A stretch of 64,000 nt of DNA, from the NCBI GenBank assembly GCA_021797745.1, contig JAJZZD010000001.1, positions 1-64,000 of the forward strand, written 5' to 3'. Both the position numbers and the translations under genes were made by a program. Origin of the DNA: Microcaldota archaeon (GTDB lineage Archaea > Micrarchaeota > Micrarchaeia > Micrarchaeales > CABMGC01). Of this stretch, positions 1 to 64,000 are shown in pieces. Every line of letters starts with the position of its first letter. Position 1 is the stretch's first letter. The notes beneath the pieces were generated by a model. The model ran no database searches. It was not told the DNA's origin and saw nothing but the letters and a program-made list of their open reading frames with translations.

Positions 1-2
1 AT

Positions 3-941
3 GTTCCGATAATTGCAATACCCGGCACGCACGAGAGAGTTGCGCAGGGTGTCGACAATGCAGTAAGCCTTCTTAACCTTGCAGGCCTTGTTGCGGATGT
101 GTCGTCAGCCACCGTGATAGTGGAAAAGAACGGAGAGAAAGTTGCTGTTACTGGCATAGGAGGCCTTGCAGAAGAGCGTTTTAAGGAGTATGTAAAGAAC
201 ACAAAGTTCGAACCCGTACCGGGCGCGTTCAACATCCTGATGATGCACCAGTCGCTGTTCGAGCTTCTGCCTTACAGTCAGGACTTTTTGCATTTTGATG
301 AGTTGCCGAAAGGATTCGACCTTTACATCGATGGCCACATACACAGCAGGGTAGAAAAGAAAGTGCACGGCAAACCGTTCCTGATACCGGGAAGCACTGT
401 GCTGACGCAGCTGAAGGAAACTGAGCAGGAGCCCAAAGGTTATTTCATATTCGACACCGACACAAAAATCTACACATATCACAACATAAAGTCCAGGAAG
501 TTTTACTACCTGAAAATAAACGCAAGCGGAAAGGATCCTGAGCTGTTGAGAAGAGAAATCAAAGAACTTATAGACGGAAAGCTGCAAGCTTCGGAAGATA
601 GACCGATTATCCGTGTAGAGCTGGCTGGCACTCTGAAAGAGGGTTTCAGAAGCATAGATGCTAATCTCGACAGCGTGGAGAAGAGCTACAAGGACAACGC
701 GCTCGTTGAGATAACGAGCGCGGGCATAGACGAGTCGGTACGAGAGAGCGCAAGCTCGTTGAAGCAGAACTACCTGGACAACGCTTCTGCAAAGGACAGG
801 GGATTGGCGATCCTTCTTGAGAAACTTCAGAAGAACAAGTATGCTTTGGACGTGAATCCTTCGCTGCTTTTCGAAATCCTGAGCAGCGGAGAGAGCAAGG
901 AGAAGGTGTTGAAGAAAGCACTCGACGAAATCTACAAATAA
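3..941 (+). CDS. mre11: Mre11-like DNA repair exonuclease (metallophosphoesterase), 5'-truncated by the window edge
   Basis: Frame is open upstream of the listed ATG (…VPIIAIPGTHERVAQGVDNAV…), with a GxHE-type motif and later GHIH (YIDGHIHSR), typical of Mre11/SbcD phosphoesterases. Confidence 0.85.
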   Translation, partial: VPIIAIPGTHERVAQGVDNAVSLLNLAGLVADVSSATVIVEKNGEKVAVTGIGGLAEERFKEYVKNTKFEPVPGAFNILMMHQSLFELLPYSQDFLHFDELPKGFDLYIDGHIHSRVEKKVHGKPFLIPGSTVLTQLKETEQEPKGYFIFDTDTKIYTYHNIKSRKFYYLKINASGKDPELLRREIKELIDGKLQASEDRPIIRVELAGTLKEGFRSIDANLDSVEKSYKDNALVEITSAGIDESVRESASSLKQNYLDNASAKDRGLAILLEKLQKNKYALDVNPSLLFEILSSGESKEKVLKKALDEIYK

Positions 942-946
942 ATTCG

Positions 947-1432
947 ATGGACCCGCGCCGCGGCTTGATTTTTATGGACGGAGCAGAACTCAACCGCATA
1001 ATAATTGCCGTTGAAAAAGCGTACCGCCAGGAAAATAGCTGCGGAAATAAGCGAATATCGTTCATATATCCAGACCGAATACGTAAATTAATGAAAAAAT
1101 ATGCAATAGGCATGCAGTGCGAGGTTTGCCTCAATAAGAAATATCACGGAAGGTATTGCTGTGCAGAGCACGGCCATTACTACCGCAGCATAACTGACAG
1201 CTTTTTCGGCAAGATATACCCGTATGAACTGTATGGAGCGCGGATAAGCGCTCATACCTTTCCTTTATTCAAAGTCGCATGTGCATTCTGCGGCAGGAAG
1301 AAAAACTGGACACGAATGTCAATAGACCACATAGTGCCTATTTCAAAAGGCGGCCTAGAATTCGACAAGAGCAACCTCCAGTTCGCCTGCCTGAAGTGCA
1401 ATATCAAAAAAGGAAATCGATTGCAGCAATAA
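947..1432 (+). CDS. HNH endonuclease domain protein
   Basis: C-terminal CxxC…IDHIVPISKGG…NLQFACLKCNIKKG, a classic HNH motif; starts 5 bp after the mre11 stop. Confidence 0.85.
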   Translation: MDPRRGLIFMDGAELNRIIIAVEKAYRQENSCGNKRISFIYPDRIRKLMKKYAIGMQCEVCLNKKYHGRYCCAEHGHYYRSITDSFFGKIYPYELYGARISAHTFPLFKVACAFCGRKKNWTRMSIDHIVPISKGGLEFDKSNLQFACLKCNIKKGNRLQQ

Positions 1433-1447
1433 CGCACGGCGCATTAA

Positions 1448-2170
1448 TTATGCCGAGTTCCACAATACATTGAAATATTTTCTGAAATTGGCGGTTATTT
1501 CGGGCCTGTCTATAATTATATGTATGGGATATTTTCCCCACAGCACAAGCATTGTTTTGTTGCCATATATATTTATCGACATGTTAATATCGAACAGTTT
1601 GGACAGGTTCTTCACTTTCGTAAGCTTCTGTTTCTTGTAGTACGACGCCCATTCAGCATCGCCGGCCACGAGTACCCTTTTCCTTATCCCTTTTCTTATT
1701 CTTTTTTCGTCCCATCTCTTTACAAAACCTCCCATGCCGCTTCCGGTATTTGACGCGCCAAGCACAAGCTGTTCATCATTTTTCTTCAGAGTGTTAAGCA
1801 TATCGTTGAATGCGGTCCTTACTGCCTTGTCTCCTTCGAACACAAATACGGATTTCATGTCCTTTGACGAATTGGTTATTTGCTCGAGACGAGGCAGCAG
1901 TTCCAATATGCTCTCTTCTTTTTCTTTCATCACGTCTATGAGATGCGAAGGCGGCATGGCGAAAAAATGTTTGGTTTTTCCCTCAACGTTATAGCCAACC
2001 ACGCCCTTTTCCGTAAGACGATATATCGAATTGTACACAACCGAACTGTGAAGCCCAGACACCTTTATAACCGGACCTATTGTTGACTTGCCAAGCTTTA
2101 GCAGCGCGACGTATACCTTTTGCTCGGCATCAGTCATCCCTATGCTCGAAAGCGCAGCAAAATTATCCAT
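1448..2170 (-). CDS. TrmB-like transcriptional regulator
   Basis: N-terminal winged-helix (LSSIGMTDAEQKVYVALLKLGKSTIGPVIKVSGLHSSVVYNSIYRLTEKGVV) and TrmB-like C-terminal region. Confidence 0.8.
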   Translation of the reverse strand: MDNFAALSSIGMTDAEQKVYVALLKLGKSTIGPVIKVSGLHSSVVYNSIYRLTEKGVVGYNVEGKTKHFFAMPPSHLIDVMKEKEESILELLPRLEQITNSSKDMKSVFVFEGDKAVRTAFNDMLNTLKKNDEQLVLGASNTGSGMGGFVKRWDEKRIRKGIRKRVLVAGDAEWASYYKKQKLTKVKNLSKLFDINMSINIYGNKTMLVLWGKYPIHIIIDRPEITANFRKYFNVLWNSA

Positions 2171-2234
2171 TTAATCACTCTCTTTTTTAGGAGAGAATAT
2201 GATTATATTGAAGTTAAAGCATATATTATAATCG

Positions 2235-2951
2235 ATGAGTGAGTTGAGCGATATGAAGACTAAGAAACTGGAAACTCAGGGAAAAAAGGTTGAAATAGTG
2301 GTACGCAGCGATGGCAGCTGGACTCCTTTGTGGGAATTCACTACTTCCGTTGCAAGGAGAGCAGAAGCAATAGCCATAATCGAAGACAGCATCAATAACA
2401 GCACACCCTTTACCTTTGAGGTGTATGAGTCGCGTTCCGGCAAAAAACTTAAAATTTACGAAGAGACCAGAAAACCAGACTATTTCACGAACCCTTTTCC
2501 TTCGGACCGCGAAAAAGCCGAGAAGCTGAATGCCGACCTTGTGCTTGAAAAAATGCAAACGCTGGCCAAGGCTGAACTAAGAAGCAAAGCCAAGCACCTT
2601 GAAACGGTTAAAAGATATCCTGAAAATTATGAGTATAACCGAGACGGGTATGTAATAGAGTATAAACCAAATGAAAAGGGCGTTCACTATGACGGATACA
2701 TCCTGACTGTATGCTACAATGGACAAGATGGAGATGAACCGTCAGTCCATGATAATGTTGATACGGCGCGGCTGTCACAAGCTGCTTCGTCGTTGAAAGA
2801 CCATGATCACACTTTTCGTATCAGGCAGATAGAAAATGCAACATTCGAGCGTGTTGCCACATTAGATGCATTCGGAGATCTTGTAAATACTCAATTCAGA
2901 GTAATGAACGGATTCAAAAAAGGATCAATAAAAAGCTTCATAAGGCCGTAA
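2235..2951 (+). CDS. hypothetical protein
   Basis: 238-aa ORF, divergent from the TrmB gene; no family recognised. Confidence 0.6.
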   Translation: MSELSDMKTKKLETQGKKVEIVVRSDGSWTPLWEFTTSVARRAEAIAIIEDSINNSTPFTFEVYESRSGKKLKIYEETRKPDYFTNPFPSDREKAEKLNADLVLEKMQTLAKAELRSKAKHLETVKRYPENYEYNRDGYVIEYKPNEKGVHYDGYILTVCYNGQDGDEPSVHDNVDTARLSQAASSLKDHDHTFRIRQIENATFERVATLDAFGDLVNTQFRVMNGFKKGSIKSFIRP

Positions 2952-2966
2952 TGTTCGTGCCTGCTT

Positions 2967-4409
2967 TTATTTTTCGAACCTGCTCCTGTACTCGGCGTAT
3001 CTGAGCAGCGCCTCGAAAGATTTTACTGCTGCTTCGGGCGAGTCGTAGACTGGCAGGCCGGCGCTCTCCATCATTTTCTTGTGCATTTCAGTGTATTCTG
3101 CACCTATGCTTATCACAACCATCGGTTTTTCCAGGCTGTCTTTCAGCTTTATCAGTTCGGCTGCAACCTTAGAATCTGCGCCAGGCGTCTGGAAAAGCAC
3201 TATCGCAAGTATCATGTCCGTTTCAGCGTCCTTTCCGATTGCAGTCAGGGCGCTCTCGTATCTTTTATCATCGGCGTCGCCGGCCAGGTCCAGCGGATTT
3301 GCTATATTGACGATGCCTGGCATTGCGCTTTTCAGTGCGCGCCTTGTTTCCACCGAGAAGGCGCTCATCTTCAGATATCTCGAAGAACCGATATCATCTG
3401 CTGTTATGACCCCCAGCCCGCCGCCGTTCGTCACTACTGCAATCCTGTTGCCCTTTGGTTCTATCTCCGCGTCGAATATCTTCGCATAGTAAATCATATC
3501 GCTTATATCTTCTGCAATAGTAAAGCCGAACTGCCTGAATATCGCCTCATAAACCTCGTAATTGCCTGCAAGTGCAGCTGTGTGCGAATGAGCGGCCGAG
3601 CTGCCTGCGCTTGTCCTTCCTGCTTTAAGCACAACAACTGGCTTTACTTTTGTTATTTTTCTAGCTATTTCCACAAATTCCTTGCCACGTTTTATTCCTT
3701 CAATGTACAAAACTATTACTTTCGTTTCATCATCGTGCATCAGATAGTTAAGTATGTCCACTTCGTCGATATAAGCCGCATTGCCGTACGATATGAACTT
3801 CGACAGCCCGAATCCCTCCCCAGATACGACGTCAAGGACTGTGCTGCCTATCGCCCCGCTCTGCGACACGAAGCTTACGCCGCCTATCTGCGGCTTGCTT
3901 ATCTTGTATGAAGGCAAGAACAGCGTGTCCACGCGCGAGCGTGTGTCCATCACGCCAAGGCAGTTAGGTCCCAGCATTGCAATGTTGTGTTTTTTAGCTA
4001 TCTCAATTATCTTTTCCTGCAGCACTATCTCCCCAACCTCCGCGAATCCGCCGCTCACAACGATTGCGCTCTTCACCTTCTTCTTCCCGCACTCTTCCAG
4101 CACTTCCGGCACGCCAAGTGCAGGTATTGCTATTACTGCCAGGTCTATCTGCTGCTTTATGTCGAGAATGCTCCTGTACGCGCGTATCCCCAGCACTTCA
4201 TCCGCATTCTTATTTACAGGGTACAGCTCTCCGGAGTAGCCTGCGCTTAGGTAGTTCTGCAGTATCACGTTGCCCACTTTTCCGGGCACTCTTGAAGCGC
4301 CTATTATTGCCACACTCTTCGGCTTTAGCATAGGCTCAAGGTTCTTTGGTATTTCAGCGCGTGTTTTTTTCTTAGCCTTCAACGACTCACTTGTGCCTAG
4401 TTCAATCAT
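2967..4409 (-). CDS. acetyl-CoA synthetase (ADP-forming) alpha subunit / CoA-binding protein
   Basis: CoA-binding Rossmann region (PKSVAIIGASRVPGKVGNVILQNYL…GELYPVNKNADEVLG) and succinyl-CoA-ligase-like flavodoxin domain; conserved H in AAHSHTAALAG. Confidence 0.9.
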   Translation of the reverse strand: MIELGTSESLKAKKKTRAEIPKNLEPMLKPKSVAIIGASRVPGKVGNVILQNYLSAGYSGELYPVNKNADEVLGIRAYRSILDIKQQIDLAVIAIPALGVPEVLEECGKKKVKSAIVVSGGFAEVGEIVLQEKIIEIAKKHNIAMLGPNCLGVMDTRSRVDTLFLPSYKISKPQIGGVSFVSQSGAIGSTVLDVVSGEGFGLSKFISYGNAAYIDEVDILNYLMHDDETKVIVLYIEGIKRGKEFVEIARKITKVKPVVVLKAGRTSAGSSAAHSHTAALAGNYEVYEAIFRQFGFTIAEDISDMIYYAKIFDAEIEPKGNRIAVVTNGGGLGVITADDIGSSRYLKMSAFSVETRRALKSAMPGIVNIANPLDLAGDADDKRYESALTAIGKDAETDMILAIVLFQTPGADSKVAAELIKLKDSLEKPMVVISIGAEYTEMHKKMMESAGLPVYDSPEAAVKSFEALLRYAEYRSRFEK

Positions 4410-4453
4410 TTCGATCCTTTCAATCCTTTCAATCTTTTCAATTATTTCAATAT
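4400..4453. repeat. 9-bp tandem repeat (~6 units, consensus TTTCAATCC)
   Basis: GTTCAATCA TTTCGATCC TTTCAATCC TTTCAATCT TTTCAATTA TTTCAATAT. Confidence 0.85.
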
Positions 4454-5056
4454 TCTTATGTCAACTATCTCATAGTCGTTCTCCCTGACTATCACTGGGT
4501 TAAAATCGAATTCCTGTATGCTTGAGCTTACGAACATTTTGTTTATTCTGAGGAGCAGGTCCACAAGCATATCTGTCGCAGCCCCGTTGTGCGTGACTAT
4601 GCTGTTTGTTTTTAGTTGTGCAAGCATCTCCTGAGCGTCATACTTTTCAATCGGGCACATTCTGAGCGCCGTGTCCTTTAACGTCTCGACGTATATCCCG
4701 CCCAGGCCAACGAGCAGCATCTTTCCGAACTGCTTGTCAGTGTTGCCGCCTATTATTACCTCTACTCCGTTTTTCGACATTTTCTGAGCTAGCAGTTTGT
4801 AAGGAGCAAATTTAACGGCCCTTTCCGCGAGCTTCCGGTAAGCAACCTGTATCTCATCTGCACCCTTGACATCAAGAACCACGAGCCCCGCTTTAGACTT
4901 GTGTATTGCCCTTCCGGAGATTGCCTTAATTGCGATCGAATCCCTGCCCGCGAATCCAACTGCCTCTTGGTATGAATGCACGTACTTGCTTTCAACGCTC
5001 TTTATCCCGTATTTATCGAGCAGCTTCTTGCCCTGCATATAGTCAAGCATATCCAA
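4442..5056 (-). CDS. acetyl-CoA synthetase (ADP-forming) beta subunit (ATP-grasp)
   Basis: KLLDKYGIKSVESKYV…AIKAISGRAIHKSKAGLVVLDVKGADEI, ATP-grasp_5-like; directly upstream of the alpha subunit. Confidence 0.88.
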   Translation of the reverse strand: MDMLDYMQGKKLLDKYGIKSVESKYVHSYQEAVGFAGRDSIAIKAISGRAIHKSKAGLVVLDVKGADEIQVAYRKLAERAVKFAPYKLLAQKMSKNGVEVIIGGNTDKQFGKMLLVGLGGIYVETLKDTALRMCPIEKYDAQEMLAQLKTNSIVTHNGAATDMLVDLLLRINKMFVSSSIQEFDFNPVIVRENDYEIVDIRILK

Positions 5057-5095
5057 AACTTCACCTGCGTGTAGCGTCTGTGACTTGTGCCATCG

Positions 5096-5797
5096 CTATA
5101 TTACATTCAGCATGATCAATATCAATATCGCTACTATTATCACAACTAAACTTATTACTATTACTGCTCCGTTCCCTTTTTTAGCCAGGACCTGCCCGGA
5201 CGGCTCTCCTGCAAGCTCTTTTTCAGCATTCTCATCTTCGGCCGTCAACGCGCCTGATTCCGGCATAGCCTGCGCCGCCTGCTGTCCTGCCGGCTGCGCG
5301 GTCTGCTGCTCCGGCAGCATCTGTGTTTGCTGCGGCTTTGGCTCTTTTGACTTCAAAAATCCTGATTCTGTCAGAAGTATGTCGACGTTGCCGTTCCTGA
5401 GCTCGTAGCTTATGAAATTCTGCTTGTAAAGCTTGTAAAGCCTCAGTGCCAGGTCCTTTGAATTTATGTTAAGCGTGTTCTGCAGGTCTATTGGGATGCG
5501 CTTGCCTCCTGACAGTTGCCTGAGTATCTCGTCGTCAAGCGCATCTGTGGGCTCTGCGCTCTTTGCGTTTGCATCGTCCAGCAGTGCCTTGCATTTGTCA
5601 GTAAGTTCTATGTTCGTTGAGCCAGGTAGCTGCGCAGCAAAGTTTATCAGCCCTTTTATTTTCAGGGTGCCTGCGATGTTTGCAGCATCGAAAACCCCCG
5701 CGTTAATCGCGCTACCAAGTTTTTCCATTGTCATGTCAGGCGTTATCTTCAATACACATGCCAAATCCAGGAAATTTAACGTGTTGTCGCTTGCCAT
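5096..5797 (-). CDS. hypothetical protein with winged-helix-like N-terminal segments and C-terminal TM anchor
   Basis: Helical HTH-like segments, P/Q/A-rich linker, C-terminal hydrophobic stretch GAVIVISLVVIIVAILILIMLNVI. Confidence 0.65.
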   Translation of the reverse strand: MASDNTLNFLDLACVLKITPDMTMEKLGSAINAGVFDAANIAGTLKIKGLINFAAQLPGSTNIELTDKCKALLDDANAKSAEPTDALDDEILRQLSGGKRIPIDLQNTLNINSKDLALRLYKLYKQNFISYELRNGNVDILLTESGFLKSKEPKPQQTQMLPEQQTAQPAGQQAAQAMPESGALTAEDENAEKELAGEPSGQVLAKKGNGAVIVISLVVIIVAILILIMLNVI

Positions 5798-5885
5798 TCA
5801 ATCATTTGGTTATCAGCAATAGATAAACATATATCTTTGCCTGTGAAAACTTTTTAATTACTCATTTTCAGGAGTCAGTGAGCTT

Positions 5886-7148
5886 ATGTATGTGAATTTT
5901 CTTGGCGGTGCAGGAGAGGTTGGCAGGTCTGCCTTTTTGCTGAAGGGCACGTGCAACATGATGTTTGACTACGGAGTGAAGGTTGAGTTCGCAGAATCCA
6001 GTTCTGGCTATCCCGCGCGCACCTCCGAACCCGTGGACGCGCTCGTGCTAAGCCATGCGCACCTCGACCACGTCGGCGCGTCCCCCATGCTTTACAAAAA
6101 CACTCCAATACCCGCATTCGGTACGGCACCAACAATAGAACTGTCAAAGCTGTTGATAAATGACTCGATAAAGATAAGCAAGAGGAACCATGCCAAGCAG
6201 ATGTTTTCAGGGAGGAATCTCAAGAGTTTCGAAAGGTCGTACAACGCGATAAATTACGGTACAGAAATAGATTTCAACAAATACGTCTTATCATTACACG
6301 ATGCCGGGCATATCTGCGGCAGCGCAATAACTTTGTTGAGGAACTCTAACAATGACCGGAGAATCGCATACACCGGCGATTTCAAGCTGTCGCCGCAGCT
6401 CCTGCACAGCGGCGCCGAGGTCGTTAAGAGTGATGTGCTGATAATAGAATCGACGTATGCCACAAGGGAGCATCCTGACCGCGAGGAAATGACGAAGAAG
6501 TTTGTGAACGACATAAGGGAAGTGATAGACGGCGGTGGCACTGCGCTTGTACCTGTATTCGCAGTCGGCAGATCCCAAGAAATAATATCTATGCTTTACA
6601 AAAATGGACTAATAGAATATGTGTATATAGATGGGATGGCGCAGGAGGCCAGCGAGATAGTGCTGAGATATCCTGACCTTATGCACAACAGCGGCCTTCT
6701 TGCCGATGCATTGAAGAACACAAAATGGATAGGTAGCGAGCGCAGCAGGGATTCTGCCCTGAGCGAGCCAAGCATAATAGTCACTACAAGCGGAATGCTG
6801 TCGGGAGGCCCTGTGCTCCACTACATAACCCGACTGAATGCGAAATCAAAGGTTTTCCTTACTGGCTATCAGGTAGAAGGAACCAATGGCAGCAAGATAC
6901 TCGGCGGAAAGCCAATATCTGTGGAGAATAAGAAATTTGTGCTTAATGTTCCAGTGACACAATACGACTTCTCAGCGCATGCGGGCCAGCAGGACCTCTA
7001 TGCATACATAAAGAAAAGCGGCCCCGAAAAAATCATATGCGTGCATGGCGACCATGACAATACGAAGGCGTTCGCAGAGAACCTCAAGCTTGAGGGTTAT
7101 GACGCTTACGCTCCCGATGTTGGAGCATCAATAAAAATAGACTTCTGA
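5886..7148 (+). CDS. beta-CASP metallo-beta-lactamase ribonuclease (CPSF/RNase J-like)
   Basis: SHAHLDHVGASP, DAGHICGSA, YTGDF, TTSGMLSGGP and SAHAGQQDL / CVHGDHDN motifs. Confidence 0.92.
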   Translation: MYVNFLGGAGEVGRSAFLLKGTCNMMFDYGVKVEFAESSSGYPARTSEPVDALVLSHAHLDHVGASPMLYKNTPIPAFGTAPTIELSKLLINDSIKISKRNHAKQMFSGRNLKSFERSYNAINYGTEIDFNKYVLSLHDAGHICGSAITLLRNSNNDRRIAYTGDFKLSPQLLHSGAEVVKSDVLIIESTYATREHPDREEMTKKFVNDIREVIDGGGTALVPVFAVGRSQEIISMLYKNGLIEYVYIDGMAQEASEIVLRYPDLMHNSGLLADALKNTKWIGSERSRDSALSEPSIIVTTSGMLSGGPVLHYITRLNAKSKVFLTGYQVEGTNGSKILGGKPISVENKKFVLNVPVTQYDFSAHAGQQDLYAYIKKSGPEKIICVHGDHDNTKAFAENLKLEGYDAYAPDVGASIKIDF

Positions 7149-7153
7149 GCTGT

Positions 7154-7441
7154 TTATAGCTTTTCTATTTTTCCGTATTTTCCTGAAGACAGCTGGGGCG
7201 AGCCCCTGAATTCTCCTACGTAGCCGTTCGACACTTTTACCTTGTCGCCTACGCTCAGCTTCTCTGCGTCCTCGTTCCATAGTGACAATGTTATGCTTCC
7301 ACTGTCGTCGCTCAGTACCGCATCAGCTACCTGAAGCCTCTTTCCGAACTTTGTTATAACTTCACGTGGCTCTTTCTTTTCAGTAATCGTTCCTTCCACA
7401 TCGACGTTACTTGCACCTGCTTTAAGGTCTCCTATTTTCAT
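7154..7441 (-). CDS. OB-fold single-stranded nucleic-acid-binding protein (RPA/SSB-like)
   Basis: 95-aa OB fold: VDVEGTITEKKEPREVITKFGKRLQVADAVLSDDSGSITLSLWNEDAEKLSVGDKVKVSNGYV. Confidence 0.8.
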   Translation of the reverse strand: MKIGDLKAGASNVDVEGTITEKKEPREVITKFGKRLQVADAVLSDDSGSITLSLWNEDAEKLSVGDKVKVSNGYVGEFRGSPQLSSGKYGKIEKL

Positions 7442-7512
7442 CCGTTCACCGTTTTAAATCAGAATTAGTTATAATACACAACCTATAATAATTTTTGCAC
7501 TCGGCACACGAC

Positions 7513-8394
7513 TCATTTTTTCAAGGCCGTCCTGGCAAACCGCAGCCTGTTCACTTGCGCAACGGTCAGCCCCTGCTCTTCTTTCCATGCGTGCACTATC
7601 CCCTGCAAATGCTCAAACAGCCGCGCCCTGGTTTCATCATCAAATAACTTTTTAATTGCTGCTTCTTCTGCGCGTGGCGTGCACATCGTTGCCTCCCATA
7701 TTTTATACACACCGTACCTTTGCGCGCCCATTGACTCTTCCAGCCTTTCCGGGTCTTCCTGTCTTATTGATGCTATCAACTTTTTTTCTGAGGGCGCGAG
7801 TTCGAATTCTTCCACCTCTTTTTTAATCTCTTTTTTCAGCTTTCCGACTATCGTATTTTCTATCACTAATTCATCCGCGATATGGCCTTGTATCCTGCGT
7901 TCTCTTTTTAGCAGTTCTATCCCCTCCACCGGCATGTCTGTGAATATGACAAAATAGTAATCTTTTCCGTAAATTTCATGGAATGCCCGATATTTTTCGA
8001 GGAAGGACTTTTTGTCGAAAAATTTCATGCTATGCACTTCCACAACGAGAGTCTTTCCATTGATTTTTATGTCAGTTATGAAATCCGGCGTGTACTCAAT
8101 ATCATTTCCTTCTGGGTCGGTGCCAACTACGAACCTCTGCACGTTTGACGAGTATCCCACGCCTTCCAGAGCAAAGATTTCAGCAATGTTGCGTTCGAAT
8201 TTGGATCTACACGGTATCGTCGCAGACTCTGACCTAATCTCGTTTAAGCCTCCGCACGGATGCCACCGCGGCACAATACGTGCGACATCAGCGACCACCA
8301 TGGGCTGGCGGCGCTTATAGCTCATCAGCTCTGAAGGTTTTGCAGGATTATTTGCCAGATTGCCAGGTAGCGTTTGCGTGATTTCGCCTGCCAA
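7513..8394 (-). CDS. PD-(D/E)XK-like nuclease domain protein
   Basis: RSKFERNIAE…YTPDFITDIKINGKTLVVEVHS resembles a PD-(D/E)XK core (the usual ExK is ExH here). Confidence 0.55.
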   Translation of the reverse strand: MAGEITQTLPGNLANNPAKPSELMSYKRRQPMVVADVARIVPRWHPCGGLNEIRSESATIPCRSKFERNIAEIFALEGVGYSSNVQRFVVGTDPEGNDIEYTPDFITDIKINGKTLVVEVHSMKFFDKKSFLEKYRAFHEIYGKDYYFVIFTDMPVEGIELLKRERRIQGHIADELVIENTIVGKLKKEIKKEVEEFELAPSEKKLIASIRQEDPERLEESMGAQRYGVYKIWEATMCTPRAEEAAIKKLFDDETRARLFEHLQGIVHAWKEEQGLTVAQVNRLRFARTALKK

Positions 8395-8445
8395 CTAATC
8401 GCCCCTATATTAATCAGTTATTTTCCCCTAATATTAACATTTCTA

Positions 8446-8751
8446 TTATTTTGCCAGACCCTTTATCGTGCCGCTTATCTTCAGCGTGTAAAAACCAGTC
8501 TTTACGCCGTTTATCTCTTTTGCGAAGGCAAGCGCCAGCACTATGTCGCGCTCGTAGCCACGCATGCAATTCATCACGAAGTTGTTTCTGTCTATTGTCT
8601 TTATGACCCTGGGATTCGCGCCGGCGAATCTGTCCTCGCCCATGAAGTCCAGAAGCGCATCTTTGAGCAGCCTCTCATTTTCCCTGTTTAAAAAATCTAT
8701 TTCCGCACTTGAATTTACGAGTATGTGCCTGTATTTTTTCTTCATTATCAT
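8446..8751 (-). CDS. RNase P protein component, Pop5/Rpp14 family
   Basis: KKKYRHILVNSS…FMGEDRFAGANPRVIKTIDRNNFVMNCMRGYERDIVLALAFAKEINGVKTGFYTLKISGTIKGL; next to Rpp30. Confidence 0.75.
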   Translation of the reverse strand: MIMKKKYRHILVNSSAEIDFLNRENERLLKDALLDFMGEDRFAGANPRVIKTIDRNNFVMNCMRGYERDIVLALAFAKEINGVKTGFYTLKISGTIKGLAK

Positions 8752-9323
8752 AAAAAGTCACCCAAAGCACCTGACATTGACCTTGCCGTTTCTTCATCGG
8801 CCCCCGCAAACTTGGCGATTTCTACAAGCTGCAATGACGAAAGCATGTACTCCTTTTGCCCTGCGAAACTTGAGATTGCAAGCTTCAGTTTTTTATGCAT
8901 GCAGTCCCTTACTACTCTCCTCATTTTTCCAAGATTTGCAATCCTTGTATGCTTGTTAGTGGAAGTAAGCGCAGACGCGCTGAGAATTATTAGCTTTCTT
9001 AGGCTCTTTACAGTCTCCATCACATCTGCGTCAAGATTGGAGTTGGCGAGGATTCCTATGACTGCGCTGTTCTTCAGCGCATGTATAAGCAAGCCCTTTT
9101 CTGAGCTATCCCTTATTATGAGTTTTTTGCCGGAGCGCGCCAGCGAATCGGCGTCTTTCGCGTCAACAAGCAGCGCATCTTTTCCCAGCTCAAATATCTT
9201 CCTATATCCTAAAAGCCCGGCGAGCCGCTCCGGGTCTTCCTCATGACCTGAGTAATCGATGATGTCGAAGTATTCCATTCGCTCGCCGTCAGGCACCGTT
9301 AACGCCGTCGTTGTTAGCTGCAT
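8748..9323 (-). CDS. RNase P protein component, Rpp30/p30 family (start may be the internal ATG, MEYFDIID)
   Basis: GYRKIFELGKDALLVDAKDADSLAR… plus 4-bp overlap with the Pop5-like gene. Confidence 0.7.
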   Translation of the reverse strand: MQLTTTALTVPDGERMEYFDIIDYSGHEEDPERLAGLLGYRKIFELGKDALLVDAKDADSLARSGKKLIIRDSSEKGLLIHALKNSAVIGILANSNLDADVMETVKSLRKLIILSASALTSTNKHTRIANLGKMRRVVRDCMHKKLKLAISSFAGQKEYMLSSLQLVEIAKFAGADEETARSMSGALGDFL

Positions 9324-10584
9324 TCAGCTCCTTTTCTTTTTCCGCGCCTTTTGCGCTTCCTTTGCTTTCTGTGTTTGCAAGTTCCTCAGCAAACATGCTT
9401 TTTTCAATAGTGTCTTTTATTTTTTCAGGAGGGTATGTTAACTTAATCAGTTTTGTGTGCCCTCTTATTCCCTTTCCAGATTCATACGTGGCTATGAAGC
9501 CCTGCATTTCTAGGTCTGCGATGTATTTCCTGTACCATCTCGTGCTCTTGGGGTCAAGTTTCATCGCCTCTGACACGCTCGTATACTTGCTGTACGCCTC
9601 ACCGCTGAATATGTAGGAATCTGAGTTGTCCATGAAACGTTTGTATCTCCCGCCCTGAATGGCAAGAAGCGCTATCGCGTAAAGCACGAGCTTCTGGTGC
9701 TGTGGCAGCGTTATGACTGCTTCGTATGCAATGTCCTCTTCTGCAGTTTTCTGCGCTTCAGCAATTTCCTTGTCCGTGACCTTGTCCAAGTTTTTCTCAT
9801 CTGCTATCTCTCCTGCCTTGGATATTATCTTGAGCGCAAGGCGCGCGTCGCCGCTCTCCTTGGCGGATATCGCAGCCGCGTAGTTTATGCATGCCTGGTC
9901 TATCTTGCCAGGCTTGAATCCCTTGTCTGTCCTGTCCTTTATTATTGCGGCAAGTTCGTTGGAATTGTACGGCGGGAACACAACCTCATTTTCATAAAGC
10001 GTCGACAGGCTTCTAGGGTCAAGTGTTTCCTTGAAACTCAGCTTGTTCGATATGCCGACCATAGTTATGCCGCCCTGCCTTATGTCGCTGTTCGCCCTTG
10101 CAAGCGTGTATATCAAGTCGTCCAGGTCCTTCACGCTGTCGAGCTCATCGAGCACCACCAGCAAAACCTTGCCGTCTTCTTCTATCCAGTTTATTATCTT
10201 TTCGTAAATATCCACAATCCCGAATCCGCGCTTTGCGTAATTAGGAAGGTGGTCAGCGGCTATCTTTCCCAGGACGCGGTATCTGCTATTGTAAATCCTG
10301 CAGTTGACATATGTTATCCTCGCCTTTACTGTGGGTATTTCTCTTACCTGGTCTATGACCTTTTTCATGCAGGACGTCTTGCCTGTGCCGGTTTTCCCAT
10401 AAACGAAAAGGTTTCTTCCGCGCTCACCCTTCAGCGAGGGTGTAAGCGACCTGACTATCTCGTCAATTTGTTTCTCTCGGTAAAGCAGGTTGTGCGGCAC
10501 GTAGTGCGGCGAAAGAACCTCCCTGTCTGCGAAAATCTTAGATTCTTTCAAGAGGTCAGAAAAAGGAGCATCCATAGGAAACAC
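9289..10584 (-). CDS. cdc6: Orc1/Cdc6 replication initiator
   Basis: Walker A GKTGTGKTSCMKK, Walker B LLVVLDELDSV, ISNKLSF, C-terminal winged helix. Confidence 0.95.
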   Translation of the reverse strand: MFPMDAPFSDLLKESKIFADREVLSPHYVPHNLLYREKQIDEIVRSLTPSLKGERGRNLFVYGKTGTGKTSCMKKVIDQVREIPTVKARITYVNCRIYNSRYRVLGKIAADHLPNYAKRGFGIVDIYEKIINWIEEDGKVLLVVLDELDSVKDLDDLIYTLARANSDIRQGGITMVGISNKLSFKETLDPRSLSTLYENEVVFPPYNSNELAAIIKDRTDKGFKPGKIDQACINYAAAISAKESGDARLALKIISKAGEIADEKNLDKVTDKEIAEAQKTAEEDIAYEAVITLPQHQKLVLYAIALLAIQGGRYKRFMDNSDSYIFSGEAYSKYTSVSEAMKLDPKSTRWYRKYIADLEMQGFIATYESGKGIRGHTKLIKLTYPPEKIKDTIEKSMFAEELANTESKGSAKGAEKEKELNAANNDGVNGA

Positions 10585-11411
10585 TACTCTATCAATTTCT
10601 TTGCTATGCTTATAAATTCTTCTTTAATCTCGGTGTCGTACTCTACAGGAACTTTACCTGAATCGCTCATTTCATCGAATTTTTTGCTGTAATTGATTTT
10701 GCCCAGCAACTTGCAGTCCAGCGCATCTGCGACTTCTTCTGCGCCTTTCATGCTGCCGTTTGACATGTTCTCGACAACGCCCACGATGTGCACTGACATG
10801 CGTTTTGCCATTAAGCCTGATTTTATGGTGTTTGCCGACGCTATGTGCTGCGGTCCTGTGACAAGTATGAAGCCGTCAATATCGAGAAGCTGCATTATCG
10901 AAAGCGGTTCATCGCTAGTGCCCGGAGCTATGTCAATTATCAAATAATCGAGCTCTCCCCAGTCGCTGTTCTCGAGGAAGTCGCTGACCATTTTTGCTAT
11001 AAGCGGGCCTCTCCACATTATCGGTCTTTTTGTGTCGTCGACATACATCGCCGTTGAAATTATCCTTATTCCGTCTTTTTCTGCCGGCTTCAGGGGAAAG
11101 TTGCCATCTTGCCTGTCGGTTATCCCGAGGAACATGCACACATTAGGACAGTCTATATCCGCATCGAGAATGCCTACCTTGTAGCCCATGCGCATCAGCG
11201 TGTAAGCCAGATTTATCGACACTGTGGTCTTGCCCACGCCTCCCTTTGCACTCCACACGCCAATCCTGTGCTTAACCTTCGAAAGCTGCTGCTTCACGTG
11301 TTCTCTTTTCTTTAGCACATTCAGTATCGAAGGATGCGCAACCTTCACAGTGGCTTCGCCTATCTTTATCTCAGGAGTGCTTTCTTCAGTCATGACTATA
11401 CTTTGGTTCAA
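10584..11411 (-). CDS. Mrp/NBP35-family P-loop ATPase (Fe-S carrier)
   Basis: Deviant Walker A SAKGGVGKTTVSINLA; DADIDCPNVCMFLGI. Confidence 0.92.
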   Translation of the reverse strand: MNQSIVMTEESTPEIKIGEATVKVAHPSILNVLKKREHVKQQLSKVKHRIGVWSAKGGVGKTTVSINLAYTLMRMGYKVGILDADIDCPNVCMFLGITDRQDGNFPLKPAEKDGIRIISTAMYVDDTKRPIMWRGPLIAKMVSDFLENSDWGELDYLIIDIAPGTSDEPLSIMQLLDIDGFILVTGPQHIASANTIKSGLMAKRMSVHIVGVVENMSNGSMKGAEEVADALDCKLLGKINYSKKFDEMSDSGKVPVEYDTEIKEEFISIAKKLIE

Positions 11412-11558
11412 ACAGCAATAAATTGATTTTGTTTCTGCGTGTGAATCAGCCCTGGCTGAAAAGCAAGTTATAAAAATATGAAAGTATTAATGAGAACGTA
11501 ATATTTGTAATAACTCGATAATGATAAGAACACTTCGCTGTTCTTCTATTATTTTTTA

Positions 11559-12278
11559 ATGCAGATGTTTATTGGTGTCAAAATGTACCCAAATCCACAA
11601 GCTTATGACAGAGGAGTAATGTTCAACCCCGACGGCAGGCTTTTTCAGGTAGAGTACGCGAAAGAGGCAGTAAGAAGAGGCGCAGTGGCGCTCGGGATGG
11701 CCGTTAAAGACGGCACCGTGTTCGCCGCGCACAAGAATATTGAGGAGCCTCTTATAGTGCCCGAGAGCTTTGAGAAGGTATTCAGGGTGGATGCGCACAT
11801 AGGCGCCACTTACAGCGGCCTTGTCGCAGATGCGCTGCATCTGATAAACACTGCAAGGTCAAGCGCACAGTCGCACAGGCTTGTGTTCGACGAGGTTAAA
11901 TCAATAGAGTCAGTGACGAAGGACATAAGCGATTACATGCTTCAGGCAACGTTTTACGGTGGTGTAAGGCCATACGGAATATCGCTCATAATAGGCGGAA
12001 TAGACCCTGACCCAAGGCTGTTCTTGATAGACCCAAGCGCATCTTTGATAGGTTACAAGGCAGTAGCAGTAGGAACTGGAGCAAAGCTTGCGAACGACAT
12101 GCTCTCAAAAGAGCGCAAGGACACGCTGTCCGTTGAAGACGGCATAAGATTGGGAGTCAAGATAGTGAAGAAGGTCAACGAAGGCAAATTGACAAGCGAC
12201 CACATAGATGTCGGATACGTTCAAAAAGGAGGAGAGTTCACTATTCTTAAGCCGGAGGAAATAGAAAAATACTTCTGA
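11559..12278 (+). CDS. psmA: proteasome alpha subunit
   Basis: AYDRGVMFNPDGRLFQVEYAKEAVRRGAVALG. Confidence 0.95.
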   Translation: MQMFIGVKMYPNPQAYDRGVMFNPDGRLFQVEYAKEAVRRGAVALGMAVKDGTVFAAHKNIEEPLIVPESFEKVFRVDAHIGATYSGLVADALHLINTARSSAQSHRLVFDEVKSIESVTKDISDYMLQATFYGGVRPYGISLIIGGIDPDPRLFLIDPSASLIGYKAVAVGTGAKLANDMLSKERKDTLSVEDGIRLGVKIVKKVNEGKLTSDHIDVGYVQKGGEFTILKPEEIEKYF

Positions 12279-12359
12279 AAATACCAAGTTTGAGTTTAGC
12301 AGCAGCTCTTAAATGCTTGTGCAAACGCAGTTGAAATGCAGTGAAAACGCAGTGAAATA

Positions 12360-13046
12360 ATGTCTAAAACCATAATAGCCAAGTACAGTGCAGACGGAGA
12401 GAATTTCGAGATTTTTGTAGACTCTGACCGCGCATATGAATACATAACTGGCAAGCGAACAGATCCGATGACCGTACTGGAATCAGAGGAAATATTCAAG
12501 GATGCCAACAAAGGCGACAGGCAGAGCAAGGACACGCTGAAAAAAGTTTTCAAGACTGATGATCTTGCCAAGATTGCAGCAATAATACTTAAAAACGGCA
12601 ACGTGCCGATAACGACAGAGCAGAGGAGCAAGCTAGTAGAGGAAAAAAGGAAGCAGATAATAAGCATAATAGCCAGGAATGCGATAGACCCGAGAACCAA
12701 TGCACCGCATCCGCCGCAAAGAATAGAGAACGCGCTCAACGAAATTAAGGTCAACGTTGATCCGTTCAAACCAGCAAGCGAGCAGGTAGAGGCGATAATG
12801 AAGAAGCTCATCATACATCTTCCTATACGATTCGCAACAATGAAGGTGGAGGTGACAATACCTCCACAGTATGCCCATGTATCATACGGCGTGCTCAAGC
12901 AGTACGGAATGAACTCTGAAAAATGGCTAAATGACGGTTCCCTCAGCGCGTCGCTCGAATTCCCTGCAGGCCTCCAGTCAGAGTTCATAGACAGAATCAA
13001 CAACGCGACAAAAGGAAGTGCCAATGTAAAGATAATAAGCGTATGA
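12360..13046 (+). CDS. ribosome maturation protein SBDS/Sdo1
   Basis: SBDS architecture ([51 protein letters not shown]); psmA-SBDS-rrp4-rrp41-rrp42 order. Confidence 0.93.
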
Positions 13047-13087
13047 AAATCTGAAAATCTAAAAAAATGTTTGAATAGGTGTTTTAA

Positions 13088-13702
13088 TTGGACGTAATAA
13101 TTCCAGGCGAAAAAGTATCTGATAAACCGGAAAGGTTTCAAGGTACCTCGGTATCGAACGGCAGTACATATGCAAATGTGGTAGGTTTCTACGACAAAGA
13201 CAGAAATATGTTCGTGCAGCTAGTCGGCATGTGGGAGCCGCGAGAAGGCGATATAGTTGTCGGCCAGATATCTTCGAAAAGGTCACGAGCATGCTATGTG
13301 GATCTGAATTTTCCGTACAAGGGAGAAATTCAACTCAGATACGAAGAAACACGGTTAAGCACAGGCGATGTGATAGAAGCCGAGGTAAGGGATTTCAGGA
13401 AGTTCGAGGATGAGGCGCTTGTCAGCCTAACGCGCCCCAAGGTCCTTCACGGAGGCATGCTAGTAGCAGTCAAGCCCACTAAGGTTCCGCGTATACTGGG
13501 CAAGGCGAACACAATGATAAAACAGATAGCAGAAGGTACAGGAAGCTCGTTGGTAGTAGGCATGAACGGCATGCTGTGGATAAAAGGAGGCGACATGAAC
13601 CTCGTCGAAAAACTGATAAGGGAAGTCGAAGAAAAGGCGCACACTAACGGCCTTACTGACAAGATAAAGCAGGAAATCGACGCATACAAAAACCCGAAAT
13701 GA
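13088..13702 (+). CDS. rrp4: exosome complex RNA-binding protein Rrp4 (TTG start)
   Basis: S1/KH protein, PGEKVSDKPERFQGTSVSNGSTYANVVG; exosome operon. Confidence 0.9.
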   Translation: MDVIIPGEKVSDKPERFQGTSVSNGSTYANVVGFYDKDRNMFVQLVGMWEPREGDIVVGQISSKRSRACYVDLNFPYKGEIQLRYEETRLSTGDVIEAEVRDFRKFEDEALVSLTRPKVLHGGMLVAVKPTKVPRILGKANTMIKQIAEGTGSSLVVGMNGMLWIKGGDMNLVEKLIREVEEKAHTNGLTDKIKQEIDAYKNPK

Positions 13703-13767
13703 TTAGGAAAAAAATTTGATAAGAATTTTAAGAAATGTAAGAATCGAGAATCGAAAAAGATGACTAT

Positions 13768-14475
13768 ATGGAAAAACCGCAGTTGATTAAAAATGGAAAA
13801 AGGCTTGACGGCAGGTCATTCGACCAGCTCCGACCGATAAAAATAGTCGCCGGCGTCGTCAAGAACGCTACAGGTTCTGCATACCTTGAATGGGGAGCAA
13901 ACAAGATTTATGCAGCAGTTTACGGTCCTACTGAGGCCTTGCCAAAGCACACTGCAAATCCAAAGCAGGCAGTGATTAAATGCAGGTATTCGATGGCACC
14001 TTTCTCATCGCTCGAAGAGCACGGAAGGAGCGGTGCCAACAGAAGGGCAACAGAAATATCAAAGGTAACAAAAGAGGTCTTCGAAAACGCAATAATGATT
14101 GAAAAATTTCCTAATTCTGAGATAGACATATACATAGAGGTTCTGCAGAGCGATGGCGGAACAAGGGCAGCAGGCATAACTGCCGCAGGCGTAGCCCTTG
14201 CAGACAGCGGTATACCTGCCAGGGATATACCTTTTGCAGTTTCTGCAGGTAAGGCGAACGGCGAAATCATACTGGACCTGGATAAATTGGAAGACAATTA
14301 CTCTGACGCCGACATGCCTGTCGCGATATACCCGAACCTCGGCAAGGTTGGCTTGCTGCAGATGGATGGCTCGCTGACAAAAGAGGAATTCGACAAAGCC
14401 ATCGGAATGATAAAAGAATCCGGCAGGGAAATATCGAAAATCCAGAAGGCAGCGATATCTGAGATGTACGAATGA
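13768..14475 (+). CDS. rrp41: exosome complex exonuclease Rrp41
   Basis: KRLDGRSFDQLRPIKIVAGVVKNATGSAYLEWGANKIYAAVYGP; RNase PH fold. Confidence 0.95.
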   Translation: MEKPQLIKNGKRLDGRSFDQLRPIKIVAGVVKNATGSAYLEWGANKIYAAVYGPTEALPKHTANPKQAVIKCRYSMAPFSSLEEHGRSGANRRATEISKVTKEVFENAIMIEKFPNSEIDIYIEVLQSDGGTRAAGITAAGVALADSGIPARDIPFAVSAGKANGEIILDLDKLEDNYSDADMPVAIYPNLGKVGLLQMDGSLTKEEFDKAIGMIKESGREISKIQKAAISEMYE

Positions 14476-14539
14476 AAATATGTTGCGAAAATGAATTGTA
14501 GATTATGAGTTGTAAGCAATAAGTTGTTTAAGTGATAGT

Positions 14540-15325
14540 ATGTTGATAAAAACAGTGTCTAAGGAATATGTGAATGAATTGCTGTTATCTGACAAGAGAA
14601 TAGACGGCAGAGGACTTCTTGACTTCAGGAAGCTGAGCATCAAAACGGGCATCATGCCGCATGCCGAGGGTTCTGCGCTGGTTGAGCTGGGCAACACCCG
14701 GGTAATCGCCGGCGTAAAGATAGATATAGGCGAGCCGCTGCGCGACAAGCCAGATGAAGGCGCGCTGATGACTGGCGCTGAATTGCTCCCAATGGCAAGC
14801 CCAAAGTACGAAGCAGGGCCGCCAAGTCCTGAATCTGTGGAATTCGCAAGGGTCGTGGACCGCGGAATTAGGTCGGCAGAGCTCGTTGACATGCAGTCGC
14901 TTTTCATAGAGAAGGAAAAAGTCTGGATGGTTTTCATAGACATGTACGTTATGAACGCAGACGGCAACCTTTTCGACGCAGGGTCGCTTGCTTCTGTGGC
15001 TGCTTTGCTTTCTGCAAGGATGCCTAAACTTGAAGGCGAAGAGATAATACGGACAGGGAATCTGCACAAGCTCAAGACTAACGGAATTGTCACATCCTGC
15101 ACATTCGGAAAGATAGGAGACAAGCTGCTTCTTGACACAAACGGCAATGAAGAAGAATATGCGAGCACCAGACTTACAGTTGCGAACGATGAGAAATACA
15201 TAAGGGCTATGCAGAAAGGTTTAAGTGGAGATATGTCAATAAAAGAGATACAGGAAATGATAGACATAAGCGCGGATAAGTCAAAAGAGCTCAGGAGCGC
15301 AATCAAGCGCGCAGTTGAAGAGTAA
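14540..15325 (+). CDS. rrp42: exosome complex component Rrp42
   Basis: DKRIDGRGLLDFRKLSIKTGIMPHAEGSALVELGNTRVIAGVK. Confidence 0.95.
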   Translation: MLIKTVSKEYVNELLLSDKRIDGRGLLDFRKLSIKTGIMPHAEGSALVELGNTRVIAGVKIDIGEPLRDKPDEGALMTGAELLPMASPKYEAGPPSPESVEFARVVDRGIRSAELVDMQSLFIEKEKVWMVFIDMYVMNADGNLFDAGSLASVAALLSARMPKLEGEEIIRTGNLHKLKTNGIVTSCTFGKIGDKLLLDTNGNEEEYASTRLTVANDEKYIRAMQKGLSGDMSIKEIQEMIDISADKSKELRSAIKRAVEE

Positions 15326-15376
15326 TCAATAATCAACAAACAATATTAACGAACCGGCCCACAGGGCCCAAGCAAA

Positions 15377-15667
15377 GTGAGCGATATGGTAAACTGGAGC
15401 GTAAGGTACGGGTCAAGCCTAAGAAAGAGGTATTTGGAGGTAGCTAAGCAGAAGAAGTCTCGCTACACGTGCGACGTGTGCGGGAAAAACTCCGTAAAAA
15501 GAATAAGTACTGGCGTTTGGAAGTGCAAAAGCTGCGGGTCGACGTTCGCAGGCGGTGCGTACACATTCAAGACAGAGCCAGGCAGGAATGTGCAGCGAAT
15601 AATAGAGCAGCTTTACACCGGTGCAACACATGCACAGAAGAAATCAGAAAAATCAGAAGCACAATGA
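15377..15667 (+). CDS. rpl37ae: ribosomal protein L37Ae (GTG start)
   Basis: YTCDVCGKNSVKRISTGVWKCKSCGSTFAGGAYTF zinc ribbon. Confidence 0.93.
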   Translation: MSDMVNWSVRYGSSLRKRYLEVAKQKKSRYTCDVCGKNSVKRISTGVWKCKSCGSTFAGGAYTFKTEPGRNVQRIIEQLYTGATHAQKKSEKSEAQ

Positions 15668-15712
15668 ATGCTGCAATGTAGTAAAATATAATGAAATAAT
15701 AAAGGTAAGCAA

Positions 15713-16075
15713 ATGAAAATAACATTTTCTCCGGCTGAAGAGCTTGTGGTGCACGAGATACTCGAGGTAAGCAAAGAAGATCTGATACGCGAGAGGGTTA
15801 CGCCTCAGGGCAACATGCCTCTGTACTGGTGCGACGGAATCTTGTTCAGCTTTTCGTCTCTTCCTATGACTGATGATGTGATAAAGGACTATCTGAAAGG
15901 CAAGCTACACTGGCTAGAAGTGCATTTTGCGCGCATGCCCAAATATGTTGATGTGATATCGTTCGAATCGGAAGAGTACAAGGCGACAATGGGAGTAAGG
16001 GTTATAGACACAAGCCCGTCGCTGCTTCACAGGGAATTCATAAAATGGCTCAAGACTACTGCTCCGAAAAGATGA
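15713..16075 (+). CDS. hypothetical protein between L37Ae and Rpo12 genes
   Basis: 120-aa ORF with operon-like spacing. Confidence 0.6.
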   Translation: MKITFSPAEELVVHEILEVSKEDLIRERVTPQGNMPLYWCDGILFSFSSLPMTDDVIKDYLKGKLHWLEVHFARMPKYVDVISFESEEYKATMGVRVIDTSPSLLHREFIKWLKTTAPKR

Positions 16076-16135
16076 GTCATACTGCCTTAATGCACTCAAT
16101 GATGTTAAAATATTAAAAAAGAAAAATGTGGTTAC

Positions 16136-16270
16136 ATGACATACGAATGCCTGCACTGCAAAAAAGAGATTAAAAACCTCGAAAAGAATTTCGTAAGATG
16201 TCCCTACTGCGGCTTCAGAGCGCTTTCAAAGAAAAGGTCGCCAATCGCCAAAGAAGTCAAAACCAACTGA
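16136..16270 (+). CDS. rpo12: DNA-directed RNA polymerase subunit Rpo12 (RpoP); missing from the ORF track
   Basis: ATG at 16136: MTYECLHCKKEIKNLEKNFVRCPYCGFRALSKKRSPIAKEVKTN*; 44-aa zinc ribbon in the usual L37Ae neighbourhood. Confidence 0.85.
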   Translation: MTYECLHCKKEIKNLEKNFVRCPYCGFRALSKKRSPIAKEVKTN

Positions 16271-16360
16271 ACCTTTTTTCGGCAGCGAGCGTTGACACCA
16301 AACCGCTCGGGCAGTTTCGCATTTTCTTAAAAGCGTCACGACAGTAGAATCAATACTCAC

Positions 16361-16900
16361 TTACTTTTTGTCTTCGGGCTTCGCGGCCTTTTTCTCCATC
16401 AGCTTTTTGCCCAGTTCTTCCCTATTTTTCGTTATGCTATGTATCTTCTCTAAATCCTCTTTTTTCAGGACGCGCCCGAGTATGTATTGAGAGTAATCAA
16501 CAGATATCTGCGAGACGTTCATGGCGAGTGTTTCTATGTCTGCCGGCTTCAGTTTCAACTCCCTTTCTGGTTTTATCAGCTCCACACCTGCTGGCGCGAA
16601 GTTGAACGACACGTTAAGCAAAGACCAAAGATCCTTGAAGAGAACAGTGAGCTCTGCGCTTGTCGAGAACACATCCTGCATCTTGAGCGGCTCTTCTATC
16701 GCTCCGTAGCAGTAAACGACGCCTGGCATCTTCAGCAGGCGGTTGTTGGCAAGGTCGATCATAAGCGGCTGCAAGTCTTCTGCCTTTTCGCTCTGCATGT
16801 CGAAAAACATCCTTACGAGAATTCCTCCATTGTCAATTGTTTTAGTCGTTAATTCATCAACTTCAGATTTCGCCATCTTATCACTTATTTGCTTTCGCAT
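16361..16900 (-). CDS. hypothetical protein
   Basis: 179-aa ORF adjacent to hisS. Confidence 0.55.
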   Translation of the reverse strand: MRKQISDKMAKSEVDELTTKTIDNGGILVRMFFDMQSEKAEDLQPLMIDLANNRLLKMPGVVYCYGAIEEPLKMQDVFSTSAELTVLFKDLWSLLNVSFNFAPAGVELIKPERELKLKPADIETLAMNVSQISVDYSQYILGRVLKKEDLEKIHSITKNREELGKKLMEKKAAKPEDKK

Positions 16901-16905
16901 TTCTC

Positions 16906-18183
16906 TTATTTGTCTTTTTTAATTTTATCTATTGCTTCTTCCAGTCCCAGAAGCTCTTCTTGACCGCTGAGCATGTCCCTCAGTTTGACCTTGTTCTGCC
17001 CGCGCTCCTCGTTGCCGGCTATCACTGCATATTTGATATTGAGCGCGCTCGCATACTGCAGCTGTTTAGACAGGTTCCTGTCGGCAACATTCAAATCTGT
17101 ATAAATGCCTGCATATCTCAGTTCGCGAGCAACGTCACACGCATAATCTTTGTTTTCCTCGCCTATGTACGCGACGAAGGCCTTCGCGTATGTTTTAACC
17201 AAGCTTTCAGTTCCTAGAACATCGAAGATTCTATCTATCCCTATCGACGAGCCCGTGGCTGGTGTTTTTTTGTTCGAGAAGATGCCTATGAGATTGTCGT
17301 ATCTGCCGCCTGAACCCACTGACGGAAGTCTCTTTCCGTCTTTCACCAGTATGAATTCCCAGACGAATCCGGTATAATACGCAATTCCTCTCGCAAGCGA
17401 TAAATCTATTTGTATGCTTCCGCGTATCTTGTATGCTCTGACCAGGTTTACTAACTTCTTGAGATTTTCTATTTCCTCTTTTGCATTCGGAAGATTTTCC
17501 GCCAGTTTTGCCATCTTTTCGTCATCGTTGACGTCCTGCCTTATGAAGTTGAGTATGCTTTCCCCAGTTTTGTTGTCTATCCCCTTTTCGGCCAATTGCG
17601 CAATAAGGTCATCGCCGCTTATTTTCTGCATCTTGTCTATGACTCTTATTGCATCTGCAGATTTTTCTTCCGGCACATTGAATATTTCAAGTATCGCGTT
17701 AAGCAGCTTCCTGCTGTTCAACAATATTACATAATCTTCTACCCCTATCTCATCAATTGAAAGGGCACACGCTGCAATTGTTTCTGCATCGCTTTCTACA
17801 GACGTGCTTCCAACTATGTCGACGTCCGCCTGTATGAATTCCCTGTAGCGCATTCTCTGAGGCTCCTCCTTGCGCCACGAACTTCCTATCTGGTATCTTT
17901 TGAAAGGCAGCGGGAGGTCCTTGTTCATAGCGACATATCTTGCCATCGGCACGGTAAGGTCGTATCTAAGGGCTGAATTCTCTCCGGCTATCTCAAACAG
18001 CTCCTTTACTGTTTCTTCGCCGTACGCCTTCGCTGTAAGCACCTCCTTCGTTTCCATCGCCGGAGTAATCAGAGGATAAAATCCGAAGCGCTTGAATACC
18101 TCTTCTGTAGCATCGATTGCCTTTTTGACAAGAATTGCCCTTGCTGGGTCAAAGTCGCGCACGCCTCGTGGAGTAGATAACAT
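16906..18183 (-). CDS. hisS: histidyl-tRNA synthetase
   Basis: PRGVRDFDP, YDLTVPMARYVA, FIQADVDIVG, SLARGIAYYTGFVWE, GGRYDNLIG. Confidence 0.95.
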   Translation of the reverse strand: MLSTPRGVRDFDPARAILVKKAIDATEEVFKRFGFYPLITPAMETKEVLTAKAYGEETVKELFEIAGENSALRYDLTVPMARYVAMNKDLPLPFKRYQIGSSWRKEEPQRMRYREFIQADVDIVGSTSVESDAETIAACALSIDEIGVEDYVILLNSRKLLNAILEIFNVPEEKSADAIRVIDKMQKISGDDLIAQLAEKGIDNKTGESILNFIRQDVNDDEKMAKLAENLPNAKEEIENLKKLVNLVRAYKIRGSIQIDLSLARGIAYYTGFVWEFILVKDGKRLPSVGSGGRYDNLIGIFSNKKTPATGSSIGIDRIFDVLGTESLVKTYAKAFVAYIGEENKDYACDVARELRYAGIYTDLNVADRNLSKQLQYASALNIKYAVIAGNEERGQNKVKLRDMLSGQEELLGLEEAIDKIKKDK

Positions 18184-18256
18184 TCAATTCCTTTTACTTC
18201 TTTTTCCATCACAGTTAAACTTATTAAAAGAATTGGATTTCTTGTTTGATTATTTC

Positions 18257-18658
18257 TTACTTTATGATATTCCTCAGCTGTATTAACCTTGTAATAACAT
18301 ATTTAGGCTTGGTGCGAGGCTGCATGTTTCTGAATTTGCCGCGTCTTATCCAAACCGTTTGAAACTTCATCTCATTTCCAATTTCAATATCTTCGAAGTA
18401 ATCCGAAACAAGATAAACACTATCCTGATCTGCGACTCCAATAAAATCTGCCGTCGATTTCTTTTTTGGGAAAATCTTCTTGGAGAATAGCCCATCTGTG
18501 CCGAATTCGCCCAAGACAGCGTCCCAGTTCCTGTCTCCAACGCTCCAAAGCCACAGTTCGCTTTTCTGTTTAAGCGACTTCAAAATAGTCCAATCTGCAT
18601 ACAGCGCCCTTCTTTCTGGGTCATACAGCGTTCTGTTTAAGTCAAAAATTACTAGCAT
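18257..18658 (-). CDS. HAD-superfamily-like hydrolase
   Basis: N-terminal MLVIFDLNRTLYDP (DxDxT-like variant) and YLVSDYFEDIEIG. Confidence 0.6.
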   Translation of the reverse strand: MLVIFDLNRTLYDPERRALYADWTILKSLKQKSELWLWSVGDRNWDAVLGEFGTDGLFSKKIFPKKKSTADFIGVADQDSVYLVSDYFEDIEIGNEMKFQTVWIRRGKFRNMQPRTKPKYVITRLIQLRNIIK

Positions 18659-18677
18659 TTGATCACATTAAACATAA

Positions 18678-19151
18678 TTACGTTTGAATTCCTAAAGTCT
18701 TGATTTCACATGAGTCACCAGCACCCCAAAATTTACGCGCCCATTGAGTTTTTACATTTTCTTCAACTATGGCTCCTCCATTTTTTGAATACTTTGCTAT
18801 GATTTTATACGCAGTTGGATCTGAAAAGCTCAGCACCCTAACTGGAAATTTTTTCTGTACATCTGATTTTAAAAAGAAAAAAGGTTTAAACTTTTCAACA
18901 TCAATTCCTTGTTTTTTTGCTTCGTCTGAAATTCTTTTATAGTTACTAAGTGAGTCTCCACCACAGTCCCAGTCTTTTAAAACTAATATGTCTGGAAGCG
19001 TAGCCCCGGCGTTTTTGAGCAGTTCTCTTGTAAATAATCTATTATTTATTTTAGCCACGAAGCTGCCTTGAGGAACAACATTCTGACCTTCAACCTTATC
19101 ATCAGCAGCATAGTTTATTACTCTTGAATACTCGTTTGTACGGCCGTTATC
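18678..19151 (-). CDS. hypothetical ORF continuing in frame past the TAG of the 19152..20042 gene; separate gene (GTG at 19058) or 3' half of an interrupted gene
   Basis: No stop between 19151 and 18681 in the same frame; translation DNGRTNEYSRVINYAADDKVEGQNVVPQGSFVAKINN…. Confidence 0.5.
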   Translation of the reverse strand, partial: DNGRTNEYSRVINYAADDKVEGQNVVPQGSFVAKINNRLFTRELLKNAGATLPDILVLKDWDCGGDSLSNYKRISDEAKKQGIDVEKFKPFFFLKSDVQKKFPVRVLSFSDPTAYKIIAKYSKNGGAIVEENVKTQWARKFWGAGDSCEIKTLGIQT

Positions 19152-20042
19152 CTAGTTTTCCCTATCTATAACATCGACTTTGAAACCCTGTTTTATCAGA
19201 GAAGAAGTAAGTATCTCTAATTCCTTCGTATAAAATCCGCGCAATTGCCATTTTTTTGGTGCTATTACGGCAAGTGCGCTCCCTTGCGCCATGCCATTTA
19301 TCATGGTCTTAACGACACAGTTCATCGGACTTGAGTCATTTATTAGTCTTTTGTCAGCAAACGAACCGAAATCTGCCAAGAAATCCTGTATATCTGGATT
19401 TATATCGGTGACATATATCTGGTACTTTCCTGCCTTAATAGACTCATAAGTGTCAGCGACTAATCTCACATCTAAATTCATAAACGGCACTCTGAATTTT
19501 GTGTCTTCATTCAATATTTCGAATAATCTGTCATATATCATTGTCAATCTACGCGAAAGGTCCGGCACAGGCAACGGATTTGATTTTATTCTGCGGTTGT
19601 ATGAAAACTTTTCGTAATCATTAGCTTCTCGATAAAGTTTCATGGCATCGAGATACACATTATCTGCAAATGTGATCGTTTCTCCGCTTCCTGTTTTGCA
19701 GGTATCTTTAAGGTATGCTGGAGTTATGAAGCCCTTTTCATTGCTTATCCCACAATTAAATACTAATCTTAACAGTGTATCTTGCAGTCTTTCGGTGCGT
19801 CGTGTAGGCTGCGCATCGAGAAATCTTTTAATCGCATTCGATTCACTCGGTGTCGGATTGTATTCAGAGATGGGAACCCCGTCTCTAAATAATATGTATA
19901 ATTCAGCAGAAACTGGTACTGAAGAGACCCGTGCTATTCCGAGCGGTAAACAGACTACTGCATTTCTTTTTACCTCATTTAAATAATTATTGAGCTTAGC
20001 GGTGAAATAATTCACCGCCAACTCCTTTTCTGACTTCTTCAT
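19152..20042 (-). CDS. hypothetical protein, ends at an in-frame TAG
   Basis: 296-aa ORF overlapping the HTH gene by 4 bp; see finding on in-frame amber codon. Confidence 0.6.
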   Translation of the reverse strand: MKKSEKELAVNYFTAKLNNYLNEVKRNAVVCLPLGIARVSSVPVSAELYILFRDGVPISEYNPTPSESNAIKRFLDAQPTRRTERLQDTLLRLVFNCGISNEKGFITPAYLKDTCKTGSGETITFADNVYLDAMKLYREANDYEKFSYNRRIKSNPLPVPDLSRRLTMIYDRLFEILNEDTKFRVPFMNLDVRLVADTYESIKAGKYQIYVTDINPDIQDFLADFGSFADKRLINDSSPMNCVVKTMINGMAQGSALAVIAPKKWQLRGFYTKELEILTSSLIKQGFKVDVIDREN

Positions 20043-20425
20043 TCATTTTTTTCACCTTTTATTATTTCAAATATCAATTTACCAGTTCGAGTAATTTCTA
20101 CAGGAAAACCATTTTTGAAGCTGATGAGTTTGAGATCCTGCAGCGACTTTGAACTTGATTTCAGGGTAGAAAGAGGAACGTTTGATTCTCTTGAAATAGA
20201 TTTGAGCAAATACGTTATGCCGCTTATGCCATTAATGCGTGATAGGATTAGAATCTGATTTTTAGTTAATAGCCGCGATATTACTTCCTTCAATACTGAT
20301 GCGTCACTAGCCCTTAAGCTGAAATAGCTATCCCGTACTTTGTTGAGTGTTGGCCAGGCATCACTTTCACTTTTCTTTCTAGATATGTTCTGAAATTCCT
20401 GATATATAAGTATTGTGGACGACAC
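20039..20425 (-). CDS. winged-helix transcriptional regulator-like protein
   Basis: SRINGISGITYLLKSISRESNVPLSTLKSSSKSLQDLKLISFKNGFPVEITRTGKLIFEII. Confidence 0.6.
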   Translation of the reverse strand: MSSTILIYQEFQNISRKKSESDAWPTLNKVRDSYFSLRASDASVLKEVISRLLTKNQILILSRINGISGITYLLKSISRESNVPLSTLKSSSKSLQDLKLISFKNGFPVEITRTGKLIFEIIKGEKNE

Positions 20426-20460
20426 ATATCGTCCAGTGCAATAATCTCGTTTCTAAGTTT

Positions 20461-20793
20461 CTACATATTCTTCTTTACCCACTCCCTCAGGTCCTCCTTC
20501 GGTATCGCACCAACGCTCATGGCTTCCACTTCACCGTTCTTGAACATCAGTGCAGTTGGTATGCTCATTATGTTGTACTTGGTGGCAATCGCCTCGTTCT
20601 CATCTGTATTTAGCTTTCCGAACTTCACCTTGCCCTCGAAATCCTTAGAGACCTCTTCTAGTACGGGACTGAAGATTCTGCACGGACCGCACCACGCTGC
20701 CCAGAAGTCTACAACAACCGGAATCTTAGACTTGATTACCTCTTCTTCAAAATTTTTTTCGTTAAGTTCTATTGTCATTTTACCACAGTGCAA
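20461..20793 (-). CDS. trxA: thioredoxin
   Basis: VVVDFWAAWCGPCRIFSPVLEEV. Confidence 0.95.
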   Translation of the reverse strand: MHCGKMTIELNEKNFEEEVIKSKIPVVVDFWAAWCGPCRIFSPVLEEVSKDFEGKVKFGKLNTDENEAIATKYNIMSIPTALMFKNGEVEAMSVGAIPKEDLREWVKKNM

Positions 20794-20858
20794 GCCGCGT
20801 AAGTGGTTTGCAGTATTTATTTGCGAAGCACAAATATATATCTGTTATATGCTTATTT

Positions 20859-20912
20859 GCAGTGTGATGAGTTTAAGGTCTGATTTATGATGACGATCTT
20901 GAGTGCTGATTG
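20859..20912 (+). ncRNA. candidate C/D-box sRNA overlapping the histone gene leader
   Basis: GTGATGA (C, 20864-20870) – GTTTAAGGT – CTGA (D', 20880-20883) – TTT – ATGATGA (C', 20887-20893) – CGATCTTGAGTG (12 nt) – CTGA (D, 20906-20909). Confidence 0.6.
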
Positions 20913-20913
20913 A

Positions 20914-21144
20914 ATGGCTGTCATTTCGGAGCAGGCAGTGAAGGGAATAATAAAAAAATATGCAGAGGTCGAAGGGATTAGCATCACTGATGATGCCGTA
21001 AAAACTATGTCTGATATGCTCAACAGAAAAGCAAAGGAAATCGCCAAGTTTGCTGTAAATAACGCGAAGACCCAGAAGCGAGAAAAGGTAATGAAAAAAG
21101 ACATATCTGCATATGACTTAAAGGTCGGATTCGATGAGCCTTGA
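20914..21144 (+). CDS. archaeal histone
   Basis: 76-aa histone fold: ISEQAVKGIIKKYAEVEGISITDDAVKTMSDMLNRKAKEIAKFAVNNAKTQKREKVMKKDISAY. Confidence 0.88.
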   Translation: MAVISEQAVKGIIKKYAEVEGISITDDAVKTMSDMLNRKAKEIAKFAVNNAKTQKREKVMKKDISAYDLKVGFDEP

Positions 21145-21697
21145 TGTTTTCAAAAACGGTAGCGGCAGATACAAAACTGATTTTTACGAAACCAAAATCT
21201 CTGCCCTGAGCGCATTTCTTGTAGCAGAAACCACATCTAAAGGAACGCTTTTAACTGAATTTTTGCAGAACGGCGATGTTGTAAACCAAATATATCGGCA
21301 GAGCAAGGATTCTTTAGAGGAAATGCGTGCATATCTCGGGAAAAATGATATAAAAATAAATGAAAAAGTTCCTTATGCTCCTCTTAAAATAAAAAGCAAG
21401 TGCCATGGCTGCGGAAAAGAAGAAATGCGCAGGGAACTCGAATCGGTGCCTGCTGAAAAGATAAGCGACGTGCCTGTGGTTCCGATTTTCGTGTGCGGCG
21501 GCTGCGGGAAAAGATACTACACTATGAACGAGCTTTTTCTCAAGAATCTGGTAGCTATGAATAAGGACCTGTTCGAGAGTGCCGACATAAAGGAAATGCA
21601 GAAAGATGAAGATGCATTCATACACAACCTAAGAGAGTACGTAATAAGAACTTTCGCTTCCAAAAAGATAGCGAGGCTCGACCTGAATAAAACTTGA
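21134..21697 (+). CDS. hypothetical protein with zinc ribbon
   Basis: KCHGCGKEE…FVCGGCGKRYY; overlaps the histone 3' end by 11 bp. Confidence 0.65.
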   Translation: MSLDVFKNGSGRYKTDFYETKISALSAFLVAETTSKGTLLTEFLQNGDVVNQIYRQSKDSLEEMRAYLGKNDIKINEKVPYAPLKIKSKCHGCGKEEMRRELESVPAEKISDVPVVPIFVCGGCGKRYYTMNELFLKNLVAMNKDLFESADIKEMQKDEDAFIHNLREYVIRTFASKKIARLDLNKT

Positions 21698-21706
21698 TGA
21701 AATTCA

Positions 21707-21958
21707 ATGAGTGGTTTTATGGTAATGATATCTGAACTTTACGGTAAAAAAGTCATAGGGAACAACGGACGATGGGTAGGCGAGGTATTCCATGTTGTCG
21801 TTGACACAGAAGCAGGAACAGTGTCACACCTGCTTCTCGGAAAGATAGATGAAAGGGTAAAAGGGGATATGATAAGGGAGTTGATAAAGAACAGCATCAC
21901 ATTTGACAGGGTAAAAAAGATCGCGGACACGATAGTGGTAGGTCAGGCACGCGAGTGA
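21707..21958 (+). CDS. PRC-barrel domain protein
   Basis: ISELYGKKVIGNNGRWVGEVFHVVVDTEAGTVSHLLLGK. Confidence 0.85.
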   Translation: MSGFMVMISELYGKKVIGNNGRWVGEVFHVVVDTEAGTVSHLLLGKIDERVKGDMIRELIKNSITFDRVKKIADTIVVGQARE

Positions 21959-22118
21959 TTTTCGGAAATGTTCAACTACATCAGTTGCAATAGACTATCT
22001 GCCAAACATTCGGCTTCTTCGCGCATTTTTTTCGATGCATTTCCTGTTTATTACTTCTTCCAACCAACTTCTCTCGCAGTCGCATTTGCATCACATCCTA
22101 GCTGCGCATCCTTATTTA

Positions 22119-23216
22119 TCATTTTTTCCTAGTCAACATTCTTTTTAGTATTGTCTTTGGGCTGTCCATATCTCCGTATTCACCTAGAAAAGACTCCATG
22201 CCTAAAGCGTTAAGCAGTGTTATTGCCCTGCCTATGCCTTTTGCGCTTAGCTTCGAGTACAATGCATGCGCAAGTGCATGCAGCCTTATGTCTGTAGCAT
22301 ATTTTCTCTTAAATTTCTTTTCGTAATCTTTCAGCGGCTTACTATTTTTTACGTGCTCATATATCGCATTTGCAGCCATCATCGCGGCGTTGCCGCCGTA
22401 TATTATTCCGCCTCCTGTAGTAGGCTTTACCTGGCCCGCAGCATCGCCTATCAATAATACCTCCTTTCCCTCATCTACTATTTTCTTAGCGGTCCTTATT
22501 GGTATTATGCTTGCATGCTCACCTAGTTTTTTGCCAGTTTCCGAAATATCTTTGCAAAAATCCGTGCCCATGAATTTGTAAAATGCAGCTTTGCTGTTTC
22601 CATGTTTTGAATCTATCCCTATGCCTACCTCCATTATCTTTTCAGAATTCGGGCAATGCCAAGCAAAGAATCCCGGTGCTATTTTATTGTCAAAGAACAG
22701 GTCAACCGACCCAGAATTTTCTATGCTCATTTCGAATTCAGCCTTGTAGGTAAGTATGTACTTACTTATGCCTCCCATTCCAAAGTGTCTTGCCACAATG
22801 GATAGCGGGCCGTCTGCGCCTACTATTATACTGCTATTTCCGATTTCATCCAAAGCGTTTTCAGTTATCTTTTTTCCGGTTATGACATGCGCTCCTGCAG
22901 CCTCGCTTTCCTCTTTGCATATTTCATTTAGCTTCTGCCTGTCGAGCACGTGCGCCACAGGAACATTCGACTTTATGCGCATTACCTTGTTGCTTGCGTG
23001 TATGTTTGCTCCGAAAAGCGTGTTGGTCACTGCCGGCTTGTAGCCGATTTTCAAGCTGTTCAATCCATTTATCGATATTATGCCGCTTGCCACTACTGGC
23101 ACACCAAGATTTGCTTTCTGGTCGTAAACATATGTCTCTATGCCAAGCTGTGCCAGCCGCCTTGCAGCTATCAATCCAGATGTACCTGCGCCTATCACTG
23201 CTGCTGATGTTTTCAA
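22119..23216 (-). CDS. geranylgeranyl reductase family FAD-dependent oxidoreductase
   Basis: AAVIGAGTSGLIAARRLAQLGIETYVYDQKANLG; GADGPLSIVARHFG; LIGDAAGQVKPTTGGGIIYG. Confidence 0.92.
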   Translation of the reverse strand: MKTSAAVIGAGTSGLIAARRLAQLGIETYVYDQKANLGVPVVASGIISINGLNSLKIGYKPAVTNTLFGANIHASNKVMRIKSNVPVAHVLDRQKLNEICKEESEAAGAHVITGKKITENALDEIGNSSIIVGADGPLSIVARHFGMGGISKYILTYKAEFEMSIENSGSVDLFFDNKIAPGFFAWHCPNSEKIMEVGIGIDSKHGNSKAAFYKFMGTDFCKDISETGKKLGEHASIIPIRTAKKIVDEGKEVLLIGDAAGQVKPTTGGGIIYGGNAAMMAANAIYEHVKNSKPLKDYEKKFKRKYATDIRLHALAHALYSKLSAKGIGRAITLLNALGMESFLGEYGDMDSPKTILKRMLTRKK

Positions 23217-23297
23217 TGTAAAACCTCAACTTTAGCTATATCTTATTAAATTTGTTGCTCTTTAAAATAGTGCTTTCTTCAAATCAATATACATAGT

Positions 23298-26200
23298 GTG
23301 CACATGTCTGCTTTTGTTGCGATATTGACGGCATTTGTTTCAATAATGCTTCCTGGCTTTTTCCTAGCGTTAGCGCTTCTCAAAAAAACAAAGCTTCACA
23401 TGTTCGAAATAGCAGTTTACGGCTTCATTTTCGGGCTCATATTCCCTCCGGTGCTTACCTGGATGGAATCCTATTTCATGAATTACATTCATTTTTTCTC
23501 TTTCTCCGCAGGCCTGTACAATGTCAACGTAATAATTCTTACACTGGTTGGGATACTTCTGAGCATTCAGCAGGGCGCATTAAGCCTTAATTTCCTGAGC
23601 GGTTTTGGTGGAAAGGTTTCCGGGTTCAAGGCCAAGCCGGAAAAAGAAACGGCGTACTCTTCTTCTCAGGATTACAAAGTGCGAATCAGTGAATTGAGAA
23701 ACACTCTTGCAAGGCTTCACATAGACCTTGTGCTTACAAAAAAACACGAGAGCGAAGAAAAGGAGCTCGAGTTGAGGCAATCTCAAGAAATGGCATTGCT
23801 TCACGGCATAGGCCCGCAGGAAAAGGAAAAGATACAGGAAAAACACAGGGAAGAAATGAGGAAACTGGTAGAGGCGCACGAGGCAGAGGAAAAGCTGCTG
23901 TTGAAAAATTACGGCGAAGAGGAAAAAACTCAAAACGCATATGAAGAAAAAGATGGAGGAAAGCGCAAAGAACCTGAAAAGATGCAAGTAGTGTGGGGCA
24001 TATTGCTCGTTTTCATGCTTCTTGCGTTCTTAACTAGAATAGCCAACATAGGAGTTGCACCCACGTTCTTTGAGTTCGACCCTTATTTCGACATGCAGAG
24101 CACAGAATTCATACTCACGCACGGTTACCAGTGGCTTAACGACACATCTGCTTGGCCTACTGCAATAAACGGGACGTCGCACAGGATACAGCCCATAGTT
24201 CCTTACCTTGAAGCATATTGGTATCAGATTTCAAACCCTCCATCTAATGTGATAAGCACAAATCTGCTTAGCACAGTAAGCAGCTTCTATCCTCCCATAA
24301 CTGCAGCTCTGCTTGTATTCGTCGTTTTCATATTCTTGTATTACGAGTATGGGAAATTCGTAGGTCTGATTGGTGCCGCACTTGCAGTCGCCATGCCTGT
24401 ACTGATAAGTACCTTCATAGCAGGAGAGCAGCTGCTCGAGCCTTGGGGACTTTTCAGCCTGTTCTTATTCTTTGCCACATATATGCTGGCCATAAAAGAG
24501 CCAGACAATCCAAGATATGCAATACTTGCAGGTATAGCTTTTGCGTCAACATTCCTCGGGGCCCACTACTACACCGTAGATGCCGGCATATTTGCAGGCT
24601 ACATATTCTTCCAGGGAGCTCTGAACATATTCACAAACAAAATGGACAGGAGCTTCTACAAGATGAACATAATAGTAATGATAGTGATAGCCCTGTTCCT
24701 GATTGCCTATCAGCCTTACAGTGCAACAATAGCTAACGGCATACCTTCAATATTCGGAATACCGGTCACAATCGCCTTCGCAATCGGAGCGATACTTCTG
24801 ATTGCGCTGTTTGATTACGGGCCCAAGCTGCTTGCACAAAGAAAAATAATGTTCAAAACGGCAGATGTGAATTCGAAGTTGATATTTTATTACGCAATAA
24901 TGATAATAATTATCATTCAGGTTGTGCCGTCATTTTTCGGGCATTCTATCTCTCCTCTGGGCGCTCTCTTCCTAAAGTACTTGAATGTAAGCACAAGATT
25001 CACCACTCCTTCGACGCCGCTGTTCATGACCGTGCAGGAGTTCGCTCCAACAGGTCCTTTGTTCGACTTCGGGGCGAATGGATTTGGCATAATAGCCGCG
25101 AGCATTGTAGTGCCGGGAACTGCAACAAGCTCCGGATTTGCACTGCCTATAATTCTTTGGCCTGTTCTCATCATCTCGCTGCTGTTGATTATGAGAAAAA
25201 TGGGCTTCAACTGGATAAGCGCAATAATTCTTGAGGCTCTATTCCTGGCCTTGGTCATAATGCTGGGGCTCCTTGCGACTGCATTTGAGCTTCTGGTCAT
25301 GATAATCTTTATTGCTCTGTTACTTCCTATCACGATAGTGTGGTCAAAAGGCAACACGCTCGCAGGCAGAACACACACGCTGTACTTGCTTGTCATCCTT
25401 CCGCTTGCCGCTGCCGCGTTTTCCGAGGTAAAGTATCTGCCGCACTTCGGAATTGCATACATACTTGCAATAGGCGTGGTGCTTGGCGAGGCGTTAATGA
25501 TATTGAACAAGGACAAGGCGCCTTTCAGCATCTCCCAGATAAAACTTGATTCGAGGACTTTTGTTTATGCGTTAGCAATTTTCGCCGTCTTGCTCGAATC
25601 AGTGTCAATAATATCTGTTTTCAGCGCTTATGGCCAAACATGCAACTCCATCATAAGCTCTGGCAATTCACTAGGCTATGAGCTTTTCTGCAACCAGGTA
25701 CCTAATTACTGGCTAACTGCGCTTTCATGGATGAGGGCAAACGTAGGTCCGTTTGCCCCTCGCGTGCTTTCTTGGTGGGACTATGGAGATTGGATCAATT
25801 GGTTTGGGAACAGCAACGCAGTGATAAGGGGTGACAATGCGGTTCCTTCACTAGACGGGCGGGTGGCCTCCAATTACGTATTGGGAGCGCAAGACGGTTA
25901 CGGACCCTCTACACTAGCCAATTTCTCCAATAGCATGCAGACGAAATACGTGCTCTTTGACAATCAGATAACTGCAAAATGGCAGGCCCTGGACTTTCTG
26001 GCGTGCGTAAACGTCAATCAGACAAGCAGGGCATACGCAATAAGCGCAGCGCAGCAGTCGGGCTCAAGCGCCCCGTACCTTCTCGGCACATCTCCATGTG
26101 AACAAACGCACGACCCAGCCATAATATTGTTCCCTGTGAATACTACTTCGAGCATAAATAATTTTTGCACGTTCAATTCTACAGTTCCTATGATACGCGG

Positions 26201-26642
26201 CTACGTGGTTGTCGGCGGCGCTCTTGAGAACCAGACATATTGCCTAAACGAGAATGCGAACACTGCAACTATACCTCTTTACTACAGTAACGGCACGCGC
26301 TCAAATGCACTACTTGTGCCTAACCAGCAGTTCTATTACGGCGCTCAAAATCTCGGCGGTCAGCTTTATCTTTCATTTATGCTTCTGTACCTTCCTAATG
26401 CAGCAAACGGCACTATTACGAACGCTCCCAGCCAATTCTATGATTCTAATTACTACCGAGGATTTTATCTAGGAAAGCTACCTGGGTTCACGCTAACGTA
26501 TCCGTCGAACTTCACAGGCATAAACTACGTAAACAGCACCAATCCAATAATGATATATACAGTGAACAACTACACTGGCGGAACTCCGTATGTTGCGCCA
26601 AAACCGAGCTGGGTAATAAACAACTTCACTATGCCTGGCTGA
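23298..26642 (+). CDS. aglB: oligosaccharyltransferase AglB/STT3 with an N-terminal TM + coiled-coil extension
   Basis: FEFDPYFDMQSTEFIL (DxD-like) and WWDYGDWINW motifs, many TM segments. Confidence 0.93.
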   Translation: MHMSAFVAILTAFVSIMLPGFFLALALLKKTKLHMFEIAVYGFIFGLIFPPVLTWMESYFMNYIHFFSFSAGLYNVNVIILTLVGILLSIQQGALSLNFLSGFGGKVSGFKAKPEKETAYSSSQDYKVRISELRNTLARLHIDLVLTKKHESEEKELELRQSQEMALLHGIGPQEKEKIQEKHREEMRKLVEAHEAEEKLLLKNYGEEEKTQNAYEEKDGGKRKEPEKMQVVWGILLVFMLLAFLTRIANIGVAPTFFEFDPYFDMQSTEFILTHGYQWLNDTSAWPTAINGTSHRIQPIVPYLEAYWYQISNPPSNVISTNLLSTVSSFYPPITAALLVFVVFIFLYYEYGKFVGLIGAALAVAMPVLISTFIAGEQLLEPWGLFSLFLFFATYMLAIKEPDNPRYAILAGIAFASTFLGAHYYTVDAGIFAGYIFFQGALNIFTNKMDRSFYKMNIIVMIVIALFLIAYQPYSATIANGIPSIFGIPVTIAFAIGAILLIALFDYGPKLLAQRKIMFKTADVNSKLIFYYAIMIIIIIQVVPSFFGHSISPLGALFLKYLNVSTRFTTPSTPLFMTVQEFAPTGPLFDFGANGFGIIAASIVVPGTATSSGFALPIILWPVLIISLLLIMRKMGFNWISAIILEALFLALVIMLGLLATAFELLVMIIFIALLLPITIVWSKGNTLAGRTHTLYLLVILPLAAAAFSEVKYLPHFGIAYILAIGVVLGEALMILNKDKAPFSISQIKLDSRTFVYALAIFAVLLESVSIISVFSAYGQTCNSIISSGNSLGYELFCNQVPNYWLTALSWMRANVGPFAPRVLSWWDYGDWINWFGNSNAVIRGDNAVPSLDGRVASNYVLGAQDGYGPSTLANFSNSMQTKYVLFDNQITAKWQALDFLACVNVNQTSRAYAISAAQQSGSSAPYLLGTSPCEQTHDPAIILFPVNTTSSINNFCTFNSTVPMIRGYVVVGGALENQTYCLNENANTATIPLYYSNGTRSNALLVPNQQFYYGAQNLGGQLYLSFMLLYLPNAANGTITNAPSQFYDSNYYRGFYLGKLPGFTLTYPSNFTGINYVNSTNPIMIYTVNNYTGGTPYVAPKPSWVINNFTMPG

Positions 26643-26713
26643 TAAATGCAAGGAATCCCGCAGCACATTCAATACTTCTTGCGTCTAATTGCATTTAGCG
26701 TAGCGTTGATGGC

Positions 26714-27391
26714 ATGATAGAAAAGATCATAATAGTCGTGGGCGTTCCTGGTTCTGGCAAGTCCACCGCGCTTGAAAAAATAGAGAGCGAGATTCCTAAT
26801 TCTAAAGTGATCAATTTGGGCACTGAAATGTTCAAGAGGTCGCAGTTCAAAGACAGGGATGAAATCAGGAAGAATCCCAACGCAAAGACCGTCGACGCAA
26901 AGATAAGAAAGGAAATATTCGAGGAACTTTTGAGCCAAGGCAGCGCTTTGGCAGGGCTGGATATCAAAACAGTGATAATAGACATGCATGCCGTGGTGAA
27001 AAATCCAGACGGCTACAATCAGGGCATTAGCGACGAAGACCTGAAGCTGTTGGGCGCAAAACTCAAGGCAATAATAAACATAACCGCAGAGCCGAAGGAA
27101 ATAATCAAAAGGCGCAGCCTGGACAAGAGCAGGCAGAGGGATGCGGAGACTGAGGAGCAGATAGCAGAGCATCAAAGGATAAGCCAGGAAACGTGCGAAC
27201 GTTTCAGCTCCATTGCCGGAGCACGTCTTTACACGCTCAACAACACATACATGAGCAAGGATGAGATGCAAAAGGCTGTTGTCGGAATAGTCTCTGCAGA
27301 GGTCGAAAAAACAATGTATGAAGCAAAGCTCGTTATAGCGCTTTTAAGGAGCTGCAAACACGAAAGGAAGCGTGTTGCCAGCGCAGCGTAA
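26714..27391 (+). CDS. archaeal-type adenylate kinase (AdkA family), paralog 1
   Basis: IIIVVGVPGSGKSTALEKIESEIPNSKVINLGTEMF. Confidence 0.85.
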   Translation: MIEKIIIVVGVPGSGKSTALEKIESEIPNSKVINLGTEMFKRSQFKDRDEIRKNPNAKTVDAKIRKEIFEELLSQGSALAGLDIKTVIIDMHAVVKNPDGYNQGISDEDLKLLGAKLKAIINITAEPKEIIKRRSLDKSRQRDAETEEQIAEHQRISQETCERFSSIAGARLYTLNNTYMSKDEMQKAVVGIVSAEVEKTMYEAKLVIALLRSCKHERKRVASAA

Positions 27392-27407
27392 TCAGCCGTT
27401 CAGTAAG

Positions 27408-27453
27408 ATATAAATATATTTACTAATAAAAGTAGTAATATATACTAATAAAA
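27408..27453 (+). promoter_or_regulatory. thermosome promoter with TATA box and paired operator-like direct repeats
   Basis: GATATAAATATAT then TACTAATAAAA at 27421-27431 and 27443-27453. Confidence 0.55.
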
Positions 27454-27524
27454 AATGCATTACAGGATTTACCCTATTTAACTGGCTTTTGTAACGAGCT
27501 TTATGCTGAATTTTAGGTGAACTT

Positions 27525-29189
27525 ATGGCAGAAAATCAATTAGGAGGACAACAATACGTTATCTTGCCCGAGGGGGCAAGCAGGATACTCGGCAGGGAAG
27601 CGCAGAGGACTAACATAGCAGTAGCATATGCGGTGTCGAACATAGTCAAGACAACGCTAGGGCCAAAGGGCATGGACAAGATGCTTGTCAGCGAGCTGGG
27701 CGACATAGTCATAACAAACGACGGGGCCTCTATACTCGAGGAAATGAATGTGGAGCATCCTGTAGCAAAGCTGATGGTAGAAATAGCGAAGACGCAGGAC
27801 AAGGAAGTCGGAGACGGAACTACAACTGCAGTGATACTTGCAGGCGAACTGCTGAAGAGCGCCGGAGACCTTATAGACAAGGGCATCAACCCAAATACTA
27901 TAATAAAAGGATATGAGATGGCAGCGCAGAAGGCCGAGGATTTGCTTTCTGAGAACTCTATACCTGTAACAATAGACGACGATGAAAAGCTGAACAAGAT
28001 AGCCATGATAACAATCGCTTCAAAGAACGTAGGCACAGACTCCACAAAGAAATACCTGTCAAAGCTCTCTTTGCAGGCGATAAAGCAGGTGGCAGAGAAG
28101 CGCGACGGGAAACTTGTCATAGACAAGGATTTCATAAAGGTCGAGAAGAAGGAAGGAGGGAGCATAGAGGACACCGAATTCATAAACGGCGTTCTCGTAG
28201 ACAAAGAAATAGCGCATTCAGGCATGCCTAAGTCCGCAAAGAATGCGAAGATAGCCCTTCTCGATGTGGCTATGGAAATCGAAAAGACAGAAACTGACGC
28301 AAGGATAGAAATAACAAGCCCTGAGCAAATGCAGGCATTCCTTCAGCAGGAGGAAAAGATGCTTAAGGACATGACAGAAAAGCTCGCGAAGAGCGGTGCT
28401 AATGTGGTGTTCGTCCAGAAAGGGATAGATGATGTCGCACAGCATTATCTTGCAAAAGCGGGCATAATAGCAGTCAGGCGTGTCAAAAAGAGCGACATGG
28501 AAAAACTGGCAAAGGCCACAGGCGCAAAGATAGTGACAAGCCTCGACGACCTTACGCCAGGCGACCTGGGATTTGCAGGCATGGTTGAGGAAAGGAAGAT
28601 ATCTGGAGAGCAGATGGTATTCGTAGAAAAATGCAAAGACCCAAAGAGTGTGACCATCTTCCTAAGAGGCGGCACAAAGCAGGTTGTCGATGAAATAGAA
28701 AGGGCGGTGACTGACCAGCTAGGAAGTCTGTCGAGTGCGCTCGAAGTCGGCAAGTGCGTATACGGCGGAGGCAGCATAGAAGCCGTGCTCTCAAAAGGAC
28801 TCAGGGAGTACGCAAATGACATAGGAGGCAGGGAGCAGCTGGCAATACAGTCTTTTGCTGATGCACTGGAAATAATACCAAAGACGCTTGCTGACAGCGC
28901 AGGCATGGACTCCATAGACACGATAGTGCAGCTAAGAAGCAAGCAGAAAGGTAAGGACGGAAGAGTGTTCGGTGTCGACGTGCTAAAAGGAGTAATAGGA
29001 GACATGGACAAGCTCGGAGTCATAGAGCCAATGAAAATCAAGCAGCAGGCAATTTCCAGCGCCACAAGCGCAAGCATGCAGATACTGAGAATAGACGACA
29101 TGATCAGCTCGAGAGGAAGGCCCGCTGGCGGAGCGCCAGGAGGCGGACCTGGCGGCATGCCTGGCATGGGCGGAATGGGAGAAGAGTGA
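27525..29189 (+). CDS. ths: thermosome subunit (group II chaperonin)
   Basis: Group II chaperonin motifs; C-terminal GGAPGGGPGGMPGMGGMGEE. Confidence 0.97.
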   Translation: MAENQLGGQQYVILPEGASRILGREAQRTNIAVAYAVSNIVKTTLGPKGMDKMLVSELGDIVITNDGASILEEMNVEHPVAKLMVEIAKTQDKEVGDGTTTAVILAGELLKSAGDLIDKGINPNTIIKGYEMAAQKAEDLLSENSIPVTIDDDEKLNKIAMITIASKNVGTDSTKKYLSKLSLQAIKQVAEKRDGKLVIDKDFIKVEKKEGGSIEDTEFINGVLVDKEIAHSGMPKSAKNAKIALLDVAMEIEKTETDARIEITSPEQMQAFLQQEEKMLKDMTEKLAKSGANVVFVQKGIDDVAQHYLAKAGIIAVRRVKKSDMEKLAKATGAKIVTSLDDLTPGDLGFAGMVEERKISGEQMVFVEKCKDPKSVTIFLRGGTKQVVDEIERAVTDQLGSLSSALEVGKCVYGGGSIEAVLSKGLREYANDIGGREQLAIQSFADALEIIPKTLADSAGMDSIDTIVQLRSKQKGKDGRVFGVDVLKGVIGDMDKLGVIEPMKIKQQAISSATSASMQILRIDDMISSRGRPAGGAPGGGPGGMPGMGGMGEE

Positions 29190-29259
29190 TTAGTGATTAC
29201 TCTTCTTTTTCCATTTTTCCTGTTTTGTTTCTTTACTTTTTTAATTTCTTCCAGTTAGC

Positions 29260-30510
29260 CTACTGCGGTTTTTCCCGGCCGTAAATAAGTTCTGATATGC
29301 CTGCAAAGAAGTCCTCGCTTTTGTCTACGCGGCCTGCCTTCATCAGTACCAGATCGTTGTCGCCAGCTCCAACTACCTCTTTAACGAATGCGCCCTCTTC
29401 AGATATCGTTCTATTGTCATGGGTGAAGACATTCGCATGATTGCCCGCAGAGACAAAATTCATGACTTTTTCCCTGTGCTTATTCGGTATTTTTATCGCC
29501 AGAACCCTGTTGCCGTTTTCTATTTCTGCAGCTATTGCAGAATTGCCGGTATTTTCAAACGCCCCCGATACGTCGAAAATCACGAATTTCTTTAGCTTTT
29601 CTGCCTTGCTCGCCAGGTATGCGCCCCCTGTTTTATCAAACCTCTGTATGAATACGCCTGCGGTAATCAAAAATGCGATTACGATATAATACCATTCTAT
29701 AGGCTCTCCCAGGAATATGAAAGCGAGGGCAAAGGTAATGAAAGGTACCAGAAAATAGAAGTTGGTAACAACTGTTGTTTTCATTGTTTTCAGGGCAACG
29801 TAATACGCGTATGCCGCGATGACGTCGGAGATTATGCCGACATACAATATCGCGCCTATGTTGCCTAAATTCAATGCCGATACCTGTGCACCTGCAGCAA
29901 GGAATGCCAAGCCGAAGAAAGCGAGGCTTATTATGTTGAATATAACAATCGCATTCTCAGTGTTGTAAACATATTTCTTTACCAAAGCAAGGGAAAACGC
30001 CGTGGTAAATGCAACAACAAGCACCGCAGCTATGCCTATTGCCATGCTCGACGGGCTGCCTGCCACTCCCAGCGTATTGCTGAAAGCCAGGAACATTCCC
30101 GCCACTCCGAGTGACATCGAGAAAATCTGTATTTTGCTGACATGCTCCTTGAGAACAAGCGGCAGGAACGGCAGCATGAGCAGCGGGTAGGTTCTGAACA
30201 GAACTGCTGCCAGCGACGCGCTTATAAAATGCTCTCCAAGCAGCATTCCGCTGGTTTGAAAGCCGTAGTTCAAAATTCCTATTACTACTATGGCCAAGAA
30301 AGTGGTTTTATTTCTAAGCATCTGCCTGATGCTGAATTTCTTTCCCAAAACACGGGCAAAACCTATCGATACTGGAACTGCGACAGCGTATGCAAGCAGC
30401 GTAAACTCAAGTATGTCCATGTTCACTGCTAGTTCGAGTACGACCGGCCAAAGTGCAGCTGACATTATTCCTATGAAAAGGTAAACGTAAACATTTCTCT
30501 TTATGCTCAT
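29260..30510 (-). CDS. EamA/DMT-superfamily transporter with C-terminal soluble extension
   Basis: ~10 TM segments with internal EamA repeats, then a ~110-aa soluble tail. Confidence 0.8.
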   Translation of the reverse strand: MSIKRNVYVYLFIGIMSAALWPVVLELAVNMDILEFTLLAYAVAVPVSIGFARVLGKKFSIRQMLRNKTTFLAIVVIGILNYGFQTSGMLLGEHFISASLAAVLFRTYPLLMLPFLPLVLKEHVSKIQIFSMSLGVAGMFLAFSNTLGVAGSPSSMAIGIAAVLVVAFTTAFSLALVKKYVYNTENAIVIFNIISLAFFGLAFLAAGAQVSALNLGNIGAILYVGIISDVIAAYAYYVALKTMKTTVVTNFYFLVPFITFALAFIFLGEPIEWYYIVIAFLITAGVFIQRFDKTGGAYLASKAEKLKKFVIFDVSGAFENTGNSAIAAEIENGNRVLAIKIPNKHREKVMNFVSAGNHANVFTHDNRTISEEGAFVKEVVGAGDNDLVLMKAGRVDKSEDFFAGISELIYGREKPQ

Positions 30511-30567
30511 ATTTAAAGATAAGAATGGTACTGATATAAAATAGTACGAAAAGTAACAAATATATTA

Positions 30568-31647
30568 ATGTTATTCGTTATTTTGGGCAACGACAGTGAT
30601 GCTATGAAAGAAATCCCCTATGAATTCCACAGCTCTTTCAACGACAGATACGCAGTGGCAAGCAGGAAAATACTGCGCATTTTATCTGAGAATTCAAGGA
30701 CGCCCATATCTGGCATTGCGAAAGACGTGAACCTGTCAAGGAAAAGCGCAAAAGACAGGCTCAAGAAATTGGAAGAGGAATTCGGAATAAAATATACACT
30801 GGAATTGAATGAAGAAGTATTGGGGTTGACAGTGCCTCACATCATACTCGCAAATTTCACGCTCGAGCCCGATTACGAGCATATCGCCAAAATGCTTAAA
30901 GATTCGCACGTGGTGCAGGCGGCTTTTTCAGTGAAAAATAAGAGACAGATCGTCATATATGCGCTTGCATCTTCGTACAAGGACTACACCTATGAAGATA
31001 ACAAGATACTTACGCAGCTCTCGGAATATGGAGTGGACTGGCAGTCGTCAGAGTTGGTGCACAAGCAACTCGGCTTCTTCCCGTTCAGGAACGAACTGAT
31101 AGACAGGCTTGGTATAAAGCCAAAATACAAGGACATGCTTAAAGTACTTAACGATAATTCCAGGGCGTCATTTCAGGAAATATCGAAGAGGTTGGGCATG
31201 CATTTCAATACCGTCGCGTATACCTTCAATAAGCTTATGAATAAAAATTACATCATACGGCCCACATTGACTATGGACGTTCCAAAAGACATTGAGCTCA
31301 TGTTCTTTTTCGTCAAATACACGCCTAAGTTGGACTTCGAAAAGTCAGCAGTAAAAATACGTAAAGCCTTCAAGAGCGACGACGAATATTCGCTGGTAAG
31401 CAGGTACATACTTTGCGCACCGCTCATAGGTGCCTTCGGTCACTTCGGCATAGGCGCTTTTGACAACTACAAATCCGCATACGAGCACGTAGCGCAATTT
31501 CATAGGCAAACCCTTGACGGCCATATATCAAAAGTAGTCGTTGGCGCTATAGACAAGGTGCTTTTGGGAAGGCTGCCGATAAGGAGTATGGATACGAAGA
31601 AAGAATACAGGACCATAGACTGGTCAGTTAATGAGCAGAGCCAATAA
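30568..31647 (+). CDS. Lrp/AsnC-like regulator with two HTH domains
   Basis: ILRILSENSRTPISGIAKDVNLSRKSAKDRLKKLEEEFGI and LKVLNDNSRASFQEISKRLGMHFNTVAYTFNKLM. Confidence 0.8.
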   Translation: MLFVILGNDSDAMKEIPYEFHSSFNDRYAVASRKILRILSENSRTPISGIAKDVNLSRKSAKDRLKKLEEEFGIKYTLELNEEVLGLTVPHIILANFTLEPDYEHIAKMLKDSHVVQAAFSVKNKRQIVIYALASSYKDYTYEDNKILTQLSEYGVDWQSSELVHKQLGFFPFRNELIDRLGIKPKYKDMLKVLNDNSRASFQEISKRLGMHFNTVAYTFNKLMNKNYIIRPTLTMDVPKDIELMFFFVKYTPKLDFEKSAVKIRKAFKSDDEYSLVSRYILCAPLIGAFGHFGIGAFDNYKSAYEHVAQFHRQTLDGHISKVVVGAIDKVLLGRLPIRSMDTKKEYRTIDWSVNEQSQ

Positions 31648-31668
31648 GCGTCATGCCGCAAAGATCAT

Positions 31669-32271
31669 TCATTTTTGACCGCGCTTAATCACTAATCCTG
31701 AAACTAAGCGGTTAGATGCGCGTGCTTTGACCTTATCGCACCACGCGTGCGTCAGTAGAATCCTGAATAAAGGATACTTTTTGCCCCGGCTTGACGCAAT
31801 CCTGATACATTTCCCTCCGTATGATCTGATCAGTGCTATCCCTTCTTTAGTTACGCCTACCGCGTAAGCAGTTCTCGGCAAATCGAACCTATCTTCTATT
31901 GCAGAAGCCCGCCCATACATAAGTGCAGCTACCCTCTCCTTCTTTTCGTCGCCTTTCCCTACGGCACCGATTCCCTCGAAATAGACAAAACCAGATTTTC
32001 GCATATATTTCGGCTTTACGTAATGCACCACGCTAAAGGGCGCGACACCGTTCCTTGCCAATAAGTGGTTTCTGCCGTAGGCATTTATCACGAACATGTC
32101 TGCGAAACCGATGAATTTTTCTCCCTCGCGCAGGGTACAAAACATGTATTTGTTCTTCTTCCATGCCTTTAGCATGTCCTTAAAAGGCATGGCGTCCTCG
32201 CCGAAAATAGCTTTCTCAAAGGTTGCAATTTTCCTGAGCATCGCGCGTCTGCACGGATTTTCAAATATCAT
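31669..32271 (-). CDS. hypothetical protein (possible GNAT-like fold)
   Basis: 200-aa ORF; weak acetyltransferase-like pattern only. Confidence 0.5.
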   Translation of the reverse strand: MIFENPCRRAMLRKIATFEKAIFGEDAMPFKDMLKAWKKNKYMFCTLREGEKFIGFADMFVINAYGRNHLLARNGVAPFSVVHYVKPKYMRKSGFVYFEGIGAVGKGDEKKERVAALMYGRASAIEDRFDLPRTAYAVGVTKEGIALIRSYGGKCIRIASSRGKKYPLFRILLTHAWCDKVKARASNRLVSGLVIKRGQK

Positions 32272-32300
32272 ACAAGCACTATTTCAGATGTCTTAGGTAT

Positions 32301-32978
32301 TTGCTATTTAATACTGCAGTTTGTCAGATGCTTTCAATGCTGGCAGCGCATTATTTACTTAACATTTTTATGGCTTTCACGGTAAATAACCCCGTGTCGA
32401 ACATAATAATAGTCGTGGGCACGCAGGGGGCCGGCAAGACTTCGGTTTTAGCAGGATTGAAGGAAGCCAAAGTGGTGAACATGGGCGACGAAACGCTCAG
32501 GATGGCATCGAAGAAGCTTGGAATCAAGAATAGAGACGAACTGAGAAAAATAAAGCACTATGAGCGCGTATCAGCTCCGTGGCGCAGGCAGATATTCAAA
32601 GATCTTGTAAATAAGAAGGGGAATATTTTCGTAGATACACATGCAAGCATAAAGGCTGGCAACAAATACACGCCGGGGATACTCACCGATGACCTTACTA
32701 TCCTCGGCAGAAACCTTAAGGCGATAATTTACGTAGATGCCGACACAAAATCAATACTCGCAAGAAGGTCAAAAGATGCCGGCACAGGCAAGAGGTCAGG
32801 CAGGGAGAACGATATGGCTGAAGAAATAAAATTGCACAGGCAGATAAACCTCGCCATATGCACGTTCTTTTCAGTACTGATGAACATACCTCTTTATACC
32901 ATTGAAAATGAGGACGGCAGGCTCGCCGAAGCGCAGAACATGGCAAATGAAATCGCAAGGAATGAATTCGGCAAATGA
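32301..32978 (+). CDS. adkA: archaeal-type adenylate kinase (AdkA family), paralog 2; real start probably near 32393 (GTG, MSNIIIVVGTQGAGKTS)
   Basis: IIIVVGTQGAGKTSVLAGLKEAKVVNMGDETLRMA; followed by EMC3/DUF106 as in archaeal secY-adk clusters. Confidence 0.88.
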   Translation: MLFNTAVCQMLSMLAAHYLLNIFMAFTVNNPVSNIIIVVGTQGAGKTSVLAGLKEAKVVNMGDETLRMASKKLGIKNRDELRKIKHYERVSAPWRRQIFKDLVNKKGNIFVDTHASIKAGNKYTPGILTDDLTILGRNLKAIIYVDADTKSILARRSKDAGTGKRSGRENDMAEEIKLHRQINLAICTFFSVLMNIPLYTIENEDGRLAEAQNMANEIARNEFGK

Positions 32979-33528
32979 CAACATGCTGTTTCCCGGTTCA
33001 ACAGAAACTAATTTATACCTGAAAAATAACATAGTGTGGAAAAACAACGGCACAGATGGCATGATTTACATACTTTTCGCAGAATTGGCAATTGTAGCGC
33101 TTCTTTACATTGCCTTGTATATGTTTCTGCAAAGGCGGATAGGCAACCCCATCCGCAGCAAGGAGATACAGGCGCTGATAAAGATGAAACAGGTAGAGCT
33201 CAGGGAGCTGCAGAAGCAGAATGTTGACCGTCAGGTACTCATGATGAAGCAAAAAGAGATAATGCCGCTCTTTTCGGAAAGCATGAAGATCCAGTTCAAG
33301 CCGATGCTGATAATACTGCCTGTGTTCTTAGCAATTTTTTATCTGGTTTTGCCGCAGATATTTCCGCCTAACCTTACATTCAGCATATTTTCAATATCGC
33401 TTAGCTACCAGTGGACATTCATACTGCTTACATTTGCCGGCGTCACAATTGCAAATGTTGCTTTCTCGGTGCGTGACAACAAAAGGCTTAGGGCACAGAC
33501 CGCAGCAAAGAATGAAATACAGGTATGA
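32962..33528 (+). CDS. EMC3/TMCO1 (DUF106) family membrane insertase-like protein; ORF track start 32902 is probably too early
   Basis: IYILFAELAIVALLYIALYMFLQRRIGNPIRSKEIQALIKMKQVELRELQK…MKQKEIMPLFSESMKIQFKPMLIILP. Confidence 0.82.
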   Translation: MNSANDNMLFPGSTETNLYLKNNIVWKNNGTDGMIYILFAELAIVALLYIALYMFLQRRIGNPIRSKEIQALIKMKQVELRELQKQNVDRQVLMMKQKEIMPLFSESMKIQFKPMLIILPVFLAIFYLVLPQIFPPNLTFSIFSISLSYQWTFILLTFAGVTIANVAFSVRDNKRLRAQTAAKNEIQV

Positions 33529-33591
33529 AACATACCTGCAAGATATCTGATTTAAATCCTGCTTTAGTTCATGACGAAAAGATAAGCTGCT

Positions 33592-33864
33592 TTACGCGCT
33601 GCTGTCGTCTATGCCTGACATGGCTTCTTCCTGCAATTCATGGTTGCCGTTACCGAACGGCCTAAATACTATTTCATTCGCGTGCGCGTCAAGTGTGCTG
33701 TGGCCGTTGCGTTCATATTCCTTAAGCTCTTTTATTGCGCCTTCGAAAGCAGGAACAAGGTCGTTACGTCCCTTTTCATGCGCTATACGCACTGCATTTT
33801 CAAGTATTTTGAAACCTATTTTTATTGGCGCTTTGTTTTCTGCCATATACTCATCTGTTCGCAA
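33592..33864 (-). CDS. hypothetical protein
   Basis: 90-aa ORF overlapping the next minus-strand ORF by 14 bp. Confidence 0.55.
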   Translation of the reverse strand: MRTDEYMAENKAPIKIGFKILENAVRIAHEKGRNDLVPAFEGAIKELKEYERNGHSTLDAHANEIVFRPFGNGNHELQEEAMSGIDDSSA

Positions 33865-35305
33865 CTCTCAAAAGTGGTTTCAACGCCTGCTGCTCGGTTT
33901 TAACAATCGGCTCTCCGTCAACCACATAGTCATAGTTTGTCGGTGCGCTCTCTCTGATAAAATTGCCGTTTTCGCGCTTGCCTGCTATCATAAAAGGCAG
34001 AGGATTGGTAGGGTCCACAACATATACGCTATTGTTAATCTCTACTTCTACCCACGCGTGCAACGACTCGCTGTCATTGCTGTCTGCCGCACCTGACACA
34101 AAGCGCGGCTTCACGTTAGTATTTCCTCTCAAATATTCTCTTTCAAGCACCTCGTAAAGCATCAGGGCATGCTCAAAACACACCCCCTCGTGAAAGAAGT
34201 ACGACAGAGGTATTGTCGACTTGTCACCAGGATAGTTCTCTGCATGTTTCATACTGTAATGCATGCTTTTATATACTGCACGTGCCAAGCCCACTACGTT
34301 TTCCAGCTCTGCTGCGTTATTACCCGCAAGCGAAGCAATTTCCGCCTTAGCGTATGCCGACAACGGATTGCTATGTGCCGAAGTTTCAAGGTCATCCAGA
34401 TGCTGCGATAGCAGTTTGTCGTTTAGCCCCGGCATTATTATGGTATATGCGACTGTTGTTATGTTAGGCATTTTGCCGTTTTGGTCAACTGGAAACCAGT
34501 AATCTTTCATATCTATTGTTATTTTCGAATTGTCTGGCACGTTTTTGTTTATGATCCCGAGTCGTGGCGGTTCCTTGTCGAATTCTATCAGTGTGTTCTT
34601 CCCAACTGTAGATTCCCATATATAAAGTATCTCAAGTTCTTTAGGGTCTGCTGCAGTAAGCTTCGCGTGCATGCCGCTTCTCACCGTGGAATTGTATATG
34701 TAAGTCCTGCCAGCGCCCGCGTCTATCGAAGCGTTATCTTCAACAACTGACGTCCTGACCTGTATTACGCCGTTTATGCCTACTGTTTTCAGAGTCGCAT
34801 TACTGCCTATTGATGAATCGTACACTAAGTTTTTGTCCCCGTGCGCATATTGTCCCTCTTTGCCAAACGAAACCAGCGCCGCACCGTCTGCTATTTTTGC
34901 GTTTTGAAGCTCGAAAGTTCCGTAAACTACTGCCGTTGCTGCTATGTAAGTATTTTTATCTAGTACCTTTACACCGTCTCCTATGAATCCACCCTTAGTT
35001 CCGTCAGGGTTTACATATCTTGTAAAATGTAGCGTTTTCTGTGTGCCATTGACATCTATTGTGACAGTTGCGGAATTATGCTTCTCGCGTCTTTTAGACC
35101 GCAAATCAGCAAGCATGCCGCTTACATTGTCCTGCGTAATCTGCGTTTTATTTTCAGTAGCTTGATGTTCTTTCGGCGGGTGCGGATAAGGCAAATCCTT
35201 TTGCGCTACTGGCTGGTTTGGACCTGAAGCAATAAGTATTTTTAATGCGTCTACCATAACTACCGCGTTTTGGCCGCCTGCCGGATTTAATGCCGTGCCA
35301 GGCAT
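33851..35305 (-). CDS. transglutaminase-like (Cys-His-Asp) domain protein with N-terminal repeat (beta-helix-like) region
   Basis: HEGVCFEHALMLYEVL…SESLHAWVEVEINNSVYVVDPTNP catalytic-triad pattern; preceding repeats (YIAATAVVYGTFELQNAKIADGAALV…NASIDAGAGRTYIYNSTVRSG). Confidence 0.65.
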   Translation of the reverse strand: MPGTALNPAGGQNAVVMVDALKILIASGPNQPVAQKDLPYPHPPKEHQATENKTQITQDNVSGMLADLRSKRREKHNSATVTIDVNGTQKTLHFTRYVNPDGTKGGFIGDGVKVLDKNTYIAATAVVYGTFELQNAKIADGAALVSFGKEGQYAHGDKNLVYDSSIGSNATLKTVGINGVIQVRTSVVEDNASIDAGAGRTYIYNSTVRSGMHAKLTAADPKELEILYIWESTVGKNTLIEFDKEPPRLGIINKNVPDNSKITIDMKDYWFPVDQNGKMPNITTVAYTIIMPGLNDKLLSQHLDDLETSAHSNPLSAYAKAEIASLAGNNAAELENVVGLARAVYKSMHYSMKHAENYPGDKSTIPLSYFFHEGVCFEHALMLYEVLEREYLRGNTNVKPRFVSGAADSNDSESLHAWVEVEINNSVYVVDPTNPLPFMIAGKRENGNFIRESAPTNYDYVVDGEPIVKTEQQALKPLLRVANR

Positions 35306-35511
35306 TAACCTTATAATATACGCACGTAAAGCGTTAAAACATTGTGGATCCGAGGTTTACTTTTATTACTTGCCTCTTGCGCGTGTATTTCAGTATTCGA
35401 AGCGGATTCAGCGCAATTTCCGCAATTCGCAGGATTGCAAAACAGCAACGTATAAATATGTTGCAATGTCAAACAGAATTCGCTTTTAAGGGCATAATTT
35501 AGGTGTAGCTA

Positions 35512-35838
35512 ATGCCAAAACCGATGCACAGGTCAAGAAGTTTCAGGAAGCTTAACAGGGTTTCGCCCAGCGGCAGGCATCTCCTCCATTTCGAGAGAAA
35601 GCAGAATTCAATACCCCACTGCGGAATCTGTGGAGCAGAGCTTAATGGAATAAGCATGTCAGCCAATCCTAAGGGTAGGACAAGGAGGAGCAACGCAAGA
35701 AAGTTCGGCGGAGTTCTTTGCTCATCATGCGCATCTGAGGTAATAAAGCTCTCCAGCAGGGTGGAAAACGGAGAAATGAAGCTTAACGACATAGGCATAA
35801 AGCAGCGCAACTACGTGCTTCAAATGGCATCACACTGA
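35512..35838 (+). CDS. rpl34e: ribosomal protein L34e
   Basis: RSRSFRKLNRVSPSGRHLLHFERKQNSIPHCGICGAELNGI. Confidence 0.9.
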   Translation: MPKPMHRSRSFRKLNRVSPSGRHLLHFERKQNSIPHCGICGAELNGISMSANPKGRTRRSNARKFGGVLCSSCASEVIKLSSRVENGEMKLNDIGIKQRNYVLQMASH

Positions 35839-35907
35839 GTAAATCTTTTCCTCATGTTAATGCAGGCAGTGCGGATCGTATATTAAATTTCACTTCGATA
35901 ACTGCAC

Positions 35908-36468
35908 ATGAAAGCCATAATCATATGTGGGTGGTCTGCCACTGGGAAAACCACAGTGGCAAAAATAATTTCCGAGAAGTTAGGAATAAAGCTGCTTTCT
36001 GGTTCCGAAATTCTTATGTCGATGGCAAAAGAAAAGGGTTATTCGCCTAATGGCGATGACTGGTGGGATACTGAACAGGGGATGAAATTCCTTGCCGAAC
36101 GCACTAAGAACTTCGACTTTGACAAGGAGGTTGACAGGAGGCTCATAAAAGAAGCGGAAAAGGGAAATGTAGTTATGACAAGTTACACTCTGCCTTTTAT
36201 CTCGAAAGAGGGAATAAAGATATGGCTCGATGCGAGCGAGAAAAATCGTGCCATGCGTATGTCTCACAGGGATCGCATAACTTTTGAAGCAGCGTCAAAA
36301 GTGCTAAAAGCAAGGGACAAGGAAAACGGAGAACTTTACCTTAAAATGTATGATATTCGCTTTGGAAAGGACTTTTCGCCTTTTGACATGGTAATAGACG
36401 CAAATTCGGCAACTGCTGAAGAAATAGCGTCTTTGATAATGGAATACGCGAAAAAGGCATTCGCTTAA
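35908..36468 (+). CDS. cmk: cytidylate kinase
   Basis: IIICGWSATGKTTVAKIISEKLGIKLLSGSEI; between L34e and L14e. Confidence 0.88.
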   Translation: MKAIIICGWSATGKTTVAKIISEKLGIKLLSGSEILMSMAKEKGYSPNGDDWWDTEQGMKFLAERTKNFDFDKEVDRRLIKEAEKGNVVMTSYTLPFISKEGIKIWLDASEKNRAMRMSHRDRITFEAASKVLKARDKENGELYLKMYDIRFGKDFSPFDMVIDANSATAEEIASLIMEYAKKAFA

Positions 36469-36535
36469 AAGCAACGCACATGCAACCTGGCAGTTTTTAA
36501 TTATTGTCTTTCAATTATATTCGATTTGTGATTTT

Positions 36536-36775
36536 ATGGCGGCAATAGAAGTAGGAAGAGTTTGCATAAAGAAGTCAGGGCACGACGCCGGAGACAAGGC
36601 GGTTATAACTAAAGTTGAGGACGAAAAATTCGTCCGCATAGTCACTTCCAGTAGGGGCAAGGAAAGAAGGTGCAACATAAAGCACCTTGAGCTTCTCTCG
36701 GAAAAGACCGACCCGAATAACAAAAATCAATTGGCCCAGGCTCTCGGTATTGAGGTCAAAGCAAATTCCAAATAA
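36536..36775 (+). CDS. rpl14e: ribosomal protein L14e
   Basis: IEVGRVCIKKSGHDAGDKAVITKVEDEKFVRIV…RRCNIKHLELL. Confidence 0.92.
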   Translation: MAAIEVGRVCIKKSGHDAGDKAVITKVEDEKFVRIVTSSRGKERRCNIKHLELLSEKTDPNNKNQLAQALGIEVKANSK

Positions 36776-36790
36776 AAGGTACGCGATTTA

Positions 36791-38110
36791 ATGAAAATAA
36801 ATATCGACAAAAAGATAACTGATGTAATCGCCAGAGACAAAAAGGTAATATTCGAAACCACAAGAGAAAACTTTCCTTTCGTTGCTGAGAGTGCCAACGG
36901 AGACTATACTTACGACATATCGGGAAATAGGTTCATTGACTTCAGCAGCTACATAGGCGTGTACACGCTTGGCGACAACGCTAACAATGAGATAAGAACG
37001 TCGATAAAGAGGCAAGTTGACAAGCTGATGCACGCTGCATTTCTTGACTTTTACTCTGAACTGCCGGTAACGTTTGCGGAGAAGCTGGTGAAACATTTTC
37101 CAAACGGCTTCGGGAGGGTCTTCTTCTCTAATTCCGGCACAGAAGCGAACGAAGACGCCATAAAGCTTGCAAAGATATTCACAGGAAAGCAATTTCTCAT
37201 GTCTTTTTACAACGGCTTCCATGGCAGGTCCCTCGGTTCCTTGGCATTGACATCGTCAAAGCAATCGCAAAAGAGGCACATGGGGCCATTCAGCGATTAC
37301 ATACACGTTCCCTATCCGAATACTTACAGGAATTTGTGGCGCACAAGCGAACCAAAAGAGGTTGCTGACGCATGCCTTTCCTTTATAGAGACAAATGTGC
37401 TAAAGCGGGACGTAAGCAGCGAGGACATAGCCGCAATATTCCTCGAGCCCGTGCAAGGCGAGGGCGGGATAATAGTGCCGCCTAAGGAATTTGTCGTTGG
37501 GATAAGGAAAATGGCAACAGAGAACAACATGCTGCTCGTAGACGACGAGATACAGGCGGGTTATATGAGAACCGGCAAATTCCTCGCGCTTGACAATTTC
37601 GGCGTAACTGCAGATGTTTACACAATGGCGAAGGCGCTCGGTGCAGGCATTCCAATAGGTGCCACGATAGCAAAGAGCTCCCTTGGTGACGTGCCTCACG
37701 GGTCGCATGCCGGAACATTCGGAGGAAATCTTGTTGCGATGGCGGCTGCAAATGCATCCATAGATTATGTCGATGCAAACAAAAACAAGCTCGAGTCTGA
37801 TGTTAAGAGAAAAAGCCAGTACATCATGAAGCGGCTCGAGGAGATGAAAGACAAGTACGAAATAGTCGGAGATGTTAGAGGATTGGGTCTCATGATAGGC
37901 GCAGAACTTGTAAAAAACAAGAAGACAAAGGAACCTGCTACCGACGCTATGAACAAAGTCATAGATGCGTGCTTCAACAACGGACTTTTACTTCTTCCTG
38001 CAGGTGTTTCTACAATCAGGATAATGCCGCCGATACCCATCTCAGTGAAAAATCTGGAAAAGGGGATGGATATTTTGGAAGAAGCAATCAAAATCTCGAA
38101 CGTCAGATAA
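36791..38110 (+). CDS. class-III PLP-dependent aminotransferase (4-aminobutyrate/acetylornithine type)
   Basis: FFSNSGTEANEDAIKLAK, LLVDDEIQAGYMRTGKF, MAKALGAGIPIGATIAK, HAGTFGGN. Confidence 0.93.
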   Translation: MKINIDKKITDVIARDKKVIFETTRENFPFVAESANGDYTYDISGNRFIDFSSYIGVYTLGDNANNEIRTSIKRQVDKLMHAAFLDFYSELPVTFAEKLVKHFPNGFGRVFFSNSGTEANEDAIKLAKIFTGKQFLMSFYNGFHGRSLGSLALTSSKQSQKRHMGPFSDYIHVPYPNTYRNLWRTSEPKEVADACLSFIETNVLKRDVSSEDIAAIFLEPVQGEGGIIVPPKEFVVGIRKMATENNMLLVDDEIQAGYMRTGKFLALDNFGVTADVYTMAKALGAGIPIGATIAKSSLGDVPHGSHAGTFGGNLVAMAAANASIDYVDANKNKLESDVKRKSQYIMKRLEEMKDKYEIVGDVRGLGLMIGAELVKNKKTKEPATDAMNKVIDACFNNGLLLLPAGVSTIRIMPPIPISVKNLEKGMDILEEAIKISNVR

Positions 38111-38170
38111 GTTCGTCAGTTTGCGAGCTGCCTATCTTGTTTTAAAAAATACGCTTTATTCAGTAAATTC

Positions 38171-38404
38171 ATGTCAGCAGTAATGCAATCACGCAGCAGG
38201 CAGTCAAATAGACGGAGCGATACAGCGATTGGAATAACTGGAAATCCCATTAACTGCTACAAAGACATAAGGTCAGCACAATCTGCGCTCAGGAGAGAAG
38301 AAGGAAATGTAAAGAACGATCCGCTTACCTTAAGTCAAAAAACAGCGTACGTTGTAGTCGGCGCATTTTTGCTTGTTGTTGCCACTATCGCAGCCCTCGC
38401 ATGA
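38171..38404 (+). CDS. small tail-anchored membrane protein (possible Sec61-beta/SecG-like)
   Basis: Basic N-terminus, …RREEGNVKNDPLTLSQKTAYVVVGAFLLVVATIAALA single C-terminal TM. Confidence 0.5.
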   Translation: MSAVMQSRSRQSNRRSDTAIGITGNPINCYKDIRSAQSALRREEGNVKNDPLTLSQKTAYVVVGAFLLVVATIAALA

Positions 38405-38458
38405 AAGCAATGTGCGTCAACATGTTTGATAACTTTCTATAATATTAAAGGTCAGTAA

Positions 38459-38617
38459 ATGAATATGGCTGAAATGTATCAGCAGGAAAATCGCCGCAGA
38501 ACAAAGAGAATTGTCGCAGTGGCTGTAGGTGCTGCCCTATTGGGCTTAGGCATAGTGTTTACTGGGCCGGCGGCGCCTGTCGCTGCAACTTCTTCTTCAG
38601 CATTAGCTAATATTTAG
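38459..38617 (+). CDS. small single-TM hypothetical protein (52 aa), not in ORF track
   Basis: MNMAEMYQQENRRRTKRIVAVAVGAALLGLGIVFTGPAAPVAATSSSALANI*. Confidence 0.45.
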   Translation: MNMAEMYQQENRRRTKRIVAVAVGAALLGLGIVFTGPAAPVAATSSSALANI

Positions 38618-38818
38618 AAGCCGGAGCCGGGGCCTCCAACGACCTTGTTCGCAGTTTTTAGGTCGCCAATCGTTAAGTCGCTTAAACCGCTAATCAGAAA
38701 ATAATGCAAAACAATCACAGCTGTTGTTGCCGGCAAACGCATTGCTTGGCGTGGCAGTAGTATTTGCGTAAAGTGGTACCAAGCGCCCTCGCTTTTTTTT
38801 ATAGATGCATGATTTTCA

Positions 38819-39058
38819 GTGGAGAAAAAGAGAAAAAGACTAAATAAATTTGCTATATTGAATTTCTTTTTGCTATTGTTGTCAGAGTCCTCAGTTGCCG
38901 CAACAGTTCCAAAAACATTGGATATTTTGGAAAAAGCAGTAAAAGATGCAGATTTGAAGCAACGAAATAATATGCAAAACCTGCATCGTGCAAGATCTAA
39001 TCAGCATACTGCACAGACAAATTGCGCATTTACAAAATCGCAGTTCTCTATTAAATAA
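38819..39058 (+). CDS. hypothetical small protein (GTG start, N-terminal hydrophobic segment)
   Basis: 79-aa ORF; FAILNFFLLLLSESSVAA signal-like segment. Confidence 0.35.
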   Translation: MEKKRKRLNKFAILNFFLLLLSESSVAATVPKTLDILEKAVKDADLKQRNNMQNLHRARSNQHTAQTNCAFTKSQFSIK

Positions 39059-39111
39059 CGAAATCTAAACCAATATATAAATATGTAAAAAATACAGCAT
39101 ATCCGATAAAA

Positions 39112-39732
39112 ATGAGTTACGAAAGTAGCGCAAAGCACAGAAAGTCAGCTGGCAATCTGCGAAATACGCCAGAGGCAATATCTGCAGAAGCGTATGGGCA
39201 GTTGATACGAGATTTGGCAGAAGCTAATAAAGTCCAAAATGCTCAAAAAGGGCCAGAAATTAATACAGCCGCAAAGAAAGCTGCTGTGGACGGCGTGTTT
39301 CGCATGGAGCAGGCAGCGCCGACAGAAGCTGCGGTAAAGCATGTCACGAAAACCACTGCTGCAGAAGAAACGGGGGCTAAAAGGACCGCGTCCGAAAACA
39401 AAAGGCATGCCCTATTTTCAACATTTTCAAATATCATACGTAAAGTAGGCAAACTGGCAGTATTTTTAGGCGTTATTTATGCCGGGGTGTCATACGTAGG
39501 CACTGCACTTGTCGAAAGGACGCTTTCGTCAGCAACTGCGTTCATTTGGGCAACGGCTCCAGTACCTGCGTCTTTGGTGCTTTTCGGAATAGCGTATATC
39601 CTGTCAGCTAAACTGCTCAGAAGGATTGAAAACGGGCTGCATGCCAGAAGGCTCAAAAGAATCCAGTCTGAGACAGAAGATGCCAAGCAAAAAGAAATGG
39701 CTACAATGTCTGCTCAGCCATCGCTTGGTTAA
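39112..39732 (+). CDS. hypothetical membrane protein
   Basis: 206 aa, polar N-terminus then two hydrophobic segments. Confidence 0.55.
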   Translation: MSYESSAKHRKSAGNLRNTPEAISAEAYGQLIRDLAEANKVQNAQKGPEINTAAKKAAVDGVFRMEQAAPTEAAVKHVTKTTAAEETGAKRTASENKRHALFSTFSNIIRKVGKLAVFLGVIYAGVSYVGTALVERTLSSATAFIWATAPVPASLVLFGIAYILSAKLLRRIENGLHARRLKRIQSETEDAKQKEMATMSAQPSLG

Positions 39733-39779
39733 ATCCTAAATCGAATAATAACGTAATCACATGCGTTTCAAATAATTTT

Positions 39780-42700
39780 TCACACGAATTTGCTTAAATC
39801 AAACTGCTTCTTGCTGTTATTCTCTTCTTCCTCTGCAGCTGCCGCAGTGCCGAAAACATTGTCTATTTCGTCTTTTACTAATTTCAGCCTCTGCTTCGTG
39901 TAATTGTCTAGGTTGTACCTGTCAGCGAGGTTAATCGCCGTCTTAAGATATTTCTCAATGCCTCCCTTCGATATCGTCAAAAGCAGCTTTCCCTGGCATC
40001 TTGTGCACTTCCCGCTCAGAGGCACGCGCCTGTACTTCGAGTTGCAGTTCGCGCATCTGAACCTCTGCTTTGAGAACGAATGGAGGTTGCCTATCAGGTC
40101 AGGCGCGAAGTGGCTCATTATCAGCCTTTTCGCAGCATCGCGCTTGTCTATCGAATCAAGCATGTCCATCAGCATGAACTCCGCGTCTATCTTCTCCTGC
40201 ATGGTCTTGAACTGCGTGTAAGAACTTCTCTTGGGAGACACCTGCACTGCGCTTTCTGTCGATAGAGCAGTGAATTTCAAATTCTCGAAAGCAGACTCGT
40301 TGCCGAGCCTGCTTTCTACAAGCTCGATGTTCACCTCCGACGGCATCGCGTTTGCCATGGTCTTGTCGTAGAATTCAACTGGATATTTATCTACCACTTC
40401 CATAGCGTAAACTTCGTCGTCTACTTCCTCTGGCCTTACGTTCGTAGTAAGAAGAAGGGGCGCGTCCATCGTACCGCCAATAGTGGCAGGCAGGTATGCG
40501 CGCGAGAAGTTGAGGAGCGCATCAAGCAGCAGCATCGTAGTATCCTCGTCGCCGTCCGCATTTCTCCTCCTTGCAGATATCGTATACGGGTGCGCAAATC
40601 CCACGCTGGCGTCTGTAAACCCTATTATCCTTCCCAGGACCGCGCACGAAGTATGTGGCGACAGCGTAACGACAAGCTTTCCTATCAGGTCGTTTTCTCC
40701 GTTTGCGCCGTAATAGGCGTCAAGACCGTAGAACCTTTCGAGCAAGTCGTCTATGTATTTTGTTATCTTTAAAAGGTATTCTGCGCCTCTCCTGTTAAGC
40801 ACGACATCCTGATGCTTCAGCTCGACTAGCTGCGTATCGCTTTCCAGCGGCCTGCCAAGATAGTCTTTGTCGTATCCGAGAGACCTTAGCTTCTCCAGAC
40901 CAAGCCCTATTTCTTTTGGGTAAAAATGTGTCATCGGTGCGTCAGTGGCGTCGAATCTCGATGTTCCGTCCTTGAATGCAAATATGCCGTTATGCGCTCG
41001 CAGAATCCCCTTTTCAATAGGTTCCGCGTATCTCGATGCATTCATAAGCCTCTTGACTCCTTTTACAACGTTTGGCATCTTCACAATGCCGAGCCTCTGC
41101 ATTGCTCCGTTTACTACCTTCTCCAGGTCTATTTCTATATCGTCATACGCCTGCATCTCCGAGCCGCAGTACTCGCATGTTTTCGAATTTCCTGGCTTTC
41201 CGCAGGTTTTGCATATCCTTTCCACCTTAGTTGGCTTGCCGCAGTCGTAGCAGTACGGGGTCGCCATTATCCTTTTGCACGTATCGCATTTGTACCTCGC
41301 TATCTCTATCTTCGTCTCCTTCTTTCCGAATTTCTGCGCATCTTTCGCGAATGCATTCGTTATATTTCTTTCCTTGCCGCCGTAAGCGCTTATCGGAAAC
41401 AGTGCATTGGGAGAAGGTTTCATGAGCCTTTCGCGTGCCTTTTCCGGTCTGCCTATTCTGGCTCCTATGAACGTCGCCCTTCTCGGTATCTTGAACACTG
41501 AAACCGAATTTGCCAGTTCCAACGCGCTCGCATATTTACCAGAGTCGAAGTCTCTGGCGTTCATCCCCTTTTGAAAGTTTACCTCTCCGTTTTCCAGAAG
41601 TCCAAGCGAAGCGACAAGGCTCTTGGCATAGTCCTTGGACAGAATTATCTTTCCTTCAGAAAGCCTGTGCGGTACTGCTATGCTTTCGAGTATCTTCTTT
41701 ATTTCCGGGTCGTTTGTTATTTGTAAATCTCCAAGTTCGGCAAGTTTTTTGCCTTCTGCGTCTTTGCACTCCCTCAGCCTGTCAGCGAGCTTCACAAGTT
41801 CGTACGCCTGTATTGACTGAAATTCGAAAAGGAATTTAGGGTGTATCGGTATCGCGTATTTACCTGATAAAGCGAATGCCTCGTCAAAAGAGATTTCCCT
41901 GTCGCTTATTGCATACGCATCAGGTCCGTAGCCTGCTTTCTCAAGCTGCGCCTTCCACAGTTCCTCTACATAGCTGCTAGGCTGCAGCGGCGTGTTGGTT
42001 TTCCTGAAATCGCCATAAGTGATCAGTATGTCGCCCACCTGTATTATTTCCTCTACCTCATTCGACAAAAGCATCGCAGTATCTGCATCGTTGATCCTCA
42101 ACGCCTCCCCGCTCCTCAGCCTCACAAAAGGGCCCTCTATCGTGTCTACTGGCGCCGCTATGCAGCCCTTGCCTGGCAGCTCAACCTTGAGCTGCGTGCC
42201 TACGCTTATGAAACGCTGCAATACTATCATTGTCGCAGGGCTGAAGCCCTTTGCCGCTATGCCAGTGAACCTACTTCTCCCGTACCTGAGCCTGAATCCG
42301 CCGAGGTGCTTAGGGTATGCGAGTATCGGCCTGCCTGCCACAAGCTCGTCAAGCAGCGGGCTGTCCTCAATGCTTTCCTGCTTGCCATCTTGTTTCTCTG
42401 ACTTGTCTGAGGTTTTCACTATCTTTATCACGCTGTTCAGCCAATTCCAGTCCAAGCCGGCTTTCTTGGTCTCTTTCAAAACGCCCTTGGCCTTCTGCGC
42501 TATGCTGCTTACTGCGAGAGCCACTCCGCTTCTTATCCTATTCGTAAGCGCAACCTGTTTTCCTCCGTATTCTATCCTGTTTATGTTGGTGTGCACTCCT
42601 ATCTGCATTTCTTCAGTAGGCAAGCCATCGACGCATACTGGGCAATTTTTGATTATGGTTCTTATGTCATCTGCACTCGGCATATATTGCAGATTCACGA

Positions 42701-43268
42701 TTTGTGCATGGTAAAGTTCCAATTCTTCTACATACCTTTCTGTTTCCTCCTGCGTAGCCTTGTAGTCTCCTATTCCGAAGAATTTCCTTGCATAATCAGT
42801 AAGTGCTACTGACAAGGCCACTGTCGTGCCGCCCGCGCTTCTTATTGGACCCGCATAGACTATGGCCACGTAATCCGAATTGTCTGCGTTTCTGAAGCGC
42901 TCGATTCCCTGCACGCCTTCCGTCGGCGCGACCAATATCCCCTCTGTCATTATTGCCAGTCCAATGCGCACTGCGTCGAGAATGCTCTTTTTGACATCAC
43001 TGCTTTTGAATTTCTCATTTGTGCACATCTCCTTTACTACTTCGAATGCAAGCGTATTCCTAGTCATTCCCTCTTTGTGCAGCCTTCTTATCAATTCAGA
43101 TGTTCCTTTTATCCCTATCAATCCCTCTACGCGCCCTGCCAGGTCCGGGGCGCGCACCATCTCGACAGATTCGCTTGGGTCGAAGCCCAAAGCCCTGGCT
43201 CTACCTGCTATCTCGTACTCTTTATTTGCCCCTTCTTCGAGCATCGAAAAATAATTATCCGTGTCCAA
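39780..43268 (-). CDS. polC: DNA polymerase D large subunit DP2
   Basis: 1162 aa; AGPIRSAGGTTVALSVALTDYAR, zinc-finger CDTCKRIMATPYCYDCGKPTKVERICKTCGKPGNSKTCEYCG, NADGDEDTTMLLLDALLNFSRAYLP. Confidence 0.97.
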   Translation of the reverse strand: MDTDNYFSMLEEGANKEYEIAGRARALGFDPSESVEMVRAPDLAGRVEGLIGIKGTSELIRRLHKEGMTRNTLAFEVVKEMCTNEKFKSSDVKKSILDAVRIGLAIMTEGILVAPTEGVQGIERFRNADNSDYVAIVYAGPIRSAGGTTVALSVALTDYARKFFGIGDYKATQEETERYVEELELYHAQIVNLQYMPSADDIRTIIKNCPVCVDGLPTEEMQIGVHTNINRIEYGGKQVALTNRIRSGVALAVSSIAQKAKGVLKETKKAGLDWNWLNSVIKIVKTSDKSEKQDGKQESIEDSPLLDELVAGRPILAYPKHLGGFRLRYGRSRFTGIAAKGFSPATMIVLQRFISVGTQLKVELPGKGCIAAPVDTIEGPFVRLRSGEALRINDADTAMLLSNEVEEIIQVGDILITYGDFRKTNTPLQPSSYVEELWKAQLEKAGYGPDAYAISDREISFDEAFALSGKYAIPIHPKFLFEFQSIQAYELVKLADRLRECKDAEGKKLAELGDLQITNDPEIKKILESIAVPHRLSEGKIILSKDYAKSLVASLGLLENGEVNFQKGMNARDFDSGKYASALELANSVSVFKIPRRATFIGARIGRPEKARERLMKPSPNALFPISAYGGKERNITNAFAKDAQKFGKKETKIEIARYKCDTCKRIMATPYCYDCGKPTKVERICKTCGKPGNSKTCEYCGSEMQAYDDIEIDLEKVVNGAMQRLGIVKMPNVVKGVKRLMNASRYAEPIEKGILRAHNGIFAFKDGTSRFDATDAPMTHFYPKEIGLGLEKLRSLGYDKDYLGRPLESDTQLVELKHQDVVLNRRGAEYLLKITKYIDDLLERFYGLDAYYGANGENDLIGKLVVTLSPHTSCAVLGRIIGFTDASVGFAHPYTISARRRNADGDEDTTMLLLDALLNFSRAYLPATIGGTMDAPLLLTTNVRPEEVDDEVYAMEVVDKYPVEFYDKTMANAMPSEVNIELVESRLGNESAFENLKFTALSTESAVQVSPKRSSYTQFKTMQEKIDAEFMLMDMLDSIDKRDAAKRLIMSHFAPDLIGNLHSFSKQRFRCANCNSKYRRVPLSGKCTRCQGKLLLTISKGGIEKYLKTAINLADRYNLDNYTKQRLKLVKDEIDNVFGTAAAAEEEENNSKKQFDLSKFV

Positions 43269-43292
43269 ATTACCGCCTTATGCTAAGTAGTG

Positions 43293-44801
43293 TCATGGTA
43301 TTGTGTTGAAATCAAGCGTGCTTACTGTCATGTTTTTTGTCTCATAAACAGGAAGGAATCCTGGCGACGGAAGATGTCCGAGCCTTATCTGGAAAGATGT
43401 TCTGGCCTGCCACGCGCCGCTGTTGACGAGCAGCGTTCCGTGATAATCCGTTGCAGCGTTCTTGTGCACGTGCCCCATTTCCACTATGTCTGGCACGCTG
43501 TCTATTACCATGCCGTCGTCCCTGCTTGGCACTATCACATTTCCTCCATAAATCGGGGATAAATGACGCCGTTTCAGAACCTCCATCATCGCTGTTTCGG
43601 GTCTGGCGTACGTGCAACCTGGCGTGTCGTGTATTACCGAATCCAAAGAGGTGCCGTGGTATGCAAGCACGTTTATGCCGTCAAGCACAAGGTTGCTCGG
43701 ATTTGTTGCAAGGTGCACGTTCGAAGGCAGGTCTCCTTGCGTCAGCTCTTTAGGAAGCATAGGTTGTGGCTCTGCCCGCTGCACGGCATCGTGATTGCCT
43801 GGCTGTACAAATACCTCTATATATTCCGGTATTTTAGACACAAGGTCGAAGAACACAGAGTATTGCCTATATACATCATCTATCAGCAATTCCTTGTCCT
43901 GATTCGGATATATGCCGACTCCGTCAACCAGGTCACCGTCAAATACTATGTACTTCACCTTCTTCGCAAGGTCTTTCCTGTAGTCGACATTTCCGTTGAA
44001 CCATTCCAGCAGCTTGTTGAACTGCTTTTCCATGAAAAGCTTGTGGCCTACCTGCGTGTCAGAAATAAATGCGATTGCTATGTCCTCTTCTGTTTTTTTG
44101 CGCATGTGCACTGGAATGTCAGGCCACACTACTGTATTCGCTATTACTAGTTTGTTCGACAGCTTGCCTTTTACTGCTATGACGTCATCCTTGAGTATCT
44201 TCGTTGCGCTTACGAACAGATCGGCATTGAAATTGCGCTCGTTCTTATAGGGCTTGACAAATAGCACGCTTGCGGTGCCGGTACCATCTTCGAGCGTCAC
44301 GAGTACATGACCATTTTTCGTTATTACCTTGTCGTAGACCATTCCTACCAGGCTTATTTCGCGGCCGTTCATGTAATTGTTCATGCTCCCTATGTCTATT
44401 ATTCCCTGGATGCTTCTGTTCCTTTCCAGAATGGCTTTCTGCCTTTCGAACCTGTTGGTAAAGTGAGCAACAAAATCGTTCACAGAAGAAGAAACCGACT
44501 CTATCTTGCTGTTCCTAACCTCAAATTCAGAGTTTATGTCCTTGGCAATCGGCGAAAAGTCGCTGCTTCTTATTATCTCTACGTCAAGCGGCGTCTTCTC
44601 GCTTTTAACCTTTGCAAGTATCTCTTTCAGGGTTTCCTTCTTCAGCAGCTTTATCCCATCAGATGCGCCGGAAAAATGGCTGAGCACAAGAGAAACAAGC
44701 TCCTGCATCTCCATGCCCTGGAGGTCAGAATCCAATATGTCTGAACTCACTATTATCTTTCCTTCTAGCAAAGAGGCGAGCTGACTGGCAGTGGCAGGCA
44801 T
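43293..44801 (-). CDS. polB: DNA polymerase D small subunit DP1
   Basis: OB plus phosphoesterase: FISDTQVGHKLFMEKQF…VFDGDLVDGVGIYPNQ…VFVQPGNHDAVQRAEPQP…EMGHVHKNA. Confidence 0.96.
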   Translation of the reverse strand: MPATASQLASLLEGKIIVSSDILDSDLQGMEMQELVSLVLSHFSGASDGIKLLKKETLKEILAKVKSEKTPLDVEIIRSSDFSPIAKDINSEFEVRNSKIESVSSSVNDFVAHFTNRFERQKAILERNRSIQGIIDIGSMNNYMNGREISLVGMVYDKVITKNGHVLVTLEDGTGTASVLFVKPYKNERNFNADLFVSATKILKDDVIAVKGKLSNKLVIANTVVWPDIPVHMRKKTEEDIAIAFISDTQVGHKLFMEKQFNKLLEWFNGNVDYRKDLAKKVKYIVFDGDLVDGVGIYPNQDKELLIDDVYRQYSVFFDLVSKIPEYIEVFVQPGNHDAVQRAEPQPMLPKELTQGDLPSNVHLATNPSNLVLDGINVLAYHGTSLDSVIHDTPGCTYARPETAMMEVLKRRHLSPIYGGNVIVPSRDDGMVIDSVPDIVEMGHVHKNAATDYHGTLLVNSGAWQARTSFQIRLGHLPSPGFLPVYETKNMTVSTLDFNTIP

Positions 44802-44902
44802 AGGACAACCAAGAATGATTGATACAAATTATCACGTTAAATATTAAAAGCAGACACGCCGCAAAAAATCAAACAGGTAACACATGTAACATAAAATAAA
44901 AT

Positions 44903-44922
44903 TTTTATACGCGTGTATAAAA
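44903..44922. promoter_or_regulatory. bidirectional promoter between DP1 and the 44961 ORF
   Basis: TTTTATAC-GCGT-GTATAAAA inverted TATA boxes in the divergent intergenic region. Confidence 0.5.
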
Positions 44923-44960
44923 CCGCGGCAAAAACAAGAGTTTAAATATTTTTACGGCAA

Positions 44961-45404
44961 TTGAGCTGTGTATTGAACCGTGCTTTTATGGTAAAGATTC
45001 TGGATTTATTCGGAAAGAGAGATGCCGCGGCTGAGCTTGGAAGGGACCTGCCTTTCAGGGTCGTGACTGAATTTGTACCGTACCGACTTTACGCAAATAG
45101 GAGAAATTCGGTGATGCTTTTCCTCAAGGTTAAAAATCTCACAAAAGAGCCTGTGTTGAGCTCAATCGTGATAGAGGTGCCGAAGAGGCTAAGCTTGGAC
45201 CAGACTGGGCTGATAACCCAGAAAGAGGTCAGGCTTGGGCTGCTTTCCCCGCAGGAGGAGAAGGAATCTAAGATAGAGCTGTTTGGCGACACAGGAACAG
45301 AAAAAGGCGAATACACAATGAGCATTACTGCATTCGTGCACTACCGTGATTATGGGCACGTGCTGAACGCCATAAAAAAGAAGGCAATCCTTGAAGTGTC
45401 ATAA
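44961..45404 (+). CDS. hypothetical protein (CARDB-like beta-sandwich)
   Basis: 147-aa ORF with a predominantly beta pattern. Confidence 0.55.
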   Translation: MSCVLNRAFMVKILDLFGKRDAAAELGRDLPFRVVTEFVPYRLYANRRNSVMLFLKVKNLTKEPVLSSIVIEVPKRLSLDQTGLITQKEVRLGLLSPQEEKESKIELFGDTGTEKGEYTMSITAFVHYRDYGHVLNAIKKKAILEVS

Positions 45405-45460
45405 ATTTTTCCTTATTTTCCGAACTTTCGCATCTGGACTTTTCTCTGCATATTATTTAA

Positions 45461-45763
45461 ATGTTTATATGTATAAAGATATCGAGGATTCGACCAGACT
45501 TTGGTGATAATATGGTAAAGTATGTAATTGCAGAGCAATTAATCGGCAAAGAAGTCATTACTTCTGACGGCTCAGATTTGGGAAGGTTTTTGGATGCTGA
45601 AGTGAACGAGGTCACTGGCAAGCTGACATCGCTTGTAGTTGACCCAAACGCAGAAAACGAGCTAGTCAAGAAATTAGATATCAAGGACGGCAAGATTAAG
45701 TTGCCTTATTCTAGCGTGATGGCTGTAAACGATTTCATAGTCGTGGACAGGAAGCAGCTGTAG
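45461..45763 (+). CDS. PRC-barrel domain protein (start may be the internal ATG at ~45512)
   Basis: IAEQLIGKEVITSDGSDLGRFLDAEVNEVTGKLTSLVVD. Confidence 0.85.
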   Translation: MFICIKISRIRPDFGDNMVKYVIAEQLIGKEVITSDGSDLGRFLDAEVNEVTGKLTSLVVDPNAENELVKKLDIKDGKIKLPYSSVMAVNDFIVVDRKQL

Positions 45764-45779
45764 GCTTGGGGTGTAGCCT

Positions 45780-46472
45780 ATAATAATCTGCGGCGGTGAC
45801 GAAGCAGGAAGGGGGGCAGTAATTGGGCCTTTAGTCGTTAGCCTTGTTTGCATAGGCAAGGACAAGGAAAAAAGGCTCTCCGAAATAGGCGTAAGGGACT
45901 CAAAACTTCTTACGCGCAAGAAGCGCGAATATCTTTTTGATGAAATATACGAATTGGCTGACGAAGTCAAGGTTTATCCGATAACGAACGAGGAGATAAA
46001 CATGGCTATGCAGGGCGGCATGTCGCTTAATGCGCTAGAAGCGCTGCATTTCGCAAGGCTTCTCGATTCACTCGAAAGCGATGTTAAAAGAATATACTTG
46101 GATTCGCCTGATGTCCTGCAGCATAAATTCGGGGTGCGCGTGGGCCTTTTTTCGAAAAAAACAGTGGCAGCTTTTGGGGCAAAGTCGAAGCAAGAAGGTG
46201 CGATAAGAATGATATCGGAGCACAAGGCCGACGAGAAATACCCCGTTGTTTCAGGCTCGAGCATAATATCGAAGGTCACTAGGGACAGGGAGGTAGACAA
46301 AATCAAGGCGGCGCTGGGAATAAACTTCGGCTCTGGCTACCCTGCCGACAAGCACACCGTCGAGGCGCTCAGGCTCAACATTAAAACAAGAAAACTTGAG
46401 CCGTATCTGAGGCAGAAATGGAACACACTGGCCAATATAAGGCAGCTGCGCATGAAGGAATTCACGCAATAG
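45780..46472 (+). CDS. rnhB: ribonuclease HII; apparent non-canonical AUA start
   Basis: (ATA)IICGGDEAGRGAVIGPLVVSLVCIG…VRDSKLLTRKKREYLFDEI…IYLDSPDV; in frame with the 45954 ORF, upstream TAG at 45774. Confidence 0.88.
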   Translation: MIICGGDEAGRGAVIGPLVVSLVCIGKDKEKRLSEIGVRDSKLLTRKKREYLFDEIYELADEVKVYPITNEEINMAMQGGMSLNALEALHFARLLDSLESDVKRIYLDSPDVLQHKFGVRVGLFSKKTVAAFGAKSKQEGAIRMISEHKADEKYPVVSGSSIISKVTRDREVDKIKAALGINFGSGYPADKHTVEALRLNIKTRKLEPYLRQKWNTLANIRQLRMKEFTQ

Positions 46473-46610
46473 CAAGCGGGTTTACGCCACTCGGCAACGT
46501 GCGCGCAGGCCTTTAAAACCCTTCTTTTCCACCGGCTTTGTTGATTTAGTCTTACTTTATCGGTATTTTTTCGTAGAAATCTGATTTAAATTGATGTGTG
46601 ATTCAGTAAT

Positions 46611-47270
46611 TTATTTGATGTCCAAACCGCTATTTTCTTTCGCGAGTTCTTCCATTGCTTCTTGCTGTATCTTTGCACGGCGCTGCGCAATTTTTCTTAT
46701 CCGTGGGATTTTGAACGTGTCAAGCCAATTGGAATTGAACCGCTTAGAATTATCGGTGTTCCAATAGAATATCTTATTTTCTATCGTGCCTTTGTTATAC
46801 GCTTCGTATGTAAACATGCGCCAAATCTTCAGCATTCCTATGCTATCTAATTCATCCGCATAATAAAGCAATTCTTTCTCTAGCTTTACCTCTTTCGACG
46901 TCTCATTTGGATTTATTATCTTAGCTGCCTTATCGATAGTATTAACTGGAACAATATCCTTCAAAAGCTTTTTGAGCATATTGGCAGAATCGGTTTCGTG
47001 ACCCGGCATGCTCGGATTGGCAACTTTGCGCCTGTTTTTCTTCCTACCTATATCATGGAATAAGGCAGCCACTAGAAGTGCATCGGAATCAATCTTATTC
47101 TTATAAATTTCTTTCATCTTGATAAATTTCTTAGCATTTTGATAAGTTCTTAACGAATGGTAATACCTGTAGCCTTTGCCTCCTGCAGATTCGACCTGTT
47201 GCAAAAAAGCTTTTTCTATTATGCTAATCATTTTTGATTCTTGGGATTTTGTCAGCATATATCCAACCAT
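46611..47270 (-). CDS. HD-domain hydrolase
   Basis: YYHSLRTYQNAKKFI…LLVAALFHDIGRKKNRR…GHETDSANMLKKLL. Confidence 0.85.
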   Translation of the reverse strand: MVGYMLTKSQESKMISIIEKAFLQQVESAGGKGYRYYHSLRTYQNAKKFIKMKEIYKNKIDSDALLVAALFHDIGRKKNRRKVANPSMPGHETDSANMLKKLLKDIVPVNTIDKAAKIINPNETSKEVKLEKELLYYADELDSIGMLKIWRMFTYEAYNKGTIENKIFYWNTDNSKRFNSNWLDTFKIPRIRKIAQRRAKIQQEAMEELAKENSGLDIK

Positions 47271-47300
47271 GTTTTACTTTAGTATATAAACTTAGGGCTT

Positions 47301-47338
47301 TGCTAATAAACCCTGCTAATTAATCCCATTTATTAGCA
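47301..47338. promoter_or_regulatory. inverted repeat TGCTAATAAA/TTTATTAGCA upstream of the HD-domain gene
   Basis: Perfect 10-bp arms at 47301-47310 and 47329-47338. Confidence 0.5.
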
Positions 47339-47363
47339 TAAAACAGAATTTACTATCAACTTT

Positions 47364-47609
47364 TTACTTCGCTAACTTACTGTAATACCTGAACACCGCA
47401 CCGTAAATTGCATCAAAGGCACCTCTTGATGTTTCTATGAGTTCCTTTTGTTCGTTTCTCATCCTCAATTTCTTAAAAACATCATTCTTGTGAGAAGCGT
47501 GAAATAGCCTATTTCGTTCTATTTGAAAGTTGTTTGTAGCCTTATACTCGGCAGGCTGAATTACCCTATTCTTCTTAAGAAATTGAATTTTTGTTTCAAG
47601 ATAGTGAAG
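47364..47609 (-). pseudogene. open coding-like fragment without a standard start
   Basis: Minus-strand frame LHYLETKIQFLKKNRVIQPAEYKATNNFQIERNRLFHASHKNDVFKKLRMRNEQKELIETSRGAFDAIYGAVFRYYSKLAK*; upstream in-frame TAA and no ATG/GTG/TTG near the start. Confidence 0.35.
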
Positions 47610-47696
47610 TTATTGGCGGAAAGGTATTAATTAGCAAAGCTTTTCTGCCGGAAAGACTTTTATACCACATCATATACAGTTGCCATCGTAGGTGTT

Positions 47697-48200
47697 ATGA
47701 TGCCAGATGCCCCCAAGCCTATTACTCTGATTGTGGCCGGACCTGATTTTGCCGGCAGAAAGACAGTAGTGAACCTGCTTTCTGAACTGCTAAGAAAAGA
47801 GAATATTCCATTAACTATAATAGACATGACAAAAAGAGACATGACAAAAAGAGGGCAAGAAGACCTTTTAACAATTATGAACGGAAAGCCTTCTGTCCTT
47901 CTCAACGTGACAGCGGCTCAGTTCGAATGTTTAAAGTCAACCCTTCAATCTGCGAAAAGAGATGTCGCTATTTTGGACGTGGATTCCTCATTTGAAAAAA
48001 TAGGAATGCGCAAAGCACGGCAAGTAAACCCTGAACGTTGCAAATTGCCAGGCATAGGCAATAAAGAAATAACAAATATTGCCAGCGGCCGCGTAGAAAT
48101 CTATTCAATATATAATAACACTGAAGATGAGCAAGACCTTGCCAAGAACCTGGAAAAGGTAGTTGACGCGATTAAAAGCAGATACGGAAAACCGTCTTAG
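47697..48200 (+). CDS. hypothetical P-loop-like protein (degenerate Walker A)
   Basis: ITLIVAGPDFAGRKTVVNLLSELL. Confidence 0.5.
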   Translation: MMPDAPKPITLIVAGPDFAGRKTVVNLLSELLRKENIPLTIIDMTKRDMTKRGQEDLLTIMNGKPSVLLNVTAAQFECLKSTLQSAKRDVAILDVDSSFEKIGMRKARQVNPERCKLPGIGNKEITNIASGRVEIYSIYNNTEDEQDLAKNLEKVVDAIKSRYGKPS

Positions 48201-48253
48201 TTCGCGCCACACGAAGAAAACACGTATCGAATGAAACTTCAGTTCAATTGATT

Positions 48254-48299
48254 CGAGCGATGGAGATGCTACTGATGTAGTATGTTAGGAAATCGCTCG
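48254..48299. ncRNA. structured element between convergent genes (nested stems)
   Basis: Outer CGAGCGAT (48254-48261)/ATCGCTCG (48292-48299); inner ATGCTAC-TGAT-GTAGTAT (48266-48283). Confidence 0.35.
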
Positions 48300-48365
48300 C
48301 GCAACATGATTATGAGGGCGAAGTCCTTATGTCATAAATAAAAAGTGTGCGTTCCTATTTCTGTT

Positions 48366-49277
48366 TCATTTTGTTAATACTTCGCATCCATCTTTCTGCA
48401 CAATTACGCTCGCCTCAGCCTGCGCTACTATCCCTTTTCCTTTTTCCACAAGTACCGGAAATGATTCGAGCGCGCCAAGTGCTGCAAGCTCGTTAAGGCC
48501 TCTCCTCACCTTGAATTCAGAACCAAACGCATTAACGAGCCATCTTACTGCGAAAGGATAAGTTGAATAGTTTTTGTCAATAAATTCGGATATCCTCCTA
48601 GTATCTTCAGACCGCGCATTCACATTCCCGAGTTTCTGGTATATTTGAAGATGTTCGCCTTCGATAACATGGCCTGCGCCATTTGTAACGAACGGTTCAA
48701 GCGCCACTACCTGGCCTTCTTCTAGCGCAGTGTCATCTCCATTGTCGTAGTTCGGGATGAAAATGTCAGCATGCAGGTCCTCTTCGCTTATCCCATGACC
48801 GCCGAGATTCTCTATAGGCTTCAACCCCGCTCCCTTTACGACTTTTTCAACTGCTGCTCCTATCTCGCAAACCTTCCTTCCTGCTTTGACTGAGCTTATT
48901 GCTTCTTGCAGCGCTTTTTGTGCCGTATCTACGAAATTCGCGTATTTGCCTGACAGGTCTATTGTCACTGCGCAATCCTGCAGATATGTATCTTTCCTCG
49001 CGCCAAGGTCTATTTTCACAAGGTCATTGTTTGTAAACACGCTTTCATCGTTGACAGTTGGCGTATAATGCGCCGCGTTCTCGTTTATAGAAATGTTGAC
49101 CGGGAACGCAAGCCCGAATCCCTTGTCTTTCATGAACTTTTCCAGTTCATTCGCAGTATCAATCAGCTTCTTGCCTGGCTTTACCAACTCCTTTGCGTAA
49201 GTGAGCGCTTCGAATGAAGCTTTTCCGGCCTCCCTGAACTTATCATATTCATAGTCGTATTTGTTTTCCATGTTCAC
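48366..49277 (-). CDS. map: methionine aminopeptidase (type II)
   Basis: FPVNISINENAAHYTP, KIDLGARKDTYLQDCAVTIDL, NLGGHGISEEDLHAD, EPFVTNGAGHVIEG. Confidence 0.95.
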   Translation of the reverse strand: MNMENKYDYEYDKFREAGKASFEALTYAKELVKPGKKLIDTANELEKFMKDKGFGLAFPVNISINENAAHYTPTVNDESVFTNNDLVKIDLGARKDTYLQDCAVTIDLSGKYANFVDTAQKALQEAISSVKAGRKVCEIGAAVEKVVKGAGLKPIENLGGHGISEEDLHADIFIPNYDNGDDTALEEGQVVALEPFVTNGAGHVIEGEHLQIYQKLGNVNARSEDTRRISEFIDKNYSTYPFAVRWLVNAFGSEFKVRRGLNELAALGALESFPVLVEKGKGIVAQAEASVIVQKDGCEVLTK

Positions 49278-51694
49278 AGCCTTTTTTGCGTTCCTTCTCC
49301 GGTAAGCTCCTCCTTGCTTACTCCCAATTCTTTCAGTATTTTAAGCGTTGAAGGTATCACCTGGTGATCTATGTAGTATTCCGCATCATAATCCTTTGCG
49401 AACTCCTCAAGCTCCGCTTTTTCAGATATTGTCTTGCCATTTTTTGTGATTATATATCCTATTGTCAGGTTTTCTATGTCTGAGCGATCTTTTCCGCGCG
49501 CAATTGCCTTCTTAGCCGCGGAGAGCTCAGGAGACGTTATGTCGTAATTGTCTATCCCCTTTCTCAGCTGCGTATGAATGACTAATTCATTCAAGTTAAC
49601 CTTTCCTTCGCGCAAGTCGTTTATCGTTTTTTTGACCAGTTTGACAGCGCTCTCCTTGCTACCCTCTTTAAGTATTGCTTCAAGCACTTTCCTTTGCGTG
49701 TCTCTTGCTATGTTCGACCAGTCCCTTCTTACAAGCTCAAATCCCCTTATTTTTATCCTTCCTGATTCAGAAAGAAGAGCATACTTTTTCTTTACCCCGA
49801 CTTCGCCTGTGCCGGATTTTTTGCCAACAAAAACTCCGCGTGTATAAAAATCCTCGAGTTCCAACTCCATAGATTCAGGCAAGGATGTGTTTACCTGTTT
49901 TAAGAATTCCTTTACGTCATCTTTCGTTTTGTTATTCATGAGTAGGAAAACGCTATCGGTGTCCCCATAGAGCGCTCCAAATCCTGCCTTCTCCGCTTCC
50001 TCTATTACGTTTTTAATGTAATCCCTTCCCAATGCCGTGACACTGGTCGCGCATTCCCTCGAATACCATCTTGACCTTGCATATCCAAGGTACCCGTAGA
50101 AAGAATTAGCAAGTATCTTGAGTGCCTGCGACCTTGCGCCCAAAGATTTGTTGTCTGGGCTTGCCTTGTATGCTTTTTTAACGCTCTGCCTTTCGCTTAT
50201 GAGGATTTTCAGTATGGCCGGTATTATGCCCTGTGGCTCTTTCTTGAACTTGATTCCGATTGGCGTATCGTTGAATCCTGCTTCGTTTATTGACTTCGGC
50301 TCAGCCATTGTCGAAGGGTCTATGTTGTATGCAATTATTATCGAAGGATACAAGCCCCTGAAGTCCAGCACTGCCATGTTTCCATACACTCCTGCCGAAG
50401 GCGTCTTGACATACGCGCCTTCATAGGGAACAGACATCCTGTTCTGAATTTCATGCTCGTCAGGCTTGTTAGGTATAAGCTCGTTGTTTTTGTGCGCATA
50501 TAGCATCAACAGATACTCAACTAGCTGACCAGTTGTTGAGATCATGGTTTCGCTGAGCGTTGTTCCGCACAGCCTTGAAAGCTCAAATTCGAGGGGCATG
50601 AAGAATCTGTACAGCTCATCCAAAGTCAGCGAATCGTCCAGAGAGTAATCTGCCAGATCTTCCGTTTCGCTGTTCTCTTTGTCCCACATTTGATATATTG
50701 TGGTTTTGTTGACCATTTTTTTCTTCGCATTACCTGTTATTGCCTTGTAAACTTCGCCAAGAGTGAACCTGTTCACTTTTATCAGATATTCTGCAGTTCC
50801 CACTACTGCTACGAACTTCGCTACATTGAATATGTCTGCGTGTATTCTGCCAGGTATTTTTGTGCTCTCTACGAGCCCGTGATGCTGCGTATATACGTCT
50901 TCATCATATCTACCTATTCTGAAATTTGCATTGTTTTTTTCGGCCCTTTTCAACAGGTACGGAATGTCGAAATTAGAAGAATTGTAGCCAGATATTATGT
51001 CGAAATCGTTTTTCTTTATTATCTCATTAAATCTTTCGAGCATCTCCTTCTCGTTTTTGACCTGCTCCACGAAATCTTTGTTTATTCTCTTTGGTGTTAT
51101 GACTCCCTTGATGTTGTCGTTTGCATAGCTTATCATGATCGCAGGGTCCTTATCCGGATTAGGTATATTTTTAGGGTTGTACGTTTCTATGTCGAAGCAT
51201 ATATGGCTTAACTGCGGCATTTCGAGTTCCTTTCTTTCTATTTTGTCTATCATTCGCATACCATTCTCATCGTGCACCTCTGCACTGATCCCGAACAGCG
51301 GCGAAAGGTTTTTGTCTATGAGATATCTCTTCCAGAAAAGTATATCGTATTCGTAACAGACGCCCAGCTCCTGCATGTAACTTTTAAGAACAGGAATTTC
51401 TCTGGCTGCATTCGCATATATCCTAAAAACCCTGGTCTTTTTACCCGAAATGAATTTTTCGTCCTTCTCAACTTTGTAAACCTCAACCTTTGTTCCGTTC
51501 TTGTCGTAAGTTGAGAATGTACCTATGCTTTTTTCACTTACAGAATCATTTCCTGGAGCTAGGTAGAAATAAGGCCGGAATTCCTTGTCAAAAATAGGAT
51601 AAACGTTGCTTCCCTGCTTTACCGTAAGCCTGATTGTGCTTCTGGCGCCGATGTCCAAATAGTCCGCGTCTAAAATCACTCCCTCTATGTGCAT
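49274..51694 (-). CDS. family B DNA polymerase
   Basis: CFDIETYNP (Exo I), VLDFRGLYPSIIIAYNIDPST (motif A), KILANSFYGYLGYARSRWY (motif B), YGDTDSVF (motif C). Confidence 0.97.
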   Translation of the reverse strand: MHIEGVILDADYLDIGARSTIRLTVKQGSNVYPIFDKEFRPYFYLAPGNDSVSEKSIGTFSTYDKNGTKVEVYKVEKDEKFISGKKTRVFRIYANAAREIPVLKSYMQELGVCYEYDILFWKRYLIDKNLSPLFGISAEVHDENGMRMIDKIERKELEMPQLSHICFDIETYNPKNIPNPDKDPAIMISYANDNIKGVITPKRINKDFVEQVKNEKEMLERFNEIIKKNDFDIISGYNSSNFDIPYLLKRAEKNNANFRIGRYDEDVYTQHHGLVESTKIPGRIHADIFNVAKFVAVVGTAEYLIKVNRFTLGEVYKAITGNAKKKMVNKTTIYQMWDKENSETEDLADYSLDDSLTLDELYRFFMPLEFELSRLCGTTLSETMISTTGQLVEYLLMLYAHKNNELIPNKPDEHEIQNRMSVPYEGAYVKTPSAGVYGNMAVLDFRGLYPSIIIAYNIDPSTMAEPKSINEAGFNDTPIGIKFKKEPQGIIPAILKILISERQSVKKAYKASPDNKSLGARSQALKILANSFYGYLGYARSRWYSRECATSVTALGRDYIKNVIEEAEKAGFGALYGDTDSVFLLMNNKTKDDVKEFLKQVNTSLPESMELELEDFYTRGVFVGKKSGTGEVGVKKKYALLSESGRIKIRGFELVRRDWSNIARDTQRKVLEAILKEGSKESAVKLVKKTINDLREGKVNLNELVIHTQLRKGIDNYDITSPELSAAKKAIARGKDRSDIENLTIGYIITKNGKTISEKAELEEFAKDYDAEYYIDHQVIPSTLKILKELGVSKEELTGEGTQKRL

Positions 51695-51756
51695 GTAACC
51701 CTTTTCAGCAGGAAATGCTGCAGTTATTGCAGTTTCGCAATGAATTTAATTGTGCG

Positions 51757-52167
51757 TTATTTTTGCGTAGGTTCGAGCTTTGCCCTAGAAAGCGGCAAAG
51801 GCGAAGGCATGCCTATGCTTGATGCCAAAAGTACACCACGCGAACCGCACTCAAAGTTAAGAAAATTTATGACATCCTCTGCAAAAGCAGTAGGAAGGGT
51901 CTTCTTGTCCTTCCAGGTTTTGTCTATTTCTTCAGCTGCGCTTTTGTTCTCCTTTGTCTTTATGTTCCCTTTTATCTTAAGCGTGCCTACCTCCTTCTCT
52001 GACTTTCCCTGTGTACTGACATATGATGTGGAAAACAGGTATGCAACATCAACATTTTCACCTGTGACCTTTACGTCCTCGAAGTTTATGTTGAACTTCA
52101 TGTTGGTTATTGATTCATCCGCTATTCGTTCAGCATCGACATTCCTTACTATGTTGCCTGTTATCAT
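51757..52167 (-). CDS. hypothetical protein
   Basis: 136-aa ORF, beta-rich N-terminal pattern. Confidence 0.55.
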   Translation of the reverse strand: MITGNIVRNVDAERIADESITNMKFNINFEDVKVTGENVDVAYLFSTSYVSTQGKSEKEVGTLKIKGNIKTKENKSAAEEIDKTWKDKKTLPTAFAEDVINFLNFECGSRGVLLASSIGMPSPLPLSRAKLEPTQK

Positions 52168-52335
52168 AAAATCACAAGATTAATGCTGGAGGAAGGTATT
52201 TATAGATTGTCTTTATTCGCTTTGTTCGACAAAGTCAGCAAGGAACTCCTGCACATGCTGCTTTGCTTTTGCACTGCAAAAGGTATTTATACTCAACTTG
52301 CCTATTAACCAATAATTATTTTGTAAAAGGATTAT

Positions 52336-52752
52336 ATGCCAAATAGGACTGTATTGAACAAATATGGTCTCTTTGTCTTGAACATTCATAAAATTACAAA
52401 AAAGAAGGAGCAATCTCGCGAAGACGCAAAACTGATAGACAAGGCAAGACTGATTGCACTGCTTTCGAGCAGGAGCTGGCGCACGCATGGTGCGCTGGCC
52501 GGCAACGGTTTTGACAAGGAGGCGATTAAAAGCGAAGCGCAGCTTGCGTTTTCCTCGGGCTGGATCGACATAACTGAAGACGAAATAAAAGAAGTCGTCA
52601 CTGCAAACTACGATGAGTTGGCCCTGTCGAACGTTTTCTACGAAATTTTCCCTGAAAAAGAGCAGAGAATAGAGTTCATCAACCTCTTTTCTGAACTCAG
52701 GGCAGAATTCGTTGACGGAATGGAACCAATAAAGCGTACAGAAGAGATGTAA
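52336..52752 (+). CDS. hypothetical protein
   Basis: 138-aa ORF. Confidence 0.5.
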   Translation: MPNRTVLNKYGLFVLNIHKITKKKEQSREDAKLIDKARLIALLSSRSWRTHGALAGNGFDKEAIKSEAQLAFSSGWIDITEDEIKEVVTANYDELALSNVFYEIFPEKEQRIEFINLFSELRAEFVDGMEPIKRTEEM

Positions 52753-52814
52753 CCAATTTGCAGTTTATTGCGGCCTATCACTAGTTTTTATACATTGCAA
52801 TCGCAAATACTCCA

Positions 52815-52889
52815 GGGCATGTGGCGTAATTTGGATAGCGCATCGGGCTTCGGACCCGAGGGTTGCGGGTTCAAATCCCGTCATGCCCG
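52815..52889 (+). tRNA. tRNA-Arg (anticodon TCG)
   Basis: Acceptor GGGCATG/CATGCCC, D-arm GCGT…GCGC, anticodon stem-loop TCGGG-CTTCGGA-CCCGA, T-arm GCGGGTTCAAATCCCGT. Confidence 0.92.
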
Positions 52890-52969
52890 CTACTAAATAA
52901 TAAGTATTTGAGTTCAAATCTCTACAGATCTCGTTTCGAAGTCTTCTCCCGCAGTTTCAACTGAGAAGT

Positions 52970-53040
52970 TTCAATAAGCAAATGAGAAAGCCACTTTCTT
53001 TTGCGGTCGCATTTCACGAAAGCAGAGCGTATGCTTATTG
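52970..53040. ncRNA. hairpin-capped structured element downstream of tRNA-Arg (or terminator)
   Basis: Perfect 10-bp inverted repeat TCAATAAGCA/TGCTTATTGA enclosing GAAAG-CCA-CTTTC, followed by TATTTTTT. Confidence 0.35.
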
Positions 53041-53054
53041 ATATTTTTTGATGC

Positions 53055-54095
53055 TCAATACCCTTTAACGCTACTTCTTTCCTTTTTAAACTTCCCTAAT
53101 ATTAACCTGAACGCCAGTCTGCCATCCTTATATACCATTGGTGTTCCGAGTACTTCGTTACATTTAGGGCATTCTAAGTTCTTTAAGTCTTTAGTACCTG
53201 CTATATTCGGTTCACGCTGCAATTTTTCCAGTTCCGGTGGTTCGAATATCCTATTCAAATAACATCTGAGCAACCTTCCACGACCGTCTTTTTGATACAA
53301 AAGCACCTTAGTTCCGCAGTTAGCGCAGGAAACATCTAACATGACTGCAGTTCCCCCTCTTTCCTGCCTGTAACTATCATTTTTCATCTTAATTCTTCTC
53401 TCACCCCATTTATTCACATCATTCATATTTTCACCATTATCATTTTCGGCATACACTGCTGAAGCTTCAGTATCGCTCTCGGTTTTAGTATCATTGTCGC
53501 TTTTTTGCCTTCGCGATGCGTTTTTTAACGCGTTTTTATAGTTTTCATATATTTTACGAGCAACATCTGCCGCATTCCCTTCTTCATTTACGATTTTCAT
53601 ATCGAACTTTCCATCGAATTTTCCTCTTTTCATCGCATAGTATTCTTCTACTGCGGCTGGGATCCGTTTGGACCTGCCTTCTTTTTTAAGTCTCTCTTGT
53701 AGTGACTTTTCCGAAGGCGGCTCCAGGTAAACTGCGAAGGTCTTTTCAGGGAAACGAGCAGTCATTATACGAGTTTTTTGTACTGGCCAGTCTATTACTG
53801 GAAAATTACCTGTTTTTAATGCGTCTGTGATCGATTCTATCGGAGTTCCGTAATACGCGCCGTAAAGTCTGTTTACCACTAGAAACTTTCCTTCTTCTTT
53901 TAATTTTTTAAAATATTCTTCAGACACAGATATTTTATCTTTTTCTCCGTCCCTCAACCACCTTGTAGTATACGGAGATATGTAAACAAATTTCTTGTCA
54001 AGCTCGTTTAACTGATGTATTACTGTTGTTTTTCCAACGCCAGTAGGGCCCAGTACAAGAAGAATCTTGGTCTCTTGAGTTTTTGTGTTTTCCAT
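53055..54095 (-). CDS. guanylate-kinase-like P-loop domain fused to C-terminal zinc-ribbon-like domain
   Basis: N-term ILLVLGPTGVGKTTVIHQLNEL…YISPYTTRWLRDGEKD; C-term SCANCGTKV…LECPKCNEVLG. Confidence 0.75.
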   Translation of the reverse strand: MENTKTQETKILLVLGPTGVGKTTVIHQLNELDKKFVYISPYTTRWLRDGEKDKISVSEEYFKKLKEEGKFLVVNRLYGAYYGTPIESITDALKTGNFPVIDWPVQKTRIMTARFPEKTFAVYLEPPSEKSLQERLKKEGRSKRIPAAVEEYYAMKRGKFDGKFDMKIVNEEGNAADVARKIYENYKNALKNASRRQKSDNDTKTESDTEASAVYAENDNGENMNDVNKWGERRIKMKNDSYRQERGGTAVMLDVSCANCGTKVLLYQKDGRGRLLRCYLNRIFEPPELEKLQREPNIAGTKDLKNLECPKCNEVLGTPMVYKDGRLAFRLILGKFKKERSSVKGY

Positions 54096-54099
54096 CGTG

Positions 54100-55734
54100 C
54101 TACCTTATTTCATTTATCTTTCTTTTCATTTCTATTACTGCATTTTCTATCTCTCTGCGCCAGTTTTTATCATTTGTTTTGTATGGATACAGTATCGCGC
54201 GCGAAGAATTCACGACCAATCCTTTCTTATGCGAATCGAGCAGCTCATGCGCTTTTGTTATTTTACCTCCCTGCGCTCCAAAGCCAGCCAATAAAATCGG
54301 CATGTCATCTGGAATTATCTTTCTTATTGATGAAAAATCTATGCTCTCCGTAGACGAAATTACCGGCATAACGTTTCTAGATGTGTTCCATCGTCGCACA
54401 ACTAGTTCCATAACGTAAATCCACAACGGCACTCCCGTAGCAGTTATCGTATTTTGCACTATGTCTCCCCCTTTATTGCTAGTTTTGACTAAAACTATCG
54501 CAGCCTTATTTTCCATATTCCTGAATGGTGCTAACACGTCATCTCCCATGTATGGATTTACCACTACTGCGTCAGCTCCAAGTTTGCTGAAGATTAAGTC
54601 CATGTATGCTTTCATTGTGTTCGAGGTATCGCCTATCTTAGAGTCGATGATTATCGGTATTTGTGCATGTCTCTTTTTAATGTACTTTATCGTATCTAAA
54701 AGCAGCCTATCTCCATTCTCAAAAATATCAAAGAACGCTTTCTGAATTTTATATGCACATACATGTGCAGCTGTTATATCTATGACTTCGTGCAAAAAAT
54801 CGAAAGCCTTTGTTCTATCGCTTGCGTGACTGTCGGTGATCTCTTTGGGCATCTTATTCAAGTCCGGATCCAGCCCGCAACATACTAAACTGTCATTTTC
54901 CGACATTGCCGTGTTTAACAAGCGCATGAAATTTCTCTGCGTGGCATCCTGTTTATCCTTTTGTATTAACTCTATGTGTCCTAGTTTTTCCTGTTTCGCT
55001 TCCAAATGAAGTCTCGTTAATTTAGTGGGCTCTATTACAACTGGCGTTAAACCCGATAGTTTAAATCCATTCTCAGTAAAAACAGAAACTTTCTTAGGAT
55101 TATTTGTAGCTAGATTTATTTTTATATTCGATTTTAAACCCCAGAATTTCAATATTCCTACCGCACCGCCGTATGTCCTAACATCTATATTTCCGTCATT
55201 CGCCAGTATCTTTGCCGCTTCTACGGTGTCTAGCCCCAGTGCGTCCTGGAGGGTTAATGTAGCCAGTTTGAAAGGCAAACCTAAGCCCCTGGCATCTTGT
55301 TTAGGTATGTGTATTATAATTCCCTTGCCTGCGTTTCTTATTTCTTCCATGGCAAGCGCAAGCTGCTCTCTGCATTCGCATGTTCTGTCTCCAAATACTT
55401 GTCCGGTTTCACATCCAGAGTCAATTCTTAACAGCAACTGTTTTTCATTTTTAAAATAAGGGTTAAAATTTCTATCCAAGTCGCCCTTTACCAATGCAAG
55501 ATAGTTGACCCATTTATCATCTATGAAAAAATCAAACTGATAAAATTTTCCGAAATCAGTATTAAGCACTCCAAATCCATTTCTAATTATTTTAAAATGG
55601 TTAAACTTTCCATTTTCCTTTACTATTACTTTTTTAGAAAGACTCTGCATAGAATATCTAGCGTAGCCAAGTATGCGGCTTACTTCGTCAACAGTGGTGT
55701 GCTTGGCTAACGCGATTGATTTAAAATCTGGCAT
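54100..55734 (-). CDS. bifunctional GTP cyclohydrolase II-like / orotidine-5'-phosphate decarboxylase-like fusion
   Basis: RIDSGCETGQVFGDRTCECREQLALAMEEI (CX10CXC zinc motif) and DARGLGLPFKLATLTLQDALGLDTVEAA; then CCGLDPDLNKMP, IIDSKIGDTSNTMKAYMDLIFSKLGADAVVVNPYMG, LLAGFGAQGG. Confidence 0.85.
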   Translation of the reverse strand: MPDFKSIALAKHTTVDEVSRILGYARYSMQSLSKKVIVKENGKFNHFKIIRNGFGVLNTDFGKFYQFDFFIDDKWVNYLALVKGDLDRNFNPYFKNEKQLLLRIDSGCETGQVFGDRTCECREQLALAMEEIRNAGKGIIIHIPKQDARGLGLPFKLATLTLQDALGLDTVEAAKILANDGNIDVRTYGGAVGILKFWGLKSNIKINLATNNPKKVSVFTENGFKLSGLTPVVIEPTKLTRLHLEAKQEKLGHIELIQKDKQDATQRNFMRLLNTAMSENDSLVCCGLDPDLNKMPKEITDSHASDRTKAFDFLHEVIDITAAHVCAYKIQKAFFDIFENGDRLLLDTIKYIKKRHAQIPIIIDSKIGDTSNTMKAYMDLIFSKLGADAVVVNPYMGDDVLAPFRNMENKAAIVLVKTSNKGGDIVQNTITATGVPLWIYVMELVVRRWNTSRNVMPVISSTESIDFSSIRKIIPDDMPILLAGFGAQGGKITKAHELLDSHKKGLVVNSSRAILYPYKTNDKNWRREIENAVIEMKRKINEIR

Positions 55735-55814
55735 GTTATCTGAAAACTACTCAGTTGAAGCCTTATATATATTTTGAGTTGAAATTTTCCTTTGTGCATT
55801 TGCTTCTAAAAATA

Positions 55815-57284
55815 TCACGATAGAAGCTTGTCTGCAAGAGGTATGTTTTCCAAGGCGCGCTGCTGCTCGAGCTGCTGGTATACCATGTAGATTATTCCCA
55901 CAGTGAGCAAAATCCCCATTCCTGTGCCGACTGCGCCGGTGAGGTTTGCGAACGCGGCAAGCAAAGCCACTATTATGCTTCCTAGCGTGGTAATAGTGGG
56001 TATGTATTTGTTAAGCACGCTCTCTACAACGCGCGGGTCTCTTCTGAATCCTGGAATCTGCCAGCCAACGTCCTGCAACTGCGCAGCCATCGCCTTAGGG
56101 CTCTGTCCAGTCATCTCCACCCAGAACTTTCCGAATATCACACACAGAATAACAAGGAACAGCGTGTATGTGATGATGTGCACCCATTCAGGAACTATGA
56201 CTGTGCCTCCCCACGGCAGGTAAAGCGTGGTGGTTTGTGTAATCAATTCGTTGAAATATGTGCTGTATCCGACGCCGCCTTCAGAACTAGGATAAGGAAG
56301 TCCTACGTTGACGAAAGTAGGTGACAAAAGGTAAAGAAGGCCTCCCTGAAGAATGTGCTGTCCGTTGGTGTTCTGGTAAGTGCCTAAGAAACACGCATAC
56401 TGCGGGCTGCACGCGCCCCCGCTGCCAAGCGTAGGCAGCACTGCCCCTCCCCAAGCAGACAGGCTGAGTATTAGCGAAGTTGCGAGTATGACTGGAAGGA
56501 CGCTGATGTAAAGTAGAGGTATCGGGAGCCTTCCTCCTATGCCCCTGAACTGCGAAAACACCAGCGGCAATTCCACTTTTATGTTGTATATGTAAATGCA
56601 CACAAGCATGACCAGTATTGACATGAACAGCGGCGCTATCGCAAGTACTGCGTCAGGCAGCGCCGATGCGCCGCCGGTCGCGAGCTCGCTCAACGCTCCA
56701 GGCACAAGCACAGTAGCTGTGCTCGCTATAATCGCGTATGCTATGCCGCCTGCTATGAACAGGTTTATCCCCGAAGTTATCCCGTACTTTACCATAGCCT
56801 CGTCAAGGAATATGACGAATATGGCTCCAAGCGTGAGCTGGAGCGCCACGAGCCAGAAGAACCCTATGCCTATAAGCGGGATTTCCTTAGTGAATAATAT
56901 TCCTTCAACCACGGCTATGAGTATTGCAAATAACTTCTGCATGCTCTGGAAGCGGCCCTTCTGCTCAGGGTCATTGAGGTCCACTTTCAAGAGCCCGGTT
57001 CCCATGACAAGCTGCAGGACTATGCTTGACAAGACAATAGGGCTTATTCCTACAGTTACAAGCGTGCCAGTCCTGGCAGCGAACACTGTGTTGAGTATCT
57101 GGTAAAAAGAGCTTGTCTGCAGCTCCGAAACGTTAGAGCCTACTGCAGGTATGCTGAAAAGAAGGAAATAGACACACATTATCAATGCCGTCCACTTCAT
57201 CTTCTGCTTGAACGTAAGTGGAGCATCTGGCTTTTTGATGTTCGGGATGAACTTAAGTATACGGTCTAAAATATGCAAACTCAC
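55815..57284 (-). CDS. secY: preprotein translocase subunit SecY
   Basis: 489-aa ~10-TM SecY; FRGIGGRLPIPLLYISVLPVIL, GFRRDPRVVESVLNKYIP. Confidence 0.95.
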   Translation of the reverse strand: MSLHILDRILKFIPNIKKPDAPLTFKQKMKWTALIMCVYFLLFSIPAVGSNVSELQTSSFYQILNTVFAARTGTLVTVGISPIVLSSIVLQLVMGTGLLKVDLNDPEQKGRFQSMQKLFAILIAVVEGILFTKEIPLIGIGFFWLVALQLTLGAIFVIFLDEAMVKYGITSGINLFIAGGIAYAIIASTATVLVPGALSELATGGASALPDAVLAIAPLFMSILVMLVCIYIYNIKVELPLVFSQFRGIGGRLPIPLLYISVLPVILATSLILSLSAWGGAVLPTLGSGGACSPQYACFLGTYQNTNGQHILQGGLLYLLSPTFVNVGLPYPSSEGGVGYSTYFNELITQTTTLYLPWGGTVIVPEWVHIITYTLFLVILCVIFGKFWVEMTGQSPKAMAAQLQDVGWQIPGFRRDPRVVESVLNKYIPTITTLGSIIVALLAAFANLTGAVGTGMGILLTVGIIYMVYQQLEQQRALENIPLADKLLS

Positions 57285-57349
57285 ATGTTCACCGGAATTT
57301 TATTTTCTATCTTGCCTTATCTTGACTTATTCATACTTATCGAGTTAAT

Positions 57350-58366
57350 TCACAAAAACTGCAATTCAACTGTGTATGAGCCGTTCGCGTTCAGGCGCTT
57401 AACTACCTTTATTTTTCTTTTGTATGCACCGTTTGCGAAACCTGCCAATAATGAACTAGATAAATCTATAAATCCACTTGCGGAATTCAAGTGCGAATAC
57501 CTGAGCCTTAGTGCATTCGGTTTTTTGCCTGCCATGCTCACGGCGTCGACCCCTGCGTATCCCGAAAGCCTGGCGAAGGCAGCCGCCTTGCCTGCTGCGT
57601 TTCCCTCCCTGCCTGCTTCTTCCTCTTTGCCCGAAATCTTTTTGCCAAGCACGAAAAGCATTTTTCTCACTATGTGCCTTAGCGGTTCGCGCTCAAGCGG
57701 CGCGCTTTCGAGCAGATAATACGATTCGCACGCCCCGCCGTATTTTCCTCCTTTCAACGCTTTCATTGCCATCATTGACGCCGTATCAATATCACCTATG
57801 CCCTCTCCAGCTTCGCGTACTGCTGTTCGCTGCGAGATTACGAACTGGCAGAATTCTGATCCGGCAAATTTGCAGTGTACTTCTTCGGCATCAAGCCTTG
57901 TCTTTGAATGCTGAGACAGGTAGCCTGCCATTATACCGGCTTCAAAATCGTGCATCTTTATGCTAGAATTCATGCCGAGATTGTCAACAGCGTATGAAGT
58001 TATCATAGTTTTAGATTCGAACGGATAATAAAGGATTTTTCCGAATCCCGCGCTTTCGAGCATTTTAGATAGTGTGTTGTCAGAGTTGAAGTGCTTGAAA
58101 AGGGCCTCGCCTATCTCGTATCCGTACCTGTAAGCCAGTTCCTTTGTCTCCTTCTCGAAATTGTATATTATATCCTGCATGCCCAAGGTGCGCCTGGCCT
58201 CGTGCCTTTTGTTCAGCGCATTCCTGAAAAGAAAATCTTCCCTGCTCTGCGCAGCGGCCTCCGCCGCAGCATGCGGCTGTTCGCGTTTTTTGGCTGCACG
58301 CGTTTGCTTTTTACTTGCTTTGGCCGTTTTCTCAATTTTCTTTTTTCTGCCTGCCTGCATATTCAT
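57350..58366 (-). CDS. V4R-like (4-vinyl reductase) domain protein
   Basis: MHDFEAGIMAGYLSQHSKTRLDAEEVHCKFAGSEFCQFVIS resembles a V4R core; basic Ala/Lys-rich N-terminus. Confidence 0.6.
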   Translation of the reverse strand: MNMQAGRKKKIEKTAKASKKQTRAAKKREQPHAAAEAAAQSREDFLFRNALNKRHEARRTLGMQDIIYNFEKETKELAYRYGYEIGEALFKHFNSDNTLSKMLESAGFGKILYYPFESKTMITSYAVDNLGMNSSIKMHDFEAGIMAGYLSQHSKTRLDAEEVHCKFAGSEFCQFVISQRTAVREAGEGIGDIDTASMMAMKALKGGKYGGACESYYLLESAPLEREPLRHIVRKMLFVLGKKISGKEEEAGREGNAAGKAAAFARLSGYAGVDAVSMAGKKPNALRLRYSHLNSASGFIDLSSSLLAGFANGAYKRKIKVVKRLNANGSYTVELQFL

Positions 58367-58429
58367 ACCTGAATTACAAACTATCTACTAAGCAAAACGA
58401 TTTATATGACTGGCATAGCTGTGGCAGGC

Positions 58430-58924
58430 CTATTTTCTTGACCTGCGTCGTTTTCCCACACCAAGCTTTCCTGCCTGGTAATAAATGAACAGAACGTTAA
58501 GAGCTATGAAAGCAGAAAGTATGATGACTTCGTTGCCTGAGAAGAACGCTACGACGCTCGCTGCTTGGAAGATGCCGAACCCGAGCGAGTAAAGTGCCGA
58601 ATAAAGTATCGGTGCTGTGCACCCGCAGCTTGTGGCCACACCTCCGACGAATGACGCGATAACGCTGAAAATGCCGCCTCCTGTTCCGCACGAAATTATT
58701 TTTCTGCGCCGGTTAAGCACGTAAATGCTTGTCGACAGGAGCAATCCGCCGCTTATCACAAGCGCGTAAATTAGGTAAACAGGGACTGTTACGAGGAATA
58801 TGCCATAATCGCTGTGAGTAACGACAAAATAGATCAGGGCATAATATGCCAGAGATGCCGCGGCGGCAACGGCTAAATATGCGGGTTTTGTGAATACGCC
58901 TTTAAGCACGTCAAGCCTTTTCAT
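58430..58924 (-). CDS. multi-pass membrane protein with SCGC motif
   Basis: 4+ TM; IASFVGGVATSCGCTAPILYSALYSLGFG. Confidence 0.6.
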   Translation of the reverse strand: MKRLDVLKGVFTKPAYLAVAAAASLAYYALIYFVVTHSDYGIFLVTVPVYLIYALVISGGLLLSTSIYVLNRRRKIISCGTGGGIFSVIASFVGGVATSCGCTAPILYSALYSLGFGIFQAASVVAFFSGNEVIILSAFIALNVLFIYYQAGKLGVGKRRRSRK

Positions 58925-60010
58925 TCAATAACCAAGTTTTTCAAGCTGCTGTATTGCGGGAAGCGAGCACACCTGCGACGAGTTGTTTATCGAGCTGCAT
59001 ATCATTGCCACATACAGGTCTGCGCCAGCGTATTCCGACCAGGCAAACTGGTCGTTAGGGTTTGCGAATTGGCTTAATACCTGCCTATGTGTCATGTAAG
59101 TAAGGGGAAGAGTGCCAGAACTTGGGGTCGTGTTTCCAAAGTCCACGGCATCGGCGCCGCCTATTTGATAATCGCCCCATATTGTGTAGGGAGTTCCTGA
59201 GAACGCTGTTTTTGTGTAATTGCTGAGTTGTATTATAAAGCTAAATGCATCGGTGTACACAGCATTTCCTGTAGCATTAACCCTTTTCTGCATAGTGCTT
59301 ATAGGGTTGAGTGAGAAACCTTGTGTTATGGGGTTTGAATCTTCTAATGCTATGAAATTTATCACAGAGCTGTTGTAGAAAGAGCCGAAAACCATAGATG
59401 ACGAATTGTAATGTGCCGGAGCCCAGTAAATAGTCGGCAAATCATAATCGCCGAAGCTGCTGTAGCCGTGGTAGAGCTGTGAGAACGAGCCGAACCGCGA
59501 CAGTGCCAACGCCATTGCCCATCTGTTCTCCCCGCAAAAAACGCACGTTATAGAGCCAAGGTATATTACTGATGGCTTTCCGTTCACTATGAAAGGCGGC
59601 ACCTTGTTAGGCTGTGCGCCTACCTGATTTTTTATCGAACCGTTGAGGAGCATGTTTCCTGCGGTTTCGAAATATGCGTTTGGTGCGTTGTTTATCACTG
59701 CGAGTTCAGTAGCATTGAACGGCGCGTTTATATTTGTAAGCCTTTTGCCGAAAGTCTGGTTTTCAGTAATCACAGGCGCGTCCGGAAGCGAAGTAGCGGG
59801 AACTAACAATGCACCAGTTATGTTGTATCCGTGCAGCGAAGCTCCGCTTGAATTACTGTAAACTATTCGTGTGGTGTTCTTGTACACCACTGATGGGGTG
59901 TGAAAATATGCCGCGAGTGCAACTATTGTTGCAATTACGCTGAGCGCAAGCGCCAGATATGTGGCTATCCTCTGCGTTTTGTGCATTCCTGCTCCTGTTT
60001 GACTGCCCAT
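58925..60010 (-). CDS. DUF929-like secreted/membrane-anchored thioredoxin-fold protein
   Basis: N-terminal TM, PSVIYLGSITCVFCGENRWAMALALSRFGSFSQLYHGYSSFGDYDLPTIYW (CxxC). Confidence 0.75.
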   Translation of the reverse strand: MGSQTGAGMHKTQRIATYLALALSVIATIVALAAYFHTPSVVYKNTTRIVYSNSSGASLHGYNITGALLVPATSLPDAPVITENQTFGKRLTNINAPFNATELAVINNAPNAYFETAGNMLLNGSIKNQVGAQPNKVPPFIVNGKPSVIYLGSITCVFCGENRWAMALALSRFGSFSQLYHGYSSFGDYDLPTIYWAPAHYNSSSMVFGSFYNSSVINFIALEDSNPITQGFSLNPISTMQKRVNATGNAVYTDAFSFIIQLSNYTKTAFSGTPYTIWGDYQIGGADAVDFGNTTPSSGTLPLTYMTHRQVLSQFANPNDQFAWSEYAGADLYVAMICSSINNSSQVCSLPAIQQLEKLGY

Positions 60011-60239
60011 GCTTTTTACCTTGTTGCCTTAAATATAAATGATTAATGTTTGAATCCACGCTTTTGTGACCTGCGCCCGCATAAAACAAAATACCCATGA
60101 CAAGTATGCCAATGCTGAATCCTGGAATTCTGCTTATCGCGCGCAGTCGTGGCTATGCTCTTTTTCTATTTATTTTATCTATGATATATTATTATAATGA
60201 TTCTAATGATTCGCAATGGCTTTGAGATTAAATTAATTT

Positions 60240-61016
60240 TTGCATGATGATCTTATGCAGATTACCCAAACAGTAACGAGAATGAGCCAGGAGCTTCTTC
60301 CTGAATTCTCAGATGCGCACTGCCATCTTGACTTGTTCAAGGACCCGAATAAAATCATAGAGGAATCGAAGAAAAACGGCGTAGGCCTCATGATTGCCGC
60401 TGGAGACAGCAAGGCAAACAGCCTTGCATGCATTAAGCTCGCAAACGGCGCGTCTGTTTTCACAGTCATAGGAATAGGACCTGATTTCTCGGTTTCTGAT
60501 TCGGAGTTTGTGGATGAAATAGAGGCAGAAATACTGAAGAATCCCCAGATAATAGGAATAGGAGAGATAGGACTTGACGCAAAGCTGGCCAAGGAAATAA
60601 GCATTGAGCAGCAGAAAAGCATTTTCGAAAGGCAGATAGATATCGCCAAATCGCTGGACCTGCCGATTGTGATACATTCAAGAGGTGCAATAAAAGAGGT
60701 AATGCGAATAGTAGAGTCAAAGAAAGTCAAAAAAGCAGTGTTCCATTACTTTGAAGGCGACGAGAAGCAGGCAATTGAGCTTGCAGGCAAGGGATATATT
60801 ATCTCAATACCGCCGTTTGAAACGGCAAAAAGAAAAAGAGTTATTAAGGCGTTAGGCATAAATAATCTGGTTGCCGAAACTGATGCACCGGTAGTAGGCA
60901 AGACACCGATTGATGTAAAAAAAGTCGTAGAAACAATTGCAAATATCAAAGGAATCAGTTTAGAAGACGCGGCCTCAAAAACTACGGAAAATATTAGAAG
61001 GCTATTCTACATATGA
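60240..61016 (+). CDS. TatD-family metal-dependent hydrolase
   Basis: FSDAHCHLDLFKD, IGIGEIGLDAKL, PIVIHSRGA, VAETDAPVVG. Confidence 0.92.
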   Translation: MHDDLMQITQTVTRMSQELLPEFSDAHCHLDLFKDPNKIIEESKKNGVGLMIAAGDSKANSLACIKLANGASVFTVIGIGPDFSVSDSEFVDEIEAEILKNPQIIGIGEIGLDAKLAKEISIEQQKSIFERQIDIAKSLDLPIVIHSRGAIKEVMRIVESKKVKKAVFHYFEGDEKQAIELAGKGYIISIPPFETAKRKRVIKALGINNLVAETDAPVVGKTPIDVKKVVETIANIKGISLEDAASKTTENIRRLFYI

Positions 61017-61022
61017 TTATGA

Positions 61023-61140
61023 GGGCCCGTAGCTCAGCTTGGATAGAGCGGCAGACTTCTAATCTGAAGGTCGCGGGTTCAAAAGGAACTTCTTGAAAAG
61101 AAGTTTCATCAAGAAGCGGCTGAAAATCCCGCCGGGCCCG
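61023..61140 (+). tRNA. tRNA-Arg (anticodon TCT), interrupted in the T-loop by ~43 nt
   Basis: Acceptor GGGCCCG/CGGGCCC, D-arm GCTC…GAGC, anticodon GCAGA-CTTCTAA-TCTGA…, T-stem GCGGG…CCCGC separated by an insertion (~61083-61126). Confidence 0.85.
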
Positions 61141-61194
61141 CATGTTTGCAAAGGTTGCAAAAGTCTTAAAAAGGAAAAATAAAAAGGTGGAAAA

Positions 61195-61464
61195 ATGGCT
61201 GACGACAAAAAACAAGAGGAGACAATTAACCAGATAAAACAGCAAATTGATTTGCTGCTGAATGACAACAGCGTTCCTAGGAACGTGAAGAACGCGTTGG
61301 ACGAGGCAAAGAAGGCGTTGACGCAAAACAGTGTAAGCTATTCCGAAAAGTCATCAACAGCAACTTACAAACTGGATGAGATAAGCAACGACATAAACCT
61401 CACGCCCTATGCAAGAACCATGATATGGAACATTCTGGGCTTGCTTGAATCTATAAAGGATTGA
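61195..61464 (+). CDS. UPF0147 family protein
   Basis: INQIKQQIDLLLNDNSVPRNVKNALDEAKKAL…ISNDINLTPYARTMIWNILGLLESIK. Confidence 0.85.
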   Translation: MADDKKQEETINQIKQQIDLLLNDNSVPRNVKNALDEAKKALTQNSVSYSEKSSTATYKLDEISNDINLTPYARTMIWNILGLLESIKD

Positions 61465-61470
61465 TGACCG

Positions 61471-62013
61471 CTATCTGAACAGAGGATCTGGGTCGCCGTC
61501 GTAATGGCTGTTTGACTGTTCCGGTTGCTTATCTGTTTTATCGCCGCCCACATTTTCTCCTATCAGCTTCACGAGACTCTCCTTCACTTCTGGTTTATTC
61601 AAGTGTCTATATACTAATTTCAAAACATCATCTACCGGAGCTCCGAACGCCTCCTTAAGTGCACCAATTGCCTGCTCTGCTGTTTCTTCAGCATTTTGTT
61701 TCGGCGCCTCAATACACAGGTCTGTTTCTATTAAACGTACCTTGCTATCTTCTTCTCTAACAACGTCTCCGATGCCAAGATTTACTATGATGTGCGTTTT
61801 AGAAACACCTACAATTTCAGGTTTAAGATTGGCCAGGTCGATATCGTCCTGCGGCTTTTGAGGAATTAGCAATATCTTGAAACACATCGCAGGATACGCC
61901 GGCAGCGGCGTATTCTCGCTTACTACTGGTATTTTAGGCGCTCCGGACTTTTTTTTGACCGCAATGTTTCTTCCTGTCATATTTACACTATAAATTCGTT
62001 CCGAATTCGGCAT
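61471..62013 (-). CDS. hypothetical protein (ORFan)
   Basis: 180-aa ORF. Confidence 0.5.
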   Translation of the reverse strand: MPNSERIYSVNMTGRNIAVKKKSGAPKIPVVSENTPLPAYPAMCFKILLIPQKPQDDIDLANLKPEIVGVSKTHIIVNLGIGDVVREEDSKVRLIETDLCIEAPKQNAEETAEQAIGALKEAFGAPVDDVLKLVYRHLNKPEVKESLVKLIGENVGGDKTDKQPEQSNSHYDGDPDPLFR

Positions 62014-62136
62014 ATTTAAACATTTATCAAGAACTGGTCGCTAACATATTGAGTTTTTTATGCGTACGACATCGCCGAGCGCCTCGCGGCAAACAAACAA
62101 ACAGTTACAAATCCCAATTCGTGCTTCAGTATATGG

Positions 62137-62598
62137 TCATCTAAACAAACTCTTTACCAACTCTTCAAGAGTAAGGCCTGTTTTTCTGCACGATTTTTTT
62201 CCTTCTAAAATTATTTCGCCAGCATCCCATCTGGGCTGTTGCATACCTAGGTAAAATTCATGGACTCTAACTATTAATCTTCCGTTTTCATCCCGCATCG
62301 GTGAGCCTCTGCCTTCAACCCAAAAAATCTTTTCTTCACTATTTTCATTGCCTGAAAGTATAAATTGCGGAGGTATTGGAAATTGCCTAATTTGGCCAGC
62401 TATGTCAGGACCAATGTCGGTGTCACCACTTTCTACAATCTCATATATTTTAACTTGACCGCGAGGGAGAAGTGTAGAGCAGTTGCAAAGTTGCAAAATC
62501 AAAGCTTTATCCAGGTCGCGCACGAAATTGTCTTTATCCTGTTGGCTAGGATCGGCATAAGCCACACTTCCTGCTTCAGTAATATTTAATTTTTTCAT
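62137..62598 (-). CDS. hypothetical protein (ORFan)
   Basis: 153-aa ORF. Confidence 0.5.
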   Translation of the reverse strand: MKKLNITEAGSVAYADPSQQDKDNFVRDLDKALILQLCNCSTLLPRGQVKIYEIVESGDTDIGPDIAGQIRQFPIPPQFILSGNENSEEKIFWVEGRGSPMRDENGRLIVRVHEFYLGMQQPRWDAGEIILEGKKSCRKTGLTLEELVKSLFR

Positions 62599-62678
62599 GC
62601 CTTGTCACCTTGATTCATGCACTTCTTTCTTCTGCCATTGCCTGCATATACAATGACTTCTCTCATTTCGAACAACCT

Positions 62679-63269
62679 CTAATTATTTTTTTCACATCGT
62701 AAATAGTATTTAGCACTGTGATTAACCCGTGATAAATTCGTAGTACCAATAACCGGCACCTCCTTCAAGCCATTAGCCTCAGAAATTCGGAAGAAGTATT
62801 TCTTGTCTTCTTCTAGTTTTCCCATCTGCGTTTCTATTTTAAACAGAAGATTTTTGTTTTCTGCATCTTTAATCTGCTTTTTGTTGGCCTTTTTGACGAA
62901 TTCCAATGACGTTAAGCCGTTTTCATAGTCTGTTTTATAAGCGACATAATAAGCATCTTTAATCTTTGCCACAACTACTTTGCTTTTCCTTATGTTAAAT
63001 GTGACCTCTCCAGAATCGTATTCTTCTTCTTCTTCTTCTTCTACTTCTTCATCTCCAAGGCTGTCGCCGGCTGTGCTGCGCACGCTTATATTTTCCGAAT
63101 TAACCGTTTCTAAATCAGCCCTGAGCAATTTCTTAAGATCGAGTGGCGGTCCGTTCAATACTAAACTTTGTGTATCTACCTGCCCTGCAAATTTTCCGGC
63201 GGCCACTACAATCGCCTCAATGAATATTATGAATTGCCTGATATATACACATTTCCCATAAACTAGCAT
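62679..63269 (-). CDS. hypothetical protein with poly-Glu tract
   Basis: 196-aa ORF; GDEEVEEEEEEEYDSGEV. Confidence 0.5.
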   Translation of the reverse strand: MLVYGKCVYIRQFIIFIEAIVVAAGKFAGQVDTQSLVLNGPPLDLKKLLRADLETVNSENISVRSTAGDSLGDEEVEEEEEEEYDSGEVTFNIRKSKVVVAKIKDAYYVAYKTDYENGLTSLEFVKKANKKQIKDAENKNLLFKIETQMGKLEEDKKYFFRISEANGLKEVPVIGTTNLSRVNHSAKYYLRCEKNN

Positions 63270-63289
63270 TTAGACACAGGACAAGCATT

Positions 63290-63358
63290 GGGGCGGCTTG
63301 CGCCGCCCCTCGAAGTGCTTTCGCACTTCCTCTGGGTGAGGTCGGCCTTATGACCGAC
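63290..63358 (-). ncRNA. four tandem hairpins (leader RNA or independent ncRNA)
   Basis: On the minus strand: GTCGGTC-ATAA-GGCCGAC, CTC-ACCCA-GAG, GAAGTGC-GAAA-GCACTTC, GGGGCGGC-GCAA-GCCGCCCC; two GNRA tetraloops. Confidence 0.6.
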
Positions 63359-63493
63359 ATTATTCATTATGCGCGTACTGATTTATATATTCTTCTACTT
63401 CGATATTATTTCTTATAGTAAGATATAAATGTTTTACTATTGTAAATAGATTGCAGAAAGCGGAATTGCCGTTCGCTATAAAAATCGGCACAG

Positions 63494-63790
63494 GTGCAGT
63501 CGCTTTTCCTGTTGGGTGAGAAAATGAAGAGAGCAGAATATGGGCTGGACCAAAAAGTCTTGGAAGAATTGGAAGAGGAACTGAAAGCACTGAAAGGAAA
63601 CGCATATCCAGACGATTCGGCGGAAAAGGACAGAGAGTCTGTAGCAGATGACCTGACCAAGCTCACGCGCATGGCCGCGGAGCTTGCAAATCTGTGCATC
63701 GAAAGCAGACTCGATGGACGAAGAACCGAATATGTGATGGAAGTGTACGTGCGGCACAGCGGAATAACCTACCAGATAGCGCATCACTAA
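63494..63790 (+). CDS. hypothetical protein
   Basis: 98-aa ORF; start may be the later ATG (MKRAEYGLDQKVLEELEEEL). Confidence 0.5.
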   Translation: MQSLFLLGEKMKRAEYGLDQKVLEELEEELKALKGNAYPDDSAEKDRESVADDLTKLTRMAAELANLCIESRLDGRRTEYVMEVYVRHSGITYQIAHH

Positions 63791-63795
63791 CTCTT

Positions 63796-63815
63796 GAGGT
63801 GGCTGCGGCCACCTC
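63796..63815 (+). terminator. strong UNCG-type hairpin after the 63494..63790 ORF
   Basis: GAGGTGGC-TGCG-GCCACCTC, starting 6 nt after the stop codon; C(UGCG)G fits the UNCG tetraloop class. Confidence 0.45.
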
Positions 63816-63887
63816 CCTCCCATCTGCTCTCTTCAATCCATCCTATACACATGTGCAAGTTAGCTGCTGCATTCTGATTGATCAGCT

Positions 63888-64000
63888 ATGGTGATTTTCA
63901 TGAATGTTGCAAACATAATTGATGTGTTATTTGAAAATATAGTCAAAATTTCCAGGATTATTTTTAAAAGCGTGTTCAGGAATGACTACATTGCAATCGG
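63888..64000 (+). CDS. hypothetical protein, truncated by window end
   Basis: MVIFMNVANIIDVLFENIVKISRIIFKSVFRNDYIAI…; start could be 63900. Confidence 0.35.
   Translation, partial: MVIFMNVANIIDVLFENIVKISRIIFKSVFRNDYIAI

Follow-up and report, generated by a model that had tools for sequence, protein, structure and literature searches.

The window, by which we mean the whole stretch of DNA analysed, comprises bases 1–64,000 of contig 3 of an 806 kb genome in 9 contigs. Within it, direct reading finds boxes C, D', C' and D in that order at 20864–20909 (GTGATGA-N9-CTGA-TTT-ATGATGA-N12-CTGA), immediately upstream of a histone-fold gene. The features of the locus are as follows.

20461..20793, minus strand: thioredoxin gene (TIGR01068, 133.6 bits), the divergent upstream neighbour; it lies outside the element and bounds the promoter region
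20832..20841, plus strand: TATA-box-like element AAATATATAT, 23–32 nt upstream of box C, read directly
20864..20870, plus strand: box C, GTGATGA, read directly; RTGATGA in 66/69 family loci and TTGATGA in the other 3/69
20871..20879, plus strand: D' guide GTTTAAGGT, 9 nt; both length (8–13 nt) and sequence vary across the family
20880..20883, plus strand: box D', CTGA, the same in 69/69 loci of the family and 25/25 of the sister family
20887..20893, plus strand: box C', ATGATGA; RTGATGA in 68/70 family loci
20894..20905, plus strand: D guide CGATCTTGAGTG, 12 nt; pairs with nt 31–40 of tRNA-Leu(CAA), with C34 as the nucleotide indicated by the N+5 rule
20906..20909, plus strand: box D, CTGA, read directly; within the conserved block at 70 family loci
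20914..21144, plus strand: histone-fold gene, 76 aa, predicted to share the transcript (PF00808, 22.6 bits against a cut-off of 21.4)

The four ordered boxes, their archaeal spacing and the canonical 12 nt D guide are all present at the positions given in the initial annotation of this DNA, and box D ends, as had been stated, 4 nt before the histone ATG at 20914, the intervening letters being TTGA. Boxes D' and C' are separated by TTT. The spacing between boxes C' and D is 12 nt here and in every pattern-matched locus. At 9 nt, the D' guide falls short of the usual length of about 12 nt, so that the usual D' spacing, which is not strictly defining, is unmet; homologues of the D guide in Thermococcus likewise have short D' spacers. 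Box C' is degenerate (ATGA[ACG]GA) in several sister-family genomes. The distance from the end of box D to the start codon is 4 or 5 nt in 53 of 70 loci, which span most genera; it shrinks to 1 nt in the majority of genus g12 and reaches 11–17 nt in a few loci. The downstream gene had been called an archaeal histone; it does pass the Pfam histone model, but only just, and is better described as a divergent histone-fold protein. Its orthologues score higher, up to 34.1 bits, and no sequence match to the window histone was found among solved structures at E ≤ 0.01.

It had been claimed that four ordered boxes were unlikely to arise by chance within 64 kb, and this was borne out when the arrangement was expressed as the strict pattern RTGATGA-N7-15-CTGA-N0-12-RTGATGA-N9-14-CTGA, for which calculation predicts 2.6e-4 occurrences per genome and 2e-5 per window. 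No match to this pattern was found in 240 Mb of composition-matched random DNA (first-order Markov), and it occurs twice in the 806 kb genome. The second occurrence, outside the window (G000:C4:60146-60194), contains two 12 nt guides that both match 23S rRNA (9 and 10 contiguous pairs), the two sites lying 30 nt apart, near G1880 and A1910 of the genome's own 23S; judged by these matches, it would represent the standard dual-guide pattern and provides a useful working control for the analysis. When a permissive threshold was applied to Rfam, 13 C/D-box models aligned end to end to approximately the interval of the element, the best being sR5 at 22.0 bits against a gathering cut-off of 40. At the curated Rfam thresholds the element gives no match, as is to be expected since each Rfam sR family is guide-specific. 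No conserved terminal stem flanking boxes C and D was found in the family (mean 0.74 pairs versus 0.70 in shuffled pairings), and at the window locus three pairs are possible (CAG/UUG); by inspection, most sister-family loci have a short D'/C' stem (GC..GC). The genome encodes L7Ae-family proteins, fibrillarin and a Nop-domain protein.

The D guide CGATCTTGAGTG predicts the target CACTCAAGATCG, and the D-guide target that had been predicted, CACUCAAGAUCG, is matched by GACUCAAGAUCU in the genome's tRNA-Leu(CAA), the anticodon arm of which reads ACAGA-CTCAAGA-TCTGT. Guide positions 2–11 pair with nt 31–40 of this tRNA (G000:C3:109456-109465) through 10 contiguous Watson–Crick pairs without mismatch, and a match of equal length was found by only 4 of 300 shuffled D guides. 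The initial annotation had placed the methyl group on the fifth nucleotide of the target, a C, and that nucleotide proves to be the wobble C34, which faces G5 of the guide and which by the N+5 rule is the predicted site of 2'-O-methylation. No rRNA target for the D guide was found in the genome's own 23S, nor in the 16S of one correctly oriented relative; the G000 assembly, rated 90.6 % complete, contains 23S, and no 16S rRNA gene was found in it. The target decamer lies within a tRNA-like pattern in 69 of 78 family genomes and in 19/19 of those of best quality. This pattern also catches some antisense copies of the leader, which were separated by eye; leucine tRNAs here carry GAGTTC, not GGTTC. 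Guide and tRNA hardly vary at all, so that covariation between them cannot be demonstrated, and inspection by eye revealed no co-variation between guide position 12 and tRNA position 41. The tRNA-Leu(CAA) gene itself (G000:C3:109423-109523, L055:5423, outside the window) was missed by ARAGORN and found by the Rfam tRNA model. Its T loop appears to hold an insertion of about 13 nt, probably a non-canonical intron, and many other tRNAs of this genome are longer than usual, which suggests introns.

The D' guide fared differently. A target, ACCUUAAAC, had also been claimed for this 9 nt guide, but the best match has 7 contiguous pairs and 137 of 300 shuffled guides do as well, so the claim cannot be sustained and GTTTAAGGT is probably without a target. 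This fits published archaeal tRNA-targeting sRNAs, in which, according to PMC7994747, citing Lui 2018, the second guide is usually without a target. With respect to the modification itself, Cm34 was seen in the tRNA set of PMC7668247 only in other tRNAs, that of Pyrococcus furiosus tRNA-Leu(CAA) having been predicted. The present RNA is predicted to guide methylation of C34 of tRNA-Leu(CAA), Cm34 itself being inferred without RNA data.

A TATA-like stretch had been reported some 25–30 bp upstream of box C, and AAATATATAT indeed occupies this region. In an alignment of 69 family genomes, the six positions from −29 to −24 relative to box C are 88–100 % A/T, and using box C as the reference point for the alignment gives a sharper A/T signal (mean 0.969) than using the ATG (0.893). 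The usual distance from TATA box to transcription start in archaea is about 25 nt. Because the TATA spacing is fixed to box C, we infer that transcription starts at, or a few nucleotides before, this box; most likely, then, transcription starts at box C and the 5' end of the sRNA is the 5' end of the transcript. Since box C', the guide and box D fill the space before the ATG, there is no room for a second promoter.

In the GTDB genome collection, at least 118 stretches contain the block consisting of box C', D guide and box D, TGATGNNGATCTTGAGTNCTGA. Among the matches listed are Micrarchaeota, Thermococcus, Nitrosopumilus and its relatives, Thermoplasmata, Diapherotrites and Heimdall-, Thor- and Bathyarchaeota, with a single non-archaeal title, that of a Proteobacteria bin. 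This bin (L173) has thaumarchaeal-like sequence and a ‘Marsarchaeota’ bin (L159) has a Micrarchaeum-like histone downstream, which suggests mis-binned contigs. Within the family, 72 of 79 genomes contain the block, nearly always as a single copy, and in 70 of these 72 it lies directly upstream of a histone start codon on the same strand, with the same histone orthologue immediately downstream in 70/70 linked loci. The core of the D guide, GATCTTGAGT, is identical in 68 of the 70. The 7 family genomes without the block are also without an intact histone orthologue (no match in 5, a paralogue only in 1 and a gene cut by the contig end in 1). In the two block-carrying genomes where linkage is absent, G050 and G055 (L327, L329), a separate C/D-like gene carries the C34 guide in its D' slot, and direct reading of the G055 histone leader shows that it has no element; retention of the guide in a separate gene implies that the guide is what selection keeps. 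The converse is seen in genus g16 (G027, G028; L246, L247), where the guide reads GATCTTTAGT, leaving the base facing C34 unpaired, while the tRNA target is unchanged and the boxes are intact. No other copy of the guide was found there at ≤1 mismatch. The guide can thus be lost while the leader stays, and this natural guide mutant is compatible with a function in cis, with drift or with the existence of another guide.

The initial annotation had looked to conservation of the boxes upstream of histone genes in related genomes, and such conservation extends beyond the 70 family genomes to the sister family. There, 24/25 loci are histone-linked (by HMM or by eye), and among 10 further genomes that fail the exact pattern, 9 have the guide and a degenerate box C' directly before the histone gene; for the tenth (G203), a later start was chosen in the readout and linkage is undecided. 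The block also occurs in 15 genomes belonging to other families of the class, with no histone downstream. As linkage is found in both the family and its sister family and the block lies elsewhere in other families, the association looks like a single event at the base of the order that has been kept since.

We consider it very probable that the leader is a genuine gene for a C/D guide RNA, joined to the histone gene and sharing its promoter, with production and processing of the sRNA, methylation and the partition between sRNA and mRNA all inferred in the absence of RNA data. Besides this absence, the points that weigh against the reading are the short D' guide without a target, the lack of a conserved terminal stem in the family, the altered guide of genus g16, the sub-threshold Rfam scores and the sighting of Cm34 by PMC7668247 in other tRNAs only. 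The earlier proposal that the leader is a C/D 2'-O-methylation guide is supported by the boxes, the tRNA target and conservation, two of the outcomes named in advance as refuting it (no complementary target, no conservation in relatives) having failed to materialise, whereas the suggestion that the histone leader doubles as this guide, or that the guide is processed from it, stands only as an inference from the single shared promoter. Judged from its distribution, selection acts on the guide, which is conserved archaea-wide and is retained elsewhere when a leader loses it. The boxes are short and of low complexity, and an A/T-rich leader might resemble them by chance; given the absence of matches in random DNA, the 70 conserved family loci and the archaea-wide guide, this reading was rejected and can for practical purposes be discarded. 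Also rejected, as very improbable, was the possibility that the conserved stretch encodes an N-terminal histone peptide (MM.ILSAD) translated from the RTG of box C'. This RTG is in frame and open in many loci, but no more than 40 of 65 family loci have it in frame, 8 of those 40, including the window genome, have an in-frame stop, and boxes C and D' fall outside any such reading.

It is possible, though not what we favour, that the leader acts mainly in cis, so that L7Ae bound to k-turns by the start codon keeps the histone from being translated, much as L7Ae represses its own mRNA through the leader, with guide activity secondary or absent. L7Ae-binding k-turn leaders are known on l7ae and nop5/fibrillarin mRNAs, and in Sulfolobus L7Ae represses translation through them (PMC5539422; PMC6298567). 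The histone leader resembles these in having a putative C/D-type k-turn near the start codon, which L7Ae could occlude, and the 4–5 nt distance at most loci and the retention of boxes in g16 are in keeping with such a role. The known leaders, however, have a k-turn without a guide, whereas the histone leader has both motifs of a complete guide RNA and a predicted target in a tRNA; repression in cis needs no specific 10 nt guide, yet GATCTTGAGT is the most constant part of the element and matches the tRNA. The cis reading also sits poorly with G055, which keeps the guide and not the leader element, and with the presence of the same block away from histone genes in other archaea. A different, and in our view unlikely, explanation is that a self-contained sRNA gene, equipped with a promoter and a 3' end, merely abuts a separately promoted histone gene, their linkage being only inherited. 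A single insertion in the ancestor of the order could indeed have produced the arrangement, and PMC7994747, citing Tripp 2017, gives about 20 % of archaeal C/D sRNA genes a TATA-like motif of their own and states that 5' overlaps (7 %) lower downstream transcription. Against mere adjacency, the 23–32 nt before the ATG are box C' and guide, so that a second promoter would not fit, the main A/T-rich block keeps its position relative to box C, and the linkage has persisted over dozens of genera despite changes in the flanking spacers and D' guide.

On our preferred reading, that of a guide RNA gene fused to the histone gene, RNA polymerase would start at box C and produce a primary transcript of the form 5'-[C/D sRNA]-histone coding sequence-3'. 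The two C/D motifs would bind L7Ae, Nop5 and fibrillarin, and the resulting RNP would shield the first ~46–50 nt, while trimming or cutting by nucleases near box D would leave the guide RNA. This RNA would direct 2'-O-methylation of the wobble C34 of tRNA-Leu(CAA), a modification that would keep this tRNA accurate on UUG codons. Histone could be made from transcripts not turned into RNP, or from the transcript body surviving a cut just past box D, which would be an almost leaderless mRNA with 4–5 nt before the AUG. Nearly leaderless mRNA is a normal form in archaea. At loci with a 1 nt gap, the tail of the sRNA and the start codon could hardly both be kept, and we infer that the two products would compete. 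More speculatively, and with limited confidence, we suggest a two-way RNA switch present since the root of the order, in which each leader transcript would become either a wobble-methylating RNP or histone, free L7Ae, Nop5 and fibrillarin would couple the two outcomes, and a single cut past box D would free both the sRNA and a leaderless histone mRNA.

The RNA class is known. A Pyrococcus C/D sRNA for C34 of tRNA-Leu(CAA), one of four wobble-position guides, is attributed to D'Orval 2001 in PMC7994747. It shares with the present element its RNA class, tRNA and predicted nucleotide, and the block TGATGNNGATCTTGAGTNCTGA occurs also in Thermococcus; however, the Pyrococcus sRNA is not reported at a histone gene, and the Thermococcus loci found show no histone downstream. 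In six model archaea, about 7 % of C/D sRNA genes overlap the 5' end of an ORF, an arrangement that the same source, drawing on Tripp 2017, describes as rare and costly to the downstream gene. Such genes are similar in that the sRNA lies upstream of or overlaps the start codon and depends on a shared transcript. The histone-leader element differs from them in that it has been kept at one gene throughout an order, that the sRNA in its entirety serves as leader and that the promoter is set on box C. The tRNA-Trp intron guide (sR50 type), which serves Cm34/Um39, is likewise of the C/D type, acts on a wobble C34 and is carried within another transcript, but its host is the target tRNA itself, whereas here the host is a protein-coding mRNA.

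The fixed fusion of such an RNA with a histone leader is not described in the searchable literature: full-text searches, with most subscription journals outside their scope, turned up no account of a C/D sRNA placed at a histone gene. The genes for archaeal C/D sRNAs are said to vary greatly among related species and to be seldom tolerated at the 5' ends of genes; here one guide has stayed joined to one gene throughout an order, and the promoter keeps its register with the sRNA rather than with the start codon. A guide block found archaea-wide is also tied to its tRNA target in the Micrarchaeota lineage, and a chromatin protein and a guide for RNA modification appear to share a single promoter. 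The locus therefore lends itself to a clean test of two questions: can the leader of an mRNA serve at the same time as a modification guide, and is the supply of archaeal histone linked to the translation machinery?

Another long-kept linkage between an sRNA and a gene is seen in Nitrosopumilus relatives, where in most thaumarchaeal loci (L109, L113, L123, L124, L136, L147 and others) the same block lies ~10–45 nt upstream of one conserved gene (MKSLTEYLTF.VKTRRAFVNIT..), the product of which looks like a member of the YjbQ/UPF0047 family.
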